64,000 nucleotides of DNA from Candidatus Nitrosocaldus schleperae (lineage in GTDB: Archaea; Thermoproteota; Nitrososphaeria; Nitrososphaerales; Nitrosocaldaceae). The translations under genes and the position numbers were made by a program. The notes under the pieces are model-generated. The model had not been told where the DNA came from and made no database searches. It saw nothing but the letters and a program-made list of their open reading frames with translations. Location of the stretch: the NCBI GenBank assembly GCA_013538805.1, contig JABXGR010000005.1:1-64000 (forward strand). The letters run 5' to 3'. Shown here piece by piece: positions 1 to 64,000 of this stretch. Position 1 is the stretch's first letter, and each line of letters begins with the position of its first letter.

Positions 1-194
1 GTAACATCGCCTAGCGTATCAACAAGCATCTTATCCATTCCTCTTGGTCCTAAACTTGTCTTCACTATCTCTGCTACCAACTTTGCTGCTGTTATGTTGT
101 TCCTCTGTGCCTCCCTGCCTCTAGTCTCCTTTGCGCCCTCCTTCAGTATAAGAACTGGTACAGTACCCCCTGCTGTTGTAACTGGTATAGCCAA
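1..194 (-). CDS. Thermosome (group II chaperonin) subunit, N-terminal part
   Basis: The reverse strand encodes the N-terminus of a thermosome subunit; the rest lies beyond the left edge. The reading frame has the motifs [25 protein letters not shown] and the nucleotide-binding [13 protein letters not shown], diagnostic of group II chaperonins, which form a cytosolic ATP-dependent protein-folding ring. The only start in this frame is TTG at 194, directly after an in-frame TGA at 197-195. A GGTGATC sequence just upstream matches the archaeal Shine-Dalgarno core. An upstream ATG (reverse strand, near 221) is out of frame. A TATA-like element (rc TTATAAAT) sits around 229-236. I cannot tell which thermosome paralogue this is. 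Confidence 0.93.
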
Positions 195-250
195 TCAGAT
201 CACCCAGCCCTATCTCATCCATACTCTAATTTATAACTTTTGTAGTGTAC

Positions 251-258
251 TTTAAATA
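251..258 (+). promoter_or_regulatory. TATA box of the rpl44e-rps27e pair
   Basis: TTTAAATA is centred about 26 bases before the ATG at 281, the usual archaeal TATA-to-start distance, so the transcript probably begins at or next to the start codon. A GGAG also lies just before the ATG, so a very short leader is equally possible. Confidence 0.6.
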
Positions 259-280
259 AGAGTGGAGAAGAGGAGAGTAT

Positions 281-559
281 ATGAAGGTTCCAAAGGAGAT
301 AAACACATACTGCCCTAGGTGCAAGAAGCATACAACGCATACAATCTCACTATACAAGAAGGGTAAGGAGAGGGGTACTGCATGGGGTGTTAGGAGGCAT
401 GAGGAGGAGAAGAAGGGTTATGGTGGTCAGAAGTATCCAGAGCAGAAGAGGACAGCAAAGACTACAAAGAAGCAACTCCTCAAGTTCAAGTGCAAGGACT
501 GTGGGTATACACTGCAGAGGTATGGCATAAGGCTTAGGAAGGTTGAGATAGCTACATGA
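281..559 (+). CDS. rpl44e: 50S ribosomal protein L44e
   Basis: This 92-residue basic protein is the archaeal/eukaryotic L44e (eL42) protein of the large ribosomal subunit, near the E site. It has two zinc-binding Cys pairs, CPRC near residues 11-14 and CKDC near residues 71-74, and the conserved central stretch GYGGQKYP. Length is normal. It starts at ATG 281 behind a TATA box and is followed after 19 bases by rps27e, a pairing common in archaea that suggests one transcript. Confidence 0.97.
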   Translation: MKVPKEINTYCPRCKKHTTHTISLYKKGKERGTAWGVRRHEEEKKGYGGQKYPEQKRTAKTTKKQLLKFKCKDCGYTLQRYGIRLRKVEIAT

Positions 560-578
560 TAGTATAGGTGGTTATAAG

Positions 579-779
579 ATGGTTAAGAAGGAGCATATAC
601 TTATACCAGAGCCTAGGAGTGCTTTCATACTTGTAAGATGTAGTAAGTGTAATGCAGAAAGAGTAGTATACTCACACTCAAGCACAAACATAAGGTGTAG
701 GCAGTGCAACTCTCTACTGGTTAAGAGTACTGGTGGGAAGGCAATCATATATGGCGTAGAGGTCAATAGATTTGCTTGA
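579..779 (+). CDS. rps27e: 30S ribosomal protein S27e
   Basis: This 66-residue protein is the zinc-ribbon ribosomal protein S27e of the small subunit. Two Cys pairs are visible: CSKC near residues 21-24 and CRQC near residues 40-43. It follows rpl44e by 19 bases on the same strand and probably shares its transcript. Its 3' end comes within two bases of the end of the convergent cobY gene, leaving no room for a separate terminator. Confidence 0.95.
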   Translation: MVKKEHILIPEPRSAFILVRCSKCNAERVVYSHSSTNIRCRQCNSLLVKSTGGKAIIYGVEVNRFA

Positions 780-780
780 T

Positions 781-1485
781 CTATACAAGGATGTGCTTTA
801 GTGATTCAGCAACCTTCAGATCCTCAACTGTGTTAACGTTAACTGCAACCCTTGCATCATCAAGGATAATATACTCCTCATCTATAATTGCTGGTACCCT
901 TTCAACACCCCTTGTATTGATTACACTAATGCCTGTATAGCATAATGCTGATGCTGAACCCTTGCTCTCTATACACTCATAGCATGATAAGCCTAGTGAG
1001 GTTAGGAATGCCTTGCTGGTCATAACTGCTATCCATGCACTACTGTACATTCCACTACATGCTATCTCAACTATACGCCTCACTATATGCTCATCTAGCA
1101 GTGGGAGGTCTGCTGGTGTTATTAATAGGTTGTAAGATCCATCACAATAACCTTTAGAGGCTAGGATCACTGAGTTAAGATCAGTAACATAACCATCTGC
1201 AGGTGTATCAACCAACATTATCCTGCAGTTACCATATCCTTTACCACTACCACTACCACCAACTCTAATACCATAGTCATATACGTTCACATACTCATCC
1301 ATCAGATACATCTTGGTTCTAATTGTGTTGTTGCTAACTGCAACTATTATAGAATTGAAGCATCTGGAGCGTAGTAGTGCATCTATAACGTATGAGATCA
1401 TAGGTTTACCATTTACCTTGACCAATGGCTTCTCGCCCATTGCAAGCCTAGAGCCCCTTCCTCCAGCCATCACAACTGCAATCAT
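781..1485 (-). CDS. cobY: Adenosylcobinamide-phosphate guanylyltransferase (CobY type)
   Basis: This 234-residue nucleotidyltransferase opens with the nucleotide-binding signature MAGGRGSRLAMGEKPL and continues with VNGKPMISYVIDALL, as in MobA/CobY-type GTP transferases. CobY is the archaeal replacement for CobU: it transfers GMP from GTP to adenosylcobinamide phosphate. The family alone could also fit MobA, but the gene is the last of a five-gene late-cobalamin operon and its start overlaps the end of cobS by four bases, which settles the assignment. A Gly/Ser-rich stretch (GGSGSGKGYG) near residue 80 is likely a lineage-specific loop. Confidence 0.87.
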   Translation of the reverse strand: MIAVVMAGGRGSRLAMGEKPLVKVNGKPMISYVIDALLRSRCFNSIIVAVSNNTIRTKMYLMDEYVNVYDYGIRVGGSGSGKGYGNCRIMLVDTPADGYVTDLNSVILASKGYCDGSYNLLITPADLPLLDEHIVRRIVEIACSGMYSSAWIAVMTSKAFLTSLGLSCYECIESKGSASALCYTGISVINTRGVERVPAIIDEEYIILDDARVAVNVNTVEDLKVAESLKHILV

Positions 1486-2267
1486 ATCATACCACCGATC
1501 ATGAGTAGGGATGCTAGCCTAGATAACTCATTCGTAGCACCAAAGAGATCTCCAGATACGCCACCGAAGTTCCTGTATGCTAGAGCAAGGAGTAGTATTG
1601 CTATAGCAGTAGAGCCTATGATTGCATAAACGCCTATCTGCTCTAATGTAGCATATGCTACACCTACAGTAGTTACTGTTGCTATGATCAGCCTTGACCA
1701 GTTTACACCCTTGCACCCTCTACCTTTCATAGCCCTTACAAATGGTGCACCCATACCCTCCCATGCTACCTTGCCCATGGATGCCTGTAACACCATTGAG
1801 TACTTTGCTATGCACTCACTAGCAACTATTGCTCTTAGCATATTCAAACCATCTAGCATGCTTATTAATGCTATGAAGAGTCCAAGTATGTATATGATGA
1901 GGATGGATGCACCAGCAGCACCTATTGCTGGATCCCTTAATGCCTTAATCTTATCCTCTCTACTACCCTTAGCCATTATCCCATCTGCAAAGTCTGCCAA
2001 GGCATCTGTATGGTGCATGCCAGTTATCACTAGCATCATTGCTATAACTAGCAGTGCAACTACCATCCCATTTGATATGGCAAGTGAGAGTAGGAGTGCT
2101 ACTATGCCTATCACTGCACCTAGAAGTACCCCAATTATAGGGAAGAGGAACATATAACCCGCAATATACTCTATATCGCATGCTTTACGTTTAGGCACAG
2201 GTATTATGCTGAGGAATGATATTAGGGAAGATAGCACATCTATTATACCCATATACCCATCTAACAC
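1482..2267 (-). CDS. cobS: Adenosylcobinamide-GDP ribazoletransferase (cobalamin synthase)
   Basis: This 261-residue polytopic membrane protein joins adenosylcobinamide-GDP and alpha-ribazole to make the cobalamin backbone. Typical CobS features are the motif HTDALADFADGIMAKGSREDKIKALRD split over residues about 86-112 (HxDALAD and the acidic metal/substrate motif), followed by repeated hydrophobic segments. The C-terminal FGGVSGDLFGATNEL is also a CobS hallmark. It is translationally coupled to cobY (four-base overlap) and follows cbiB by five bases. Confidence 0.95.
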   Translation of the reverse strand: MLDGYMGIIDVLSSLISFLSIIPVPKRKACDIEYIAGYMFLFPIIGVLLGAVIGIVALLLSLAISNGMVVALLVIAMMLVITGMHHTDALADFADGIMAKGSREDKIKALRDPAIGAAGASILIIYILGLFIALISMLDGLNMLRAIVASECIAKYSMVLQASMGKVAWEGMGAPFVRAMKGRGCKGVNWSRLIIATVTTVGVAYATLEQIGVYAIIGSTAIAILLLALAYRNFGGVSGDLFGATNELSRLASLLMIGGMI

Positions 2268-2272
2268 CCATG

Positions 2273-3292
2273 CTACAACAATGCATGCACTACAACAAGT
2301 AATGGGAGTACTATGCCTGCTACGAATAACGTGCTGCTTAACTTCATAATCCTTAAAGCAAGCCTACAGTGCTCAAATGTTATAGCCTCTATTCCATCAC
2401 CAAGCCTATAGTAGCCTATCTTCTCTAACCTTACCCTTAATGCTCCAGCAACTACAGACATTGGATAGCCAGAGTTGATGCTTGGTGTCTTATGCCTATC
2501 CCTAAGCATGATCCTTATAGCATTCCTCCAGTCAAGCCCTAACAGCGTGGATGCTAGGATCATCGTTAATGCTGTTAGTCTAGCAGGTATGTAGTTTGCT
2601 ATGGTATCCAACTTTGCAGATGCATAGCCTATCTGCCTATGATATGCATCCCTGTATCCAAGCATTGAGTCAAGGGTGTTTATTGCCCTATATGCTAGTG
2701 CCCCTGCTACTCCAAAGAGTGCATAGTAGAAGAGTGGTGCTGTTATACCATCTACAGTGCTTTCACCTACACTCTCTATAGTTGCTGAGAGTATATGCTC
2801 CTCATCTAGGCTCGATGTATCCCTACCAACTATCATCGATACACTGTACCTTGCCCCTACTATATCGTTATGCATAAGATAGTTTATAACAGCATTAGCA
2901 TGCTCCTCCATAGCCCTTATTGCAAATGTACTCTTCAGCAAGAGTATGGATGCTATGATCATCGCTACCATGTTATTAACCTCTAGCATGGATAATGCAC
3001 TATATGCTAATAGATATACAACTGCAACTAACACTACAGCAAATATTAGACCATTAAAATACTCTCTTCTTGAATTATGCTTCAACCTTGGCTTGAATAG
3101 AGAGATCACTCTACCAATCCATACTGTAGGATGCAACCTTGTTGGATACTCTCCAACGCATAGATCAAGCAAGAGTGCACAAGCAAGTATGATAAGATGC
3201 ATTATGATAGGATGTATTATGAGTTGCTGTATATGTTCAATAAGCATTAGTACTTGCTGCAAGAGTTGAAGTAACTCCATACCATCAACCAT
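2273..3292 (-). CDS. cbiB: Adenosylcobinamide-phosphate synthase (CbiB/CobD)
   Basis: This 339-residue integral membrane protein attaches the aminopropanol phosphate arm to adenosylcobyric acid. The N-terminal LLLDLCVGEYPTRLHPTVWIG matches the family signature (D-x2-x-G-(D/E)-P-x2-x-H-P-V-x-x-(I/M)-G), and GRDTSSLDE near residue 155 plus STVDGITAPLFYYALFG near residue 180 are typical. Several transmembrane helices are evident. The first about 30 residues form an additional hydrophobic segment; a later start is possible. It overlaps the end of the cobQ-like gene by eight bases. Confidence 0.93.
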   Translation of the reverse strand: MVDGMELLQLLQQVLMLIEHIQQLIIHPIIMHLIILACALLLDLCVGEYPTRLHPTVWIGRVISLFKPRLKHNSRREYFNGLIFAVVLVAVVYLLAYSALSMLEVNNMVAMIIASILLLKSTFAIRAMEEHANAVINYLMHNDIVGARYSVSMIVGRDTSSLDEEHILSATIESVGESTVDGITAPLFYYALFGVAGALAYRAINTLDSMLGYRDAYHRQIGYASAKLDTIANYIPARLTALTMILASTLLGLDWRNAIRIMLRDRHKTPSINSGYPMSVVAGALRVRLEKIGYYRLGDGIEAITFEHCRLALRIMKLSSTLFVAGIVLPLLVVVHALL

Positions 3293-4163
3293 CCCTAATA
3301 TCCAGTATCCTCATCACCTCATCCATCACAATACTACTCTTTACAACCTTGCTCAATCTATCTATCATCATATCCAGATTATTGTTGTTGTAGTAGTATG
3401 TTCCATTCCCTGTTAATACGCTAGCACTTCCATGACCCTTCCTGCTAGATAATGAGTCCTCCTCAGGTAGTACAAGATCATCTATGAATGGCACAACTCC
3501 AAATATCCTCTTACCACTCATCCTCTCAAACCTTGATAACGCCCAAGTAAGTATAGATACATCGCCCCTGAACTTGTTTATTATGAACCCTCTAACTAGG
3601 TCCCTCTCCCTTCTCTTGAGAAGTGCAAGTGTGCCTATCATGCTAGCAAAACATCCCCCTCTATCTATATCTGCAACTATAAGCACTGGTGCATTTATAG
3701 CCTCTGCAAGCCTCATGTTTGCTATATCATACCTTGCTATGTTGATCTCAGCAGGGCTACCAGCACCCTCTATGAGCACAACATCACAGTAAGAGGCTAG
3801 ATGTTGAAGGGATGATAGCACTATCCTTAAGCCCTTACTTATGGCAAACCTATAGTAATCCTTTGCATGCATAACCTTGTACTCCTTGCCTAGGATTACA
3901 ACACTGCTCTTGTACTCACCTAGAGGCTTTAGGAGTATTGGGTTCATATGCACATCTGGCTCAACCCTTGCAGCTAATGCTTGTAGTGCTTGGGCATTAG
4001 CCATCTCTAGCCCATCCTTGGTTACATACACGTTAGAGGACATATTCTGTGCCTTGAATGGCATAACCTTATAGCCTAGATCTGCAAGTATCCTGCAAAG
4101 TGCTGTTACCATAATACTCTTTCCAGCACTTGATGCTGTACCCTGTATCATTATGCACCTCAT
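3285..4163 (-). CDS. cobQ: Cobyric acid synthase, synthetase domain only (no GATase domain)
   Basis: This 292-residue protein is clearly the N-terminal half of CobQ/CbiP, which amidates four carboxylates of adenosylcobyrinic a,c-diamide. It has the modified P-loop GTASSAGKS (residues about 8-16), FKAQNMSSN, PILLKPLGEYKS, IEGAGSPAEIN, DIDRGGCFA and GVVPFIDDL. Family members are usually about 480-500 residues because a class I glutamine amidotransferase domain follows. That domain is absent; the protein ends in a short Asn-rich linker and one helix, and cbiB begins at once with an eight-base overlap, so this is not a frameshift artefact at the 3' end. It must use free ammonia or a separate amidotransferase; a stand-alone one lies at 22002-22577, but any partnership is inference. 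Confidence 0.88.
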   Translation of the reverse strand: MRCIMIQGTASSAGKSIMVTALCRILADLGYKVMPFKAQNMSSNVYVTKDGLEMANAQALQALAARVEPDVHMNPILLKPLGEYKSSVVILGKEYKVMHAKDYYRFAISKGLRIVLSSLQHLASYCDVVLIEGAGSPAEINIARYDIANMRLAEAINAPVLIVADIDRGGCFASMIGTLALLKRRERDLVRGFIINKFRGDVSILTWALSRFERMSGKRIFGVVPFIDDLVLPEEDSLSSRKGHGSASVLTGNGTYYYNNNNLDMMIDRLSKVVKSSIVMDEVMRILDIRDG

Positions 4164-4233
4164 CTATCTCACCATCTCCACCATCTCATCCACCCTACCT
4201 TGCTATTCTTCATTACTCATCAGTTTTCACTCA

Positions 4234-5355
4234 TCATCTCTTCAATACAGCCTCCATAGCATCTATAAGAAGTTCATTATCATCCCTAAGCCTAGATGCA
4301 ACCCTGATATACCTCCCATCATCTAACCCAAAGAAGTTGCTACAATCCCTTACAATTATCCCTTTAAGCAGTAGCATATCCCTAAGTGCAGTTGAGTTGA
4401 TCCCTTCAGGGGTCTTGATGAGTAAGAAGTTAACATCTGACCTTAATGGGGAATAGCCTATACTCTCAACTCTATCATGTATGTAATCTCTCTCTCTTGC
4501 AAGTAATGCTCTACACATCTCAACATACTCTATATCCTTCAATGCCTCTACCCCTGCAACCTCTGCTAGTGCATTTATACTCCATGGTACCTTTGCATCT
4601 GCAAGAATACCTGCAAGTCTTGAGTTTGTTACACAGTAGCCTATCCTAAGCCCTGCAAGCCCAAATGCCTTGGTCAAAGACCGCAAGACTATAAGGTTAT
4701 TGAACTCCTCAACATACCTTGCAAGTGAGCAGTCTATGCTTGAGAACTCCATGAAGCACTCATCAAGCACAACCATAACCCCTTCATTGTACGCCTCTTC
4801 AACCAGTCTCAGCAGCAACCTTCTCTCTACTGTTAAGCCTGTAGGGTTGTTTGGGTTGCATATGAAGAGTAGTTTTGCCCCATGCATATACCCATCCAGC
4901 ATGTTGAGATGCTCATCCTTGAATGTAAACCCATTGAGCATCATATGCTCAACAACTGCAGAGTTCTTTAGTGATGCACGCTCATACTCAGAGAATGTTG
5001 GCTCTACTATAAGCACTCTATCACCTTCATCAATGAGTGCATCTGCTATAAGGTATATCAACTCGCTACTCCCATTACCAGCAACTATGCATCCATCATC
5101 AACTCCAATGTACTCTGCTGCTGCCATCCTTAGCCTCCTAGCGCTATTATCTGGATACTCTGCTATAGCATCTATACCCTTGATTATAGCCTCCTTTACC
5201 CTTGGTGATGGGCCAAATGGATTAACGCTTGTACTGAAGTCTATTAGAGTTGGGATGCTGAAGGATTGATCTATGTAATGCTTGCCTCCATGAACTATGC
5301 TCTTCATTGCAAGTATTCCTGGCTTGATATTGGCTAAACCATCCAACGATGCCAT
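4234..5355 (-). CDS. cobD: L-threonine-O-3-phosphate decarboxylase (CobD, PLP-dependent)
   Basis: This 373-residue class I/II aminotransferase-fold enzyme makes (R)-1-amino-2-propanol phosphate for the cobalamin side chain. Visible motifs are DFSTSVNPFGPSP, GNGSSELIYLIADAL, CNPNNPTGLT (PLP contact) and SLTKAFGLAGLRIGY, with the Schiff-base Lys in SLTK. HisC is a close relative, but the FSTSVNPFGP opening and the position at the head of a cobalamin operon favour CobD. It is the first operon gene. On the reverse strand a TATA-like CTAAATAG near 5377-5385 sits about 26 bases before the ATG at 5355, implying a leaderless mRNA. It is divergent from asd. Confidence 0.88.
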   Translation of the reverse strand: MASLDGLANIKPGILAMKSIVHGGKHYIDQSFSIPTLIDFSTSVNPFGPSPRVKEAIIKGIDAIAEYPDNSARRLRMAAAEYIGVDDGCIVAGNGSSELIYLIADALIDEGDRVLIVEPTFSEYERASLKNSAVVEHMMLNGFTFKDEHLNMLDGYMHGAKLLFICNPNNPTGLTVERRLLLRLVEEAYNEGVMVVLDECFMEFSSIDCSLARYVEEFNNLIVLRSLTKAFGLAGLRIGYCVTNSRLAGILADAKVPWSINALAEVAGVEALKDIEYVEMCRALLARERDYIHDRVESIGYSPLRSDVNFLLIKTPEGINSTALRDMLLLKGIIVRDCSNFFGLDDGRYIRVASRLRDDNELLIDAMEAVLKR

Positions 5356-5434
5356 GCTGCTTATATCCCATAAGTACTATTTAGGTTTGCTCAATGAGGC
5401 ATTAACATAAATAGCACTTCTACAGAGAGATGCC

Positions 5435-6511
5435 ATGCTCAAGGTAGCGATAATAGGGGCAACTGGAGTTGTAGGACAAGAGTTCATAGTTGCGCTAGAT
5501 GAGCATCCATGGTTCAAGGTTGAGGCTATAGTAGCATCTGAACGCTCTGCAGGGAAGAGGTATGTAGATGCATTGAGGGATAGCAGTACTGGGATACTTA
5601 AGTGGCATCAACGCAAGGCTATACCAGACTATGCTAGAGATATGGTGGTTAATAGCATCAATGAGATCAATGCTAAAGATTACGATCTTATATTCACAGC
5701 AGTTGAGAGCGATGATGCCAAGGTTATAGAGCCAAAGTTGGCTGAACATACTCCAGTGATAAGTACTGCAGCAGCATTCAGGTATGAGCCAGATGTACCA
5801 ATACTCATACCAGGGGTTAACGATGAGCATGCTGAACTACTAGATGTGCAGAGGAAGAGGAGAGGTTGGCAAGGGTTCATAGCACCATTACCAAACTGCA
5901 CAACCACAGGCTTAGCAATAACACTCAAACCCATAATGGATGAGTTTGGTATAGAGAGGGTTATAATGACATCCCTTCAAGCAGTATCAGGAGCAGGTAG
6001 GAGTCCAGGGGTTGCTGCCCTAGACATATTCGATAACATAATACCATTCATACCAAAGGAGGAGGAGAAGGTGCAGGTAGAGGCAAAGAAGATACTTGGC
6101 AGGTTCATGGATGGGAGGATAGATGATGCCAAGTTCAAGGTTAGTTGTACATGCACAAGGGTACCAGTTATAGATGGGCATACAGAGTGTGCATTTGTAG
6201 AGACAAGCAAGAGATGCGAGCCAGATGATGTGAAGAATGCAATGTTGAACTACTCTAAACATGTTAGCATAAAGGATCTACCATCTGCACCAGAGGATTA
6301 CATAATAGTGCATGATGATCCAAGTAGACCACAACCAAGGCTTGATAGAGATGTTAATGATGGTATGAGCACAATAGTAGGAAGGATAAGGAAGGATACT
6401 GCATTTGAGAATGGTGTGAAGTACGTTCTTCTCTCCCATAACGAGAAGATGGGTTCAGCAAAGGGCGCAGTACTACTAGCAGAGATGTTGAAGGTTAAAG
6501 AACTCCTCTAA
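5435..6511 (+). CDS. asd: Aspartate-semialdehyde dehydrogenase family (Asd or malonyl-CoA reductase-like)
   Basis: This 358-residue NADP-dependent dehydrogenase starts with the Rossmann motif GATGVVGQEF and has the active-site Cys155 in PLPNCTTTGLA, plus SLQAVSGAGRSPG and CTCTRVPVIDGHTE. These are archaeal Asd features; Asd reduces aspartyl phosphate on the route to Lys, Thr and Met. The malonyl-CoA reductase of Sulfolobales is an Asd paralogue, and this genome has a 4-hydroxybutyrate-cycle enzyme, so a malonyl-CoA or succinyl-CoA reductase role cannot be excluded from sequence alone. A TATA-like ATAAATAG near 5406 precedes the ATG by about 26 bases, so it is probably leaderless. Confidence 0.85.
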   Translation: MLKVAIIGATGVVGQEFIVALDEHPWFKVEAIVASERSAGKRYVDALRDSSTGILKWHQRKAIPDYARDMVVNSINEINAKDYDLIFTAVESDDAKVIEPKLAEHTPVISTAAAFRYEPDVPILIPGVNDEHAELLDVQRKRRGWQGFIAPLPNCTTTGLAITLKPIMDEFGIERVIMTSLQAVSGAGRSPGVAALDIFDNIIPFIPKEEEKVQVEAKKILGRFMDGRIDDAKFKVSCTCTRVPVIDGHTECAFVETSKRCEPDDVKNAMLNYSKHVSIKDLPSAPEDYIIVHDDPSRPQPRLDRDVNDGMSTIVGRIRKDTAFENGVKYVLLSHNEKMGSAKGAVLLAEMLKVKELL

Positions 6512-6556
6512 GGCTATCAGCATTGTATAAGAAATAAGTTTATTAACTAGTATCCC

Positions 6557-6569
6557 CTAAATAATTTAG
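6557..6569. promoter_or_regulatory. Palindrome upstream of the Lrp gene
   Basis: CTAAAT-A-ATTTAG is a perfect 13-base palindrome ending seven bases before the ATG of the Lrp-type gene. A TATA-like GTTTATTAA lies around 6538-6546, so the palindrome would fall close to the transcription start, a usual place for Lrp autorepression. It could instead be an AT-rich chance match or part of the core promoter. Confidence 0.4.
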
Positions 6570-6575
6570 ATAGCT

Positions 6576-7052
6576 ATGCCCAAAATAGATGAATTAGATA
6601 TGAAGATATTGGGTGAACTGGTCAAGGATGCCAGCATCTCAGTACCTAGACTAAGTAAGAAGATAGATGTCAATGCATCAGTAATCTACAGTAGGATAAA
6701 GAGGCTCATCAAGTTAGGGCTGATAAAGAAGTATACCGTAATAGTCAATGAGGAGATGCTCGGCTACAATGTCAAGGCAGTTACAGGTATAAACATGGAC
6801 TCAAAGATGAGGGATAGCGTAATCTCAGGGCTTATGAAGATACCAGAGGTTAGGGAGATAGCAGAGGTTACAGGTAGGTTCGATATACTCGTTACTCTAA
6901 CAGCAAAGACGCTAGATGAGATCCATCACATAGTATCTGATAAGATAGGCAGGCTGGATGGTGTGCAGAGGACAGAGACATTCATAGAGATGAAGAGAAC
7001 TATAAAGGAGCCAACCTTCTCAGAGGTTGTTCTACCACTAGTTACAAAGTAA
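6576..7052 (+). CDS. Lrp/AsnC family transcriptional regulator
   Basis: This 158-residue protein has an N-terminal winged helix-turn-helix (DELDMKILGELVKDASISVPRLSKKIDVNASVIYSRIKRL in outline, residues 5-45) and a C-terminal RAM/AsnC ligand domain with AVTGINMD and EVTGRFDILVTL. Such proteins form octamers and sense amino acids or other metabolites. Its ligand cannot be read from the sequence. It sits after asd and before ctaB on the same strand, but gaps of 64 and 49 bases and its own upstream palindrome suggest its own promoter. Confidence 0.93.
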   Translation: MPKIDELDMKILGELVKDASISVPRLSKKIDVNASVIYSRIKRLIKLGLIKKYTVIVNEEMLGYNVKAVTGINMDSKMRDSVISGLMKIPEVREIAEVTGRFDILVTLTAKTLDEIHHIVSDKIGRLDGVQRTETFIEMKRTIKEPTFSEVVLPLVTK

Positions 7053-7101
7053 TACTATAAATAAGATCCAGAAGCCATAAGAGTAAGAGTGAGGACAGCA
7101 G

Positions 7102-7989
7102 TTGTTGCTTAAGAGTGGGGTAGGATACAGTGTAAGGAATTACTGGGAGGTAACAAAGCCAAAGATATGGTACCTGCTACTCTTCACAGCATTGGCATCT
7201 GCAGTTATAGCATCAAGGATAAGTGGTGTTGATGCTGATATAGCAACATGGATACTGCTTCTAGCATCTGTTACTGCAGGCTCTGCTGGTGCAAATACTG
7301 TATCAAGTTACATAGATAGGGATATAGATGTGTTGATGGAGAGGACAAAGCATAGACCGATTCCAAGCAAGAGGATAGATGCGAAGCATGCACTGTATTA
7401 TGGGCTTATCCTAATAGCAATAGCAATGGTAACAGCAGGTATGATAAATCCATATGCCTTTATGTTAATGGCATTAGGCGTATTTGATTATGTAATAGTG
7501 TACAGCAAGTTATTGAAGAGGAGGAGTAGAGCAAATATAGTGCTTGGAGGATTCTCTGGGGGCATGCCAGCACTAATAGGCTATGTATCAATAACACTAG
7601 CATATATAGAGGTTGGTATCATGCTTGCTCTACTTGTCTTCCTATGGATACCCATGCATATATGGAGCCTAGCACTAAGGCTGAGAGAAGATTATAGGAG
7701 GGCAAATGTACCCATGCTCCCAGTTGTTAATAGCATGAGTACATCAACTAGGATCATTGCTGCTACAACATTGCTCATGGTAGCATTCAGCATTGCATTG
7801 GCATATACAGGGTACTTTGGGTATATTTACCTTGTAGTAGCAGGGGTTAGTGGTGCTATAGTAACTGCTATGAGCATACAACTACTCCTTAGGCCAGATG
7901 AGGGTAAGGCGTGGAGGCTCTTCAAGTTCTCAAGTCCTTATCTTACAGTGCTATTCATAGCAATGATGGTTGATGTACTGATAATGTAA
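7102..7989 (+). CDS. ctaB: Protoheme IX farnesyltransferase (heme O synthase)
   Basis: This 295-residue UbiA-superfamily membrane protein transfers farnesyl to heme b to make heme O for terminal oxidases. The first prenyl-diphosphate motif is NTVSSYIDRDIDVLMERTKHRP and the second region is DYVIVYSKLLKRRSRANIVLGG with the G-rich tail, both as in CtaB/CyoE; about nine hydrophobic segments are visible. Start: TTG at 7102 (TTG also at 7105) behind a GTGAGGA ribosome-binding-like site; no ATG fits. UbiA enzymes for other lipids share the fold, but the ERTKHRP motif points to heme. It converges with the RTX-like gene with only three bases between them. Confidence 0.87.
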   Translation: MLLKSGVGYSVRNYWEVTKPKIWYLLLFTALASAVIASRISGVDADIATWILLLASVTAGSAGANTVSSYIDRDIDVLMERTKHRPIPSKRIDAKHALYYGLILIAIAMVTAGMINPYAFMLMALGVFDYVIVYSKLLKRRSRANIVLGGFSGGMPALIGYVSITLAYIEVGIMLALLVFLWIPMHIWSLALRLREDYRRANVPMLPVVNSMSTSTRIIAATTLLMVAFSIALAYTGYFGYIYLVVAGVSGAIVTAMSIQLLLRPDEGKAWRLFKFSSPYLTVLFIAMMVDVLIM

Positions 7990-7992
7990 TTA

Positions 7993-9852
7993 TCATTCGC
8001 ATAGGACTGCTGTATCTGGATCGCTTATGCATGTATCATTACCATTGCCACCATCTATGAAGTCATTATCAACAATACCATCTCTGCTATCAAGTGTATC
8101 ATCCCCATCTCCAGCACTCATATAATCATTCCCTTGCCCTCCCTCAAGATGATCATTACCATTCCCAGCATCGAGTGTATCATCCCCATCTCCTCCATAG
8201 AGCATATCATTATCTATACCCCCTACAAGTATATCATTGCCAGCATCGCCATAAAGCGTATCATTACCAAAGTAATCCTCAACCCTATCATCCCCATCAT
8301 CTCCATGCAACTCATCATCATCCCTACCTCCTGTTAGCCAGTCATTCCCTTGCCCTCCATACACCTTATCCATACCAGAGCCTCCATCTATCTTCACATC
8401 ATCACCATCATTGCCATAGAGTTGATCATTGCCATTATTACCAAATATCCAATCATCCCCCTCTCCTCCATCTGCCAGATCATCTCCATCCTGACCTTCA
8501 ATATGATCATTGCCAGCATTACCATAGAGCATATCATTACCTAGCCCTCCCATCAGATGATCAACACCATTACCACCATAGATCTTGTCATTACCATCCT
8601 CTCCAGCAAGCCAATCATCCCCATCATTTCCTTGAAGTATATCATCACCTTTACCAGCAAATATCATATCCATACCCATTCCTCCTATCAGTGTGTCATT
8701 GCCATCATTACCAAATAGCATATCATCATCCATCCCTGCTTCCATATAGTCATCTCCATTGCCTCCAACTAAAAAGTCTGCACCATCATCATCAATTAGT
8801 TTATCATTGCCATCATTACCAAATAGATGATCGTTCCCATTCCCTCCATATAGTGTATCATCATTGTTACCTCCTTCAAGCCAATCTCTTCCATCATCTC
8901 CATAGAGTGTATCTTTGCCATCATCTTCTCCTCCACCAAATCCACCACTAAGCCAATCATTCCCTAATCCTCCATGTAGAGTATCATTGCCAGTAACACC
9001 ATAGAGTTGATCATTCCCATCCCCTCCATAAAGTTCATCATCACCCTCATTTGCATAAAGGTAGTCATTGCCATTTCCTCCATCAAGATAATCATTACCA
9101 GTACTACCATGTACCCTATCATCCCCATCCTCTCCATAGATCCTATCATTACCATCATTGCCATTCAGGAAATCATTACCTGAACCAGCATAGATTGTAT
9201 CATCATGTAATCCTCCATCTATCCTATCATTACCATCATTGCCATAGAGTAGATCATTACCATCATTGCCATTAACTCTATCATTCCCTTCATCTCCGTA
9301 TATCTCATCATTACCATTGTTGCCATGAAGCATATCATTGCCTATACCTCCATGAATGATATCATCATCATTACCTCCATGTATAGCATCATTGCCATCA
9401 CCACCAAGCAATCTGTCTTTACCATCATTGCCATAGAGTAGATCATTATTAGGCCCTCCTTGAATAAAATCATCCCCTAATCCTCCATGTAGAGTATCAT
9501 TACCATAACCTCCATAAAGTTGGTCATCCCCATCTCCTCCGTAGATCCTATCATCACCTCCATTACCACATATTATGTCATTTCCTCCATTACCATACAC
9601 AACATCATTACCATTGCCAGCAAATATTATGTCATCACCATTTGTACCATGTATTACATCATCACCATCAGTTCCCTGCTTCGTTGGAATCAGATTCTGG
9701 GGGCATGAGAGCTCTTGTGCATACGCTAGCCCTGGAAGTAGTGGTAATAGCAATGGTGATAAGAGCGTTATCAACAATACACCTGCTCTTAGACCTCTGC
9801 CATACATTAAAGATGGGCACAATCCATCTTCTATAATGTTATCTATCATCAT
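7993..9852 (-). CDS. Secreted RTX-type calcium-binding beta-roll protein
   Basis: This 619-residue protein has an N-terminal region with a hydrophobic signal peptide (LLITLLSPLLLPLLPGLAYAQ, residues about 29-48) and then is almost entirely tandem nine-residue repeats of the type GGNGNDxLYG from about residue 60 to 605. These hemolysin-type repeats fold into parallel beta rolls that bind calcium. There is no catalytic domain, no bacterial C-terminal type I secretion signal that I recognise, and no anchor; a short tail (NDTCISDPDTAVLCE) carries two Cys. A TATA-like element on the reverse strand near 9875-9885 lies about 27 bases before the ATG, so the mRNA is probably leaderless. If the second Met (residue 16, MYGRGLRAG) is used, the signal peptide is of normal length. 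Role unknown; cell surface or extracellular matrix is plausible. Confidence 0.85.
   Translation of the reverse strand: MMIDNIIEDGLCPSLMYGRGLRAGVLLITLLSPLLLPLLPGLAYAQELSCPQNLIPTKQGTDGDDVIHGTNGDDIIFAGNGNDVVYGNGGNDIICGNGGDDRIYGGDGDDQLYGGYGNDTLHGGLGDDFIQGGPNNDLLYGNDGKDRLLGGDGNDAIHGGNDDDIIHGGIGNDMLHGNNGNDEIYGDEGNDRVNGNDGNDLLYGNDGNDRIDGGLHDDTIYAGSGNDFLNGNDGNDRIYGEDGDDRVHGSTGNDYLDGGNGNDYLYANEGDDELYGGDGNDQLYGVTGNDTLHGGLGNDWLSGGFGGGEDDGKDTLYGDDGRDWLEGGNNDDTLYGGNGNDHLFGNDGNDKLIDDDGADFLVGGNGDDYMEAGMDDDMLFGNDGNDTLIGGMGMDMIFAGKGDDILQGNDGDDWLAGEDGNDKIYGGNGVDHLMGGLGNDMLYGNAGNDHIEGQDGDDLADGGEGDDWIFGNNGNDQLYGNDGDDVKIDGGSGMDKVYGGQGNDWLTGGRDDDELHGDDGDDRVEDYFGNDTLYGDAGNDILVGGIDNDMLYGGDGDDTLDAGNGNDHLEGGQGNDYMSAGDGDDTLDSRDGIVDNDFIDGGNGNDTCISDPDTAVLCE
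8030..9660 (-). repeat. Coding tandem repeats, period 27 bases (RTX nonapeptides)
   Basis: The region is a long run of imperfect 27-base units coding for GGxGxDxxx nonapeptides, visible on the + strand as constantly recurring TCATTACCATCATTGCC-like strings. Units have diverged from one another. The low-complexity composition creates long open frames on the opposite strand that are not genes. Confidence 0.85.
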
Positions 9853-9929
9853 TGTTTGATAACATACTTTAATATATTATAGCAGTTGTATGTATGTGAT
9901 ATTACTATCTATAGAAATGTAATCCACTA

Positions 9930-11282
9930 TCAAATGTAATCCTCTATCCTAATCTCATCAAGCATTGGTATCCTTGCTATCTCAAACCTTGCTTTATCCT
10001 TTAAGAGTGAAGCAGTTGCATCTATACCAAGCTTTGATGTAAGCAAGTGCTCTTGATCACTTGATGGATCTAGGCTAGAGCCTTTTGCATCCCTTATAAC
10101 TATCAAGCCTCTATCTGCTTGGAACCTAGTTGCTAAAGCATACTCAACAGCCTTTGGATCACTTGGCTCTATATCATCATCAACCACTATAGCAAGTTTA
10201 AGAGATGGATGTGCTGCAAATGCTGCTATCAATGCATTCTTTGCCTCTCCTTCAAGCCTCTTCCTTATCTGAATTACAGCATGTAGCCAGTTGCATCCTC
10301 CATCTGTGAGCACTACCTGCTTTGTTGTTGGTACAACACTCTTAACCATATTGAATATCTTTGATTCAACAGGCATGCCCATGAGCAGTCTATGCTCTGA
10401 ATAACCAGCAAGTATATCATGGTATATTGCATTATCTCTATACCTTAACACTTGTAGTTCGAATACTGGCTGCTTCCTCTTATGATCATACGTTCTTAAC
10501 ATCTCAACCATCCACTCCTCAGCGTATACATCCTTCAGTATCTTCCCTTCAATTACTATCTCTGCATCTGATGGTACTAGCAGGCCGTTACTACACATGC
10601 TAACCTTGAGTCTGTTGTTAAGCAATGCATTTGCTATACTGAGTTCATCAACATTGTAATCTGCTTGGTATGCTGCTGCTATAAGCACTGCTGGATGCAC
10701 ACCTATTGCAATGCTAACGTTGAGATCTTCACCATGCTCCCTAGCATACTGATAGCATTTGTGTAGATGCCTCCCCTCAACCATTCTAACTGCCATATGC
10801 CTCTCATCTAGGTAGAGGAGTCTATGCACAGATGCATTCTGCCTATCATTCTCCTCATCCCTAGCAAATACTATGGCTGAGGTTATGAATGGTCCAGCAT
10901 CCTTCTCAAAGTGTGTTATTATAGGCAGTATATCGAGTGTATCTACAGCGTTATATGCAAGCATCCTACTATCATCAACACTTGGCTTTATGGGTGATGC
11001 TATTGCCCTTGCCATAGTACTATGTATGCTCTGCTCATCGCATCCCAGTGCATAAGCAAACCTTCTCCTTGTACCACACAGGTTTGATACAACCTTTATC
11101 TCTGCATCTTTGCTATCATCATTATCATCATCATTACCCTTCTTTACATTCTCAAAGAGGAGTGCCTCTCTACCATCGAACTTTGCAGTTAATGCTGCTA
11201 TCTCATACACTGTGGAGACTTGCTTAGATATACATCTTAACTCTCCTCTCTCCCTAAGCAGGTTAATGTACTCACGTAACAT
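9930..11282 (-). CDS. UbiD family decarboxylase (candidate anhydromevalonate phosphate decarboxylase)
   Basis: This is a prenylated-FMN-dependent decarboxylase of the UbiD family, about 450 residues. The start MLREYINLLRERGEL is the standard family N-terminus, so I place it at ATG 11282; a GTG at 11294 would add four residues. Other family features include FENVK, a long central beta region and a C-terminal stretch with HPSLKLAIVVDDDIEPSDP and ALATRFQADR. In Aeropyrum a UbiD homologue decarboxylates trans-anhydromevalonate 5-phosphate to isopentenyl phosphate after an aconitase X dehydratase; both aconitase X subunits are present here at 51725-53378, so this role is a reasonable inference. Alternatives are aromatic-acid or quinone decarboxylation. 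It overlaps the upstream small gene by about 11 bases. Confidence 0.83.
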   Translation of the reverse strand: MLREYINLLRERGELRCISKQVSTVYEIAALTAKFDGREALLFENVKKGNDDDNDDSKDAEIKVVSNLCGTRRRFAYALGCDEQSIHSTMARAIASPIKPSVDDSRMLAYNAVDTLDILPIITHFEKDAGPFITSAIVFARDEENDRQNASVHRLLYLDERHMAVRMVEGRHLHKCYQYAREHGEDLNVSIAIGVHPAVLIAAAYQADYNVDELSIANALLNNRLKVSMCSNGLLVPSDAEIVIEGKILKDVYAEEWMVEMLRTYDHKRKQPVFELQVLRYRDNAIYHDILAGYSEHRLLMGMPVESKIFNMVKSVVPTTKQVVLTDGGCNWLHAVIQIRKRLEGEAKNALIAAFAAHPSLKLAIVVDDDIEPSDPKAVEYALATRFQADRGLIVIRDAKGSSLDPSSDQEHLLTSKLGIDATASLLKDKARFEIARIPMLDEIRIEDYI

Positions 11283-11622
11283 TACCCTTATCACTCAGAT
11301 ATGCTACTATATTATTCATTATGGACTTCATAACATTAGTAGCAAGAGGCGCATTTATGCTCATGGAGATTATGCATATACCATTCAACATAGATGCTAT
11401 CCTCTGTGATAGCATGTCTAGGAAGATGCTATCATGCTTGCTTGGTATAACCCTTGCTATGCTAGTGCCTACACTACCTGCAAGTGATATATTCAATGCT
11501 CCTAGCCTATGAGCATTACCCTCTGATATGGATATGAAGCAGCCATTGGTAGCCTTTAGAATAAATATAGTAAATTCTCTATCATCAAACCTCATCTTAT
11601 ATTCTACTTTATTATTTTGCAC
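11272..11622 (-). CDS. Small protein, possibly PAC3/PAC4-like proteasome assembly chaperone
   Basis: This 116-residue protein of alternating beta strands has no Cys cluster, signal peptide or membrane segment. The pattern of strands, then LAGSVGTSIARVIPSKHDS, LSQRIASMLNG, ICIISMSIN and a C-terminal helix resembles the small beta-sheet fold of PAC3/PAC4 proteasome assembly chaperones, but this is a weak pattern match. Its 3' end overlaps the start of the UbiD gene, implying co-translation; the functional link is unknown. Confidence 0.6.
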   Translation of the reverse strand: MQNNKVEYKMRFDDREFTIFILKATNGCFISISEGNAHRLGALNISLAGSVGTSIARVIPSKHDSIFLDMLSQRIASMLNGICIISMSINAPLATNVMKSIMNNIVAYLSDKGNVT

Positions 11623-11667
11623 AAATATTACTACCTAACTGGGTTTATTTATGTTCTTACTATTCAG

Positions 11668-11913
11668 TTACTGTGCACTCCTACCTCTAGGCGGTATATG
11701 CTGTGCTACTACTACCTTCTTATCCCTCAGCTTTGCTTTATACTTCAGATTCCTTGGCTTTGTTCTCAACCTGTATCCACAGCATGGGCACCAGAGTCCA
11801 TCCCACTTTATGAATATCTCGCATATCTGGCATCTCTTCTGCCCAGATGCATACCTTCCAGCACCAACTGGCTTCTGTGCCTTGTACCTTGTACATATAC
11901 CTTTGCAGGTCAT
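11668..11913 (-). CDS. Small zinc-finger protein, conserved-looking, unknown role
   Basis: This 81-residue basic protein has a C-x3-C near the N-terminus (TCKGIC), a CQIC pair near residues 28-31 and a CPCC cluster near residues 42-45, spaced like a treble-clef or zinc-ribbon. The tail is rich in Arg/Lys (YRLRTKPRNLKYKAKLRDKK), suggesting nucleic-acid binding. On the reverse strand a TATA-like CTTAAATAC near 11947 gives a start about eight bases before the ATG. I recognise it only as a small Cys-rich archaeal protein, with no assigned function. Confidence 0.75.
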   Translation of the reverse strand: MTCKGICTRYKAQKPVGAGRYASGQKRCQICEIFIKWDGLWCPCCGYRLRTKPRNLKYKAKLRDKKVVVAQHIPPRGRSAQ

Positions 11914-12113
11914 ACTATCCCGCTGTAATATTCTTCACAAAAGTATTTAAGGATTATTGAGGTGTATTCTTAGCAGATATAAAAAATTTCAACCCTTTCT
12001 TACAACCTTCTGCTCTACTGAACGATTAAGTTTCCTATTAGTGAGTACGATTTTTATTATTATTTAACCATTTTGTAAATATAATATATAGAGTAGTTTA
12101 GCACTATATACTC

Positions 12114-13238
12114 ATGAATGAACTTAGTAGAATATTGAACCTCGATGCAGGTAGTATACTGCTTCTAAAGGGGAGAGCAACTGCCAAGTGTAAAGGTAGG
12201 GTAACCATACTTGGGATGGATGTTGATGGAAGGGAGGTGAAGGTTAAGCAAGGCAAGGTTCTACCCATAGAGGTTCATGATTCTGCTACCATATCGCTTA
12301 GTATAGAAGGGGATGAAGGTGGTTACAGTATTGTAGATAAGGAGAGCAGGGTTGGCACATCCATATGGCAGAGTGTTATCGATGCAATAAGGGATTATAG
12401 ACCTAAGAGGATCATGCTTGTAGGAGCAACGGATACAGGCAAGTCAACCCTTGCTACATACATATCAAACATAGCAGTAGCAGAAGGTCTAAGCGTTGGC
12501 ATAATCGATAGTGATATAGGGCAAGGGGATATAGCACCACCAGCATGCATGGGCTCATGTATAGTAAGGGAGCAGGTACTTGATCTTAGAGATCTAGATG
12601 CTGATATGTACTACTTCATAGGCAGGATAACTCCTGCAGGGGTTGAAGACCATCTCATAAGGGGGGTTATGCATCTGCTCAACCACTTGAATGCAGACAT
12701 GGTTGTAGTGAATACAGATGGCTATGTTGGTGATCAAGGCTTAAGGTACAAGGCAAGGATGGCTGAGGCTATAAATGCTGATCTTATAGTGATGCTAGGG
12801 GAGGAGGAAGAAGGTAGCATGGATCTACAAAATACAAGGATTGTTAGAGTAGATGCATCATCCAACATACAGAAGAGTAGGGATGAGAGGATTGCTAGAA
12901 GGATTGAGCAGTATAAGAGATTCCTTGAAGGGGGTAAGCATGTTAGATTCAACATAAAGAGCAAGGAGTTCACTATGCTATGCAGAAGGGTTATGATCAT
13001 GAGTTATGGTGTCGTTGTGAATGGTTTAACCATTATACCAAATGATATGCTTGCTGGGATGTTTGTAGCACTAGCATTCATGGATGATGTTATGGGCTTC
13101 GCTATACTCGAGAGGGTTGAAGGGGGTACTGCAACTATGGTAACCAAGTACGAGGGCGAGTTCAATAAGGTGATGCTTAGCAACATAAAGCTCTCAAGGG
13201 ATATTAGTATGGAGCATAGGTTGAATATTATAATCTAA
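12114..13238 (+). CDS. Polynucleotide 5'-hydroxyl kinase, Clp1/Grc3-like
   Basis: This 374-residue protein has an N-terminal beta domain, then a Clp1/Grc3-type kinase domain with P-loop GATDTGKST at residues about 104-112, DSDIGQGDIAPPACMG (Walker B/lid region), and a C-terminal beta domain. In archaea such kinases phosphorylate 5'-hydroxyl RNA (and DNA) ends, in RNA repair or processing. It starts at ATG 12114, about 33 bases after an AT-rich TATA-like region (AATATAATATATAGAG). It ends one base before the convergent RNase H-fold gene, so the two transcripts overlap. Confidence 0.9.
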   Translation: MNELSRILNLDAGSILLLKGRATAKCKGRVTILGMDVDGREVKVKQGKVLPIEVHDSATISLSIEGDEGGYSIVDKESRVGTSIWQSVIDAIRDYRPKRIMLVGATDTGKSTLATYISNIAVAEGLSVGIIDSDIGQGDIAPPACMGSCIVREQVLDLRDLDADMYYFIGRITPAGVEDHLIRGVMHLLNHLNADMVVVNTDGYVGDQGLRYKARMAEAINADLIVMLGEEEEGSMDLQNTRIVRVDASSNIQKSRDERIARRIEQYKRFLEGGKHVRFNIKSKEFTMLCRRVMIMSYGVVVNGLTIIPNDMLAGMFVALAFMDDVMGFAILERVEGGTATMVTKYEGEFNKVMLSNIKLSRDISMEHRLNIII

Positions 13239-13902
13239 CTATATCGCTACATTGTATGGCTTGAACTGTCTGCCTCTCCTCATCGCTATAGCCTTTGCAG
13301 ATGCCTTATCTCTTGAACCTCTCTTGTTTGAGCCTCCATTTGATGATGTGCCATGCTCATCCACAAGTTCTATCTCTACCCTATCAGCCAACCTGTTATA
13401 AAGCATAGACGTTATCTCCCTTGCTATCCTAGGTTCTCCATACCCTACCCTTATAACGCTCCTGCTTGCAGATACACCATGCACAATGGCGCTTACCACA
13501 TCAACAACATCTGCTATGGATGATAACACTTCACTACACAGTTCTGTGCGCATGTACAGTGCTGTCAAGCCTATCCTCCTACCAGGATCTATGCCTACTA
13601 TGAGCACATCATCATAGTAGCATGCATAATTCAACATCCTAAGCAACCTAGCCTTAACTACTACCTTATCACCATCCAACTCATCATCCATGATTATCCT
13701 GTTGTTACTCTTCCTCGTTTGCTGTATGTAGGGGTACTCATCCCTACTTGTTATTATTAACGCATGATCAAATAACATATGCTCCTCTGGAAGTATGGAT
13801 ATGAATCTAAGACCTATGGACTTGAGAGTACTAACTATCTTATAGTAAGCTCTACCGTTGAGTGTTGCTACAACTATCCTTGGAGCTCTAGGGGGGCTCC
13901 AT
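13239..13902 (-). pseudogene. RNase H-fold protein, gene with a frameshift in a six-base G/C run
   Basis: An open frame from 13778 (179 residues) carries an RNase H/RuvC-like first strand, VLIVGIDPGRRIGLTAL. The same frame continues upstream with good coding sequence (RAPRIVVATLNGRAYYKIVSTLKSIG in part, FISILPEEH) but meets a TGA without any start. An ATG at 13902 begins MEPPRAPR if the six-base run at 13891-13896 had five bases. A TATA-like TTTAATAA lies about 26 bases before that ATG, as expected for a leaderless start. The intended product is therefore about 220 residues, and the run holds one extra base: sequencing or assembly error, a real mutation, or programmed slippage. If real, only the shorter product could be made from the ATG at 13778. 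The molecular function is unknown; a nuclease-like fold is suggested. Confidence 0.7.
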
Positions 13903-13952
13903 CACTATATCTACCCTTGCTCAGTTATTAAACCTTATTTCTGCCAAATAGG

Positions 13953-14306
13953 TTATACTGAGAGTATCCTCTCTATGAGCATCTCAACTGCTCTGCTAGA
14001 GTTCTTTGCTATCCTCTCCCTTATTGCATTTGATATACTCTCGCCTTCTTGCATTATCCTTGAAGACTCTGCCTCAGCCTCTGCCTTGGCACTCCCTATA
14101 ATCCTCTCAGCCTCTCTATTTGCTAACGATATAGCCTTCTCTCTTAACACCTCTATCTCCTTATCAACCAGAGCTGCAAGCCTCCTCTTATCATCCTCTA
14201 TCGATGCTGCTAACCTATCCATGTCACTCTCAAGGGAAGCCAATCTGCTGAGTATGCTCTCCACAACACTTGATTCATGCTTTACCTCTTGACCTTGCTC
14301 CTGCAA
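13953..14306 (-). CDS. Coiled-coil protein, A/V-type ATPase subunit H-like
   Basis: This 117-residue protein is one long charged coiled coil from about residue 15 to 105, rich in Glu, Arg and Ala (LANREAERIIGSAKAEAEAE), ending in a conserved-looking short helix (RAVEMLIERILSV). That architecture and length match subunit H/G peripheral-stalk proteins of archaeal A-type ATP synthases. No other ATPase subunit is nearby, so the assignment is tentative; any small coiled-coil protein could look like this. Confidence 0.6.
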   Translation of the reverse strand: MQEQGQEVKHESSVVESILSRLASLESDMDRLAASIEDDKRRLAALVDKEIEVLREKAISLANREAERIIGSAKAEAEAESSRIMQEGESISNAIRERIAKNSSRAVEMLIERILSV

Positions 14307-14415
14307 CCCAGCTTTCTTGCTCTACTACTCTATTAAATCATTGCTTTCCTTTCTTTGTATGCATTAGTTAGTGCTATATGGCACATTACAATACATAACT
14401 GTGTTGTATACCATA

Positions 14416-14754
14416 CTACTTTGATGTTAGGCTAAGTATTGCCTTTGCTAGATCACCATCTGCATCCTCAAGTGCCTTTATTGCTACCTCCCTTGATACT
14501 CCTGCCTGCTGCATAACAAGCGTTATATCCTCATCAGCAAAACTCTTCTTCTCAACAGCCCTCTCCTCAACATCACTTGCTATAACCTGATATATGGTTG
14601 AGTCCTGTGCCTTCAACTCTGCTACCACTGGCTCCCTTATTATTATCTCCTTCTCTGCCGTCCTTATTATAACCTCCTGCACATTACTCAACTCGTTCAT
14701 ATTCAAGCCCATCTTGTCAAGCATGCGTCTCATCTGCCTATTGCTCTTGAACAT
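14416..14754 (-). CDS. nac: Nascent polypeptide-associated complex protein
   Basis: This 112-residue protein is the archaeal NAC homologue, which binds nascent chains at the ribosome exit as a homodimer. It opens with the ribosome-contact helix SNRQMRRMLDKMG, has a six-strand NAC beta domain (VQEVIIRTAEKEIIIREP, VAELKAQDSTIYQV), and ends in a UBA domain (DITLVMQQAGVSREVAIKALEDADGDLAKAIL). Length is normal. It stands alone between convergent or co-oriented small genes. Confidence 0.96.
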   Translation of the reverse strand: MFKSNRQMRRMLDKMGLNMNELSNVQEVIIRTAEKEIIIREPVVAELKAQDSTIYQVIASDVEERAVEKKSFADEDITLVMQQAGVSREVAIKALEDADGDLAKAILSLTSK

Positions 14755-14875
14755 GTATGGTTATGCTATAATCTTGTTATTAAATTTAATAGGTTGGTTT
14801 GAATAGGAGTTAGAGAGAGGAGGAGGAAGAGAGGAGGAGGAAGAATTAATGCTCATACTGAATCATGATATTGTA

Positions 14876-15343
14876 TTATGATCTACCTTTAATACCCTCT
14901 CTAACCTTAACTGCAACCCCTTGCTTAAGGTACTTTAGCAGGGCTGATGGGATAACTGCTCTACCTACTGCTATTACCTCTCTACCCTCGTTGAGTACAG
15001 CAACCTCGCTACCAACATCTATCCTACTCCCATACCATACAACATGCTTGCAGAATACAGATCTACCTTCAGCAACATACCTTGCAGCATCATCGCTTAC
15101 AGTAATACAATGCTCCCTGAACGTATCGCTCTTTGCAAGGATCCTTGCACCATCAACTGTCAATGCTATGCCTCCATCACTCCTGAATGTACATAGCAAC
15201 ACTCCATCAAGCATTACATGTTTCACCTTACCAGTACGCTTTGAGAATGTGAACTCAAGTCTATGCAGTGGTAAGGCTAGGGATGTATCCTTGCCAAACA
15301 GCATATCTATAGTGTATGTAAGCTTCCTCTTAGGATCTAGCAT
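14876..15343 (-). CDS. PUA-domain RNA-binding protein
   Basis: This 155-residue protein has a pre-PUA region (SKRTGKVKHVMLDGVLLCTFRSDGGIAL) and a C-terminal PUA domain of about 80 residues (ITVSDDAARYVAEGRSVFCKHVVW, VGSEVAVLNEGREVIAVGRAV, KQGVAVKVREG). This order matches archaeal stand-alone PUA proteins related to the C-terminal part of archaeosine transglycosylase or MCT-1/Tma20. RNA binding is implied; the target is not known. Confidence 0.85.
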   Translation of the reverse strand: MLDPKRKLTYTIDMLFGKDTSLALPLHRLEFTFSKRTGKVKHVMLDGVLLCTFRSDGGIALTVDGARILAKSDTFREHCITVSDDAARYVAEGRSVFCKHVVWYGSRIDVGSEVAVLNEGREVIAVGRAVIPSALLKYLKQGVAVKVREGIKGRS

Positions 15344-15414
15344 ATAATGGCTATTGACAAGGATAATAAAAGCTTACTCTATACTCTATATACTATAGTC
15401 CTATTATTAACCAA

Positions 15415-15449
15415 AACTATATAGTTAAGTATCCCTTAACGAGGTTAAG
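15415..15449. promoter_or_regulatory. Palindromic promoter/operator of the PhoU-type gene
   Basis: AACTATATAGTT (15415-15426) is a perfect 12-base palindrome containing the TATA box. Overlapping and following it are three six-base half sites: GTTAAG at 15424-15429, CTTAAC at 15435-15440 and GTTAAG at 15444-15449, the last abutting the ATG at 15450. The first two and the last two each form an inverted pair, with spacers of five and three bases. Transcription should start near 15447, so a protein bound here would block it. The gene itself encodes an AbrB-type DNA-binding domain, so autoregulation is plausible. Confidence 0.6.
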
Positions 15450-16484
15450 ATGAGGGAAGGAGAAACAAGGAAGGTACAGGTAACTGGCAAGTCATCCTAT
15501 ATAGTCTCTATACCCAAGCGTTGGGTTGAGGAGCTTGGGCTGAAGCCCAAGGATGAGGTCATGATGGTAAGGCAGGGTATCTCATCCATACAGATAATGC
15601 CTAAGCGGATCATAAAGCAGCAGCAGAGGGATGCTACAATACATGTAGGTAGTAAGAGTAGTGCAGATAGCGTGCTAAGGGATATCATCTCACTCTACCT
15701 GCTAGGCTATAACATAATAAACATAAAGGCTGAGCAGGGTAGGCTTATACCAGAATTCAAGAAGGTTGTGAAGGAATCAGCAAGAAGGCTGCTCATGGGT
15801 GCAGAGGTTACAGCAGACTCCATGGATAACATAACCATACAAGTGCTACTTAACGTGATGGAACTTAGCATAGATAACGCATTAAAGAGGATGCTACTGC
15901 TCACAAAGTCAATGCTCAAGGAGGCTCTCGTTGCCTTGAAGGAGGCTAATGCTGAGCTTGCTAGGGAGGTTATAGCAGGTGATGATGAGGTTGATAGGTT
16001 CAGCTTCTACATAGTTAGGCAGTTGAATATAGCAGTTGAGAACGAGTATCTGCTAGCAGATATGGGTCTATCCAAGTTGAATCATTGCCTAGATTACAGG
16101 CTTATAGTTAAGAGCATTGAGAGGATAGCTGATCATGCAACTAGCATAGCACAGCAGACCCTTGAGAATGGTGAGAGGATTGATGAGGAGATTATGAATA
16201 GAATGATCAGTATAAGCAATGAGATCCTCAATGTGCTTGATGAATCATGTTTAGCACTCTTCAAGATGGATGCATATGGGGCAAAGGATGCTATAACAAA
16301 GGCAAAGAGCATAATAGAGAGGGAGAGAGATCTCATGGATGGATTTAGGTATAGCAGTGATACAGCATTATACAAGGTGAGGTTTGTAGCAGATAATATA
16401 AGGAGGATAGCAGAGTATGTTAGCGATATAGGGGAGTTGGTACTCAACATGACTATAGAGCAGATACTCAAAGACAGAGCATAG
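15450..16484 (+). CDS. AbrB-PhoU phosphate-type transcriptional regulator
   Basis: This 344-residue protein fuses an N-terminal AbrB/SpoVT swapped-hairpin DNA-binding domain (RKVQVTGKSSYIVSIPKRWVEELGLKPKDEV, residues 6-40) to two PhoU-like helical repeats (from about residue 110 and 215), which bind metal clusters through Glu/Asp motifs such as EVDRFSFYIVRQ and DYRLIVKSIERIADHA. Such fusions are found in archaea and are predicted phosphate-responsive regulators. No phosphate transporter genes are in this window. Its promoter carries overlapping palindromes. Confidence 0.9.
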   Translation: MREGETRKVQVTGKSSYIVSIPKRWVEELGLKPKDEVMMVRQGISSIQIMPKRIIKQQQRDATIHVGSKSSADSVLRDIISLYLLGYNIINIKAEQGRLIPEFKKVVKESARRLLMGAEVTADSMDNITIQVLLNVMELSIDNALKRMLLLTKSMLKEALVALKEANAELAREVIAGDDEVDRFSFYIVRQLNIAVENEYLLADMGLSKLNHCLDYRLIVKSIERIADHATSIAQQTLENGERIDEEIMNRMISISNEILNVLDESCLALFKMDAYGAKDAITKAKSIIERERDLMDGFRYSSDTALYKVRFVADNIRRIAEYVSDIGELVLNMTIEQILKDRA

Positions 16485-16543
16485 CAGTAAAGTAAGAAAG
16501 AAAAGATAGTTATATCATTCTATAGAGGATGTGACATGTATAA

Positions 16544-17791
16544 ATGAACGAACGGATGAATGGTATGAACAAGACCCTACTCATAACCTACCCATACAAA
16601 GATTCAATAGATGAGGCAGTAGCACTAGCAGAGGCAGCAGGGTACAAGGTTGTAAGCATAGTGACCCAGAGGTACCTAACAAAATCAAAGTATGGTATAG
16701 GCTCTGGTAAGTTGATGGAGGTTAAGAGCATTGTAGACTCATTGAAGCCAGATGCTGTTATATTTGATGAGGTACTTAAGCCTACTCAAGAGTACAACCT
16801 TGCAAGTACCCTTAAGGTTGAGATAATAGATAGGGAGAGGTTGATCCTCAACATATTCGAGAGAAGGGCTAGCACTGCTGAGTCAAGGATACAGGTCAAA
16901 CTTGCACAGCTGAGGTATGAGATGGCTAGGGCAAGGGAGAAGGTTAGGTTAGCAAAGAAGGGTGAGCAACCAGGGTTCTATGGGCTTGGAAGGTATGAGG
17001 TTGATGATTACTATAGGGATGTGAAGAGGAGGATCTCTACACTTAAGAGCAAGTTAGAGTCTGTTGCAAAGAGGAGAGCACTATATAGAAGGCAGAGGAT
17101 CAAGGAAGGGCTAGCAACAATCTCACTTGCTGGATACACATCTGCAGGCAAGACAACGCTATTCAATGCACTAACAAGGGAGCAGCATGAGGCTGGGAGA
17201 GGTATGTTCACAACGCTCTCAACCTATACTAGGGCTATAAGCATAGATGGTGACAAGTATCTGCTCTCAGATACTGTAGGGTTCATAAGCAAACTACCAG
17301 CATACATGATAGAAGCATTCAGATCAACCCTTGAGGAGTTGACCTTCTCAGATCTAGTCATACTAGTTATAGATGCTAGCGAACCAATGGAGAATATGAA
17401 GAAGAAGTATGAGAGCAGTATTAGCATACTCAACGAACTTCATGTGCCAGAGAGCAAGATAATCTATGCACTAAACAAGATAGACCTGCTTAGCAATGAG
17501 GATGAGGTGTATGCAAAGGCTAGATACCTTGGCTTGGATTCTAGTTTGAGATATGATACAGGTATGGATAGCATGGCTAGATATGTTGCTATATCTGCAA
17601 AGACTGGCAAGAACATAGAGATGCTCCTTGGTATGATAAGGAGGTTTGTTGGTGAAGGTTACAACAAGGTAATTGGTGTGAGGAATGGTAGCGTAGAGCA
17701 TATCGATGAGGTTACATATACAGGAAGAGTAGATGATGATGAGATTATGAGCATACTTGGGTTGGATCAGGATGAGGATAGTAGTGCTTAG
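16544..17791 (+). CDS. hflX: GTPase HflX
   Basis: This 415-residue GTPase has the N-terminal HflX nucleotide-binding domain (KYGIGSGKLMEVKSIV, VIFDEVLKPTQEYNL), a coiled-coil linker (IQVKLAQLRYEMARAREKVR) and the GTPase domain with G1 GYTSAGKTTL near residue 196, G3 DTVGFISKLP and G4 NKIDLL. HflX binds the large ribosomal subunit and splits stalled ribosomes. The first Met codons MNERMNGM are followed by the conserved start KTLLITYP, so any of three close ATGs could be used. The aTrm56 gene begins inside its last codons. Confidence 0.95.
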   Translation: MNERMNGMNKTLLITYPYKDSIDEAVALAEAAGYKVVSIVTQRYLTKSKYGIGSGKLMEVKSIVDSLKPDAVIFDEVLKPTQEYNLASTLKVEIIDRERLILNIFERRASTAESRIQVKLAQLRYEMARAREKVRLAKKGEQPGFYGLGRYEVDDYYRDVKRRISTLKSKLESVAKRRALYRRQRIKEGLATISLAGYTSAGKTTLFNALTREQHEAGRGMFTTLSTYTRAISIDGDKYLLSDTVGFISKLPAYMIEAFRSTLEELTFSDLVILVIDASEPMENMKKKYESSISILNELHVPESKIIYALNKIDLLSNEDEVYAKARYLGLDSSLRYDTGMDSMARYVAISAKTGKNIEMLLGMIRRFVGEGYNKVIGVRNGSVEHIDEVTYTGRVDDDEIMSILGLDQDEDSSA

Positions 17792-18344
17792 GATAGGGCA
17801 TAGATACGTTAGGGATTACAGGGTTACAATGCATGTAGCATTGGTAGCAAGGGCATTTGGTGCAAGCAAGATGCTCCTAGCAAGTGATGATCTAAGCATA
17901 GTTGAGGGCATAAAGGAGGTCAATAAGCGTTGGGGAGGCTCATTTGAGGTTGAGTGTATAGGGAGTGAGCAGAGTAGATGGCTTGATGCCATGAACGCGT
18001 GGAGGAAGGATGGCAATATAGTTGTTCATCTAACCATGTATGGGTTACATGTGGATGATGTAGTGCAAGAGGTGAGGAGTAGATGCAGGGATGAGGGTAG
18101 GGATGTGATGGTTGTTGTTGGTGCAGAGAAGGTTCCTAAGGTAGTCTATGAGGTTAGTGATTATAACATAGCAATAGGTAATCAACCACACTCTGAGGTT
18201 GCTGCCCTAGCAATATTCCTTGATAGGATGTTCGAAGGGAAGGAGTTAAGGATTGAGTTCAAGGGTAGGATGAGGATAGTGCCAACTGCTAAAGGGAAGA
18301 GGGTACTGGATTTGAGAAGCAACATGCTAGATGAGAATAAATAA
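17772..18344 (+). CDS. trm56: tRNA (cytidine-56-2'-O)-methyltransferase (aTrm56)
   Basis: This SPOUT-family methyltransferase of about 190 residues modifies C56 in the T loop of archaeal tRNAs. Diagnostic motifs are the start MRIVVLRIGHRYVRDYRVTMHVALVARAFGA, and the cofactor knot IVVVGAEKVP (VVVGAEKVPK) with GNQPHSEVAALAIFLDR. I choose ATG 17772 because conserved sequence begins there; an ATG 15 bases upstream is in frame. It overlaps hflX by 20 bases, so the two are co-transcribed and probably translationally coupled. Confidence 0.93.
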   Translation: MRIVVLRIGHRYVRDYRVTMHVALVARAFGASKMLLASDDLSIVEGIKEVNKRWGGSFEVECIGSEQSRWLDAMNAWRKDGNIVVHLTMYGLHVDDVVQEVRSRCRDEGRDVMVVVGAEKVPKVVYEVSDYNIAIGNQPHSEVAALAIFLDRMFEGKELRIEFKGRMRIVPTAKGKRVLDLRSNMLDENK

Positions 18345-18417
18345 CATCTAACTCATGTTATATAACTCTCTATATAGAAGAAGGTAGATGCATAATTTTT
18401 AAATAGTGTAGAGGGTA

Positions 18418-19944
18418 ATGAAGAGCATGCCTATAAGGAATGGGCAGGAGTACATAGAGAGTCTGAGGAGGCGTAAGATAAAAGTATACCTGTTTGGGGA
18501 GCTTGTAGAGAATCCTGTAGACCATCCAATAATAAGACCATCTGTCAACGCTGTTGCAGAGACATACGACCTTGCAGTTAGGGAGCCAGACCTTGCAACT
18601 GCATACTCCCCTATCATAGGAAAGAGGGTTAACAGGTTCCTTCATATCACTACCAGTGCTGATGATCTGGTTAAGCAGAATGAGATGCAGAGGAAGTTGG
18701 GTCAGTTGACTGGTACATGCTTCCAGCGTTGCGTTGGTATGGATGCCCTTAACGCTCTATACTCAGTTACTTATGAGATAGATGAGAAGTATGGTACCCA
18801 ATACCATAAACGCCTTGTAGACTTTATAAAGTATGTGCAGGAGGAGAATTATGTTATAGGAGGGGCAATGACCGATCCTAAAGGAGATAGGAGTAAGAGC
18901 CCATCTGAGCAGGATGATCCAGATGTATTTGTGCATGTAGTAAAGCAGAACGATGATGGTATAGTGATCAGAGGAGCAAAGATGCACCAGACTGGATGCA
19001 TAAACTCTCACTGGATAGTTGTCATGCCAACTATGAGGCTCAAGCCAGAGGAGAAGGAGTATGCTGTATCCTGTGCAATACCTGTTGATGATCCTGGCTT
19101 AACATTCGTGTATGGTAGGCAGTCATGCGATACAAGGAGCATGGATGGCGATATAGATGTTGGTAATGCAATGTACTCTGGACAAGAGGCTATGATAATA
19201 ATAGATGATGTATTCGTGCCATGGAAGTATGTCTTCATGTGTGGAGAGACCGAGTTTGTACCAGCACTTGTTGAGAGGTTCACTACCTACCATAGGAGGA
19301 GTTATGTATGCAAATCAGGGGTTGGTGATGTGCTTATAGGTGCTGCTGCCTGCATGGCAGATTACAATGGAGTGCTTGATGCATCACACATAAGGGAGAA
19401 GTTGGTTGAGATGGCATTCCTGAACGAGATAGTATATGGTACAGGGATAGCCTCATCATACAAGGCTAGAGCAACAAAGGCTGGCAACTACATTAATGAT
19501 GAGATGCTTGCAAATGTATGCAAGCACCATCTTACAAAGTTCACATTTGAGATAGCAAGGCTTGCTCAGGATCTTACAGGGGGTATAGTTGCTACCCTCC
19601 CCTCAGAGAAGGACCTTAAGCATCCAGAGATAGGCTCAAAGTTGATGAAGTATCTTGCAACTAGAGAGAGTGTGAATCCAGAGCATAGGGTAAGGATGGC
19701 TAGGCTTATAGAGAATATGACCATGGGCAGGAATGCTGTTGGCTACCTGAGTGAATCACTCCATGGTGCAGGTTCACCTCAAGCACAGAGGATACTCATA
19801 GCAAGGTACATGGATCTGGAGAAGAAGATGAAGTTCGCTAAGAGGTTGGCAGGGATAAGTGATGCTCTCAACGGTAAGGATCAGGTTAAGGATGCTGCTG
19901 CTATACCATCATCTGCACAGGCATCAACAACCCCTGCTGAGTAA
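18418..19944 (+). CDS. 4-hydroxybutyryl-CoA dehydratase (iron-sulfur/FAD)
   Basis: This 508-residue protein is the key dehydratase of the 3-hydroxypropionate/4-hydroxybutyrate cycle, turning 4-hydroxybutyryl-CoA into crotonyl-CoA by radical chemistry with FAD and a [4Fe-4S] cluster. The four expected cluster ligands can be seen: Cys101 and Cys105 in CFQRC, His292 and Cys298 in HRRSYVC. TDPKGDRSKSPSEQDDPD and DVFVPW are also family motifs. The C-terminal 30 residues are low-complexity (Ala/Ser/Thr). The TATA-like TTTTTAAATA near 18397 lies about 20 bases upstream. A paralogue lacking three ligands follows 90 bases downstream. Confidence 0.94.
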   Translation: MKSMPIRNGQEYIESLRRRKIKVYLFGELVENPVDHPIIRPSVNAVAETYDLAVREPDLATAYSPIIGKRVNRFLHITTSADDLVKQNEMQRKLGQLTGTCFQRCVGMDALNALYSVTYEIDEKYGTQYHKRLVDFIKYVQEENYVIGGAMTDPKGDRSKSPSEQDDPDVFVHVVKQNDDGIVIRGAKMHQTGCINSHWIVVMPTMRLKPEEKEYAVSCAIPVDDPGLTFVYGRQSCDTRSMDGDIDVGNAMYSGQEAMIIIDDVFVPWKYVFMCGETEFVPALVERFTTYHRRSYVCKSGVGDVLIGAAACMADYNGVLDASHIREKLVEMAFLNEIVYGTGIASSYKARATKAGNYINDEMLANVCKHHLTKFTFEIARLAQDLTGGIVATLPSEKDLKHPEIGSKLMKYLATRESVNPEHRVRMARLIENMTMGRNAVGYLSESLHGAGSPQAQRILIARYMDLEKKMKFAKRLAGISDALNGKDQVKDAAAIPSSAQASTTPAE

Positions 19945-20034
19945 TTAACTAACCGATACTAGCCAAATATCGTTATTTGATTCCATCCTCTCTTAAAAGA
20001 AAGGTTCAAATTCAAGGGTATAGAATGGTATATT

Positions 20035-21477
20035 ATGCCATTAAAAACCCAAGAAGAGTTCATATCAAGCCTTAGAGATGGCAGGAATGTATACTATAAT
20101 GGCGAGAGGGTTACAGATGTTACAACCCATCCAGTGCTTAGTATATTCGTTAACCACTGGTCACTGATATACAAGGCCAAGCACGATCCTAAGGTTAGGG
20201 ATATATTCGTGAAGAGGTTGGATGAGTATGGAGAGGCTAGTGCATACTTCAATATACCAAGGAATGCTGATGACCTTCTTGCAAGGGCTAAACTTATAGA
20301 GAGTACTACAGCATACTGCAATGGTCAGTTCAATATAGCACAGGCTATAGGTACTGATGCACTCTTTGCACTGATGAGTATCTGCTTAGAGGTTGATAAG
20401 AAGTATGGTACAAGGTATTATCAGAACGTGCTTAGATTCTATGATAGATGCGTTAGAGAAGATCTTGCCATGGCTGTAGCACAAACAGATGTGAAGGGTG
20501 ATAGAAGCAAGAGGCCGCATGAGCAGGATGATCCAGATGCCTATGTGCATATAGTTGAGAGGAGGAGTGATGGGATAGTTGTTAGGGGTGCAAAGGTGCA
20601 TACAACAGGTACTCAAGCAGTAAATGAGATAATAGTGCTACCAACCAGGAACATGCTTGCTGAGGATAGGGACTATGCTGTAGCCTTTGCAATACCAGCA
20701 AATGATAAGAATGTGAAGATAATAAGTAGGGCACAGGCATCCAAAGAGTTGGGAGAGTTCGATTATCCTATGAGCGTTAAAGCAACTGCTCAAGAGACCC
20801 TAACTGTATTCGATGATGTATTTGTGCCAAATGAGAGGATATTCCTTGCTGGGGAGTATGAGTATGCTGGTGCACTAGCAAGGTTATTCGCACTCTGGCA
20901 TAGGTTCACAGCCATATCATACAAACCTCCAATAGGAGATCAACTGCTAGGTGCTGCTGCTCTAATAGCAGAGTACAATGGTATAAGCAAGTATCCACAT
21001 GTTAGGAGCAAGATTGTGAAGTTGATAAGGTATGTTGAGACTATAAGAGCATGCATAAGGGCAGCAGCAGTAGAGCATAAAGTGTATCCAGCAGGCATAG
21101 CAGTGCCTAACCCAGTGTATGTTTACATAGGCAAGTATCATCTTGCAGATAACTTCCATGATGCAGCTAAAACAGTTCAAGATCTAGCAGGAGGGCTAAT
21201 GATAACACAGCCTACTGCTAAAGATCTAGAGAATCCAGAGACTGCAAAGTACATAGAGAAGTATCTAAAGGCTAAGCATGATGTACCAGCAAGGAACAGG
21301 CTCAAGGTACTCAACTACATAAGGGATCTTACAGCAAGTACATACACAGGAGGGTACAACTACGTGCTCTCTGTGCATGGAGAAGGCTCACTGGAAGCAC
21401 AGATAATAAGCACTTACATGGAGTACGATGTGGAGAGATGCGTAAGGTACGTTAAGAACCTGCTAAATATAGAATAA
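20035..21477 (+). CDS. 4-hydroxybutyryl-CoA dehydratase paralogue without cluster cysteines
   Basis: This 480-residue protein aligns along its whole length with the preceding dehydratase and shares TDVKGDRSKRPHEQDDPDAYVH, DDVFVPNERIFL and the GD-x-LLGAAALIAEYNG segment. When aligned, the two first cluster Cys become Asn100 and Ala103, and the third Cys becomes Tyr; the His (in WHRF) is kept. It therefore cannot hold the [4Fe-4S] cluster in the same way and is more like a flavin-only member of the HpaB/acyl-CoA dehydrogenase fold. Cluster-less type-2 homologues are known in Sulfolobales, with no settled function as far as I know. The tandem layout suggests duplication or a linked acyl-CoA reaction. 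Confidence 0.88.
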   Translation: MPLKTQEEFISSLRDGRNVYYNGERVTDVTTHPVLSIFVNHWSLIYKAKHDPKVRDIFVKRLDEYGEASAYFNIPRNADDLLARAKLIESTTAYCNGQFNIAQAIGTDALFALMSICLEVDKKYGTRYYQNVLRFYDRCVREDLAMAVAQTDVKGDRSKRPHEQDDPDAYVHIVERRSDGIVVRGAKVHTTGTQAVNEIIVLPTRNMLAEDRDYAVAFAIPANDKNVKIISRAQASKELGEFDYPMSVKATAQETLTVFDDVFVPNERIFLAGEYEYAGALARLFALWHRFTAISYKPPIGDQLLGAAALIAEYNGISKYPHVRSKIVKLIRYVETIRACIRAAAVEHKVYPAGIAVPNPVYVYIGKYHLADNFHDAAKTVQDLAGGLMITQPTAKDLENPETAKYIEKYLKAKHDVPARNRLKVLNYIRDLTASTYTGGYNYVLSVHGEGSLEAQIISTYMEYDVERCVRYVKNLLNIE

Positions 21478-21485
21478 TTTAAATA
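21478..21485 (+). promoter_or_regulatory. TATA box of the 55-residue gene
   Basis: TTTAAATA begins immediately after the stop codon of the preceding gene and is centred about 27 bases before the ATG at 21508, so the small downstream gene has its own promoter and a leaderless mRNA is likely. Confidence 0.55.
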
Positions 21486-21507
21486 CAATCTTTTATTTCA
21501 TACATTT

Positions 21508-21675
21508 ATGAGTAACGATAACTATTATGAGATGGATTATGAATATATTTATGATGATCACTACAGGATCTACGGTAAGAGAGCATTGGATGTTGAGTAT
21601 GGCGAACCTTGTATATTCTGCAATAGCAGGATAGATGAGTTTGGTTTCTGTGCATGTGGTGCAGGTGGCTCTTGA
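21508..21675 (+). CDS. Small acidic Cys-rich protein (55 residues)
   Basis: ATG 21508 to TGA 21675 encodes 55 residues. The first half is very rich in Tyr, Asp and Glu (NDNYYEMDYEYIYDDHYRIYG); the second half has CIFC and, after 11 residues, CACG, giving four Cys suited to one zinc or iron site. A well-placed TATA box and codon use like its neighbours support a real gene. It might act with the dehydratase pair just upstream, but nothing in the sequence shows this. I do not recognise a family. Confidence 0.65.
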   Translation: MSNDNYYEMDYEYIYDDHYRIYGKRALDVEYGEPCIFCNSRIDEFGFCACGAGGS

Positions 21676-22001
21676 TGCATCTATCTTTACATGGTTATAC
21701 CCAATATTAGATTTAATGCATCTTTAGATTAGATGCATTACTTGCCCATCCATACTTTAGGATAGCATAATAATAATAACAACAAGAAGAAGAATTATTA
21801 ACAAATTAAATTATAACCCAAATTACAAGAGGTTGGTAGAGATCCTATGGCTTTTCATAACCAGTAGGGTATGTCTTTCAATATACTAGCCCTAACTGAA
21901 TGAATGAATGAGCGAGTGAGTTAATGAGTTAGCATGTATATAATGAATATGTATGGATTTAGCAATGCAGCATGTGTTGATAGACTTTCATAATAGTATC
22001 A
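21676..22001. other. Gene-free stretch with one hairpin
   Basis: No coding region or tRNA is visible in these 326 bases. TAATGCATCT (21714-21723) and AGATGCATTA (21731-21740) form a perfect ten-base inverted repeat with a seven-base loop, 38 bases after the small gene, which could stabilise or end its transcript. The rest is AT-rich with short repeats such as GAATGAATGAATGAGCGAG near 21898-21916. Confidence 0.5.
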
Positions 22002-22577
22002 TCATCCCCTAGCAAGCATTACAAACCTCCTCAACAGATCAAGACCATGAGCATTGCTAGCCTCTGGATGGAACTGTGTACCAAATATAGGCTTATTTAT
22101 ATGCATTATGATCTCATTACTACAACTTCTAGAGTATGCTACAGATTTGAGTACTGATGGTAATGTTGCTATACTATAATCATGGCTCTCATAAACCATC
22201 ATCCTACCATTGTCTGCAATAGGGTTATCCTCATCAACATACACCTCCACCTCTCCTACTACCTTACCTACCTTCCTTATAGTTCCATGCATCGCTAATG
22301 CTATGATCTCAGCACCATAGCATATCCCTAGCAATGGTCTATCCTCCCTGTATGCTGCATCAACTATGTGCATGTTAACTACGTTCATGCTCCTCTCATT
22401 ACTCCTCCTGCCAGAGAGGATTATGCCATCATACTCTCCAATAACATCAATGTGTGGAGCAAGTTCGCTATACTTCCTTACCACATACCTAGCATCAAGC
22501 ATGCTCAAAGAACGTATAAGGTTTGGCATGAACGATGAGAGGTTGTCTACAACGAGCAGCATCCTCTTCCTACTCAC
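22002..22577 (-). CDS. Stand-alone class I glutamine amidotransferase (GuaA subunit A-like)
   Basis: This 191-residue protein is a complete class I GATase: catalytic Cys in LLGICYGAEIIAL and the His/Glu pair in FGTQFHPEAS. The order and the segment VGEVEVYVDEDNPI resemble the GATase subunit of archaeal two-subunit GMP synthase (GuaAa). Such a subunit gives ammonia to a partner synthetase; none is adjacent. Two possible partners are an unseen GuaAb, or the CobQ-like synthetase at 3285-4163 that lacks its own GATase domain. CobQ GATase domains form a different subgroup, so GuaAa-like is the better reading. Confidence 0.8.
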   Translation of the reverse strand: MSRKRMLLVVDNLSSFMPNLIRSLSMLDARYVVRKYSELAPHIDVIGEYDGIILSGRRSNERSMNVVNMHIVDAAYREDRPLLGICYGAEIIALAMHGTIRKVGKVVGEVEVYVDEDNPIADNGRMMVYESHDYSIATLPSVLKSVAYSRSCSNEIIMHINKPIFGTQFHPEASNAHGLDLLRRFVMLARG

Positions 22578-22637
22578 CTTGTAATCCCTTTTGCTATCCT
22601 ACTCCTCCTACTTACTCCTCTTCCTCCTACTAGCCTA

Positions 22638-25457
22638 TCAGTTGCCTATCTTCACAGTTATGTAGTGAAGTTCAGCAACACCATCAACCACCCTTACTGA
22701 ACCAAAGTTTATGTTATCCTGCTCTTCCCATGCAATGACCCTTGATAGGTTATATGCCTTGACCTTTGATGCTATGAACTCCTCAACGCTACTCTTCACG
22801 CTCTCAAACTCATCCTGTGTTGTGTATGATAACTCTCCCTCCTTGAACGTCAATGGGATGCTTATGCTACTAGGCTTAACGACTGCTACACCATTCTCCT
22901 CAAATATCTTGAGGAGGTTGTTTATCTTTGTATTCCTATCAATACCAACTTGATCTTGAGCAAGCCCTGCAAGTTTTGCTAGATATGCATTGAATGCCTC
23001 AACAGGTGTATTCCCTAGCCCAACGTAATATGCTCCAGTGAATGCTGCCCCAACTGCTGCTATCTTGCCTATCTGTGCTACCACTCCTCCAGTACCTGCT
23101 GTGTAGACTGGTATGAAGTATACATCCTGCTCCCCTATCCTGTAGAGTATGTTATCCCCTATCCTTGGGTTCCTAAGCAGTGTCTTGAGCGTAGCAAAGT
23201 CAGGATCTCTATCAAGTGCCTCCTGAACTGCACTAGGACCTAGAAGTTGCGTATTAGAGCCTATTGGTACCTTGTAGAATATGAGTTGGCCATCGTTAGG
23301 ATAGTCATTCCTTACTATCATGTAGCCAGCAAGGTTCCTACCTGCAGCACCCCTCAACTCTAGAGATAGCAATCCTATATACTCTATATTGTTTATGTTT
23401 GGAGGTCTAGCATATATGTAGTATGGCTCAAGCCCTCTTGGCACCTCATAGAACTCCCTAGCAGTTATGAACGTTGGTATATCTGTAACATGGTAGAAGT
23501 TGTACATCTGGGTCTTCCACCAGAACAACTCAACAGGGTATCTTAACTGGTTATGTAGCCATTCAGGTACATCCATGCGCATATTATTAGCATCTGCATA
23601 CTGTTGCACAAACATGTTAGTGAAGAAGTCATCTCCTCTCACTATAACATCTATCGTGCCATTGTAAGCATCTATGAGTGCATAGCCTACAAGCCTATAC
23701 AATGGATTGTTTGCACTCCATGGAACGTTCGCTGTATCCAATCTAACTATCAAGGGCATGAGCCAATATGTGTTCTTGCCATCTGTAACTGGAACAACAT
23801 CAACCTTCTCATTCCCAAATCTGTACTGGAAGTATGGATAGACAAGGCTTACCCTATCATGTATATCCCTATACCTCAAGAGGTGTATTGCCTTATCTGG
23901 GTATGAGAACATGAAGTTAGGCTCAAATAACCATGTTAGAGGAGGGTTAACAGTAACCCCTCCACTCCCAGAGTAGAAGTGGTTATCTACCTCATCACTA
24001 ACCTGTCTATCTACTGGGAATGCTGCCCATGCGGATGTGAATAACCTGCCCTCACCATAGTAAACTCTTCTCTGAGCAAAGAAGTTGTTGCTATCAACCT
24101 CATTTCCATTGTGAGCATCAAGCATAAGGAAGCCATTGGGTACATGTGTGTATACGAAGTGCTCAGCAAACCATCTATTCTCTATTGGTATGCTCTCAGG
24201 TAGTTTGGGTGTCATTGCTGCACTCCAGTAGAGGTTGCCATTGAACCTTATGATATCAGAGTCAGCAAAATCAACATAGGGGATAAGACCTATTGCTGGC
24301 CTAAGCTTTGCAAAGGCTGCATCCCAGTCCCATATGCGTATCTTGCCAAGGATATCTAAGTGCTGAAGAGTGTATTGCTGTATCCTTGATGGTGATACAG
24401 CAAACAACTGTACATCATATGAGTACTCTGTAACCTTGTCAAGCTCAGCAAGGTACCTGTTCACTGCTATCTGCTGTGCAGTGTAAGGCCCTAACCACTC
24501 TATCTTCCTTGAATCTGCTATGCTGTTGTTGACAGCCATTATAGATGCTATAACCACTGCTATAGATACTATGGTTAGCACTCTTATGTATATCTGGCTC
24601 CTTGATGGCAGTATTATTACTCTAGACATCCTCCTATCTATTATGGAGAAGGCTATGAACGCTAACCCTACAAGTATAGTACCTATTATAGCATACTTTG
24701 TGTTGTAGTCTATGCTATATGTGAAGAAGATGTTGAATGCTGACCAGAAGAGCCCTATACCTATTATCATCTCAATCACTGCTATGTAGAACAGGTATCT
24801 GGGCCTACGCTCTACTACATCAGCAATGTACTGTGTTACCACATTTATTATGTTATGCAATCCAACATATAGTACCAACCTTATCCCTATAACGGCAAGG
24901 ATCGGGGGTATGAAGAGTGTTAGTGCTGGTATCATTGGTATCACTAACTGCTCTGCTATGCTTGGATCTGGAGAGACTATGAATGGTAGATAGAATATGT
25001 TCTGTACAGATGCTAAGCCTATATCGTTACCATCTAGCATGTATGCTAGTGTTAAACCAAACATTATGTTGCTGAATAGAGGTGCAAGGAGCACAACCTT
25101 TGTAGCCTGCCATACTATGAAGTTTATCCTGCTGAGTTTGAAGTCTTGATATTTGAGGAGCTCACCACTGCTTATATAGGATAGGACAAGGGAGACTATC
25201 CACCATACCATCGATCTTCTATTCTTTATATCAACCCTTATCAGTGCTATAGATGCAAGTATCAGCCCACTAAGTATGGAGTAATACAATGGTTTGATGA
25301 AGAGGTTACCAAACTCCTGTATGTTGAGTAGGATAGCAACACTCTGGCTCCCTACAAGGATGAAGATTATTATGCTTATAAGCACTATTAACCCTAACCT
25401 AATGTAAGATGCAATATCACGCTCTCGCCTAGGTCTATCCTGTGCTCTACTCCACAA
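22638..25457 (-). CDS. UPF0182 family membrane protein (COG1615)
   Basis: This 939-residue protein has seven or so transmembrane helices in residues about 20-320 and then a large extracytoplasmic domain of about 600 residues. Features typical of UPF0182 include LVYPYFQYRFGNEKVDVVPVTDGKNTYWL, DAYNGTIDVIVRGDD and REFYEVPRGLEPYYIYARPP. The family is widespread in bacteria and some archaea and has no assigned function. Length matches the family. It is alone on its strand between the amidotransferase and priS. Confidence 0.9.
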   Translation of the reverse strand: MWSRAQDRPRRERDIASYIRLGLIVLISIIIFILVGSQSVAILLNIQEFGNLFIKPLYYSILSGLILASIALIRVDIKNRRSMVWWIVSLVLSYISSGELLKYQDFKLSRINFIVWQATKVVLLAPLFSNIMFGLTLAYMLDGNDIGLASVQNIFYLPFIVSPDPSIAEQLVIPMIPALTLFIPPILAVIGIRLVLYVGLHNIINVVTQYIADVVERRPRYLFYIAVIEMIIGIGLFWSAFNIFFTYSIDYNTKYAIIGTILVGLAFIAFSIIDRRMSRVIILPSRSQIYIRVLTIVSIAVVIASIMAVNNSIADSRKIEWLGPYTAQQIAVNRYLAELDKVTEYSYDVQLFAVSPSRIQQYTLQHLDILGKIRIWDWDAAFAKLRPAIGLIPYVDFADSDIIRFNGNLYWSAAMTPKLPESIPIENRWFAEHFVYTHVPNGFLMLDAHNGNEVDSNNFFAQRRVYYGEGRLFTSAWAAFPVDRQVSDEVDNHFYSGSGGVTVNPPLTWLFEPNFMFSYPDKAIHLLRYRDIHDRVSLVYPYFQYRFGNEKVDVVPVTDGKNTYWLMPLIVRLDTANVPWSANNPLYRLVGYALIDAYNGTIDVIVRGDDFFTNMFVQQYADANNMRMDVPEWLHNQLRYPVELFWWKTQMYNFYHVTDIPTFITAREFYEVPRGLEPYYIYARPPNINNIEYIGLLSLELRGAAGRNLAGYMIVRNDYPNDGQLIFYKVPIGSNTQLLGPSAVQEALDRDPDFATLKTLLRNPRIGDNILYRIGEQDVYFIPVYTAGTGGVVAQIGKIAAVGAAFTGAYYVGLGNTPVEAFNAYLAKLAGLAQDQVGIDRNTKINNLLKIFEENGVAVVKPSSISIPLTFKEGELSYTTQDEFESVKSSVEEFIASKVKAYNLSRVIAWEEQDNINFGSVRVVDGVAELHYITVKIGN

Positions 25458-25531
25458 CCCTACCTATACTAACGAGTGACTCATATTTTAATTTACTATA
25501 TCATTTTATGCTACTGACTAAGTCAATTGAT

Positions 25532-26830
25532 CTATTTGCGTTTCGCATATGCAATACCTTTACAGATTAGGTATGATGCAGCGTAGAGTGGTAATTTAAC
25601 CTCCTCATGGGTGTAAGGTCCAAATGAGTTACCCTTCAATGTGAACCTTGGTGCATCTATAACGTAAACATCAACCTCCCTATCGCTTATAAGGCATGCA
25701 TCTATTAACGGGTTGAATGAATCTATATCAGATAGCCTTGGCAATGGTACCTTTGCCAAACTGCTCTTGCTGTTGAGTGTACCAGGTAGCCTGAATATCC
25801 TATGCATATCTATGGTAACGTTTGGATCTACCCTTGCAGATAATGCTAGTATAGCATCCTCTATACTCTTCATGCTCATGCTTACATCATTAGAGCAAAG
25901 ATACCTTACTATCCTCCCTATCCACCCATATCCTCCATCAGCAGCGAGGCTTTCATCATAACCATGACTAGTAGTAATAACATCACTATGATAATCATCA
26001 TCCTTCTCATCTTTATCATCCCTATTTACACTCCTTCTACTCCTACTCTCCCTTCTCCTCCCCCTCCCCTTCCAATCCCCATTCCCACTCCTATTACCCT
26101 TCATAACCTCTCTTAACATCTTCCCATACCTCTTCCTTATAGCATCTGCTACACCCCTTCCTAGCAGGTAGTTAACAACCTCTGATCTTGCTGCTGAATC
26201 TAGCATGGTATACCTGCCTTTAACGTATACATGGAATCCATAGTTGCCAGAGAAGTATACCTTAATGTTATCCTTATCAACACCAAAATCATCCTCAAGC
26301 ATCTCAGCCAGTTTCTTAACCTCCCTCTTGCCTAGGGATATGCACTCATCGCATGGCATGGTAACATGGTTTATCCTCCTTGAGCCACACTCACAGATGG
26401 ATGATGTATCATCTATAGGCTTTAGACACTCTTCACATAAATGGATATCATGGATGCTTGAGCATCTAGGTTTGAGTTCCTTCACATCTATATCAAAGAT
26501 GAGGTCTGCAGCCTTAAGCCCCTTCTCCTCCATTGGTCTAGTTGGGCTTGTATAGTATGCTGCTGAGCAGTAAACATCTGCAGGTACGTTCATGATGAGT
26601 AGTGCTATCAACTCATTTCTATCCCTCATGCTTAGATGCCTTATCATTGTACCATCGAACCTAGAGTACCCAAACTCCCTCTCCTGTATAGCATCTGGAG
26701 CCTCTACCATCTCTGTATGTTTGAAGTAGTACTCCTTGAATGCTTGATTGAGGAGGTTTATGCTGTATGCTCTCATAGTAGCAAGAGTGCTATTGCTCTT
26801 ATCATTACCTTCTCTCTTACCATCTATCAT
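25532..26830 (-). CDS. priS: DNA primase small (catalytic) subunit PriS
   Basis: This 432-residue protein makes RNA primers for replication with PriL. The metal-binding acidic motif is in LIFDIDVKEL (near residue 113), and the nucleotide-binding segment is VYFSGNYGFHVYVKG (near residue 210). A zinc motif with several Cys (CEECLKP, CECGSRR, MPCDEC) lies between. A 45-residue insertion rich in Gly, Arg, Asp and Ser (residues about 245-290) interrupts the domain and is probably disordered. Start ATG 26830. priL is upstream on the same strand, separated by 177 bases with simple repeats. Confidence 0.95.
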   Translation of the reverse strand: MIDGKREGNDKSNSTLATMRAYSINLLNQAFKEYYFKHTEMVEAPDAIQEREFGYSRFDGTMIRHLSMRDRNELIALLIMNVPADVYCSAAYYTSPTRPMEEKGLKAADLIFDIDVKELKPRCSSIHDIHLCEECLKPIDDTSSICECGSRRINHVTMPCDECISLGKREVKKLAEMLEDDFGVDKDNIKVYFSGNYGFHVYVKGRYTMLDSAARSEVVNYLLGRGVADAIRKRYGKMLREVMKGNRSGNGDWKGRGRRRESRSRRSVNRDDKDEKDDDYHSDVITTSHGYDESLAADGGYGWIGRIVRYLCSNDVSMSMKSIEDAILALSARVDPNVTIDMHRIFRLPGTLNSKSSLAKVPLPRLSDIDSFNPLIDACLISDREVDVYVIDAPRFTLKGNSFGPYTHEEVKLPLYAASYLICKGIAYAKRK

Positions 26831-26898
26831 TCTGCTTGCTCACCATAACCATCAACAACCATAACAGCAAACATTCTTCTAAACCGCCCAACTATTAG

Positions 26899-27021
26899 TA
26901 TGGTATGGTATGGCATGATATGATATGGTATGGTATGATTCAATTACTCCCATTACCATCACTTGCTTTTGCTCTTGCTTCTATCCAATCTCTCATCTGC
27001 CCTCACCTCACCTCACCTCAC
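26899..27021. repeat. Five-base tandem repeats between priL and priS
   Basis: TATGG/TATGA-type five-base units run eight times or so from 26899 to 26938, and CCTCA repeats four times from 27001 to 27020. The second run spans the priL stop codon, so slippage there would change the last residues of PriL. No gene is seen in the gap; upstream of priS on the reverse strand no clear TATA box stands out. Confidence 0.7.
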
Positions 27022-28147
27022 TACCTACCCCTTCATCCACATCCATATCCATTCTATTCCTACCAGCACTACTACCATGACGCCTCCCAAACTGTAATGG
27101 ATTAATTATGCCATTGCACTCATCGCTCTTGAAGCATAATCCTTGGCTTTCTACCTTTGAGCATGATGGGCATGAGTACCTTACCCTATTTCCTCTTAAC
27201 CCTGCTAGATGCTCTACCTGATACCTTGTAACCCTTTCATTGTAATCTGGAGCATTCTTGAAGAGTTCACACACCTCCTCTACGCTCTTTCCTATTCCAA
27301 GCATGTATGTTGCAAGGAGTACTCTTGCTGTATGTGATGGATTGTTACCTTGCTCAAGTGCCTTCAGTATGTTAACTATGCATGGAGGATAACCTCTCCT
27401 CTCTACATATACGTTATTGTTGCTACTCAACCCATCAATCTCAAGCATCATGCTCTTCAATGCATTTACACGCTTCTTCAACGCCTCAGGTAGATTATCA
27501 TACTCAACATTTATCCTCTCTAACCTTCTTATTATCAGAGCATATATCTCATCCCTTATTAGCCTGACCATATCCTTTGTGTTGAGATGTACATAGCCCT
27601 TATGTAGGATCCTATTGCTTAGCCTCCAGTACTCATCATGGAAGTTGGTAGAGTACTTGAGGTAATCCTCAACCTTTATCATGAATGTAGAGTGATCATG
27701 GCTATAGATGACATCTATAGCAAATAAACCCTTGAATATGTTGTTGAGTATATAACCCATCTCATCCCCACTTGTATTCATCCTAAAGTCATCAACAAGG
27801 AAGACCTCTGCCCTCCTTGCCTCGCTAAGAGCAAACCTCCTGTATAATGCCTTGACCTTGCTAGCCTTTACCATTATACATGCTAAGATGAATGATACCA
27901 CTTCCTCATCAACGCTAGCAACATTGTATGGATCATATACTACACCCCTCATAGCAGCAACAACCCTAGCAGTTGCTCTATCTATAACGTTGCTCATTGT
28001 AGGGTCATCGAACTCCTCAAGCCTGTAATCTAGTAGTTTAAGATAGTTACCAGCATCCTCCACGAATGGGTACCTTGCAAGTAGCTTACTACCGATGTTA
28101 GTGCTATTACTGCTACTGCTACCACTATTGCTACTGCTGCTGTTCAT
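27008..28147 (-). CDS. priL: DNA primase large subunit PriL
   Basis: This 379-residue protein is the regulatory subunit of archaeal primase. The helical N-terminal domain is followed by an iron-sulfur domain with Cys in YPPCIVNIL (near residue 253), CELF, and the pair SCPSC plus C in SQGLC and DECNG near the C-terminus, as expected for the [4Fe-4S] site. The first 20 residues are a low-complexity Ser/Asn stretch. The C-terminus beyond QFGRRHGSSAGR is likewise low-complexity and ends inside a CCTCA repeat. It lies divergently from nfo. Confidence 0.92.
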   Translation of the reverse strand: MNSSSSNSGSSSSNSTNIGSKLLARYPFVEDAGNYLKLLDYRLEEFDDPTMSNVIDRATARVVAAMRGVVYDPYNVASVDEEVVSFILACIMVKASKVKALYRRFALSEARRAEVFLVDDFRMNTSGDEMGYILNNIFKGLFAIDVIYSHDHSTFMIKVEDYLKYSTNFHDEYWRLSNRILHKGYVHLNTKDMVRLIRDEIYALIIRRLERINVEYDNLPEALKKRVNALKSMMLEIDGLSSNNNVYVERRGYPPCIVNILKALEQGNNPSHTARVLLATYMLGIGKSVEEVCELFKNAPDYNERVTRYQVEHLAGLRGNRVRYSCPSCSKVESQGLCFKSDECNGIINPLQFGRRHGSSAGRNRMDMDVDEGVGSEVR

Positions 28148-28207
28148 CCTCCCTCCTCCTCTTATACAATAGATAGAGGAAGAAACCTAAAATTAAAGTT
28201 TGAATGG

Positions 28208-29074
28208 ATGAGCACCATGCAAGCAGGTATACGCCTTGGTGTGCATGTATCCATCTCAGGCTCAATAGATAGAGCAATAGATAATGCGTTAAGCATAGGG
28301 TGCAATGCATTCCAGATCTTCACAAGGAATCCTAGAGGATGGGCAGCAAAGCCTCTAGCAGAGGATGATGCAAAGATGTTTAGGGCAAAGTTGGAGTCAT
28401 CTGGCATAAGTAATGATGCTGTATTTGCACACATGCCATATCTACCAAACCTTGCATCCCCAAAGCAGGAGATATACAGCAAATCCCTAGCAGTTCTCAT
28501 GGAAGAGGTTAGGAGATGCTCCATCCTTGCCATAAAGATGCTTGTAATCCATCTTGGGAGTTACATGGGCTCAAGCAAGGAGCAGGGGATGAGGAGTATA
28601 GTCAATGCATGCACTCAAGCATTGGAGGAGAGCAAGGATGTTACTATACTGCTGGAGAATATGGCAGGGCAGAGGAACAGCATAGGTGCAAGGATAGATG
28701 AACTTGGCAGGTTATTCAACATGCTCAATGGTAAGAGGGTTGGAGTGTGCATAGATACATGTCATCTATTCGCTGCTGGGTATGAGTTAAGGAGCAAGGA
28801 TGCACTGGCAAGGGTTATAGAGGAGTTGGATAAGCATATAGGGCTCAAGAATATAAGACTTCTTCACCTGAACGACTCTAAGCATGCTCTAGGCTCAAAT
28901 GTTGATAGGCATGAGCATATAGGCTTAGGATACATAGGAGAGGATGGGTTCAGGAACATCCTTGCTAGCAAGGAGTTCAGGAGTATACCATGGATACTAG
29001 AGACACCAGTAGATTCAAGGAGGGATGATATAGCCAATATAAGGAAGGTTAAGGAACTTGCAATGCTTATATGA
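28208..29074 (+). CDS. nfo: Endonuclease IV (AP endonuclease)
   Basis: This 288-residue TIM-barrel enzyme cuts DNA at abasic sites in base excision repair and uses three zinc ions. Family motifs present are LGVHVSISGSIDRAIDNA, FQIFTRNPRGW, LLENMAGQ, GVCIDTCHLFAAGYEL and HLNDSKHALGSNVDRHEHIGLG, which carry the metal-binding His, Asp and Glu residues. Length is normal. A Met three codons downstream of the first could also be the start. Two other base-excision-repair genes lie elsewhere in the window (36737-37453 and 50939-51691). Confidence 0.96.
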   Translation: MSTMQAGIRLGVHVSISGSIDRAIDNALSIGCNAFQIFTRNPRGWAAKPLAEDDAKMFRAKLESSGISNDAVFAHMPYLPNLASPKQEIYSKSLAVLMEEVRRCSILAIKMLVIHLGSYMGSSKEQGMRSIVNACTQALEESKDVTILLENMAGQRNSIGARIDELGRLFNMLNGKRVGVCIDTCHLFAAGYELRSKDALARVIEELDKHIGLKNIRLLHLNDSKHALGSNVDRHEHIGLGYIGEDGFRNILASKEFRSIPWILETPVDSRRDDIANIRKVKELAMLI

Positions 29075-29095
29075 CTCATCATTAATGCTAAGAGC

Positions 29096-30568
29096 ATGAA
29101 CTACGATGCAGTAACAGAACTGGCATTGAGTAGAGGGTTCTACTTCCCTAGTTGTGAGATATATGCAGATGCACAAGCAGGGTTCTGGGAGTATGGGCCG
29201 TTAGGTGTTGCTCTAAAGAACAGGTACATAGAGTTGTGGAGGAGGGAACTTGTAAGGAGGGATGGGATGCTTGAGATAGATGGTAGCCAGATAATGAGCA
29301 AGAGCGTCTTTATAGCCTCTGGGCATCTTAACAGTTTCAATGATCCCATAGTTAGATGCTCTAGATGCTCATCTGTGTACAGGGCTGATAGGCTCGTTGG
29401 GGAAGCAATAAATGCTATAGTACCTGAACGTATTGCAGATGAGGAGTTGTATGCTCTGATCCAGAAGCATAACATAAGATGCCCTAAGTGCAAGGGTGAG
29501 TTGAGCAATGTGAGTAGGTTCAACATGATGTTCAAGGTAAGCATAGGGGCTGATGGTTCTGAAGCATATCTTAGGCCAGAGACATGCCAGAGCATATTCG
29601 TTGACTTTGCTAGGCTCTTCAAGGTGATGAGATGCAAGTTACCAATAGCAATTGCTCAAGTAGGCAAGAGCTTTAGGAATGAGATTGCTCCTAGGCAGAG
29701 CCTAATAAGGTTAAGGGAGTTCTATCAGGCAGAGATCGAGGTATTCTGTAACCCTAAAAGGTTGGATGATATAGATAGGTTTGATGAGGTTAAGGATGTT
29801 ATGCTAAGGATCCAGGATAGCAATGGTATGCATGAGGTTACAGCAGCAGGTGCAGTAAGCAATGGCATAATCCCAAATAGGCTTATAGCATATTACCTTG
29901 CCTTACTCAATGACTTCTACAGCAAGACTGGTATAGATATGAGTAGAGCAAGGTTCAGGAAACTTGCAGATGATGAGAAGGCATTCTATGCTACAGTTGC
30001 ATATGACTTTGAGGTTGAGACGAGCCTTGGTTGGTTAGAACTTGTAGCATGCAACTACAGATCTGATCATGATCTGAGAGGGCATATGCAGGTTAGCAAG
30101 GAGAATATGGAGGTTATGGATGCTGATTATGGCGATGGTACTAGCAAAGTGCTTCCCCATGTATTCGAACTATCCATGGGGGTAGAGAGGAGCCTATACT
30201 GTATACTTGAGCATTCATTGTATGATGATAAAGAGAATGATAGGCTTGTGTTAAGGCTCAAACCCTATCTAGCCCCTATACAGGTTGGTGTACTGCCTAT
30301 AGTTAAGAAGGATGAGGTTGAGGCAAAGGCCAAGGAGATATTCAGGATGCTGAGGAAGGATATCGATGCATTCTATGATGACTCTGGCTCTATAGGGAGA
30401 AGGTATAGAAGGTTGGATGAGATAGGTACACCATATGCAGTAACAATAGATAGGCAGACATTAGATGATGGTACAGTAACGATAAGGGATAGGGATACAA
30501 TGCAGCAGGTTAGGGTAAGGATAGATGATCTTAAGGATGAACTCTCAATAAGGCTTAAGATGCCTTAA
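29096..30568 (+). CDS. glyS: Glycine--tRNA ligase (class II, homodimeric type)
   Basis: This 490-residue class II synthetase starts with the conserved RGFYFPSCEIYADAQAGFWEYGPLG, has motif 2 in IAQVGKSFRNEIAPRQSLIRLREF and motif 3-like MGVERSLYCILEH, plus the anticodon-binding domain at the end (LAPIQVGVLPI, GRRYRRLDEIGTPYAVTID). A zinc knuckle is visible as CSRC and CPKC. It follows nfo by 21 bases on the same strand and is probably co-transcribed. Length is a little shorter than many archaeal GlyRS but all domains are present. Confidence 0.96.
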   Translation: MNYDAVTELALSRGFYFPSCEIYADAQAGFWEYGPLGVALKNRYIELWRRELVRRDGMLEIDGSQIMSKSVFIASGHLNSFNDPIVRCSRCSSVYRADRLVGEAINAIVPERIADEELYALIQKHNIRCPKCKGELSNVSRFNMMFKVSIGADGSEAYLRPETCQSIFVDFARLFKVMRCKLPIAIAQVGKSFRNEIAPRQSLIRLREFYQAEIEVFCNPKRLDDIDRFDEVKDVMLRIQDSNGMHEVTAAGAVSNGIIPNRLIAYYLALLNDFYSKTGIDMSRARFRKLADDEKAFYATVAYDFEVETSLGWLELVACNYRSDHDLRGHMQVSKENMEVMDADYGDGTSKVLPHVFELSMGVERSLYCILEHSLYDDKENDRLVLRLKPYLAPIQVGVLPIVKKDEVEAKAKEIFRMLRKDIDAFYDDSGSIGRRYRRLDEIGTPYAVTIDRQTLDDGTVTIRDRDTMQQVRVRIDDLKDELSIRLKMP

Positions 30569-30731
30569 GATATAGTTGGTTGTTATTGTTGTACTGTTGC
30601 TATTGCTCTTACTGCTATTACTGATTATTATATGATGTTAATTATCGTTGTTGTTGCTTTACTGTTGCTATTACTATTATTATTATTGCTACTAACTACT
30701 AACTACTGTTACTGTTGTTGCTGTTGGTCTG
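30569..30731. other. Low-complexity gap between convergent genes
   Basis: This 163-base gap is dominated by GTT, GCT and ATT triplets (for example TTATTATTATTGCTACTAAC). No gene or clear hairpin is seen. T-rich runs could serve as archaeal termination signals for glyS. Confidence 0.45.
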
Positions 30732-33701
30732 TTAAGGTGTAGTTACAGCATAGTTGAGCTTCCCTTGCTTCAACATGAGTACAATCAACCTATTACCCTG
30801 CTTTAGAGCATGACCATCTACACCCTCAAGCAGTATACCATCTCCTACACTAACCTTCCAGTTCCTACTAACTTTCACCTTGAGTACCTTACCCTCGTTT
30901 ACTGCAATCCTTAAAGAGTTTATATCATCTTCAGTATCATTCTCAACGTATATGATGAGAAGCCTCTCCCCACTATATATAATGGATGAGGGTATTATTC
31001 TGAATGCTGGAGCCTCAAATACCAGACCTCTTTCAGCACTCACCTCTCTACTCTCTGCTGATGATGGGAGGTAGAGATACCTTATGCCATTAAGATAGTG
31101 CTCAGCCCCATTGAATGTAACTATAGCCTTTATTCTAATCTCAGCACTATTTGGGGCTATTGTATTGAAGAGTTCATCTATGCGTATAGATTTGCTATAT
31201 CTTCCATCAACCACCTCAACCTCACTCACATACCTTGCATCTGTAGCATCTCCCACTACTGTTATGCTCAGGGTTGTATTGAATGGTACTAAACCCTCTC
31301 TATCCATAAGGAAGCCTTCAACCAGTATGGTATCGTTTAAACTACTGATATCAGCAGTTATGAATGTACTCCTTCCAAGTACTGTGCCTGCACCAGCACC
31401 TGCACCAGCACCTGCGCCTACATTATCTGTACCTGTATTACTACTCCCAACAACAGCACTTGCTACTATGCTTATTAAAGCATCTACACCATCAACTATC
31501 CTTACAAAGTAGGTTGTATAACTGCTGAGTATGTGGTTGATTGAAGCACTCTCTACCATCTCTACTGTTAGTTCTACCATCCTTGCAAGTATATCATCAA
31601 CATTTATGCTCTCATCCAAGAACCTTACAAATCCATTGTATAGTGATGGTGCATAATCTATTGCATTAACATTATCCACTATACCTTTAACCACATCTAT
31701 GCTCCTGCTTAAACTATCTGCAACACTAACTGTCTCTATAGAGAGTAATGTACCTATATCCCTCTGGAAGCTTGTAACATTGCTAAGTAGATCAACAGTA
31801 GAGAGAGGTTCTAATATAACTCTACTCATACCGCTTATCACCCTCCCTATACCATCCCCTATAGCAAGAGGTTCATCAAGCACCCTTGAGAATTCATTCA
31901 GTCTACTTGCCTCATCTATAACAACTATGCCATCCATCAAGTCTCTAACTATAACGTTAAGTAGGTAACTAACAAGATCAGAAGAGCCAAGAGCATCCTG
32001 TAATACTCTTAGAAATGATGTATGGGAGTTGGTATCTGCTATAACACTTAATGAATCTAGGATAAATTTTGTGTAGGATATGTTAAAGGCTAGAACCTCT
32101 GATATACTTGTATGATCAATAAAGTTTAAGAGGAATCCTATACCTATCTTATCAGTAAGAGTAAGAGTAGCAGAAGCATCACGTGTTGCAGATAGTAGCC
32201 TTGATAGAGTATCTGATGCTAGCACTGGTTCAAGTACAGATCTTGGGGTAGATAGTAGCCTTGATAGAGTATCTGATGCTAGCACTGGTTCAAGTACAGA
32301 TCTTGGGGTAGATAGTAGCCTTGATAGAGTATCTGATGCTAGCACTGGTTCAAGTACAGATCTTGGGGTAGATAGTAGCCTTGATAGAGTATCTGATGCT
32401 AGCACTGGTTCAAGTACAGATCTTGGGGTAGATAGTAGCCTTGATAGAGTATCTGATGCTAGCACTGGTTCAAGTACAGATCTTGGGGTAGATAGTAGCC
32501 TTGATAGAGTATCTGATGCTAGCACTGGTTCAAGTACAGATCTTGGGGTAGATAGTAGCCTTGATAGAGTATCTGATGCTAGCACTGGTTCAAGTACAGA
32601 TCTTGGGGTAGATAGTAGCCTTGATAGAGTATCTGATGCTAGCACTGGTTCAAGTACAGATCTTGGCGTGCTACTATACCTGGCAAGTACATCTGTAGCA
32701 TCTAGCATCTCATCAACCCCTATATATATTGATATCTCTCTGATGAGATCATCAAGCATAGATATAGAGTCGGAGAAGAGTTCTGATACCATAACGCTTC
32801 TAACTAGCATATCCCCTATAGATTGTGCATCTATAATTAGTCTTGAATGACCTACGCTTCTTATACTTGAGTCTAATGCATGAAGTGTTATGGCTGCGTT
32901 TCTTGATGATGCTAATATTCTATTAAGTATATCATGCTCACTTAACTTAACAATATCCTTGAGATCCTTTACAAATGATAGTGTATACTCTATCCTTGGG
33001 GCATTAGTAGTATTAGAATTCCTTGTGTAGAAGTGCCATTGATCTCTCCTAGAATCTCCATCTGTGTTATTAGCAGTTCTTATCATATAGGTTGTGAAGT
33101 TCCTTAAATTGTTTATATCATCCTGCATTGCATTCTTTACTGATATACTTACTACCTGATTAGGATTAATATTTGCTTGTATAAGGATTCCAGGATCATT
33201 ACCTATTGATGGTGCATTAAAATCACTAGCATCTAGTGTGACATAATCATTGATGTGTATGACAAGTGTATTACCTAACTGTGGATTGTTGAATGGTGCA
33301 GAATTATCTGCAGAGACATTACGAATGGATTTCTCTATAGTCAACTTTAGTTCTGCGGATTTAAGAATCTTACCATGTAACGATGATATGGGGAATTTTA
33401 CAAATGACCTAAACGTTGTATTTGAATTATTATCACCAACAATCATAGTTGGAGCAGTGGCATTAGCACTTCCATCGCTGCGTACATGACCATCACTAGC
33501 ATCAGATAGTATAGTGCTAGTTGCTTCAGCAACCTCCATCTGCAATGGGTAGAGTACGTAAACCCATTCATAACCATTCCAGTACCTATCAGTGTACTCA
33601 TCAACCTTGTAGAGCATGCTTCTATCCTCTTGCGATGGTACTACTAGAGATGAACAAAAGATTATGATAAGTAAGAATACAACTACTACTGCTGCCTGCA
33701 T
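30732..33701 (-). CDS. Large secreted surface protein with DNRLRE-like domain and 20-residue repeats
   Basis: This 989-residue protein starts with a hydrophobic signal segment (AAVVVVFLLIIIFCSSLVV). Residues about 55-237 resemble a DNRLRE-type beta-sandwich (TSTILSDASDG, TTFRSFVKFPI, PRIEYTLSF). Residues about 345-503 are eight copies of a 20-residue unit, TPRSVLEPVLASDTLSRLLS, with near-identical DNA. The flanks up to residue about 735 look like decayed versions of the same unit (SRVILEPLSTVDLLSNV, VRFLDESINVDDILARM), so the whole protein grew from one motif. A Gly-Ala linker (about residue 765) precedes a C-terminal beta domain. No transmembrane anchor at the C-terminus. Probably a surface fibre or S-layer-associated protein; inference only. 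It follows the 33729-34307 gene by 27 bases on the same strand. Confidence 0.78.
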   Translation of the reverse strand: MQAAVVVVFLLIIIFCSSLVVPSQEDRSMLYKVDEYTDRYWNGYEWVYVLYPLQMEVAEATSTILSDASDGHVRSDGSANATAPTMIVGDNNSNTTFRSFVKFPISSLHGKILKSAELKLTIEKSIRNVSADNSAPFNNPQLGNTLVIHINDYVTLDASDFNAPSIGNDPGILIQANINPNQVVSISVKNAMQDDINNLRNFTTYMIRTANNTDGDSRRDQWHFYTRNSNTTNAPRIEYTLSFVKDLKDIVKLSEHDILNRILASSRNAAITLHALDSSIRSVGHSRLIIDAQSIGDMLVRSVMVSELFSDSISMLDDLIREISIYIGVDEMLDATDVLARYSSTPRSVLEPVLASDTLSRLLSTPRSVLEPVLASDTLSRLLSTPRSVLEPVLASDTLSRLLSTPRSVLEPVLASDTLSRLLSTPRSVLEPVLASDTLSRLLSTPRSVLEPVLASDTLSRLLSTPRSVLEPVLASDTLSRLLSTPRSVLEPVLASDTLSRLLSATRDASATLTLTDKIGIGFLLNFIDHTSISEVLAFNISYTKFILDSLSVIADTNSHTSFLRVLQDALGSSDLVSYLLNVIVRDLMDGIVVIDEASRLNEFSRVLDEPLAIGDGIGRVISGMSRVILEPLSTVDLLSNVTSFQRDIGTLLSIETVSVADSLSRSIDVVKGIVDNVNAIDYAPSLYNGFVRFLDESINVDDILARMVELTVEMVESASINHILSSYTTYFVRIVDGVDALISIVASAVVGSSNTGTDNVGAGAGAGAGAGTVLGRSTFITADISSLNDTILVEGFLMDREGLVPFNTTLSITVVGDATDARYVSEVEVVDGRYSKSIRIDELFNTIAPNSAEIRIKAIVTFNGAEHYLNGIRYLYLPSSAESREVSAERGLVFEAPAFRIIPSSIIYSGERLLIIYVENDTEDDINSLRIAVNEGKVLKVKVSRNWKVSVGDGILLEGVDGHALKQGNRLIVLMLKQGKLNYAVTTP
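32191..32670 (-). repeat. Eight near-perfect 60-base direct repeats inside a surface gene
   Basis: Eight tandem 60-base units; the first seven are identical to the base and the eighth differs only in its last few bases (GCGTG for GGGTA). Sixty is a multiple of three, so copy number can change without breaking the frame. Identity including third codon positions points to very recent expansion or active gene conversion. There are no variable spacers, so it is not a CRISPR array. Confidence 0.97.
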
Positions 33702-33728
33702 ACTTCCCTTATACCCCTGTCCAGAACC

Positions 33729-34307
33729 CTATGCTATGTTTATCTGCCAGTTTATGGTTATGGAATCACCTACTTGCAGGGTTGGAGGATTGCTTATCAA
33801 TGCTACAGCAACGAGCGTGCCTCCACTTGCAGAATCGAATAGCCCAGCCTTATTTATTGTGAAGGTTGATTGTGCACCAGCTGTCATTGTGAATGTCTTG
33901 CTTATAGTTATCTGCCCAGTTGAGCCAGGGGTTGCTGTACCTTGAGCCCTCTCAAGCCCTTGCGACGTTATCTCCCCTGCTAAGGTTGTATCACTTGCAC
34001 TAGGTGCAGTTGAGTCTGTGCTTAATGCTATGAACTGTGCTGTACTGCTTGATGCAGTACCAAATGCCTGCTGCTTTATAAAGTCCTTGCCAGCATCTGT
34101 GATGAGGTTATGGGTCTCATACCTATATATTATCTGACCATCCCTCTCAACCGTTATGAGCACTACATCATGAAATACTGCATTCTCAACGCTACCCTTA
34201 CCTGTACCATTGTTAATACCTATACCACTATTATTGGCTATGTATACTGCCAAGAATATTCCTAATAAAACGGTACTTATTCCTCCTAATAGCCATATTC
34301 TGACCAT
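33729..34307 (-). CDS. Membrane-anchored or secreted protein with phage-tail-fibre-like C-terminus
   Basis: This 192-residue protein has an N-terminal hydrophobic segment (WLLGGISTVLLGIFLAVYIA, residues about 4-23) and a Ser/Thr-rich beta-type remainder. The segments NLITDAGKDFIKQQAFG, FIALSTDSTAPSASDTTLAGEI and KAGLFDSASGGTLVAVALI resemble a module seen in phage tail fibre proteins (new-growth, AGLFD and GD-x-I motifs). It is encoded just upstream of the 989-residue repeat protein, on the same strand, which suggests a joint surface structure. Function not known. Confidence 0.7.
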   Translation of the reverse strand: MVRIWLLGGISTVLLGIFLAVYIANNSGIGINNGTGKGSVENAVFHDVVLITVERDGQIIYRYETHNLITDAGKDFIKQQAFGTASSSTAQFIALSTDSTAPSASDTTLAGEITSQGLERAQGTATPGSTGQITISKTFTMTAGAQSTFTINKAGLFDSASGGTLVAVALISNPPTLQVGDSITINWQINIA

Positions 34308-34430
34308 AAAAGCATTCCATTATACTTATACAAAAGTTTTATGGTGAACTTATCTAAATGTGGTAATGGATGGTATAAGTTATATTTGGTCAATAAATAG
34401 GTGAGCAGTAAGAGCTAGCAAGGGAGCAGT

Positions 34431-35339
34431 ATGAGGAGGTCTATACTCTTATTCATTACATCAGTAATATCATGGCTAGTTATAATTTACACCAACCTAT
34501 TCTTGGCTATTAACGCACCAAAGCAGAATATAAGCAATGATTATAGTCTAAGCAGTATACCAGTTGGAAGTAGATGGGTTGATGAAGGCTATAGTGATGA
34601 TGGTAAGGACCATTCGCCTTGGAGGCTCAAGGTATGGAAGTGGCGTGAATTCCTTGCATGTGAGAGCATATCATTGGATATTCATGATGTAAATGCATAC
34701 AACTATGTTAGGTTTGATGGCTCTAGTATAGAGATGAGCCTACTCACCATGCCAGAGATGGATTATGTGTATGTTGCTGGCATAAGCATTGGTGATGTAT
34801 GGGGGGATGGTGGTAATAGCAATTTATACCAACTAGAACCACTCAAGGTAGCAATATTGGATAGACTAACCCTTGATCTTAACATCCATGAGTTCAGGGG
34901 TGCTCCACTCTCACCATTCATACTGCCATCATGGTATGCATTGCTTACAGATCTATGGTTCAGGATCAAGAATGTTACAATAGAGGATGCTAGTGGTGTA
35001 AAGCGTTATGAGGAGAAGGTTCTTGGCATAGATATATTCCATAGAACCATGGGCGGAGGGCTAAACATACTAGTAATGGGTATGAAGGATGAGTACTCTA
35101 GGATAGAGCCATGCAACAAGAACTTCATCTACAGCATAAACCTACCATCAAGCACTACTAGCATAGATATACTTGCATTACTTAAAGATGTTCAGGAAGA
35201 AGCAAGGAGCAAGGGTTGGTACTTTAACATGGATGATGTTGAACTTGTAATGGTAGAGACCGTGCTTGAGAGTTACTGGTCATACACATATGCAAGGGTA
35301 GAACCCCCAGTCATAGTGTATAGCAAGCGTGTTGATTGA
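34431..35339 (+). CDS. Predicted secreted protein, unknown function
   Basis: This 302-residue protein starts with a hydrophobic segment (SILLFITSVISWLVIIYTNLFLAI) that is a signal peptide or anchor. The rest is a soluble beta-rich domain with many aromatic residues and only two Cys. I do not recognise a family. It is divergent from the surface-protein pair on the other strand and precedes a glycosyltransferase, so a cell-envelope role is likely. A GGGAG sequence lies eight bases before the ATG; a TATA-like CAATAAATA is near 34391. Confidence 0.65.
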   Translation: MRRSILLFITSVISWLVIIYTNLFLAINAPKQNISNDYSLSSIPVGSRWVDEGYSDDGKDHSPWRLKVWKWREFLACESISLDIHDVNAYNYVRFDGSSIEMSLLTMPEMDYVYVAGISIGDVWGDGGNSNLYQLEPLKVAILDRLTLDLNIHEFRGAPLSPFILPSWYALLTDLWFRIKNVTIEDASGVKRYEEKVLGIDIFHRTMGGGLNILVMGMKDEYSRIEPCNKNFIYSINLPSSTTSIDILALLKDVQEEARSKGWYFNMDDVELVMVETVLESYWSYTYARVEPPVIVYSKRVD

Positions 35340-35472
35340 TGGTTAGCATGCAGATACTGCATATATTATATAGGCTAAGACAATTATTTCATGAGATCAA
35401 GCATAGCCTCATAGTTATTATCAAATATATACACTGAAAGATACTTAAAGAAGTTATATCAAACATCTACCA

Positions 35473-36684
35473 TTGCAGGTAAGTGATGGTGTAGTGGATG
35501 GGTATTACAGGAATGATGATAGTAATGGAAGGGATGTACTGCTCTCCATCATAATACCTACATACAATGAGGCAGAGAATATACCTAATCTCCTAAGATC
35601 CATAAGGGATGGGTTGCATACATTTCTAAAGCAGCTTAATGTAATGGCTGAGATAATAATAGTTGATGATGATAGTCCAGATGGTACAGCAGATGTTGTA
35701 GAGCAGCACTCTAAACATATAGCAAGTGAAGGAAGGTTCAACATCAAGGTACTGAGAAGATATGGTAGGAGAGGCTTGCTATCTGCTGTGCTAGATGGTC
35801 TAAAGGCTGCAAAGGGTAGCAATGTGGTTGTTATGGATGCTGATCTCTCGCACCCTCCAGCACTTATACCAGCAATGCTTGATGAGCTCATACAGGATAG
35901 GTGTGATCTTGTTATAGCATCAAGGTATGTTGATGGTGGCTCAGTAGAGAACTGGAGTATAAAGCGTAAGGTATTGAGCATATCAGCCAACATGATTGCA
36001 AGGATGATCCTTAACCTTGATGTAAAGGATGCTGTATCTGGCTTCTTTGCATGCAAGAGATGGGTACTTGAGGGTATAGAGTTCATAACCTCAGGCTACA
36101 AGATACTCCTTGAGGTACTTGTCAAAGGTGATAATATAAGGGTGAAGGAGATACCCTATACATTCGTTAACAGAAACAATGGCAAGAGTAAGTTAAACTT
36201 GAAGGTTGCCATAGACTACTTGAAGGCTATATGGCTACTCTACAGGTATGGTAGGAAGAAGCGTAGAGAAGAGAGTAGAGGTTCTATACTATTCCTCTCA
36301 AGGGCAGCAAGGTTCTATACTGTAGGTCTGAGTGGGCTAGCTGTAAACTATGGTATAGCCTCGCTAGCAAACTCCCTTCTTGCAAATATGCATATTGCAA
36401 CACTTGCAGGTATACTCTGCTCTATAACATCCAACTTCATCCTAAACAAGTTATGGACCTTCGAGGATACAGATCTTGCAGTATTGCATACGCTTAAGCA
36501 GTATGCATACTACATGGGTTTGAGTTCTATTGGTGGTACACTGCAGTTCATTCTAATACATATAATTAACCAGATATATGGGATGAACTACAACCTTGCA
36601 CTGTTCATAGCAATAGGATTAGCATCCGTATGGAACTTCCTATCCAACAAAAAGTGGACCTTCAAGGAGAGGATCTGGGGCTAG
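35473..36684 (+). CDS. Dolichol-phosphate mannosyltransferase-like GT2 with GtrA domain
   Basis: This 403-residue protein has a GT2 domain (LSIIIPTYNEAENIPNLL, IIVDDDSPDGTADVV, VVMDADLSHPP with the catalytic DAD, residues about 23-250) fused to a C-terminal four-helix GtrA-like membrane domain (residues about 275-400, SNFILNKLWTF and NFLSNKKWTF). This is the architecture of archaeal dolichol-phosphate mannose/glucose synthases that feed glycosylation of surface proteins. I use TTG 35473; it lies about 27 bases after a TATA-like CTTAAAGA and no ATG is available before the domain. The context of surface proteins upstream supports envelope glycosylation. Confidence 0.9.
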   Translation: MQVSDGVVDGYYRNDDSNGRDVLLSIIIPTYNEAENIPNLLRSIRDGLHTFLKQLNVMAEIIIVDDDSPDGTADVVEQHSKHIASEGRFNIKVLRRYGRRGLLSAVLDGLKAAKGSNVVVMDADLSHPPALIPAMLDELIQDRCDLVIASRYVDGGSVENWSIKRKVLSISANMIARMILNLDVKDAVSGFFACKRWVLEGIEFITSGYKILLEVLVKGDNIRVKEIPYTFVNRNNGKSKLNLKVAIDYLKAIWLLYRYGRKKRREESRGSILFLSRAARFYTVGLSGLAVNYGIASLANSLLANMHIATLAGILCSITSNFILNKLWTFEDTDLAVLHTLKQYAYYMGLSSIGGTLQFILIHIINQIYGMNYNLALFIAIGLASVWNFLSNKKWTFKERIWG

Positions 36685-36736
36685 GCCTAACCTACCTCTA
36701 TAGTATATTAGCAATAGATATCTACAAATAGAATCC

Positions 36737-37453
36737 TTGCATTCTAGCCATGTGTTTGATAGCCTTGACTCACTTAACAGGGCTATAGTATCATGTAGAG
36801 CATGTGAGAGGCTTGTAAGGTATAGAGAGCATATAGCAAGAGTAAAGGTTAAGAGGTTCAAGGATTGGGAGTACTGGGCGAAGCCAGTACCAGGGTTTGG
36901 AGATGTTAATGCTAGACTGCTCATAATAGGGCTTGCACCTGCTGCACATGGAGCAAATAGAACAGGGAGGATGTTCACTGGCGACTCATCTGGCTCATGG
37001 CTTATCAAAGCATTGTATGAGACTGGATTTGCAAACAAGCCTACAAGCATAAGCAGGGATGATGGTCTTATCCTTAACGATGTGTATATATCAGCAGTGC
37101 TTAGATGTGCACCTCCAGAGAACAAGCCTAGCAAGAGCGAGGTAGATAACTGCATCCTATACCTTATGCAAGAAGTATCCCTACTCAAGAATGTAAGGAT
37201 AGTACTTACTCTAGGCATGATAGCCTTCAATGCATACTGTAGCATGAATAGCATATCAGGATTAAGGTTTGGGCATGGATCATCCTATGCTGTAAGGGAT
37301 AAAGATGGTAGGATGGTAACATTGATCTCATCATACCATCCAAGCAGGCAGAATACACAGACTGGAAGGCTGAGTTGGAGTATGTGGATAGAAGTATTCA
37401 GGAGGATTAGGCTTATGCTAGATATGCTAGATGGGTCTGAACCTAAGTCCTAA
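36737..37453 (+). CDS. Uracil-DNA glycosylase, family 5 (UDGb)
   Basis: This 238-residue protein removes uracil and deaminated bases from DNA. The active-site motif GLAPAAHGANRTGRMFTGD and the second motif YHPSRQNTQTGRL are typical of family 5, which lacks the catalytic Asp or Asn of other families. Cys in SCRACERL near residue 19-22, LRCAPPENK and NCI are candidates for the [4Fe-4S] cluster. Start TTG 36737 or GTG 36752; both lack an obvious alternative. Its last 27 bases overlap the convergent racemase-like gene. Confidence 0.9.
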   Translation: MHSSHVFDSLDSLNRAIVSCRACERLVRYREHIARVKVKRFKDWEYWAKPVPGFGDVNARLLIIGLAPAAHGANRTGRMFTGDSSGSWLIKALYETGFANKPTSISRDDGLILNDVYISAVLRCAPPENKPSKSEVDNCILYLMQEVSLLKNVRIVLTLGMIAFNAYCSMNSISGLRFGHGSSYAVRDKDGRMVTLISSYHPSRQNTQTGRLSWSMWIEVFRRIRLMLDMLDGSEPKS

Positions 37454-38224
37454 CCTCTTAAGAGTAGAGGAGAGATGCTCATCCTTATCCACATCCAGAA
37501 CGCTTAGCCTTACCTTCTCCTCCTCTTCCTCTCCCTTCTCTCTAGTAAGAATCCCATGCTCCTCTAGGTATGCTTTAACCCTTGCTACAGTATCTATTAC
37601 AGGGTTCATGATCTTAATGTTGGGGTAGAGTGATTGCAATGCATCCTCAATCAATGCTAGATGTGTGCTACCTAGCACTATGCTATCTATGCTTGCATCC
37701 TTCAGCAACCTACTGCATATACTTGCTATAGCATGCTCAGCACCATCCTGAAGGAACCTACCTGACTCTACCATATCTATGAGTTCTGTAGCATCAACGA
37801 GGGTTATGTTTGCCCTACTCATGTATGCCTTGAACGTATCATGAAGATCCACACTTCTTACAACTGCTCTACTTGCAAGTACTGCTATGCCCTTACTGCT
37901 TGATGACTCTACTGCCCTTGCAAGAGAGTTGTGAGGGTATACACCAAATAGGGGTGTGCTGCTAGCCAACCTAAGATCGTTAAGCACTAGCATCGATGGG
38001 GTTATAGATGCAACTATGATACACTTTGGATCATACCCTTCAAGCCTTCTAATCCCCCTTCCAACTATATCCCTCAACTCCTCTCTACTCTTCAAACCAT
38101 ATGGATAGTTACTTCTATCAGCAAAGTATACTATATGCTCCTTTGGCATCTCATCCATCAGCACCTTTATAACAGATATTGAGCCTAGACCAGAGTCAAA
38201 TACACATATAGGTTGCATGAGCAA
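37427..38224 (-). CDS. Glutamate/aspartate racemase homologue, both catalytic Cys replaced by Ser
   Basis: This 265-residue protein has the MurI fold and landmarks CVFDSGLGSISVI, YFADRSNYPYG, and the second-half VLGSTHLALIED. In active enzymes the two catalytic cysteines sit in the ACNT and GCTHYP motifs; here they are Ser73 (VASITPS) and Ser186 (LGSTHLA). A racemase of the usual two-Cys mechanism is therefore not expected. Archaea of this type have no peptidoglycan, so the usual D-glutamate need is absent too. It may bind or act on another acid. A charged low-complexity stretch of Glu (EKGEEEEEK) is near the C-terminus. Confidence 0.85.
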   Translation of the reverse strand: MLMQPICVFDSGLGSISVIKVLMDEMPKEHIVYFADRSNYPYGLKSREELRDIVGRGIRRLEGYDPKCIIVASITPSMLVLNDLRLASSTPLFGVYPHNSLARAVESSSSKGIAVLASRAVVRSVDLHDTFKAYMSRANITLVDATELIDMVESGRFLQDGAEHAIASICSRLLKDASIDSIVLGSTHLALIEDALQSLYPNIKIMNPVIDTVARVKAYLEEHGILTREKGEEEEEKVRLSVLDVDKDEHLSSTLKRLGLRFRPI

Positions 38225-38312
38225 TGATACAAGATATAACTAATAACTATTTCTTAACCATGTCAATAACTATGCACATACAATGATAATAACAGTGCTG
38301 CTGATCCTTGCT

Positions 38313-38948
38313 ATGACAGAGTTTAGTAACAAGTGGGTAAAGAAGGATGATAGAGGGATGGGTGATAGGGTTAAGGAGGCTCTCAAACCACAGGGTCCTC
38401 TAAGACCAAGGGTTGAACAGGCTATGAATAGGATACAGTTACAGATACAGAAGATAGATACTATGCTTGCAAAGATGCGTGAGAGAGATACTACACTCTT
38501 CAAGAGGATAGTTGAGGCTGTACACAAGCATGATATGGAGACTGGTAAGATGCTCTCAAATGAGTTGGCTGAGGTTAGGAGGGTTATCAAGACAATGAGC
38601 AATGCAAAGATTGCTTTAGAGCAGGTGCATCTTAGGCTTAGCACTGTACACGATATAGGTGACCTTGCTGTATCACTTGCCCCTGCAATAAGCGTCATGA
38701 AGGGTGTTAAGCAGGGTATAAGTAGGTTCATGCCAGAGGCTGAGGGAGAGATAAATGAGATGACAAGTACGTTAAGCAACCTGATGGTTGATACCATGCA
38801 GGGAGGCAACTTCAACTTCGTTAGTGATGTTAGTAGTGAAGATGTTGAGAGGATACTTGCAGAGGCAGCAGCAGTTGCAGAGAAGAGTTTAGATAGCAAG
38901 TTACCATCTGTATCAACAGAGTCAGCAGAGGAGTTACCAAGGTTCTAG
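38313..38948 (+). CDS. ESCRT-III/Snf7-like protein (CdvB family)
   Basis: The protein of about 211 residues is a CdvB-type ESCRT-III relative: a helical core with basic N-terminal helices (RPRVEQAMNRIQLQIQKIDTMLAKMRERD) and further helices (FKRIVEAVHKHDMETGKMLSNELAEVRRVI) as in Vps2/24/46 proteins. In thaumarchaea and Sulfolobales, CdvB proteins work in cell division with CdvA and CdvC; neither partner is nearby, so this is likely one of several paralogues. I choose ATG 38313 (MTEFSNKWVKK); an upstream ATG at 38283 would add ten hydrophobic residues unlike family members. The acidic tail is short. Confidence 0.9.
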   Translation: MTEFSNKWVKKDDRGMGDRVKEALKPQGPLRPRVEQAMNRIQLQIQKIDTMLAKMRERDTTLFKRIVEAVHKHDMETGKMLSNELAEVRRVIKTMSNAKIALEQVHLRLSTVHDIGDLAVSLAPAISVMKGVKQGISRFMPEAEGEINEMTSTLSNLMVDTMQGGNFNFVSDVSSEDVERILAEAAAVAEKSLDSKLPSVSTESAEELPRF

Positions 38949-39043
38949 TTATAGCATCTAAATGCTATTATTTTTACCTCTTTTACCTCCTATTACCTCT
39001 TTCTACCTCTACCTTTATCTATCTATGCTAATAAAACTATTAA

Positions 39044-39892
39044 CTATATCTTTGCACTTCTATACGAGTGTGTAAAGCCAGAGTCATACACCTTTGAGAA
39101 TTCATACCCTCTTGGCTTTACAACCTCCCCTACTATTATCACTGCTGTCCTGTTTATCCTAGCATCCTTAACCTTCCTTGCTATATCCTTCAATGTACCA
39201 ACTATAACCTTTTCATCATCCCACGTTGCCCTGTATACTACAGCAACTGGAGTATCATCATCATAACCTGCACTTATCAACTCACCTACTATATCCTCTA
39301 TGAGGTGAACGCTAAGGTAGAATGCGATTGTGCATCTATGCCTTGCTAGTTCCTTTATGCTCTCCCTCTCTGGTACAGGAGTTCTGAACTCTGCCCTTGT
39401 TATTATAACAGTCTGTGTTACACCTGGTAGCGTGAGTTCTGTCTTGAGCCTAGCAACTGCAGCAAATAGAGCACTTATCCCTGGCACTATCTCAACATCT
39501 ATCCCATCTTTAGCAAGAGCATCTATCTGCTCTCTAGTTGCAGAGTAGAGTGAGGGATCACCATCATGTAGCCTTATAGTAATCCTTCCCTTCATAGCAT
39601 TATCCCTCAGCACTGAGTATATCTCCTCCCTACTCATGGTTGATGCATCGTATAGCAGTGCACTGCTCTTTGCAAATGCAAGTATCTCTGGGTTGAGTAG
39701 GGAGCCAGAGTATACGATAACATCAGCCTCCTCTATGAGCCTCTTTGCCTTGAGGGTTAAGAGTTCTTTATCCCCTGGACCAGCACCAACGAAGTATACC
39801 TTGCCTCTATAGTTGGTATCTACACCCATTCCAACACCACTACCATTACTATCTATATACCCTTCGCCATCCATACATACCATAGCACTCAT
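39044..39892 (-). CDS. cbiF: Cobalt-precorrin-4 C11-methyltransferase (CbiF/CobM)
   Basis: This 282-residue SAM-dependent corrin-ring methylase belongs to the CbiF/CobM branch: VYFVGAGPGDKELLTLKAKRLIEEADVIVYSGSL is its opening motif, followed by LHDGDPSLYSATREQ and VPGISALFAAVARL. The gene starts with an ATGA overlap at the end of cbiL and ends the cbiT-cbiL-cbiF run. About 30 residues precede the conserved start and are Gly/Ser-rich; a downstream start is possible. Confidence 0.94.
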   Translation of the reverse strand: MSAMVCMDGEGYIDSNGSGVGMGVDTNYRGKVYFVGAGPGDKELLTLKAKRLIEEADVIVYSGSLLNPEILAFAKSSALLYDASTMSREEIYSVLRDNAMKGRITIRLHDGDPSLYSATREQIDALAKDGIDVEIVPGISALFAAVARLKTELTLPGVTQTVIITRAEFRTPVPERESIKELARHRCTIAFYLSVHLIEDIVGELISAGYDDDTPVAVVYRATWDDEKVIVGTLKDIARKVKDARINRTAVIIVGEVVKPRGYEFSKVYDSGFTHSYRSAKI

Positions 39893-40659
39893 GCATATTG
39901 GGGATATTGATGATGCTCTCTCTTCACAACCATCATAGAGAAGTACTTGCTTACCTTGCTTGTATCTATATCCTTAAGCCTTGTCATGTTTATAACCTGC
40001 CCCTCAGAGCCTATATCCTGTGCTATTGCAACGTATGCATCATCTGGCATATGCTCCCTCATTATCCTTATAACATCATCAAAGTACCTCCCATCCTTAA
40101 GGAAGACTATGGTATCGCAACTGCTGACTATCTTCTTAACCCTCTCAAGGTCATAGCATGCTGGTACTATAGCCATTATCTGCTCCCCCTCAACAAGGTT
40201 CATCTTTGCTTGTGATGCAAATGATGTGAACGATGCTATACCTGGCACTATCTCAACATCTATCTCTTTATATCTTGAACGCAACTCCCTATAGATGTAT
40301 GTGAAGGTACTGTAGAGTGAAGGATCACCAACGCATAGATATGCTACTACCTTACCACTCAAGCATGCCTTTGCCATCTCATCAGCATTGCTCTTCCACA
40401 CATCAGCAAGCCTGCTCCTATCCTTGACCATTGGGAATATAAGGCTCCTAACCTCAACCTCACCATCTTTGATCCTTGACTCTATCAATGGTTTAACTAT
40501 GCTCAATGCCATGCTCTCCCTTCCTTCCCTGGATGTTGGTGCAAATATAATATCACAGTGCTGAAGTACATCCAGTGCCTTTAGAGTCAAGAGCATTGGA
40601 TCTCCTGGACCACAGCCTATGCAGTAGAGTTTGTGACCTTTGCTATCACTATGCATCAT
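39889..40659 (-). CDS. cbiL: Precorrin-2/cobalt-factor II C20-methyltransferase (CbiL/CobI)
   Basis: This 256-residue corrin methylase has LYCIGCGPGDPMLLTLKALDVLQHCDIIFAPTSR at the start, YLCVGDPSLYSTFTYIY and VEIVPGIASFTSFASQAKMNL, typical of CbiL/CobI, which adds the C20 methyl. It lies 47 bases after cbiT and overlaps cbiF by four bases. Confidence 0.94.
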   Translation of the reverse strand: MMHSDSKGHKLYCIGCGPGDPMLLTLKALDVLQHCDIIFAPTSREGRESMALSIVKPLIESRIKDGEVEVRSLIFPMVKDRSRLADVWKSNADEMAKACLSGKVVAYLCVGDPSLYSTFTYIYRELRSRYKEIDVEIVPGIASFTSFASQAKMNLVEGEQIMAIVPACYDLERVKKIVSSCDTIVFLKDGRYFDDVIRIMREHMPDDAYVAIAQDIGSEGQVINMTRLKDIDTSKVSKYFSMMVVKREHHQYPQYA

Positions 40660-40706
40660 ATCATCTTACCTCGATCATAGTTGCAGAGATATTTAAATAG
40701 TGAACT

Positions 40707-41318
40707 TTATGGCTTCTCTGCTGAGATTATCAGCACTGGGTTCCTTGCTATAAGCATTGTACCACTGCTTATCCTCCTCCCCTTTGCTACAATAACCTGA
40801 GTAACATCAACATCCTCTAACCCTAGATCATACATTGCATTCAATGCACTACTCATGCTCTCAACCATTATTGTATCAACTACTATCCTACCCTTGCTCC
40901 TTAGCCTCGTACATGCAACTCTAACCATATCGTACATCCTGCCTCCAGCACCACCTACGAATACTGCATCTACCTCAGGCATACTTGGTAGTATATCCAT
41001 CGCATCCCCATGCACAATCTCTATGTTTGTTATACTGAACCTCCTTACATTCTCTCTAAGTAGTGCTATTGCATCTGCATCCCTATCTATTGCATATACC
41101 CTGCCAGTGCTACCAACTTGGATTGCAGCCTCTATGCTTATGCTACCAGTCCCAGAGCCTACATCTATAACCCTGTAGCCCTCTCTAAGCCTAGCCTTGC
41201 TCAATGCTATAACCCTAACCTCCTCCTTTGTTATTGGAATGCTTTCATCCCTAACGAAGAGGTCATCTGGTATGCCAGGGGTTCTGTAGGGCCAGAGGCG
41301 TTGATCCATGTACATCAC
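40707..41318 (-). CDS. cbiT: Cobalt-precorrin-6B C15-methyltransferase, decarboxylating (CbiT)
   Basis: This 203-residue class I methyltransferase carries the SAM motif VIDVGSGTGSISIEAA and the CbiT-typical opening PGIPDDLFVRDESIPITKEEVRVIALSKA, with AVFVGGAGG later. CbiT methylates C15 and decarboxylates the acetate side chain of the corrin ring. No CbiE domain is fused. It follows the EMC6-like gene by 13 bases; the four genes on this strand probably form an operon. Confidence 0.95.
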   Translation of the reverse strand: MMYMDQRLWPYRTPGIPDDLFVRDESIPITKEEVRVIALSKARLREGYRVIDVGSGTGSISIEAAIQVGSTGRVYAIDRDADAIALLRENVRRFSITNIEIVHGDAMDILPSMPEVDAVFVGGAGGRMYDMVRVACTRLRSKGRIVVDTIMVESMSSALNAMYDLGLEDVDVTQVIVAKGRRISSGTMLIARNPVLIISAEKP

Positions 41319-41331
41319 ATCATCCTTTTAA

Positions 41332-41637
41332 CTACTGACCCTGCTCACCTGTAAACTGGTACATGAATGTGTTGTATAGTATCCATACAAGAAGGAACAT
41401 GAAGACATAACCTCCCATACCAGTAGTTACCAACTTCCTAGACTCAGATGGTGGTATCCTCTTACCTAATGAGAACCTAGCAATGAGATAGGTTATGAAG
41501 TAGAGCAGGAACCCTATACCTATACCCCTGAATGCTTGAGGGTTATTGCTTAGGAAGCCTAGTGCACCTGCAACTATACCTGCAAGTACCGCAAAGCCTA
41601 TCCTGAGCCAGAATACCTTGTCAATGGGGCTCATCAC
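41332..41637 (-). CDS. Small three-helix membrane protein, EMC6-like
   Basis: This 101-residue protein has three hydrophobic segments (residues about 10-30, 38-55 and 73-92). The start SPIDKVFWLRIGFAVLAGIVAGALG and the overall layout resemble archaeal EMC6/Rab5if-like membrane proteins, thought to help membrane protein insertion. This is a pattern-based guess. It is the first gene upstream of cbiT on the same strand. Confidence 0.6.
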   Translation of the reverse strand: MMSPIDKVFWLRIGFAVLAGIVAGALGFLSNNPQAFRGIGIGFLLYFITYLIARFSLGKRIPPSESRKLVTTGMGGYVFMFLLVWILYNTFMYQFTGEQGQ

Positions 41638-41749
41638 CCTGTATACTTTGAGGATAGTTTAATTCCTTTTGGTTGTTGATTGATCGATTGGTTGGTTGGC
41701 GAGGATGGATATGGATGGCTTAACTTATATTGCCATGCATTCTTAATAT

Positions 41750-42364
41750 ATGAAGGGGGAGGAGAGAGTAAGAATGGTAGCAAGTAAGGATAGGGAGAGT
41801 GTGGATCCACATGTAACCACCAGGGTACTCGTTAAGGATGTTATGAATAGCCCAGTCATAACAGCTAGTCCAGATAGCAAGGTTAATGAACTTGCAAAGA
41901 TGATGAGCGATATGAAGATTGGGAGTATAGTGATAACAGATAATGGGCAGGCCGATGGCAATCCAGTTGGGATAGTCACAGACTGGGATATAGTAAGCAA
42001 GGCATCTATCAGGGATGAGAGACCAAGCAGGATAAAGGCTGGGGATATAATGCAGCAACTTATAACTATAGATAGTGAAGCAAACGTTACAGATGCTGCT
42101 AGGTTACTACGTAAGCATAATGTGAAGAGGCTTGGCGTAGTATATAAGGGCAAACTGGTAGGGGTTGTATCCTCCTCTGATGTAATAGCAGTTATGCCAG
42201 AGCTTGTTGATGTTATATCTGAGAAGGCAAGCATGTTTAGAGGAGAGTTTGGAAGGAGTCCAACATTGATCTCAGGCTACTGTGATGAGTGCGATGAGTG
42301 GTCTGATTACCTTGCATATGTTGATGGCAAGTTCTTGTGCGAGGAGTGTAGGGCTGGAGGATGA
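41750..42364 (+). CDS. CBS-domain protein with C-terminal zinc ribbon
   Basis: The protein has two CBS repeats (VKDVMNSPVITASPDSKVNELA and IKAGDIMQQLITIDSEANVTDAA) that bind adenine nucleotides, then a zinc ribbon with CDECDEW and CEECR near the C-terminus. Role is probably regulatory; the target is unknown. Two starts compete: ATG 41750 (204 residues), about 24 bases after a TATA-like CTTATATT, and ATG 41774 behind GGGGAGGAG and a second TATA-like CTTAATATA. Coding sequence resembling the family begins after the second. Confidence 0.88.
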   Translation: MKGEERVRMVASKDRESVDPHVTTRVLVKDVMNSPVITASPDSKVNELAKMMSDMKIGSIVITDNGQADGNPVGIVTDWDIVSKASIRDERPSRIKAGDIMQQLITIDSEANVTDAARLLRKHNVKRLGVVYKGKLVGVVSSSDVIAVMPELVDVISEKASMFRGEFGRSPTLISGYCDECDEWSDYLAYVDGKFLCEECRAGG

Positions 42365-42472
42365 ATGGATTAATGGCGAATGAATGAATGAATGAATTAA
42401 CGCTTGAATTAATTAATAAATAAAGTATACCATCAAGAATAATAATAGAGGGCATTGTATTAATTAATTAAT

Positions 42473-42958
42473 ATGGTAAGACTGCTTCTGGATGGGATGC
42501 TTGGGAGCATGGCTAGAAAGTTAAGGATCTTTGGGTTCGATACACTATACTACAATGGGTTGGATGACTCTTCACTGCTCGATGAGTGTATAAAGGAGAG
42601 TAGAGTACTCATAACCAGTGATGAAGAACTCTTCCATCATGCATCAAGGCTTGGTTTAAGGAGTATACTTGTGAAGGGTAACAGCATAGATGATATGGCA
42701 TATGTATTGAGATCTTTAGGCATAAGATCTATAGAGTTTGATATAAATAATGCAAGATGCTCAATATGCAACTCAACTATAAGGTATGTTAGCAAGGATT
42801 CTCTTACTCGATGCTTACCAGATGGGGTACTTGAGAGGTATGAGGAGTTTTATATCTGCACCAACTGTGGAAAGGTCTACTGGAAGGGTAGCCATATCAA
42901 GAGGATACTTGAGTTTGAGAAGGGGGTGAATAGTAGGCTTGCTGATGCTGAGCGATGA
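42473..42958 (+). CDS. Mut7-C RNase-domain protein with zinc ribbon
   Basis: This 161-residue protein has a PIN-like Mut7-C domain: LLLDGMLGSMARKLRIFGFDTLYYNG, then DEELFHHA, and a zinc ribbon of CSIC and CTNCGKVYWKGSH. Such proteins are predicted RNases with a metal site built on acidic residues. The next gene begins within its final codons, so the two are co-transcribed with the AMMECR1 gene. Confidence 0.9.
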   Translation: MVRLLLDGMLGSMARKLRIFGFDTLYYNGLDDSSLLDECIKESRVLITSDEELFHHASRLGLRSILVKGNSIDDMAYVLRSLGIRSIEFDINNARCSICNSTIRYVSKDSLTRCLPDGVLERYEEFYICTNCGKVYWKGSHIKRILEFEKGVNSRLADAER

Positions 42959-43616
42959 TGATGGCTATACACTGGTAAGGCTTGCAAGGAGTGCTTTAGA
43001 GCATTACCTGAAGCATGGCAAGATGATAGATGTGGATGAGCATATAAGATCAAGGTATTCGATGAAGGCTGGGGTATTTGTAACGTTGAATGAGTTCATT
43101 AGTTATAATTATGATAGTTCTACTCATGGCAAGAGCATATATGTTGATTATGCAAATGCTAAGGTTAAGGAGGAGTTGAGAGGTTGCATAGGCTTCCCAT
43201 TACCAAGCAAGGAGCTCTGCTATGCTGTAGTAGATGCTGCAGTAGCAGCAGCAACAGAAGACCCTAGGTTCGAACCTGTAAAGAGTTCAGAACTAGATAG
43301 GATAACGGTTGAGTTGAGCATACTAACTGAGCCAGAACTCATAACTGTTAGAGATCCAAGGGAGTACAAGGATAAGATCAAGGTTGGGAGGGATGGTCTC
43401 ATGATAGTATGGCGTTACGGCTCTGGACTCCTGCTACCTCAGGTTGCTGTGGAGTATGGATGGGATGAGGAGAGGTTCCTCTGCGAGACATGTATGAAGG
43501 CAGGTGCAATGCCAGACTGTTGGTTCTATCAGGATACAAGGGTTTACAGGTTTGAGGCTATAATATTCAAGGAGGTAGAACCAAATGGTCGTGTTACAAG
43601 GGTAAGACTCGCATAG
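42945..43616 (+). CDS. AMMECR1 family protein
   Basis: The protein of about 223 residues has the signature LRGCIGFPLPSKELCYAVVDAAVAAATEDPRF and VELSILTEPELI, with the C-terminal LLLPQVAVEYGWDEERFLCETCMKAG. AMMECR1 homologues occur across archaea and eukaryotes and have no settled biochemical role, although they often pair with radical-SAM or dioxygenase genes. Start ATG 42945 fits family length; a TTG six bases earlier is also possible. It overlaps the upstream Mut7-C gene by 14 bases. Confidence 0.92.
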   Translation: MLSDDDGYTLVRLARSALEHYLKHGKMIDVDEHIRSRYSMKAGVFVTLNEFISYNYDSSTHGKSIYVDYANAKVKEELRGCIGFPLPSKELCYAVVDAAVAAATEDPRFEPVKSSELDRITVELSILTEPELITVRDPREYKDKIKVGRDGLMIVWRYGSGLLLPQVAVEYGWDEERFLCETCMKAGAMPDCWFYQDTRVYRFEAIIFKEVEPNGRVTRVRLA

Positions 43617-43667
43617 TTGGAGCCTTACCAACAAATGTAATTATATTAAGGCATCATGTTATGATGT

Positions 43668-44912
43668 ATGATGAGTAGGAGAGCGTACATTGGGGTGTAT
43701 GGGGTTGGTTTGGGGCATGCAAGCAGGATGCTAATGGTTGCAGAGAGGTTGAAGGCTCATGGTTATGCTCTAGAATTCTCATCGTTTGGGGATGCTGTAG
43801 ATTACATAGATATGCATGGTTATAGATGCAATATTGTGCCAGAGGTTGAGTTTGGATGGAATCCTATCTCTGGCTTCAATGTTAAGAGGAGTATAATGAA
43901 GATACCTGAGAACCTATTCAACTTCACAAGGCAGTTGAGGGTTGAGATGGAGAGTATATCAAGGTTTAGACCAGATGTTGTGATAAGTGATACTAGGCTC
44001 TCTACACTATTTGCAAGTATCATGTTAGGCATACCATGCCTAGTTATACTAAACCAGATCAAACTACTTCTATCCCCAAGGCTTAGAGAGTTCAGGATAG
44101 TTAGGTTATTCGAGGATATGCTTGGTGAGTTGTTTGGAATGCTATGGAGTAGAGGCAATACGCTGATTGCCCCAGACCTTCCTCCACCATACACTATATC
44201 AGAGCAGAACCTATGGTATATCAACAATGCTTTCAACGTATTGGAGTACTCTGGCTTCATGATACCAAGGCTAGTGCCAGATGAGGCTAGAGTTAAGAAG
44301 GTAGCAAGGGTATTAGGGTTCAATGATGGATATTATAATAATTATGATGGTTATAGCAGTAACGGCTCTCCTGCTATTGTATTTGTGCACATAAGTGGAC
44401 CATCTGAGACAAAGCACTACATAATTAGAAGCATAGTGGAAGGTTTGAGTAATATGAATGGGCATGATGGTAATGGAAGAGGTAATAGCATAACAGTTGT
44501 AGTATCTGAAGGTAAACCCAAGGGTGATACAGTGCCTAGAAGGATCCGTAATGGTTGGTACTTTGAATGGTGCCCATACAGGGATGAGTTGTTCTCAATC
44601 AGCAAGGTTATAGTTATGCGTGGAGGGCATTCAACCATAGCACAGGCTATACACCAAGGTAAGCCCTTGATATGCATTCCAATAGAGAATCATAGTGAGC
44701 AGTTGGGCAATGCAAGTAAGGTAGAGAGGTTAGGGATGGGGATGATGCTTAGGGAGAAGTATCTAAGGGCAGAGCATATTTATGAAGCAATATACAATAT
44801 TCTTAATGATTATAGTAGGTATGAGAAGAATGTTATGCATGTAAGGGATGTAGCAACCAAGATGGGTGGTGTAGAGGATGTTGTTAATAGGGCAATCTTG
44901 CTATCATGTTAA
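43668..44912 (+). CDS. GT-B fold glycosyltransferase (MurG/UGT-like)
   Basis: This 414-residue protein has two Rossmann-like halves: YGVGLGHASRMLMVAERLKAHG at the N-terminus, typical of MurG-like transferases, and a C-terminal donor-binding segment with GWYFEWCPYRDELFSISKVIVMRGGHSTIAQAIHQGKPLICIP. It should transfer a sugar from a nucleotide-sugar donor; the acceptor is unknown. A low-complexity Asn/Gly insertion (NYDGYSSNGS, GHDGNGRGN) separates the halves. It may belong with the envelope glycosylation genes, though none is adjacent. Confidence 0.88.
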   Translation: MMSRRAYIGVYGVGLGHASRMLMVAERLKAHGYALEFSSFGDAVDYIDMHGYRCNIVPEVEFGWNPISGFNVKRSIMKIPENLFNFTRQLRVEMESISRFRPDVVISDTRLSTLFASIMLGIPCLVILNQIKLLLSPRLREFRIVRLFEDMLGELFGMLWSRGNTLIAPDLPPPYTISEQNLWYINNAFNVLEYSGFMIPRLVPDEARVKKVARVLGFNDGYYNNYDGYSSNGSPAIVFVHISGPSETKHYIIRSIVEGLSNMNGHDGNGRGNSITVVVSEGKPKGDTVPRRIRNGWYFEWCPYRDELFSISKVIVMRGGHSTIAQAIHQGKPLICIPIENHSEQLGNASKVERLGMGMMLREKYLRAEHIYEAIYNILNDYSRYEKNVMHVRDVATKMGGVEDVVNRAILLSC

Positions 44913-44939
44913 GTTATACGTGATGATACCATCATCCCA

Positions 44940-46100
44940 TCATAAGTTATTATCTGCCTTGCATCTTCTAATCCCATCTATCATATCATGTACCATGTTT
45001 GGGCTTAACTTAACCTCTAGCCTATGCATGTTATTTATGCACTCCTCAACGTATTCATCCATATAACTATCATCAACTGATTCAGTGAAGTTGCTAATAT
45101 CCTGCATCTCCCTAACGTATTCTACACCAAATATCCTTGCATAGTATAGGTAGTTGGAGAACATCAGTGGAAATATTACATTCCTACAACTCATCTTACT
45201 CATCACACTATTTATGAAATCTATACCATGTAATGAGGATAATGGGAGCGCAATTATGCTACTACCATTACTATTACTCTTGCCACCCATATCAGATACC
45301 CTTACCAATCTATCTAGTAGAAGAGATGTTAGCAAGGTATTCTTATAATGAGAATGATACTTATTGCTGCTATAAACATCATTGCCCTTAGGGGTGTAGT
45401 GTGTGTACCTCAACTCTATACTCCTACTTGGGAGCATCCTTGCTATAACCTCTATCTTCTTAGCAACCCTCCTAAGCATCCCATCCCCCTCCTCCTCATC
45501 ATATACTACAATTATGGATGGATAGAATCCATGCTCTGCTAGTACATATGCTGCTACTGCTGATATGCAATCATATACACTGCATAAGGCATAACCATTT
45601 GAGCCTACAGGAAGCCCTCCAGCACCATCCTTGCATATCCTGCATATATACGCATACTCATCCGCTATGTATACCCTTATCAGCCTATCGTAACCCTTGC
45701 TTGATGGCTTAATATTGAGCATGGAGAGTTCAGAGAGCAGAGCTGCAGTTGAAGCAAACTCAACATCCCTAGCCACTAGACCATTAACACTACCAAGAAC
45801 CTCTACATGGAACCTCTCGTTAGAGTGTATTATATGCTTACCTACACCTACTATGGCATCTACTATGGAGTCTAACTTCTTATCTGCAATCTCTGCTATG
45901 CCTATACTCCTTATCCCAAATACATTTGTAAGTGCATACATAACATCTACAGGTTCATCAACCTCCAAGAGCAGTAGATTCCCATCCTGCTTAATGCTAC
46001 ATCTTTCAGGAGCATCCAACACTGCTTTTATATTACTCTTGAGAATATCCAGTCTTGATGATGTAAACTGCGTAGGTTCAACCACAACTACTACCATCAT
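44940..46100 (-). CDS. ThiI-like THUMP protein with a lost PP-loop
   Basis: This 386-residue protein has a ThiI-type N-terminal ferredoxin-like domain and THUMP domain (residues about 1-155), then GGLPVGSNGYALCSVYDCISAVAAYVLAEHGF in part, which lines up with the ThiI segment GLPVG...SGGIDSPVAAY. The PP-loop SGGIDS that adenylates tRNA for 4-thiouridine synthesis is VYDCIS (about residues 175-180) here, so ATP activation is not expected. The rest of the C-terminal half is divergent. It may be an RNA-binding derivative. It is divergent from asnS. Confidence 0.78.
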   Translation of the reverse strand: MMVVVVVEPTQFTSSRLDILKSNIKAVLDAPERCSIKQDGNLLLLEVDEPVDVMYALTNVFGIRSIGIAEIADKKLDSIVDAIVGVGKHIIHSNERFHVEVLGSVNGLVARDVEFASTAALLSELSMLNIKPSSKGYDRLIRVYIADEYAYICRICKDGAGGLPVGSNGYALCSVYDCISAVAAYVLAEHGFYPSIIVVYDEEEGDGMLRRVAKKIEVIARMLPSRSIELRYTHYTPKGNDVYSSNKYHSHYKNTLLTSLLLDRLVRVSDMGGKSNSNGSSIIALPLSSLHGIDFINSVMSKMSCRNVIFPLMFSNYLYYARIFGVEYVREMQDISNFTESVDDSYMDEYVEECINNMHRLEVKLSPNMVHDMIDGIRRCKADNNL

Positions 46101-46171
46101 ACTAGCATAGAGTAGAGGTAATAATAAGCCTTCATCCCTCTCTATAGATTTAAAACCAAGTTCAGTGGAGT

Positions 46172-47482
46172 ATGCATGTGCAGGGTGATGCTGTAAGGGC
46201 TACTGTGGATGAGTGCCTATCCATGCAGGATGGTATAATGGTAGAGTTGAGGGGATGGGTTGCTAACAAGAGTGATATAGGCTCTCTAACATTCATACTC
46301 TTGCGTGATGGCTCAAACTATATACAGTTGGTAGGGAAGAAGGGAGCAAGTAGTGAAGATGTAATCAGTATTATGAAGGATGTTAGCATAGAGTCTGCAA
46401 TACTTGCTAGAGGTACACTTCGCTCAGATGCTAGAGCATTGAATGGGAAGGAAGTGCTAGTCAAGGATATAGAGGTTATAGCAAGGGCAGAGGAGCCATG
46501 GCCAATAAACAAGAGTACTGTAAGATCTGCATCCTTCCTTTATGATAACAGGCATCTCTCGATAAGGGGTATGAAGAGCAGTTCTATAATGAAGATAAGG
46601 AGCGAGTTGATCAAGGCTGCATTTGACTTCTTCTACGAGCATGGGTTCACCTTCATAACTGCACCATCCATAGTAGGCACTGCAGTGGAAGGAGGCGCAA
46701 CACTCTTTGAGTTGGATTACTTTGGTAAGAAGGTGTACTTGACGCAGAGTGCACAGTTCTACGAAGAGGCTGCCATATGCTCATTTGGCAAGGTATTCAC
46801 CATGCAGCCAGCATTTAGAGCAGAGAAGAGTAAGACACCTAAACATCTTACAGAGTTCATAATGATAGAGGCTGAGGTTGCATTCAACACACAGGAGGAT
46901 AACATGAGGCTTCAAGAGGAGCTCTTAACATACATCTGCAATAGGGTTGCAGAGAGGAGGAAGAGGGAGTTTGATATCCTAGGGAGAAGGTTGAAGCCAG
47001 TAGAGAGACCATTCCCAAGGCTCAAGTATGATGAGGTTAGGGATACTGCAATGAAGCATGGAGTAAACTTTGAGTGGGGTGAAGATATACCAACAGAGGC
47101 TGAGAGGCTGATCTCAAGGATGTTTGAGCAACCATTCTTCATAACAGATTATCCATTGAGTGCTAGAAGCTTCTACCATATGTGTAGAGATGATGATCCA
47201 AGGATAACGCTATCCTCCGATCTTATCGCTCCAGAGGGCTTTGGCGAGATAGCAACTGGAGGGCAAAGGATACATGATTACAACACACTCCTTGAGAGGA
47301 TAAGGAGCAACAACCTTCCTCTAGAGTCGTTCAGATGGTACCTTGATCTTAGGAGGTATGGAATGCCACCACATGCTGGCTTTGGGATAGGGGTTGAGAG
47401 GGTGCTTAGATGGTTATGCAACCTCAAGCATATAAGGGCTACATCACTCTTCCCTAGAACAATAACTAGGGTATACCCCTAA
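46172..47482 (+). CDS. asnS: Asparagine--tRNA ligase (archaeal Asn/Asp-type class II)
   Basis: This 436-residue class IIb synthetase has an OB-fold anticodon domain (VELRGWVANKSDIGSLTFILLRDG), then GGATLFELDYFGKKVYLTQSAQFYEEA, motif 2 PAFRAEKSKTPKHLTEFIMIEAE, and motif 3 HAGFGIGVERVLRWL. WYLDLRRYG and LIAPEGFGEIATGGQRI point to AsnRS rather than AspRS, though archaeal Asp/Asn enzymes are close relatives. Length is normal. The TATA-like GATTTAAAAC lies about 24 bases before the ATG. Confidence 0.87.
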   Translation: MHVQGDAVRATVDECLSMQDGIMVELRGWVANKSDIGSLTFILLRDGSNYIQLVGKKGASSEDVISIMKDVSIESAILARGTLRSDARALNGKEVLVKDIEVIARAEEPWPINKSTVRSASFLYDNRHLSIRGMKSSSIMKIRSELIKAAFDFFYEHGFTFITAPSIVGTAVEGGATLFELDYFGKKVYLTQSAQFYEEAAICSFGKVFTMQPAFRAEKSKTPKHLTEFIMIEAEVAFNTQEDNMRLQEELLTYICNRVAERRKREFDILGRRLKPVERPFPRLKYDEVRDTAMKHGVNFEWGEDIPTEAERLISRMFEQPFFITDYPLSARSFYHMCRDDDPRITLSSDLIAPEGFGEIATGGQRIHDYNTLLERIRSNNLPLESFRWYLDLRRYGMPPHAGFGIGVERVLRWLCNLKHIRATSLFPRTITRVYP

Positions 47483-47559
47483 TAGCATAATATAGTAGGA
47501 TGTAGTTCTATAGCATGAAATAAACTTATTTATATAAAGGGGATGAGATTAACTAATCA

Positions 47560-48000
47560 ATGTCCAAGGATAGGCATAGAGAGGTATTGAAGCGCGATAT
47601 AATACTCAAACTGTTATCATTTACTCTAGCCTTTGTTATAATTGATACGATGATAACATACTATGGCATCTCACTTGAATGGGTACCTGCATACCTTGAG
47701 ACCAGCATAATCTACAACCTTTATGGGCTCGATGCCTTCATGGCGGGCAAGATTTTGATTGGTGCCCTAGTCATATACATCTTCTATAGGAACCTTATGA
47801 TGAGCATGGCTAAGGGTAGGAAGATTTACAGCATAATCCTACTAGCATTTGCATCTGTATCGTGGTTTGCAGTCATCTCAAACATCCTTGTGATCATAGA
47901 CCTAAACTACATTCTCGACATATACTATCTTGCAATAGTGCCAGTGAGCGCTATCCTGCTATTCCTACATGGATTATGGTGGATTAGACTCAAGGTTTAG
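47560..48000 (+). CDS. Small membrane protein, unknown function
   Basis: This 146-residue protein has four hydrophobic segments (residues about 18-36, 60-76, 88-110 and 118-142) and a basic N-terminus (KDRHREVLKRD), so the N-terminus is probably inside. I do not recognise a family. The TATA-like TTATATAAAG is centred about 26 bases before the ATG, implying a leaderless mRNA. No functional clue in its neighbours. Confidence 0.75.
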   Translation: MSKDRHREVLKRDIILKLLSFTLAFVIIDTMITYYGISLEWVPAYLETSIIYNLYGLDAFMAGKILIGALVIYIFYRNLMMSMAKGRKIYSIILLAFASVSWFAVISNILVIIDLNYILDIYYLAIVPVSAILLFLHGLWWIRLKV

Positions 48001-48196
48001 ATCTATGTTATAGATTAAATCATGATATGCTTAATGCTGATGATACTCACTGTATTGCTTAATTAATTAATTAATAATCATGCAATTGCTTACAGTTATC
48101 ATCTCATAATACCCTAACCCGCATCTCTTTCATATACTATCTAACATTTATGAATCAAGGCTTAGGTTTATAAATAATTGGTTGGAAACCTCCTCC
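48001..48196. other. Intergenic region before cysH
   Basis: No gene is seen. An AATTAATTAATTAATAA stretch is near 48060 and a strong TATA box TTTATAAAT lies at 48167-48175, about 26 bases before the ATG at 48197. Confidence 0.5.
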
Positions 48197-48919
48197 ATGC
48201 AAAGTATTGAGGCTATAGCCAAGGAGTTTGAGAGCAAGAGTGCTGAGGAACTGCTCAGATGGGCAATAGATAAGTTTCATCCAAGGATTGCTCTAGCATC
48301 AAGTTTTGGGGCAGAGGATGTTGTGCTTATAGACATGCTGGCAAGGATAAGGAAGGATGCTAGGATCTTCACTCTAGATACTGGAAGGCTAAACCAGGAG
48401 ACCTATGATGTTATGGATGCTATAAGGGATAGATATGGCGTAAGCATAGAGGTCTACTTCCCAGATGCAAAGGAGGTTGAGGAGATGGTGAGGAAGCATG
48501 GGTTCAACCTATTCTACCATAGCGTTGAGTTGAGGAAGCTATGCTGTGAGGTTAGGAAGGTTAAGCCATTGAATAGAGCCTTGAATGGTTTGGATGCATG
48601 GATAACTGGACTTAGAAGGGAGCAGGCAGATACTAGAGCAAATATAGCAAAGGTTGAGGTTGATATGCAGCATAATGGGATATTGAAGATAAACCCTCTA
48701 GCAGACTGGACATGGAGTATGGTATGGGAGTATATAAGGAGGAATAACGTACCATACAACAAACTACACGATAAGGGTTATCCAAGCATAGGATGTGAGC
48801 CATGCACTAGAGCAGTACAGCCTGGAGAACCTTTCAGGGCAGGTAGATGGTGGTGGGAGCAGGATTCATACAAGGAGTGTGGGCTACACTTGAACCCGCT
48901 CAAGAAGGACAGACATTAA
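48197..48919 (+). CDS. cysH: Phosphoadenylyl/adenylyl-sulfate reductase (CysH)
   Basis: The protein of about 240 residues reduces APS or PAPS to sulfite in assimilatory sulfur metabolism. It has the PP-loop-like LASSFGAEDVVLIDML, TLDTGRLNQETYD, and the cysteine pattern LCCEVRKVKPL, CEPCTRA and KECGLHL. The CC plus CxxC pairs bind a [4Fe-4S] cluster, and their presence favours APS over PAPS as substrate. ATG 48197 is favoured over a TTG at 48182 by the TATA box distance. It is 24 bases upstream of sat, so an operon is likely. Confidence 0.93.
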   Translation: MQSIEAIAKEFESKSAEELLRWAIDKFHPRIALASSFGAEDVVLIDMLARIRKDARIFTLDTGRLNQETYDVMDAIRDRYGVSIEVYFPDAKEVEEMVRKHGFNLFYHSVELRKLCCEVRKVKPLNRALNGLDAWITGLRREQADTRANIAKVEVDMQHNGILKINPLADWTWSMVWEYIRRNNVPYNKLHDKGYPSIGCEPCTRAVQPGEPFRAGRWWWEQDSYKECGLHLNPLKKDRH

Positions 48920-48943
48920 CTAGTAGGATAGTATAGGATCTCT

Positions 48944-50137
48944 ATGAAAGGCATTATTGAACCACATGGAGGGAGGCTGATCAAAAGGGTCCTTGATAAG
49001 AGTGCTAGGGAGAAGGTACTGAACGATGATGATATCCCCAAGGTTTACATAGATGATGATCTGGCAAGTGATGTTGAGAATATTGCAGATGGTATACTCA
49101 GCCCACTTGAGGGTTTTATGGGTTATGATGATCTTATACATGTGCTAAGAGAGGGGAGGCTTGCCAATGGTATCCCATGGACCATACCCATCCTGCTTGA
49201 TGTTGATGATGATACAGCAGCAAGGATGAAGGATGCAAGGGATGTCTTACTTGTAGGTAAGAAGAGCAGTGCTATGGCATTGATGCATGTTGAGGATCAC
49301 TACAGATATGATAGGATGGAGATAGCAAGGAAAGTATACCAGACTGATGATAGATCACATCCTGGAGTAGTAAAGACATTGGCTATGAATGATAACTTTG
49401 TACATGGTAAGATAACCCTAGTAAGCAGAGCAGGTAGCAGTGCCAATACCAATAGCAGTAATGATGAGGGCAAGTATGGGCTTAGGAGGTATAGGCTCAC
49501 CCCAGAGGAGTCTAGAGCAATAATTGCAGAGAAGGGTTGGAGGAGCGTTGTAGGCTTCCAGACAAGGAATATACCACATCTAGCACATGAGATGCTCCAA
49601 AAGTCTGTACTCAACTTCTTTGATGCGCTCTTTGTAAACCCGCTTATAGGCAGGAAGAAGTCTGGTGACTTTAAGGATGAGGTTATAATTAGAGCATATG
49701 AGGTGCTTATAGAGAACTACTATCCAAAGGAGAGGGTGCTCTTTGCTACACTACATACTGAGATGAGGTATGCTGGACCCAAGGAGGCTATACACCATGC
49801 TATAATGCGCAAGAACCTTGGATGTACACACTTCATAGTTGGTAGAGACCATGCTGGTGTAGGCTCATTCTATCATCCATTCGCTGCACAAGAGATATTC
49901 AAGGAGTACCCAGATCTAGGCATAGAGCCTGTCTTCTTCCCTGCATTCTTCTACTGCAAGAGGTGTATGGGAATAGTTAGTGAGAGGATGTGCCCCCATC
50001 CTCTTGACTACAGGCTTGAGTTGAGTGGTACAAGGCTTAGGAAGATGATAAACGAGGGTGAGAGACCCTCAGAACTCCTCATGAGGCCAGAGGTTGTTGA
50101 TGTTATAATGCAACATAATGATCCATTCGTGTCATAG
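48944..50137 (+). CDS. sat: Sulfate adenylyltransferase (ATP sulfurylase)
   Basis: This 397-residue enzyme makes adenylyl sulfate from ATP and sulfate. It has VVGFQTRNIPHLAHEMLQKS (QxRN motif), VGRDHAGVGSF and FYCKRCMGIVSERMCPH zinc-type Cys near the C-terminus, typical of archaeal/bacterial Sat homo-oligomers. A short Ser/Asn-rich insertion (GSSANTNSSNDEGK) near residue 165 is unusual. It follows cysH by 24 bases, giving a two-gene sulfate assimilation unit. Confidence 0.96.
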   Translation: MKGIIEPHGGRLIKRVLDKSAREKVLNDDDIPKVYIDDDLASDVENIADGILSPLEGFMGYDDLIHVLREGRLANGIPWTIPILLDVDDDTAARMKDARDVLLVGKKSSAMALMHVEDHYRYDRMEIARKVYQTDDRSHPGVVKTLAMNDNFVHGKITLVSRAGSSANTNSSNDEGKYGLRRYRLTPEESRAIIAEKGWRSVVGFQTRNIPHLAHEMLQKSVLNFFDALFVNPLIGRKKSGDFKDEVIIRAYEVLIENYYPKERVLFATLHTEMRYAGPKEAIHHAIMRKNLGCTHFIVGRDHAGVGSFYHPFAAQEIFKEYPDLGIEPVFFPAFFYCKRCMGIVSERMCPHPLDYRLELSGTRLRKMINEGERPSELLMRPEVVDVIMQHNDPFVS

Positions 50138-50198
50138 TATGGCTAGCATAGCATAACATAGCATAGCATTTTAATTACTCATCCTCCTATGCATATAT
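50138..50198. repeat. AGCAT tandem repeat and promoter before the 50199 gene
   Basis: AGCAT/ACAT units recur five or so times in 50144-50169. A TATA-like TTTTAATTA follows at 50168-50176, about 27 bases before the GTG at 50199. Confidence 0.5.
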
Positions 50199-50903
50199 GT
50201 GAATGGAGCTAGGCTCAAGACTAATCTTCTGTCTATTGCTCTTACCCTAACCTTGGTTATGCTCCTACTTGCCCCTATCAATACAATCCATGCTCAGGAT
50301 GGAGGAAGGAAGGTTGATAAGATAGTTATACCATTTGATGCAGCAAACAGCACTATCGATGCTCCTTCCCTATACAGGTTCAAAGATAGGCATGTAGCAA
50401 ACTGGATAGTTACGATAAGTAATAACCTTATCTACAACCCAGAGAATGATGATGCTAAAGTTATCCTAAGGTTCAGGAACAACCTCAATACAAATGAGTT
50501 CCTTGAGGTGGGCATGACAGGGCAGGATAGAGTGCTATGGTTTGCTGTAGGGAAGGAGAGCATTGGATACATGACCATGTATAGAAACAGCAATGCATGG
50601 TTCCCTGAACGAGCAATAATGATGACCTATGCTCAAGGTGAGAGGCTTAGCGTTAATAATGGGCAGAGGATAGTGGTTGATAGGCTCAACATAGAGCAGT
50701 TTGCAATAGATAGCGTAGAGGTTTATGGAAGGAATGGGATAGATGCTCCATACAATGCTATTGCAGGGGTTATAACCATAGAGGTTGTATCTGGCAACCC
50801 ATTGGATAATCCAATAATGAGTGTACCATTCATAGTTACTGGGGCTGTTGCTGGAATAGTACTCATCCTGCTAAGGCTCAAGAGGAGGGAGAAGGATACC
50901 TAA
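50199..50903 (+). CDS. Secreted membrane-anchored protein, unknown function
   Basis: This 234-residue protein has an N-terminal signal peptide (LLSIALTLTLVMLLLAPINTIHAQD) and a C-terminal transmembrane helix (VPFIVTGAVAGIVLILLRL, residues about 208-226) followed by a basic tail, as in a type I membrane protein with most of the chain outside. The outer domain is beta-rich, with no Cys. I do not recognise a family. Start is GTG 50199, well placed after a TATA-like box; no ATG start gives the whole signal peptide. Confidence 0.72.
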   Translation: MNGARLKTNLLSIALTLTLVMLLLAPINTIHAQDGGRKVDKIVIPFDAANSTIDAPSLYRFKDRHVANWIVTISNNLIYNPENDDAKVILRFRNNLNTNEFLEVGMTGQDRVLWFAVGKESIGYMTMYRNSNAWFPERAIMMTYAQGERLSVNNGQRIVVDRLNIEQFAIDSVEVYGRNGIDAPYNAIAGVITIEVVSGNPLDNPIMSVPFIVTGAVAGIVLILLRLKRREKDT

Positions 50904-50938
50904 ACGAAAGGATACCTAAACTAGCATGTAATACTATG

Positions 50939-51691
50939 CTATCTTTTGATTTGATCTGTTGTTCTGTTACTGCTATTACTACTGATGATGCTCTTGTTGC
51001 TGCTACCCTTCTCCCTATAATACCTGCACATATCTTTAAGCAAGCATAGATTGCATAGAGGTGCTACTGGCCTGCATACATTCTGTCCAAACATAACGAA
51101 TGTATCGTTTATCCTCTTCCAGTATGCCATATCAACCTTCTCCATAAGCATATGCTCAGTCTCCTCCACACTCCTGCTAGATACCAAGCCTAATCTATTG
51201 GCTATCCTATGCACATGTGTATCAACTGGTATGGCAGGTTTATCAAATGCATAAACTAGGACGCAGTTTGCAGTCTTCCTTCCAACCCCTGGTAGCCTCA
51301 TCAACCCTTCAAGGGTATCTGGAACATCCCCATTGTACTCATCTACAATTATCTTTGCAACCTCCTTTATCCTTCTAGCCTTTACCCTATAGAACCCTGC
51401 TGGCCTTATTAGTTGCTCTATCTCGCTAACATCTGCATCTGCAAGTGCCCTAGCATCCTTGAACCTTGAGAATAGGTTCCTTACCGCTATCCTTGTATTC
51501 TCATCCCTTGTCCTTGCTGAGAGTATGGTTCCTATGAGTATCCTAAGGGGATCCCTACCCTCTTCCTCCTGTAACTCCCTCAATGCTGTTAGCCTTGATC
51601 TTAAGGCTGAGCCTCCAGCATCCATAACAAGCCTCTTCATCGTCTCATGCATGAGTTCCAGTACCTTTCCTACCACTACTACATCATCCAT
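50939..51691 (-). CDS. nth: Endonuclease III (DNA glycosylase/AP lyase)
   Basis: This 250-residue HhH-GPD enzyme removes oxidised pyrimidines. The helix-hairpin-helix LPGVGRKTANCVLVYA carries catalytic Lys139, and Asp157 is in IPVDTHVHR. The [4Fe-4S] ligands C206, C213, C216 and C222 follow the canonical C-x6-C-x2-C-x5-C spacing. The C-terminus is a Ser/Asn low-complexity tail. It is divergent from the aconitase X genes with 33 bases between the starts. Confidence 0.96.
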   Translation of the reverse strand: MDDVVVVGKVLELMHETMKRLVMDAGGSALRSRLTALRELQEEEGRDPLRILIGTILSARTRDENTRIAVRNLFSRFKDARALADADVSEIEQLIRPAGFYRVKARRIKEVAKIIVDEYNGDVPDTLEGLMRLPGVGRKTANCVLVYAFDKPAIPVDTHVHRIANRLGLVSSRSVEETEHMLMEKVDMAYWKRINDTFVMFGQNVCRPVAPLCNLCLLKDMCRYYREKGSSNKSIISSNSSNRTTDQIKR

Positions 51692-51724
51692 GCCCCTCTA
51701 TAGGCATAAAGGCTTTTAATAGAT

Positions 51725-52969
51725 ATGCTGGTGAAGATGGATATGCAACTAAGCAGGGAAGAGGAGGATGCACTTGATGGTAAGTATGGCGATGCATTAG
51801 CAGTAGCATACAGGATACTCCTTGCAATAGGGAATGCTATGGATGCTGATAGGCTTGTACCTGTAAGATGGGCACACATCTCTGGCGTTAACTACAACAC
51901 CATTGGGGATGCTGGACTAGCATTCCTTGAGAGGATAAGCATGGATGCAGTAGCAAACAATATCAAGGCTAAGGTTACTAGCACGCTTAACCCAATGGGC
52001 TATGATCCAGTTAAAGGTTATGATGATGATAGGTTCGTTGAGAGGCAGGAGAGGATAAGGAAGGCATACGAGGCTATGGGTATCATAGGTTCATACACAT
52101 GCATACCATATGAGGTATTCCCAATACCTGCTAGAGGGGAGCATGTATCATTTGCTGAGAGCAATGCTGCGATATATGCAAACTCTATGCTTGGGCTTGT
52201 TACAAACAAGGAGAGTGCCCTTAGTGCTCTTGCAAGTGCATTAACAGGCAAGGCACCATACTCTGCTCTAAGGGTTGAGGAGGCTAGAACTGCTCATACT
52301 ATGATAGATGTTAAGCATGATATCAAGGATGAGGTTGATGCTGCATTGCTAGGCTACTTTGCTGGCAAGGTAAATGAGCAGTGCATATCGTTCAGGTTCA
52401 GATCAGGGCTTGTTGAAGGATCGCCTATTGGCGTTGATGGAAGGGCAAGGATCAATGCTAAGGCATTATGCTCAGCCTTGGGCACCTCTGGCTCAGCTGG
52501 CATGTTCATCATAAATGATGTTAATTCTGCTACTCATGATGATGCAAAGTATAGGAGGAGGATAGAATACACGAGTAGGGATGCCATGATGGTTAAGGAT
52601 GAGTTGAGTGATGAGGATGATGGCAATGCTATAGTCTTTGGGAGCCCTCAACTAGGGCTGAACGAGCTTGGGATGCTTGCTAACATGCTTAAGGGCAAGA
52701 GGTTCAAAAAGCGTTGTCTACTCTTCTGTGCAAGATGTGTGTATGAGGAGGCAAAGCGTATAGGCTACATCTCTCCAATAGAGCGTGCAGGTGCAGAGGT
52801 TTACTCTGACTGCTGCTCATGCCTAACACCATTGATAAGCAGGGATGAGGTTGATTCTGTGATCACAAATAGCGTAAAGGCAGCATACTACCTCAAGAAC
52901 TGGAATAGGGTTGGTGTATGCTTGAAGAGCATGAGGGAGATAGTTAGGGATGAGTGCTATGATGTATAG
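51725..52969 (+). CDS. Aconitase X large subunit (candidate phosphomevalonate dehydratase)
   Basis: This 414-residue protein is the catalytic subunit of aconitase X (DUF521/AcnX). Cys residues in LLFCARCVYEEAKRI and VYSDCCSCLTPLI are likely cluster ligands, and VPVRWAHISGVNYNTIGDAGLAFLERIS is the conserved opening. In Aeropyrum the two-subunit archaeal enzyme dehydrates mevalonate 5-phosphate to trans-anhydromevalonate 5-phosphate in the modified mevalonate pathway. A UbiD-type decarboxylase (9930-11282) could catalyse the next step. The small subunit gene overlaps or abuts the 3' end. ATGs at codons 1, 5 and 7 are equally possible starts. Confidence 0.92.
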   Translation: MLVKMDMQLSREEEDALDGKYGDALAVAYRILLAIGNAMDADRLVPVRWAHISGVNYNTIGDAGLAFLERISMDAVANNIKAKVTSTLNPMGYDPVKGYDDDRFVERQERIRKAYEAMGIIGSYTCIPYEVFPIPARGEHVSFAESNAAIYANSMLGLVTNKESALSALASALTGKAPYSALRVEEARTAHTMIDVKHDIKDEVDAALLGYFAGKVNEQCISFRFRSGLVEGSPIGVDGRARINAKALCSALGTSGSAGMFIINDVNSATHDDAKYRRRIEYTSRDAMMVKDELSDEDDGNAIVFGSPQLGLNELGMLANMLKGKRFKKRCLLFCARCVYEEAKRIGYISPIERAGAEVYSDCCSCLTPLISRDEVDSVITNSVKAAYYLKNWNRVGVCLKSMREIVRDECYDV

Positions 52970-52970
52970 T

Positions 52971-53378
52971 ATGAGGTGCAAGGGCATAGTCAAGGGTTAT
53001 GGAGAAGGTTATGCTATAGCAACTGCTCAACCCATAAACCTCTTGAGCATAGATTCCAATGGTATAGTGAATGATTCAGCACATATACTCAATGGCAAGA
53101 GCATTGCTGGTAGAGTGCTGATATTCCCAAATGCTATAGGTAGCAGTGTTGGTGCATATAGGTTGTATGCTGCAAAGGTTAACAGCAAGGCTCCAAATGC
53201 AGTTGTATGCTCAAAGGCAGATATAATAACAGCATCAGCATGTGCAATATCCAACATACCCTTGGTTGAATGTCATGAGTTTGATATGCTTATGGAGTTA
53301 TGCAGTAAGAGGGATGTGATTGCTACAGTTGATGCTACAAACGCTTTGATAACGTTAAGGATGGAGGAGATGAGATAG
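52971..53378 (+). CDS. Aconitase X small (swivel-domain) subunit
   Basis: The protein of about 135 residues is the DUF126 swivel domain that pairs with the aconitase X large subunit. Motifs include KGYGEGYAIATAQPINLL, LNGKSIAGRVLIFPNAIGSSVGAYRLY and NIPLVE, where the flexible GSS loop contributes to the active site. I choose ATG 52971 (MRCKGIV), which falls just after the stop of the large-subunit gene; an ATG at 52950 gives seven more residues and an overlap of 20 bases. The pair forms one transcription unit. Confidence 0.92.
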   Translation: MRCKGIVKGYGEGYAIATAQPINLLSIDSNGIVNDSAHILNGKSIAGRVLIFPNAIGSSVGAYRLYAAKVNSKAPNAVVCSKADIITASACAISNIPLVECHEFDMLMELCSKRDVIATVDATNALITLRMEEMR

Positions 53379-53463
53379 ATAAAAAATAAAGGGAGGGAGG
53401 AAAAGAGAGATGGTAGACAAACTTTTGCTAGGCTTTAAATAATCAGTTACAAGCATACTGCAT

Positions 53464-53550
53464 ATATTAAGAGGAGATCTTACGTAGTAAGGTTTGAATA
53501 TAACCTATACAATATCAGTATCAGATGGGCGATCTGACCCGAGAGGGGAT
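53464..53550 (+). ncRNA. Candidate structured RNA or leader (low confidence)
   Basis: A TATA-like CTTTAAATA around 53434-53442 predicts a transcript starting near 53464. The transcript could form: CTTAC-GTA-GTAAG (53479-53491); AGGTT-N7-AACCT (53490-53506), which competes with the first; TCAGAT-N5-ATCTGA (53521-53537); and CCC-GAGA-GGG (53538-53547) with a GNRA-type tetraloop. The last two stack directly. Two alternative first hairpins and GC enrichment suggest an RNA element, possibly a regulatory leader of the downstream TRASH regulator. I recognise no known riboswitch or C/D box layout. Confidence 0.3.
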
Positions 53551-53625
53551 GAAGAGAATCAACTAACTAACCAACTAACTATCATTCGCTCATATTAAGA
53601 ACATAGAACCATCTACCTAGCCTAG

Positions 53626-53647
53626 TATCCTATATAAGTATAGGATA
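53626..53647. promoter_or_regulatory. Palindrome over the TATA box of the TRASH regulator
   Basis: TATCCTATA (53626-53634) and TATAGGATA (53639-53647) form a perfect nine-base inverted repeat around the spacer TAAG. The centre, TATATAAG, is a TATA box about 36 bases before the ATG at 53670. A dimeric regulator bound here would occlude the promoter, so autoregulation by the gene downstream is plausible. Confidence 0.55.
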
Positions 53648-53669
53648 ACATAATAGAAATGATGATGGC

Positions 53670-54247
53670 ATGTCAATAGATGATGTTGATAGAAGGTTGA
53701 TCCTCCTACTTATGCAGGATGGTAGGCAATCCTTCAGAAGGTTGGCAAGGAGTTTAGGTGTGAGTACACCAACAGCAAAGGCAAGGTACGATAGGCTTGT
53801 AAGGCTTGGGCTAATAAAGAGGGTATCTGCCATAATAGATACCTCTATGCTCAACAGTGTTAATGCTCTTCTATACATAAGGCAAACGATGTACAGGATG
53901 CAATAGCAAGGATGAAGGAGATGGAGGAGATAAACTCCATACTCCTAACATCTGGGGATACAAATGTAGTTATTAAAGCAACTCTAGATAGTATAGAATC
54001 TCTAGCAGGGCTGATGGCAAAGTTATCAATCATCCCTAATCTACAGATAATCTCAAGCCAGATAGTAACTAAGGTTATCAAGGATGAGCAGATAATCCCT
54101 AGGTTAGCAGGTGTAAAGTTGGTCTGCCATTACTGCAATGGCAGCATTACAGGAGAGCCCATAGTGCTTGATGGTATACACTACTTCTGCTGCACATCAT
54201 GCCTTAGGTTATTCAGTTCAGAGAGAGGCATAGCAACGCCCCATTAA
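53670..54247 (+). pseudogene. Lrp-type regulator with TRASH metal-binding domain, frameshifted
   Basis: Two adjacent frames make one gene: the first (53670-53906) encodes an AsnC-type winged helix (DVDRRLILLLMQDGRQSFRRLARSLGV), the second (53912-54247 and its upstream codons) the rest plus a TRASH domain CHYCNG and FCCTSC (two CxxC-type pairs). The natural protein would run LLYI, then ANDVQDAIARMKEMEEI, if one base were added near 53879-53882. The full product would be about 192 residues. TRASH-domain regulators of this type (CopT in Sulfolobus) sense copper and flank copA, as here. As it stands, the frameshift removes the metal domain from the DNA-binding part: error, true loss or programmed frameshift. 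Confidence 0.75.
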
Positions 54248-54268
54248 CTGCTGGATTAGACAATTATA

Positions 54269-54341
54269 TTTACAACTGTCAACCAATCTTGCATAAAACC
54301 TGCTGTATGATAACGGATGCATTTAATTACAAATACTGTAA
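54269..54341. promoter_or_regulatory. Two inverted repeats upstream of copA
   Basis: TTTACA-AC-TGTCAA at 54269-54282 (one mismatch between arms) and TTACA-N5-TGTAA at 54327-54341 (perfect five-base arms) lie upstream of the copA start. The second overlaps a TATA-like ATTTAATTA, about 26 bases before ATG 54352. Their TACA/TGTA cores recall bacterial cop boxes, but archaeal copper operators differ, so the function is inferred. Confidence 0.4.
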
Positions 54342-54351
54342 ATATTATACC

Positions 54352-56838
54352 ATGAGCAAGGATGATGCTGGTAGAAGCATAAACATGCCTGGTAGAAGCA
54401 AGAGGGTAGTGCTAAGTATAGGGGGCATGCACTGTGCAGGTTGCACAAGAGCCATACAAGGCTACCTAATGGATATGGATGGTATCAAGGGCTGTGATGT
54501 TAACCTAGCAACTGAGAAGGCTGTTATAGAGTATGATCCAGCAGTGATAAACCTAAGGAGGATAGAGCAGGCAATAGAGGAGGTTGGCTATAAGGTTGTG
54601 TATGAGAAGGTTAGCCTCCATCTTAGCATGCTTACAGATGTTAGTGATGCTGTTAGGCTTGAGAGCATACTTAAGGGTATTGAAGGGATAAGGGATGCAT
54701 CTGTAAACCATGTTGGTTCAAGGGTTATGCTAGAGTACAACCCATCACTCATCTCTATAGCAGAGGTTAAGGCAATTCTGGATAAGCATGGGTACAAGGT
54801 TGTAAGCGAGGATGTCTACTCTGCTGAGGATGAGGATGCAAGAGCATTGAGGAGGCTCTTCCTTATAGGTTTAGCATTAACAGTGCCAGTGGTGCTCTAC
54901 AGTTACCCAGAGTACATCAGCCTACCACTTACTGGTACAAGCATCACAGCGTATATCATGCTTATACTAGCAGGTACGGTACAGTTCCTAGTTGGGAGGA
55001 GGTTCTACGTTGGAGCATATAGGATAGCAAGGATAGGCTCTGCAAATATGGATACTCTAGTTGCAGTAGGCACAACAGCAGCCTACATATTCAGTGTGAT
55101 TAACACTGTACCAGAGCCATCATGGCACTCAATCTACTACGATGTATCCTCTGTTGTAATAACCTTCATCATACTAGGCAAGTACCTTGAGAGTAAGAGT
55201 AAGAGTAAGGCATCATCCCTGATAAGGAAGATGCTTGAACTACAACCAAAGAAGGCAAGGGTTGTTAAGGATGGGGATGGAGGGGTAGAGGAAGATGTGC
55301 CTGTCGAGTCTATAAGGGAAGGGGATGTTCTTCTTGTCCATCCCGGTGAGAAGATACCAGTAGATGGTATCATCATCAAGGGCTACTCTGCAGTTGATGA
55401 GGCTATGGTAACTGGGGAGTCAATGCCTATTAGCAAGGGCCCAGGGGATGAGGTTATAGGAGGAAGTATAAACAGGGAGGGTTCACTACTTATAAAGGCT
55501 ACAAGGGTTGGGAGCGATACATTCCTTGCACAGGTTATAAGGCTTGTTGAGGATGCGATGGGTAGCAAGCCACCAGTACAGATGCTTGTTGATAAGGTTG
55601 CTGGCTACTTTGCATTCATAGTCATCAGCATAGCAGTTGGAACCTTCCTTGCATGGTATGCACTAGCAGGTGTTGTGGAGCAAGCACTCATACCTGCTGT
55701 TGCTGTGCTTGTTGTTGCATGCCCATGTGCACTAGGACTAGCAACCCCAACAGCTATAATGGTTGGGATGGGCAAGGGTGCACAACATGGCATAATATTC
55801 AAGAATGGCAAGGCTCTGGAGATGCTAAGCAAGGTGGATGTTGTAGTATTTGATAAGACTGGAACATTAACATATGGAAGACCAGTGGTTACAGATGTTA
55901 TACCCTTGAGTAGTGTAGTTATGGTTGATGACAAGGTTGATGGTAGTGGTGCTTATCTAAGGGATCTGCTTGAGGCTGCTGCATCAGTAGAGAGGAACTC
56001 AGAGCATCCATTGGCTAAAGCAATAGTTGAGAAGGCTAATAGCATGGGTATAATGCCTAAAGAGGTTGAGAACTTCAAGGCAATCCCTGGTAGGGGTGTA
56101 ATAGCAAGGTATAAGGGGAGAGAGATCATGGTAGGGAGCCCAAGGATGCTTGAGAGCATGGGCGTATCGATTGATAACTGCAGAGAGAAGATATCAAGCC
56201 TTCAGGATGAGGGGAAGAGTGTAGTGCTTGTATCTATTGATGGTAAGCCTTCTGGCATAATAGCGTTTATGGATGAGCCTAGGCAGAGCAGCATTGATGC
56301 TATAAGGATGCTCAAGAGCATGGGTGTAGATGTTGTTATGCTAACTGGGGATAATAGGAGGAGTGCAGATGCTGTTGCAAGAGCATTAGGGATAGAGCAT
56401 GTACTTGCAGAGGTTATGCCAGATGGCAAGATAGATGCGATAAGGATGATACAGGCTAAGGGTAAGGGTGAAGGTAAGGGCAAGAGGGTAGCAATGGTTG
56501 GGGATGGTATAAATGATGCCCCTGCACTTATGCAGGCAGATGTAGGCATTGCCATGGGTAATGGTACAGATATTGCTATAGAGGCTGGGGATGTTATACT
56601 TGTAAGGGATGATCCAATGGAGGTAGCAACAGCAGTAGAGTTGAGTAGGAAGGTGATGAGCAAGATAAGGCAGAACCTAATCTATGCGTTCATGTACAAT
56701 GTAGCACTCATACCAGTTGCTGCCCTTGGCTTGCTCTACCCAGCACTTGCAGGGCTTGCCATGGCTGCAAGTTCAGTATCTGTAACGATGAGTTCGCTCT
56801 TGATGAGGAGATGGTTGCCAAAGAGTAGGAGGAGATGA
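54352..56838 (+). CDS. copA: Copper-exporting P-type ATPase (CopA type)
   Basis: A P1B ATPase of about 828 residues that pumps Cu(I) out of the cytoplasm. The N-terminus has two heavy-metal domains; the first has GGMHCAGC (Cys28 and Cys31), the second lacks CxxC. The membrane CPC motif is at about residue 457, the phosphorylation site DKTGTLT at about 500, then EHPLAKAI (HP motif) and GDGINDAPALMQADVGIAM. C-terminal helices hold AASSVSVTMSS, matching the Cu(I) subgroup. I place the start at ATG 54352, about 26 bases after a TATA-like box; an upstream ATG at 54289 would add 21 residues without family match. The TRASH-type regulator precedes it. Confidence 0.95.
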   Translation: MSKDDAGRSINMPGRSKRVVLSIGGMHCAGCTRAIQGYLMDMDGIKGCDVNLATEKAVIEYDPAVINLRRIEQAIEEVGYKVVYEKVSLHLSMLTDVSDAVRLESILKGIEGIRDASVNHVGSRVMLEYNPSLISIAEVKAILDKHGYKVVSEDVYSAEDEDARALRRLFLIGLALTVPVVLYSYPEYISLPLTGTSITAYIMLILAGTVQFLVGRRFYVGAYRIARIGSANMDTLVAVGTTAAYIFSVINTVPEPSWHSIYYDVSSVVITFIILGKYLESKSKSKASSLIRKMLELQPKKARVVKDGDGGVEEDVPVESIREGDVLLVHPGEKIPVDGIIIKGYSAVDEAMVTGESMPISKGPGDEVIGGSINREGSLLIKATRVGSDTFLAQVIRLVEDAMGSKPPVQMLVDKVAGYFAFIVISIAVGTFLAWYALAGVVEQALIPAVAVLVVACPCALGLATPTAIMVGMGKGAQHGIIFKNGKALEMLSKVDVVVFDKTGTLTYGRPVVTDVIPLSSVVMVDDKVDGSGAYLRDLLEAAASVERNSEHPLAKAIVEKANSMGIMPKEVENFKAIPGRGVIARYKGREIMVGSPRMLESMGVSIDNCREKISSLQDEGKSVVLVSIDGKPSGIIAFMDEPRQSSIDAIRMLKSMGVDVVMLTGDNRRSADAVARALGIEHVLAEVMPDGKIDAIRMIQAKGKGEGKGKRVAMVGDGINDAPALMQADVGIAMGNGTDIAIEAGDVILVRDDPMEVATAVELSRKVMSKIRQNLIYAFMYNVALIPVAALGLLYPALAGLAMAASSVSVTMSSLLMRRWLPKSRRR

Positions 56839-56878
56839 TGATAATATAATATAATAAGACTTCAATCTATTCACTTAT

Positions 56879-57895
56879 TTAGAGCCTAGTGAACCTTATA
56901 CGCAGTATCCCGTTAATGTACTGCACAGACTCTGGCTGCTCATTAACACTAGTCCTTAGTATTGCTCTACCTGAATACCTCCTATATCCATCCTCCGATA
57001 TAGCATCTATGCTTACTATGCTGTTATCCATAACGCTTATTGAGATTGTACGCTCATCCACTCCAGGCATCTCAGCAAGTAACTCAACATACCTGTTTGT
57101 AACTATACCCTCTATCCTCAATGGTCTAAGTATCTGCTCTCTAGCATGATACCTCTCATACTCGCCCTGATGGCCTATGCTTGGCATCCTTGCCCTTATA
57201 CTTGCACCTATCCTTGCTATTACAAACCTATATGCAAAGCCAAATACAAGTCCAGCAACAAATCCTCCTATATGCGCTAGGTATGCTACCCCTCCACCAG
57301 CACCAAATGCTGCTGCTATCAACTGGTATATGAACCATAGGAAGAGGTATGCAAATGCAGGTATCCTTGTTGTTGTTATTAAGAAGAAGAATACAAGTGT
57401 TACAACCCTAGCATGAGGGAATATGATCATGTATGCTCCTAGCACTCCAGATATTGCGCCAGAGGCACCAACTGCAGGGATTAGCATCTGCTCCCCTCCA
57501 ACACCAATTGCCCATGCTAGATGTGCCATTGCAGCAGCAAAACCCCAGAATAGGTAGCATGCAAGGTACTTTACATGCCCAAACCTATCCTCTACATTAT
57601 CCCCAAATATCCAGAGGAAGAGCATGTTGCCAAGTATATGCATTATACTCCCATGCATGAACATAGATGTTAGTATGGATATGCCAGCATCAATGTACTG
57701 AGCGTTGCTAACATCATCAAGGAACCTTGCTGGTACAAACCCATGGTTGAGGAAGAGTGTTATGGTTGCTCTTTGATCCATGAAGAGCCTTGTTACAATA
57801 ACCTCCCATATGAATACGAGGAAGTTAACTGCTATAAGTGCGTAGTTAACGTAAGGTCTAGTTGTCCTAGGGTTCTCATCGTAAAGTGGGAACAT
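56879..57895 (-). CDS. Rhomboid intramembrane protease fused to an alpha-crystallin-like domain
   Basis: This 338-residue protein has a rhomboid domain in residues about 15-230: six or more membrane helices, catalytic Ser145 in VGASGAISG, His208 in AHIGGFVAG, and the loop segment ALIAVNFLVFIWEV and HGSIMHILGNMLFLWIFGDNVED. After a 30-residue basic linker, residues about 265-338 read VTNRYVELLAEMPGVDERTISISVMDNSIV in part and end in INGILRIRFTRL; this matches the small heat-shock protein (Hsp20) alpha-crystallin fold: AEMPGV and the NGxLxIR edge strand. The fusion would put a chaperone-like domain beside the membrane protease. Such a pairing is not one I know as established. Convergent with copA, 40 bases apart. 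Confidence 0.9.
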   Translation of the reverse strand: MFPLYDENPRTTRPYVNYALIAVNFLVFIWEVIVTRLFMDQRATITLFLNHGFVPARFLDDVSNAQYIDAGISILTSMFMHGSIMHILGNMLFLWIFGDNVEDRFGHVKYLACYLFWGFAAAMAHLAWAIGVGGEQMLIPAVGASGAISGVLGAYMIIFPHARVVTLVFFFLITTTRIPAFAYLFLWFIYQLIAAAFGAGGGVAYLAHIGGFVAGLVFGFAYRFVIARIGASIRARMPSIGHQGEYERYHAREQILRPLRIEGIVTNRYVELLAEMPGVDERTISISVMDNSIVSIDAISEDGYRRYSGRAILRTSVNEQPESVQYINGILRIRFTRL

Positions 57896-57979
57896 TCAGT
57901 ATATCTGCTTTATAGCATTATTTATATTATAGTTAAATTCAGAGCATGGTTATTATTGAAGGTTTGTATTCAGGCATAC

Positions 57980-58159
57980 ATGCCTCTAGTAACCATATCC
58001 CTATGGCCTGGAAGGACACAGCAACAGAAGGAAGAACTAGCAAAGGCTATAACAGATGCAATAGTCAAGGTTCTAGGTAGCAAGAAGGAGCATGTGATAA
58101 TAGTCTTTCAGGATACGCCTAAAGAGAACTGGTACGTTGCAGGGAATCTATTGACATGA
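57980..58159 (+). CDS. 4-oxalocrotonate tautomerase family protein
   Basis: This 59-residue protein (MPLVTISLWPGRTQQQKEEL at the start) has the Pro directly after Met that is the catalytic base of the 4-OT family, and an Arg at residue 12 that fits the substrate-binding site. Length matches the short subgroup, which assembles into hexamers. It lies in a larger open frame; the ATG at 57980 is the only start that gives the catalytic Pro. The substrate is not known. Confidence 0.82.
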   Translation: MPLVTISLWPGRTQQQKEELAKAITDAIVKVLGSKKEHVIIVFQDTPKENWYVAGNLLT

Positions 58160-58254
58160 TAAATGTGTATTAGCAGAAGATATCATATGCTATAACAAGC
58201 AATAAAGTTAACAATCAAATATCATCTATCTATTTATTTAGTTACCAACCAACA

Positions 58255-59124
58255 ATGGCTATGGATGGTGATGATTGTGAAGAAGGAGGAGGGAAGAGGA
58301 GAGTAGCTGTTATACAGTTCAGATCATCTGTAAGCAAGGAGGAGAATCTAGAGAAGGTTCTTCACTACATAGATGAGGCAAGGAGAGAGGGTGCATCCCT
58401 TGTAGCCTTTCCAGAGTTCACCATGGCTTACTCGCCTGAGGAGCAGAGTGCAGATACCCTCTACAATATAGCAGAGGGCATAGATGGTAACTTTGTATCA
58501 AGCATAAGGGAGAGGGCTAGGATAGGTAGAGTTGATGTTGTAGTAACTATGTATGAGAAGGGCTTACATACCAATAAGGTATATGATACTGCCCTGCTCA
58601 TAGATAGCAAAGGCATTATAAGATCGGTCTACAGGAAGGTACACCTGTACGATGCCCTTGGCTTCAAGGAGTCAGCAAAGCTTCTAGCAGGGGATGAGAT
58701 AGCATCGCCTGTAGATGCACCTATCGGCAGGTTAGGCATGATGATATGCTACGATGTTAGGTTCCCAGAGATGTCAAGGATACTTGCACTCCTTGGTGCA
58801 GAAGTACTCATCATACCCTCAGCCTGGGTTCAAGGTAGGATGAAGTATGAGCATTGGCAGACTATGCTTAGGGCAAGGGCCATAGAGAATGGATGCTATG
58901 TTATTGCTCCAGATCAAGTAGGCAACATATACATAGGGCATAGCATGGCTATCGATCCCTTTGGAGGTATACTTCTGGATATGGGTGAGGGAGATGAAGG
59001 GCTTGGCATTGTTGATGTAGATGTAAAGCATGTGTATGAGGTTAGGAGTAGGCTACCACTGCTAAGGAACAGAAGGGTTGATGTGTATGCTAGATATGCA
59101 GATACAACGCATATGTATTTATGA
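58255..59124 (+). CDS. Carbon-nitrogen hydrolase (nitrilase superfamily)
   Basis: This 289-residue enzyme has the Glu-Lys-Cys triad of the nitrilase superfamily: Glu54 in AFPEFTM, Lys128 in YRKVHLYD and Cys165 in MICYDVRFPEM. The layout resembles Nit1/omega-amidase-like amidases. The substrate is uncertain. A TATA-like ATCTATTTATTTAG lies about 25 bases upstream, consistent with a leaderless mRNA. The first 15 residues are an unusual acidic/Gly stretch (DGDDCEEGGGK). Confidence 0.9.
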   Translation: MAMDGDDCEEGGGKRRVAVIQFRSSVSKEENLEKVLHYIDEARREGASLVAFPEFTMAYSPEEQSADTLYNIAEGIDGNFVSSIRERARIGRVDVVVTMYEKGLHTNKVYDTALLIDSKGIIRSVYRKVHLYDALGFKESAKLLAGDEIASPVDAPIGRLGMMICYDVRFPEMSRILALLGAEVLIIPSAWVQGRMKYEHWQTMLRARAIENGCYVIAPDQVGNIYIGHSMAIDPFGGILLDMGEGDEGLGIVDVDVKHVYEVRSRLPLLRNRRVDVYARYADTTHMYL

Positions 59125-59399
59125 ATGATAGATAGGCTATATGCTTATAATGAGCTTATTTTTATCAGGATCTTAATGTCTGTAGCATTAGTATTGCTTA
59201 TGAGAATAATGAGCATAGCATAGACCTTTCAGATATCCATTAGCCATGGTCTTTGCTGCTATGCTAGTATTGCTTGTAATGAGCATGATCTGCTACTACC
59301 TAAATATTGCTTATAATTTATGCTAACTAACTAACTACTGTTATAGATATACAGGATGGTTTACTTACATTTTTATATATGGTTGGAGGATAGGTTAAC
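59125..59399. repeat. Intergenic region with degenerate ATTGCTTATAATGAGCAT-like repeats
   Basis: Four imperfect copies of a motif built on TTGCTT...TAATGAGCAT are seen at 59141-59157, 59193-59216, 59269-59286 and 59305-59324; the fourth is the most degenerate. The motif contains inverted ATGCT/AGCAT elements. No gene is seen. The TATA-like TTTTATATA at 59370-59378 drives the thiolase. Confidence 0.45.
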
Positions 59400-60554
59400 G
59401 TGAACAAGGTCTGTGTTATAGGTGCTGGTAGCACTAGGTATGGTAAACTAAGCGAGGGTGTAGTAGAGTTGGCAGTAAATGCATCTAGAGAAGCAATAAA
59501 GAGTGCAGGTATAGAGGCTAGGGATGTGCAGTATGCATTCATCTCAAACGTGTTTGGAGTTGCAGATAGGCAAGTGCATCTAGCCCCTGTTATAATGAGT
59601 GATCTAGGGATTGCTAACGTTCCAGGTCTAACAGTAGAGTCAGCATGTGGGAGTGGTTCAATAGCGTTTAGAGAAGCATATGCTAACGTTGCTGCTGGCT
59701 TCTACGATGTTGTGTTAGTTGTTGGGGTTGAGAAGGTTACGCATACAGGTACTGCAAGATCAACAACACTCTTCTCATACTGCTCAGACTTCTTCTATGA
59801 AGGAGGAAATGGGGTATCATTCCCAGGGCTATTTGCATCTATGGCTAGGGCATACATGCACAAGTACGATGCAAGTGAGGAGGATCTAGCACTAGTAGCA
59901 GTGAAGAACCATGAGCATGGGCTTCTTAACCCTAAAGCACATATAAGGAAGAGGATAACAGTTGGGGATGTTCTAGAGTCTCCCCCAGTAGCAAGTCCAT
60001 TGAAGTTGCTTGACTGCTGCCCATTCTCAGATGGTGCTAGTGCAGTGATACTTGCAAGTGAGGAGTATGCAAAGAGCCATCATCTAGAGTATGTAGAGGT
60101 TATAGGCTCTGGAAGGGGAGCATCACCAGCAACCCTACAAGATAGAGAGGATATAACAACTATACCAAGCACAAGGGCTGCTGCTCAACAGGCATTCAAG
60201 CAGGCAAAGATAGAGCCTAAGGATGTTGACTTTGCTGAGGTCCATGACTGCTTCACCATAGCAGAGATTGTGGATATAGAGGATCTCGGCTTCTTCCCCA
60301 AGGGCAAGGGTGTAGAGGCTGTTAGGCAAGGTATAACTAAACTTGGGGGCGATCTGCCCATAAACCCCTCTGGAGGTCTGAAGTCTAAAGGCCATCCAAT
60401 AGGCGCAACTGGTGTTGGGCAGGTTGTTGAGGTTTATGAGCAACTGCTTGGAAGAGCAGGGGAGAGGCAGGTTAAAGGTGCAGAGATTGCATTGACACAC
60501 AACTTTGGTGCAACTGGGGCAAGTTGTGCAGTGCACATATTCAGAAGACCTTGA
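59400..60554 (+). CDS. Thiolase (acetyl-CoA C-acetyltransferase, archaeal SCP2-like)
   Basis: This 384-residue thiolase carries the nucleophile Cys83 in VESACGSGSIAF and the His-containing NPSGGLKSKGHPIGATG. In archaea such thiolases cleave or form acetoacetyl-CoA and work as complexes with a DUF35 protein, here encoded 21 bases downstream. It fits the last step of the 4-hydroxybutyrate cycle or the first step of the mevalonate pathway. It starts at GTG 59400, about 26 bases after a TATA box; a GGAGGATAGG before it could also serve as a ribosome-binding site. Confidence 0.93.
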   Translation: MNKVCVIGAGSTRYGKLSEGVVELAVNASREAIKSAGIEARDVQYAFISNVFGVADRQVHLAPVIMSDLGIANVPGLTVESACGSGSIAFREAYANVAAGFYDVVLVVGVEKVTHTGTARSTTLFSYCSDFFYEGGNGVSFPGLFASMARAYMHKYDASEEDLALVAVKNHEHGLLNPKAHIRKRITVGDVLESPPVASPLKLLDCCPFSDGASAVILASEEYAKSHHLEYVEVIGSGRGASPATLQDREDITTIPSTRAAAQQAFKQAKIEPKDVDFAEVHDCFTIAEIVDIEDLGFFPKGKGVEAVRQGITKLGGDLPINPSGGLKSKGHPIGATGVGQVVEVYEQLLGRAGERQVKGAEIALTHNFGATGASCAVHIFRRP

Positions 60555-60575
60555 TTCATGTAAAGCAGGTGTGCA

Positions 60576-60950
60576 GTGATGAGCATTAGCAGGGAGGAGT
60601 TTGTAGCAAAGTTGAAGGAGGGTAAGGTACTCCTATATAGGTGCAGGAGGTGCAACAATCTGCAGTTAGCAACGATAGTATTCTGTAAGAAGTGTAACTC
60701 AGATGAGCTTGAGGTTGTTGAGGAGAAGGGGGAAGGAAGGGTAGTTACGTTCACCATACTCTATGTGCCTCCTGAAGGCTATGAGAAGTACGCTCCATAT
60801 GGCTGGGCTGTGGTTAGACTTGACTCTGGGGTTAACATCTCTGGCTTCATAGATGTCAAGTCTGCTAAGGATCTACCACTCAACTCTAGGGTTAAGATAG
60901 TAGACTATGATGGTAGGGGTATAGTGCTAAAGGCTGAGGATAGCAAGTAG
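60576..60950 (+). CDS. DUF35 OB-fold/zinc-ribbon partner of thiolase
   Basis: This 124-residue protein has a rubredoxin-like zinc ribbon with CRRC and CKKC near residues 23-40, then an OB-fold (EGRVVTFTILYVPPEGYEKYAPYGWAVVRLDSGVNISGF). DUF35 proteins bind acyl-CoA thiolases and, in archaea, link acetoacetyl-CoA thiolase to HMG-CoA synthase. The immediate placement after the thiolase gene, 21 bases away, argues for a complex. Confidence 0.93.
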   Translation: MMSISREEFVAKLKEGKVLLYRCRRCNNLQLATIVFCKKCNSDELEVVEEKGEGRVVTFTILYVPPEGYEKYAPYGWAVVRLDSGVNISGFIDVKSAKDLPLNSRVKIVDYDGRGIVLKAEDSK

Positions 60951-61061
60951 CAAGAACGATAGCAATAGCAACTGAACTTATTTTTAGGTGAAATGATCTT
61001 GATAATATTATAAAGTATGGTTGTCTACATCTCTTATTGCTATACTAGAAGAAGGAAAGGT

Positions 61062-61217
61062 ATGCCTATAGAGATAATATGTAGCAAGTGTGGTGCACTG
61101 CTATCTACAATCTCTATATTGAAGCCAGTAAAGGATATAATGAAGAACGGTAATAGATGCCCATCATGCGGTACATTGCTTCTACCAGACTTTGTTATAG
61201 AGGTTACAAGATTTTAA
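61062..61217 (+). CDS. Small zinc-ribbon protein (51 residues)
   Basis: From ATG 61062 the protein is MPIEIICSKCGALL... with CSKC and CPSC pairs and the end DFVIEVTRF, typical of a small zinc ribbon. An upstream ATG at 61017 would give 66 residues, but a TATA-like ATATTATAAAG lies immediately before it, so transcription should begin after that codon. A GAAGGAAAGG sequence precedes ATG 61062. Function unknown. Confidence 0.72.
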   Translation: MPIEIICSKCGALLSTISILKPVKDIMKNGNRCPSCGTLLLPDFVIEVTRF

Positions 61218-61457
61218 CCAATTATTTATGTTCTTATTATCCTTCCTTCCATAGTTATCAACATTACTACTAGATACATCTACAACAGTAGAGCAACAAC
61301 TAACCAATTTCATATAGCAAATTTACTACTGACTGTTGTTGTGTTGGGTTAGGTTAGGCAAGTTAAACAAGCAAACAAGCAAAGTTAGTTATGTTGAGTT
61401 AGGTTAACTACTATCACTCCTCACTCAATGTTGAGTTAGGTTAACTGTTATCACTCC
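61218..61457. other. Gap with a 37-base direct repeat
   Basis: The first part holds short repeats of AACAAGC and GGTTAGG types. No gene is seen, and the 37-base repeat described separately fills the end. Confidence 0.5.
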
Positions 61458-61465
61458 TCACTCAA
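61392..61465. repeat. Two tandem 37-base repeats with inverted ends
   Basis: Two abutting copies, 61392-61428 and 61429-61465, differ only at two adjacent bases (AC versus GT). Each runs from TGTTGAGTTAGG to CACTCAA, so the ends TTGAGT and ACTCAA are inverted repeats that could form a hairpin or bind a dimer. The second copy covers the last codons of the convergent 66-residue gene, so part of it is coding. Confidence 0.8.
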
Positions 61466-61658
61466 CCACCCTTGCAAGCATAATGTGTGCTTCCTTACCA
61501 TCATCAGATAGATCTACCTGTATCCTCATCCTGCTTGATATCCTAAGCCCATATGGTGCTGATCGTATAACTGCAACTATCCTCCCACCATCCCATACCT
61601 CTACCATGTACTCATCCCCCTTGCTACCATACTCTACTGCAAGTCTGAACTCTACCAT
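61458..61658 (-). CDS. Small beta-rich protein (66 residues), unknown
   Basis: This 66-residue protein alternates short strands (EFRLAVEYGSKGDEYMVEVWDGGRIVAVIRS) and lacks Cys and membrane segments. Its start is nine bases after the Rieske gene stop on the same strand, so they are probably one transcript. The last codons lie in a 37-base repeat. I do not recognise a family. Confidence 0.62.
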   Translation of the reverse strand: MVEFRLAVEYGSKGDEYMVEVWDGGRIVAVIRSAPYGLRISSRMRIQVDLSDDGKEAHIMLARVVE

Positions 61659-61667
61659 TGAGTATAA

Positions 61668-62021
61668 TTATACATGCAGATAGATATATCCATCCTCTCC
61701 AACCTCTACCCTATACACCCTTAGATCATCAGACCTGTACCACTCTGGATCCTGTTCAGGCCAATTATTCCCATTATGCCATGGCTTTATCTTCACCAGC
61801 CTTCCAGTATCTATATCGAACTCAAACCCATGTAGAGGGCAGACTATATTATTGCCATTGAAGTGCCCCCTATGTAGATAGGCATAGCGATGAGGACAAT
61901 GTGCATCACATGCAAATACCCTACCATTATGCTTCCCTACGACATACTCCCTCCCATCAACCCTAATAAGCATCATTGACTCATCCTTTACATCCTCTAA
62001 CCTGCATACCCTTACAAGCAC
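61668..62021 (-). CDS. Rieske-type [2Fe-2S] ferredoxin
   Basis: The protein of about 117 residues has a Rieske cluster motif: C-x-H in CPHRYAYLHRG and CPLHGFEFDIDTGRL with the C-x2-H. The start I favour is GTG 62021 (VLVRVCRLEDV), since conserved sequence begins there and a TATA-like element near 62048 lies about 27 bases upstream; an ATG at 62075 would add 18 residues with Ser/Asn content and leave two bases between divergent starts. It may donate electrons to an unknown oxygenase or the adjacent reductase. Confidence 0.85.
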   Translation of the reverse strand: MLVRVCRLEDVKDESMMLIRVDGREYVVGKHNGRVFACDAHCPHRYAYLHRGHFNGNNIVCPLHGFEFDIDTGRLVKIKPWHNGNNWPEQDPEWYRSDDLRVYRVEVGEDGYIYLHV

Positions 62022-62043
62022 ATTGGAGAGAGATTGTGAGGAA

Positions 62044-62052
62044 TTTTTAAAT
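62044..62052. promoter_or_regulatory. Shared TATA element of two divergent genes
   Basis: TTTTTAAAT reads as a TATA box on both strands. Centred near 62048, it predicts transcription starts about 27 bases away on either side: at about 62021 for the Rieske gene and about 62075 for the reductase, both close to start codons. A single element may therefore drive both leaderless mRNAs. Confidence 0.5.
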
Positions 62053-62077
62053 GTTGATGATACGATGATGTGCATAT

Positions 62078-63033
62078 ATGTATGATGTGATAGTTGTTGG
62101 AGGAGGGGCTGCTGGCCTTACTGCAGCACTATACACTGCAAGACAAGGTATGAGCACACTTGTACTTACAAAGGATATAGGAGGGCAAGCAATACTTACA
62201 CCAAGCATAGAGAACTATCCTGGATTCGAGAGCATAAGCGGGCTTGAGTTCGCAGAGCGTGTAAAGGAGCAGGCAGAGAGGTTCAATGCTGAGTTTAGGT
62301 ATGAGGAGGTTAAGGGTATAGAGGCTGTAGATGACTACTATCTAGTAAGGAGTAATATGGGTGAGTATGAGACCATCTCAGTGATACTTGCATTTGGGAA
62401 GACTCCTAGGGATCTTAATGTAACGTTCCTGGAGAGGCAAGGCTTGTAGGCAAGGGTGTATCATACTGTGCAGTATGTGATGCTCCTCTCTACAAGGGCA
62501 AGAGGGTTGCTGTAGTTGGTATAGGTGATCCTGCACTAGATGCTACGCTCATGCTATGCAGTATAGCAGAGAGAGTGTACCTTATAAGCAGGAGTTCAGC
62601 ACTTGTAGGGCACAAGGATCTTATGGGTTCATGCTCAAATGCTAGGAACGTTGAGTTGCTCTTAAGTGCAAACGTGCTTGAGATAGTTGGTGATAACAAG
62701 GTTAAGGGTATAAAGGTTAAGGATGCTCAAGGCATCAAGGATATAGAGGTTGATGGTGTCTTTGTAGAACTAGGCTACATAGCAAGGACTGAGTGGCTCA
62801 ATGGATTGGTTGAGTTGAATGAGAAGGGTGAGATAGTTGTTAACAACAAGCAGGAGACATCTAGGGCAGGAATATTTGCTGCTGGTGATGTAACAGATAC
62901 GCCATTCAAGCAACTTGTGATCTCTGCTGGAGAAGGCGCAAAGGCTGGACTTGCAGCATACAACTATGTTCAGAGGCTTAAGGGCAAGCCAGTTGTAAGA
63001 TCTGACTGGAAGACACTCCTAACTAATAAATAA
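62078..63033 (+). pseudogene. Thioredoxin-reductase-like flavoprotein, frameshifted
   Basis: The first frame (62078-62449) begins with the FAD motif VIVVGGGAAGLTAALYTARQ, GGQAILTPSIENYPG and ends in AFGKTPRDLNV; the second frame continues PGEARLVGKGVSYCAVCDAPLYKGKRVAVVGIGDPALDA with the redox CxxC (CAVC) and then the NAD(P)H-binding and C-terminal FAD motif AGIFAAGDVTDTPFKQL. The switch is near 62422-62430, where AATGT and AACGT lie in tandem; a five-base duplication or one missing base would cause it. Intact, the product is about 318 residues and complete. As given, no functional protein would be made without frameshifting. Confidence 0.82.
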
Positions 63034-63053
63034 TAAAAGTAATAATAATTATT

Positions 63054-63515
63054 TTATCTCTGCTTCTTACCATTACTAGAGATGCTCCTCAACATACTCC
63101 TCATCGCACTAATCAATGCATACACCTCAGGGCTCTTCATAAGAGCAAGTAACTCCAGTATACTAGCCTTCTTCCTTTGTGCCTTGATCTCCTCATACAT
63201 AACATTCAAGCCCTTAGGTAGTTTCTCTGCAAGCTCAAAGAGTACAGGTTGATCTATCCTACTGAGCATATAGAGGAGCATCATTAGGTTCCCTATGGCA
63301 GCCATCATCTCTGCTCTAGCCATGTAGTTGAAGCCTTCATCAAAACCCTCAGCAAGTCCTTCTAATGCTGCAAGTATGCCACTCTCCTTAAGCCTTGATA
63401 GTGTTCTCAGCAGACTCTCAATAGCATCAGAGTTATCTGCAAGCATATCCAGCAGTCTGATGATCTTTTCAGCCTTCTCCTCTGGTATGTTTAGTGTTAA
63501 TGCCATCATGCTCAC
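63054..63515 (-). CDS. DUF1641 family protein
   Basis: This 153-residue helical protein has the DUF1641 pattern: repeated hydrophobic helices with SAIESLLRTLSRLKESG-like segments (AIESLLRTLSRLKESGILA), GNLMMLLYMLSRI and LPKGLNVMYEEIKAQ. The family occurs beside FAD-dependent sulfide:quinone oxidoreductases or NADH dehydrogenase-like genes, as here (the next gene upstream). Its role is unknown. Confidence 0.82.
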   Translation of the reverse strand: MSMMALTLNIPEEKAEKIIRLLDMLADNSDAIESLLRTLSRLKESGILAALEGLAEGFDEGFNYMARAEMMAAIGNLMMLLYMLSRIDQPVLFELAEKLPKGLNVMYEEIKAQRKKASILELLALMKSPEVYALISAMRSMLRSISSNGKKQR

Positions 63516-63533
63516 CCCATAAATCTCATCCTG

Positions 63534-64000
63534 TTATCTACCAAAGAGTTCTGCAAACCACATCCTCTCAAATGCCATCTTTATTCCTCTGAATGCCTTC
63601 ATACCTCCAAGCATCCAGCACTCTGGGTACTTTGCCTCTCCAGCAAGCACCTTTGAGAAGTCACAGAATACAGCAGCACCAGCATACCCTATATCCATAA
63701 CACATATCCCGCTCCTGTTGTAGTTCATTGCCATGTATGCACCAGATAACTCATCTGCAATCTGTGTAGCAATGTAATCTCCCTCAAAGTGTGCAAATAC
63801 ACCAGCCATACCTATGCCTAGAGTAGGTGCTATTATATCCCCTAACCCAAACACATCATCGTATCTAGCATTCCTTAGGTTCTTCCTTGCTACACTCATG
63901 TACCCACTTGCTTTATCAGCAAGATCGCTCTCAGCAACTGCTCTAGATGGCATGTGTGGTGGTATAACCACTGCAAGATCATACTCTAGAGCATCCCCAT
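63534..64000 (-). CDS. FAD-dependent oxidoreductase, sulfide:quinone reductase-like (C-terminal part)
   Basis: The reverse strand encodes the C-terminal half of a pyridine-nucleotide-disulfide-type flavoprotein; the 5' part lies past the right edge and the frame remains open to 64000. EYDLAVVIPPHMPS, DDVFGLGDIIAPTLGIGMAGVFAHFEGDYIATQIADEL and YPECWMLGGM match sulfide:quinone oxidoreductases and their NDH-2-like relatives. The substrate cannot be decided because the N-terminal Cys are missing from view. It lies 18 bases upstream of the DUF1641 gene. Confidence 0.85.
   Translation of the reverse strand, partial: GDALEYDLAVVIPPHMPSRAVAESDLADKASGYMSVARKNLRNARYDDVFGLGDIIAPTLGIGMAGVFAHFEGDYIATQIADELSGAYMAMNYNRSGICVMDIGYAGAAVFCDFSKVLAGEAKYPECWMLGGMKAFRGIKMAFERMWFAELFGR

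Follow-up and report, generated by a model that had tools for sequence, protein, structure and literature searches.

A rhomboid protease fused to an alpha-crystallin (Hsp20) domain in Candidatus Nitrosocaldus schleperae and related Nitrososphaeria

The analyzed window, a stretch of 64,000 nucleotides from Candidatus Nitrosocaldus schleperae, contains a complete open reading frame on the minus strand, which starts with ATG at 57895, ends with the stop codon TAA at 56879–56881 and encodes a protein of 338 amino acids, exactly where the initial annotation had placed it. The predicted product comprises (i) a rhomboid protease core, (ii) a basic linker and (iii) a C-terminal alpha-crystallin (Hsp20) domain (Table 1). 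Orthologues with identical layout (60–91 % identity) are encoded in seven related genomes of the same family (Nitrosocaldaceae, f1) and of one sister family (f2). The gene stands alone in the window, with a convergent copA gene at a distance of 40 bp on one side and a divergently oriented tautomerase gene on the other; CopA also adjoins it in other g1 genomes. The CopA-type copper P-type ATPase is itself adjoined by a small AsnC/TRASH-domain protein, the two (53912–56838, plus strand) forming an ordinary copper-homeostasis pair.

Table 1. Coordinates of the fusion gene, its domains and the residues and motifs discussed in the text
Feature	Residues	Position in window	Strand	Evidence
Fusion gene, rhomboid protease and alpha-crystallin (Hsp20) domain	338 aa	56879..57895	-	Complete ORF
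Rhomboid protease core, six predicted TM helices	1-226	57218..57895	-	Pfam Rhomboid, AlphaFold, Foldseek match to GlpG
Basic linker, predicted cytosolic	227-254	57134..57217	-	K/R excess, low pLDDT, weak conservation
Alpha-crystallin (Hsp20) domain	255-338	56882..57133	-	NF041800, AlphaFold, Foldseek, dN/dS
Codon of His86, equivalent of GlpG His150 (oxyanion region)	86	57638..57640	-	Invariant in A1 and A2; aligned with GlpG segment LMHILFN
Codon of Asn90, equivalent of GlpG Asn154	90	57626..57628	-	Invariant in A1 and A2; GlpG alignment
Codon of catalytic Ser145, motif GASG	145	57461..57463	-	Invariant in A1 and A2
Codon of catalytic His208, motif AHIGGF	208	57272..57274	-	Invariant in A1, nearly invariant in A2
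AEMPGVDERTI, end of beta-3 and next turn	274-284	57044..57076	-	Sequence, PDB match, AlphaFold
NGILRIRF, beta-9 edge strand	328-335	56891..56914	-	Sequence, AlphaFold

The N-terminal part is matched by the Pfam Rhomboid profile (PF01694) at residues 73–222 (E = 3.4e-29), modelled by AlphaFold with a pLDDT mostly above 90 and aligned by Foldseek with E. coli GlpG. It displays the features of the S54 family, i.e., a core with six predicted transmembrane helices, the Ser-His dyad (GxSG in TM4, His in TM6) and the His and Asn of the oxyanion region in TM2. Ser145 and His208, already recognized when the sequence was first read, are both present, and their conservation as well as that of His86 and Asn90 was assessed in two alignments (A1 and A2) covering 11 fused orthologues and 29 diverse relatives. 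GlpG-type rhomboids require these four residues for catalysis. The core, with its catalytic residues intact, represents an intact and putatively active intramembrane serine protease. Core fold, dyad, His/Asn pair and the six predicted helices are shared with the short bacterial and archaeal rhomboids starting with MFPL-D-x-N (PF01694, MEROPS S54; GlpG as structural reference). However, most unfused relatives end a few tens of residues past TM6, whereas the fusion adds an alpha-crystallin domain of 80 residues. The genome also encodes a second, unfused rhomboid of 188 amino acids.

The tail had initially been assigned to the Hsp20 family from residue 265 onwards; its identity is upheld, but the domain begins earlier, at about residue 255 with strand beta-2. 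The NCBIfam profile for archaeal Hsp20 (NF041800) matches residues 250–337 (E = 8.5e-11 with the full protein, 1.5e-11 with the tail alone), although Pfam HSP20 remains below its cut-off with both the whole protein and the tail, where only a weak ArsA_HSP20 match appears. The fusion scores 41.7 bits and thereby misses the 140-bit whole-protein cut-off of NF041800, since the tail comprises no more than the alpha-crystallin part; the match starts at profile position 66–79 of 162. A whole-genome search with this profile, i.e., with a query independent of the fusion protein, recovered the tail both in this genome and in related ones (E about 1e-11 to 1e-14), and the sole weighty match in a sequence search of the PDB was 4rzk, a member of the Hsp20 family (E = 0.005).

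Structure prediction likewise yields an alpha-crystallin fold at high confidence. The AlphaFold model of the full chain, built from an alignment of 29 sequences with the tail region covered by four, has a mean pLDDT of 90, falling to about 50 at the linker, and places tail strands at residues 255–258, 261–265, 269–275, 285–289, 293–300, 305–312, 323–327 and 330–337. By our own assignment on this model, their order would correspond to beta-2 to beta-5 and beta-7 to beta-9, with a short loop replacing beta-6. In Foldseek, the first match of the full model is the alpha-crystallin domain of Sulfolobus solfataricus Hsp20.1 (4rzk; E = 3.7e-6, rmsd 1.4), with GlpG aligning to the other half; the tail modelled alone (pLDDT 93.8) again retrieves 4rzk as best match (TM 0.84–0.87). 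Hence, the fold that defines small heat shock proteins (sHsps) is present according to both NF041800 and Foldseek, and the two motifs on which the first assignment relied are located within it (Table 1).

Residues 223–256 carry 6 K/R versus 3 D/E. Since this basic segment follows six predicted transmembrane helices, the positive-inside rule would place the tail in the cytosol, alongside other sHsps. Among five species of the same genus, dN/dS amounts to 0.07–0.12 for the core, 0.05–0.16 for the alpha-crystallin domain and 0.24–0.66 for the linker; selection thus constrains the tail about as strongly as the enzyme, and the linker less. One may speculate that the tail acts as a regulatory gate on the protease, e.g., via reversible dimerization or a temperature-dependent change, comparable to the metal response of Bacillus subtilis YqgP. 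Such a role would have a precedent in the cytosolic domain of YqgP (PMC7231995), could draw on the unusual dimer attributed to the Hsp20.1-type fold (Liu et al. 2015, as cited in PMC9133787), and would agree with the location of copA, itself adjoined by the TRASH-domain protein, beside the gene in the window and other g1 genomes. Tight allosteric coupling is disfavoured by the weakly conserved linker, and we consider gating rather improbable.

The same two-domain order recurs widely among Nitrososphaeria. A survey of 400 genomes from the order to which the window belongs found full-length fusions in six genomes of f1, two of f2 and about 60 of the Nitrososphaeraceae (f7, including locus L031 of Nitrososphaera sp., genome G088), together about 68 genomes (clade A). 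In two further f7 genomes the matches stop far short; these are fragmented assemblies with a completeness of 73 % and 59 %. The rhomboid is present and the tail absent in Nitrosotalea and marine group I (Nitrosopumilaceae, f9), and among the best 80 relatives across all prokaryotes only three loci, all from Nitrososphaerales, possess the tail. A phylum-wide search revealed further fusions in about two dozen genomes of families f27, f37, f40, f50, f68 and f80 (clade B; loci L185–L197 and L205–L222), which belong to another order of the same phylum. Their tails match NF041800 more strongly (E = 4e-16 to 8e-22) than that of the window protein. The Pfam HSP20 profile exceeds its cut-off in just one of seven clade B fusions, so that the architecture is easily missed. 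No published report of a rhomboid-Hsp20 fusion was found in openly licensed PMC papers, and the present one is likely the first description of a rhomboid-alpha-crystallin fusion.

The subthreshold Pfam HSP20 score of the window protein might suggest that the join is an artefact of prediction or assembly, or that a basic, beta-rich tail resembles Hsp20 by chance. This explanation, to which we attach a negligible probability, is contradicted by the agreement of profile, fold and selection, and is refuted by the continuous reading frame in the approximately 68 independent clade A genomes and about two dozen clade B genomes. The rhomboid-Hsp20 architecture initially proposed, backed by profile, predicted structure, homologues and selection, is thus confirmed as a real two-domain product.

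A maximum likelihood tree built from the rhomboid cores resolves the fusions into two distinct clades (support 99/93 for clade A, 91/85 for clade B), each standing beside unfused relatives. Joining them in one clade, as a single fusion event without losses would demand, is rejected on this tree (AU test, p = 0.0019), which therefore implies either two gains or one gain followed by several losses. In a tree of the short alpha-crystallin domains, the tails of both clades are not joined with support in the careful version, and are joined with a support of 47 when long rows are dropped; since this tree cannot decide, two independent fusions are not taken as proven. The occurrence in all three families of clade A and separately in clade B points to repeated retention or gain of this domain pair.

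Tails of Nitrososphaeraceae are strongly diverged, with NF041800 E values ranging from 1e-5 to no match. This divergence would suit a reading in which the tail, as a degenerate alpha-crystallin or p23/CS-like domain, only acts as adaptor for one partner or stabilizes the membrane protein and has no chaperone role; the Foldseek matches to the CS/p23-type domains of Sgt1 and USP19 would suit it as well. These matches score below Hsp20.1, which is the best match by sequence as well as structure, i.e., the best match is not a CS domain; moreover, the tail is under purifying selection within the window's genus and has been kept in two clades, which argues against this reading. We regard such an adaptor as quite improbable, while a loss of generic chaperone function is possible in Nitrososphaeraceae in view of the strong sequence drift.

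The genomic context differs between the families. Among 20 loci of Nitrososphaeraceae (L255–L274), the next gene encodes the thermosome in eight (Pfam Cpn60_TCP1, E = 8e-191) and Rieske-cytochrome b in nine, i.e., one or the other in 17 of 20; this downstream gene is on the same strand as the fusion and about 80–240 bp away. A cupredoxin gene follows in one tested locus. This arrangement is suggestive in the light of published work: bacterial rhomboids clear orphan subunits of respiratory complexes by cleavage and keep these from aggregating (PMC7232013), PARL affects complex III via TTC19 (PMC7232013), and archaeal sHsps, which act as dimers and bind membranes, pass clients to Hsp60 (PMC9133787). 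The unfused rhomboid gene of Nitrosopumilaceae at L281 likewise precedes a thermosome gene, and the link is thus not dependent on the tail. As a universal feature the thermosome link was rejected, since it occurs in only 8 of 20 Nitrososphaeraceae loci, is absent from the window's family and, in one case, involves a rhomboid without the tail. A chaperone link was not found among the clade B neighbours either (M20 peptidase, aminotransferase, thymidylate kinase and a Zn-ribbon protein). In f1, f2 and f9, a nitrilase-family gene is located close to the rhomboid gene (57980–59124, plus strand, in the window; L275, L276, L278, L285 and L293 elsewhere), suggesting that fused and unfused rhomboids are positional orthologues.

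The tail resembles archaeal Hsp20 (NF041800; Sulfolobus Hsp20.1) in fold, in the short beta5-beta7 loop and in the absence of beta-6, but differs in being membrane-tethered and in missing two further sHsp parts. The N-terminal arm of sHsps, which often binds clients, is replaced by the protease and a short linker. The C-terminal extension with I-x-I/V is likewise absent: a terminal [IVL]x[IVL] motif is found in none of 24 fused proteins, but in 71 of the 79 stand-alone archaeal sHsps and relatives that the same genome set supplied, and these fused proteins end at most about 16 residues past beta-9 (3 residues in the window protein). Since this motif is important for the formation of sHsp oligomers (PMC9133787), the fused domain represents a tethered alpha-crystallin module rather than a complete sHsp, and holdase function should not be assumed outright for a tail lacking both the N-terminal arm and the IXI anchor.

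A further protein, of 157 amino acids, with two hydrophobic, probably transmembrane segments and an alpha-crystallin domain is encoded at L165:174-647 (G000:C8, about 241,070–241,550). It ends right past beta-9, lacks the IXI motif and gave no match in a Pfam search. Homologues (L167, L168, L175, L176) occur in f1, f2 and f9 and form a clade of their own in the alpha-crystallin-domain tree; judged by sequence, this family is probably a second membrane-tethered alpha-crystallin protein.

The missing motif opens an alternative function, with the tail serving as a docking module whose free beta4-beta8 groove takes up the IXI tails of free sHsps, or which pairs with their alpha-crystallin domains, and thereby recruits sHsp-client complexes or the thermosome pathway to the protease in the membrane. 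The same genomes indeed encode several free sHsps with a C-terminal I/V-x-I/V, hetero-complexes of Hsp20 and Hsp14 are known from Sulfolobus (PMC9133787), and the thermosome gene adjoins the fusion in the eight Nitrososphaeraceae loci. However, the IXI motif may have been lost merely as unneeded, and docking appears unlikely to us.

We give an even chance to the fusion being a membrane-protein quality-control protease, the cytosolic, tethered Hsp20.1-type tail of which catches unfolded segments. Independently of ATP, the tail would bind membrane proteins that are misfolded or unassembled, at cytosolic segments which are unfolded or present exposed hydrophobic stretches, the likeliest client class being orphan subunits of respiratory complexes. 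It may thereby prevent aggregation of the clients and concentrate them beside the protease, which would cut a transmembrane segment and render the fragments removable; those on the cytosolic side could be passed to free sHsps and the thermosome. Having lost the IXI tail, the domain would not be drawn into large sHsp oligomers, and its groove would stay unoccupied. That unfolded membrane substrates are held at the protease is plausible, as this fits the cytosolic topology proposed above and the gene context of the relatives; the lack of a thermosome or complex III neighbour in the window counts against a role in quality control.

Among known systems, YqgP likewise joins a rhomboid to a cytosolic domain by which the handling of substrates is modulated, and works with cell-wide quality control: the domain controls cleavage, and substrate is handed to FtsH (PMC7231995). 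Unlike in the fusion, this domain is N-terminal, metal-binding and of restriction-endonuclease-like fold, and the C-terminal TPR domain of YqgP is extracellular. Eukaryotic Derlins and iRhoms also employ the rhomboid fold to deal with misfolded membrane proteins, and Dfm1 is reported to have chaperone-like activity (PMC12615303). Derlins and iRhoms are catalytically inactive, whereas the fusion combines intact catalytic residues with an Hsp20-type domain.

The retention of the fusion in dozens of related species suggests that their cells hold damaged membrane proteins at the protease. Archaeal rhomboids have few known substrates to date. Tentatively, and with some doubt, archaea may on more than one occasion have welded an oligomerization-deficient alpha-crystallin domain to an intramembrane protease, creating a single-chain chaperone-protease that would capture unassembled respiratory-complex subunits at the membrane, with free sHsps and the thermosome receiving what is left of them, as an ATP-independent form of archaeal membrane-protein quality control. 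The alpha-crystallin domain is used here as a membrane-tethered module stripped of its assembly motif, a use which standard Pfam annotation of the protein hides. Protease and chaperone-type domain on one chain pose a directly testable question on membrane-protein quality control, and the presence of the gene in Nitrososphaeraceae, including cultured species, mostly beside complex III or thermosome genes, makes experiments feasible.
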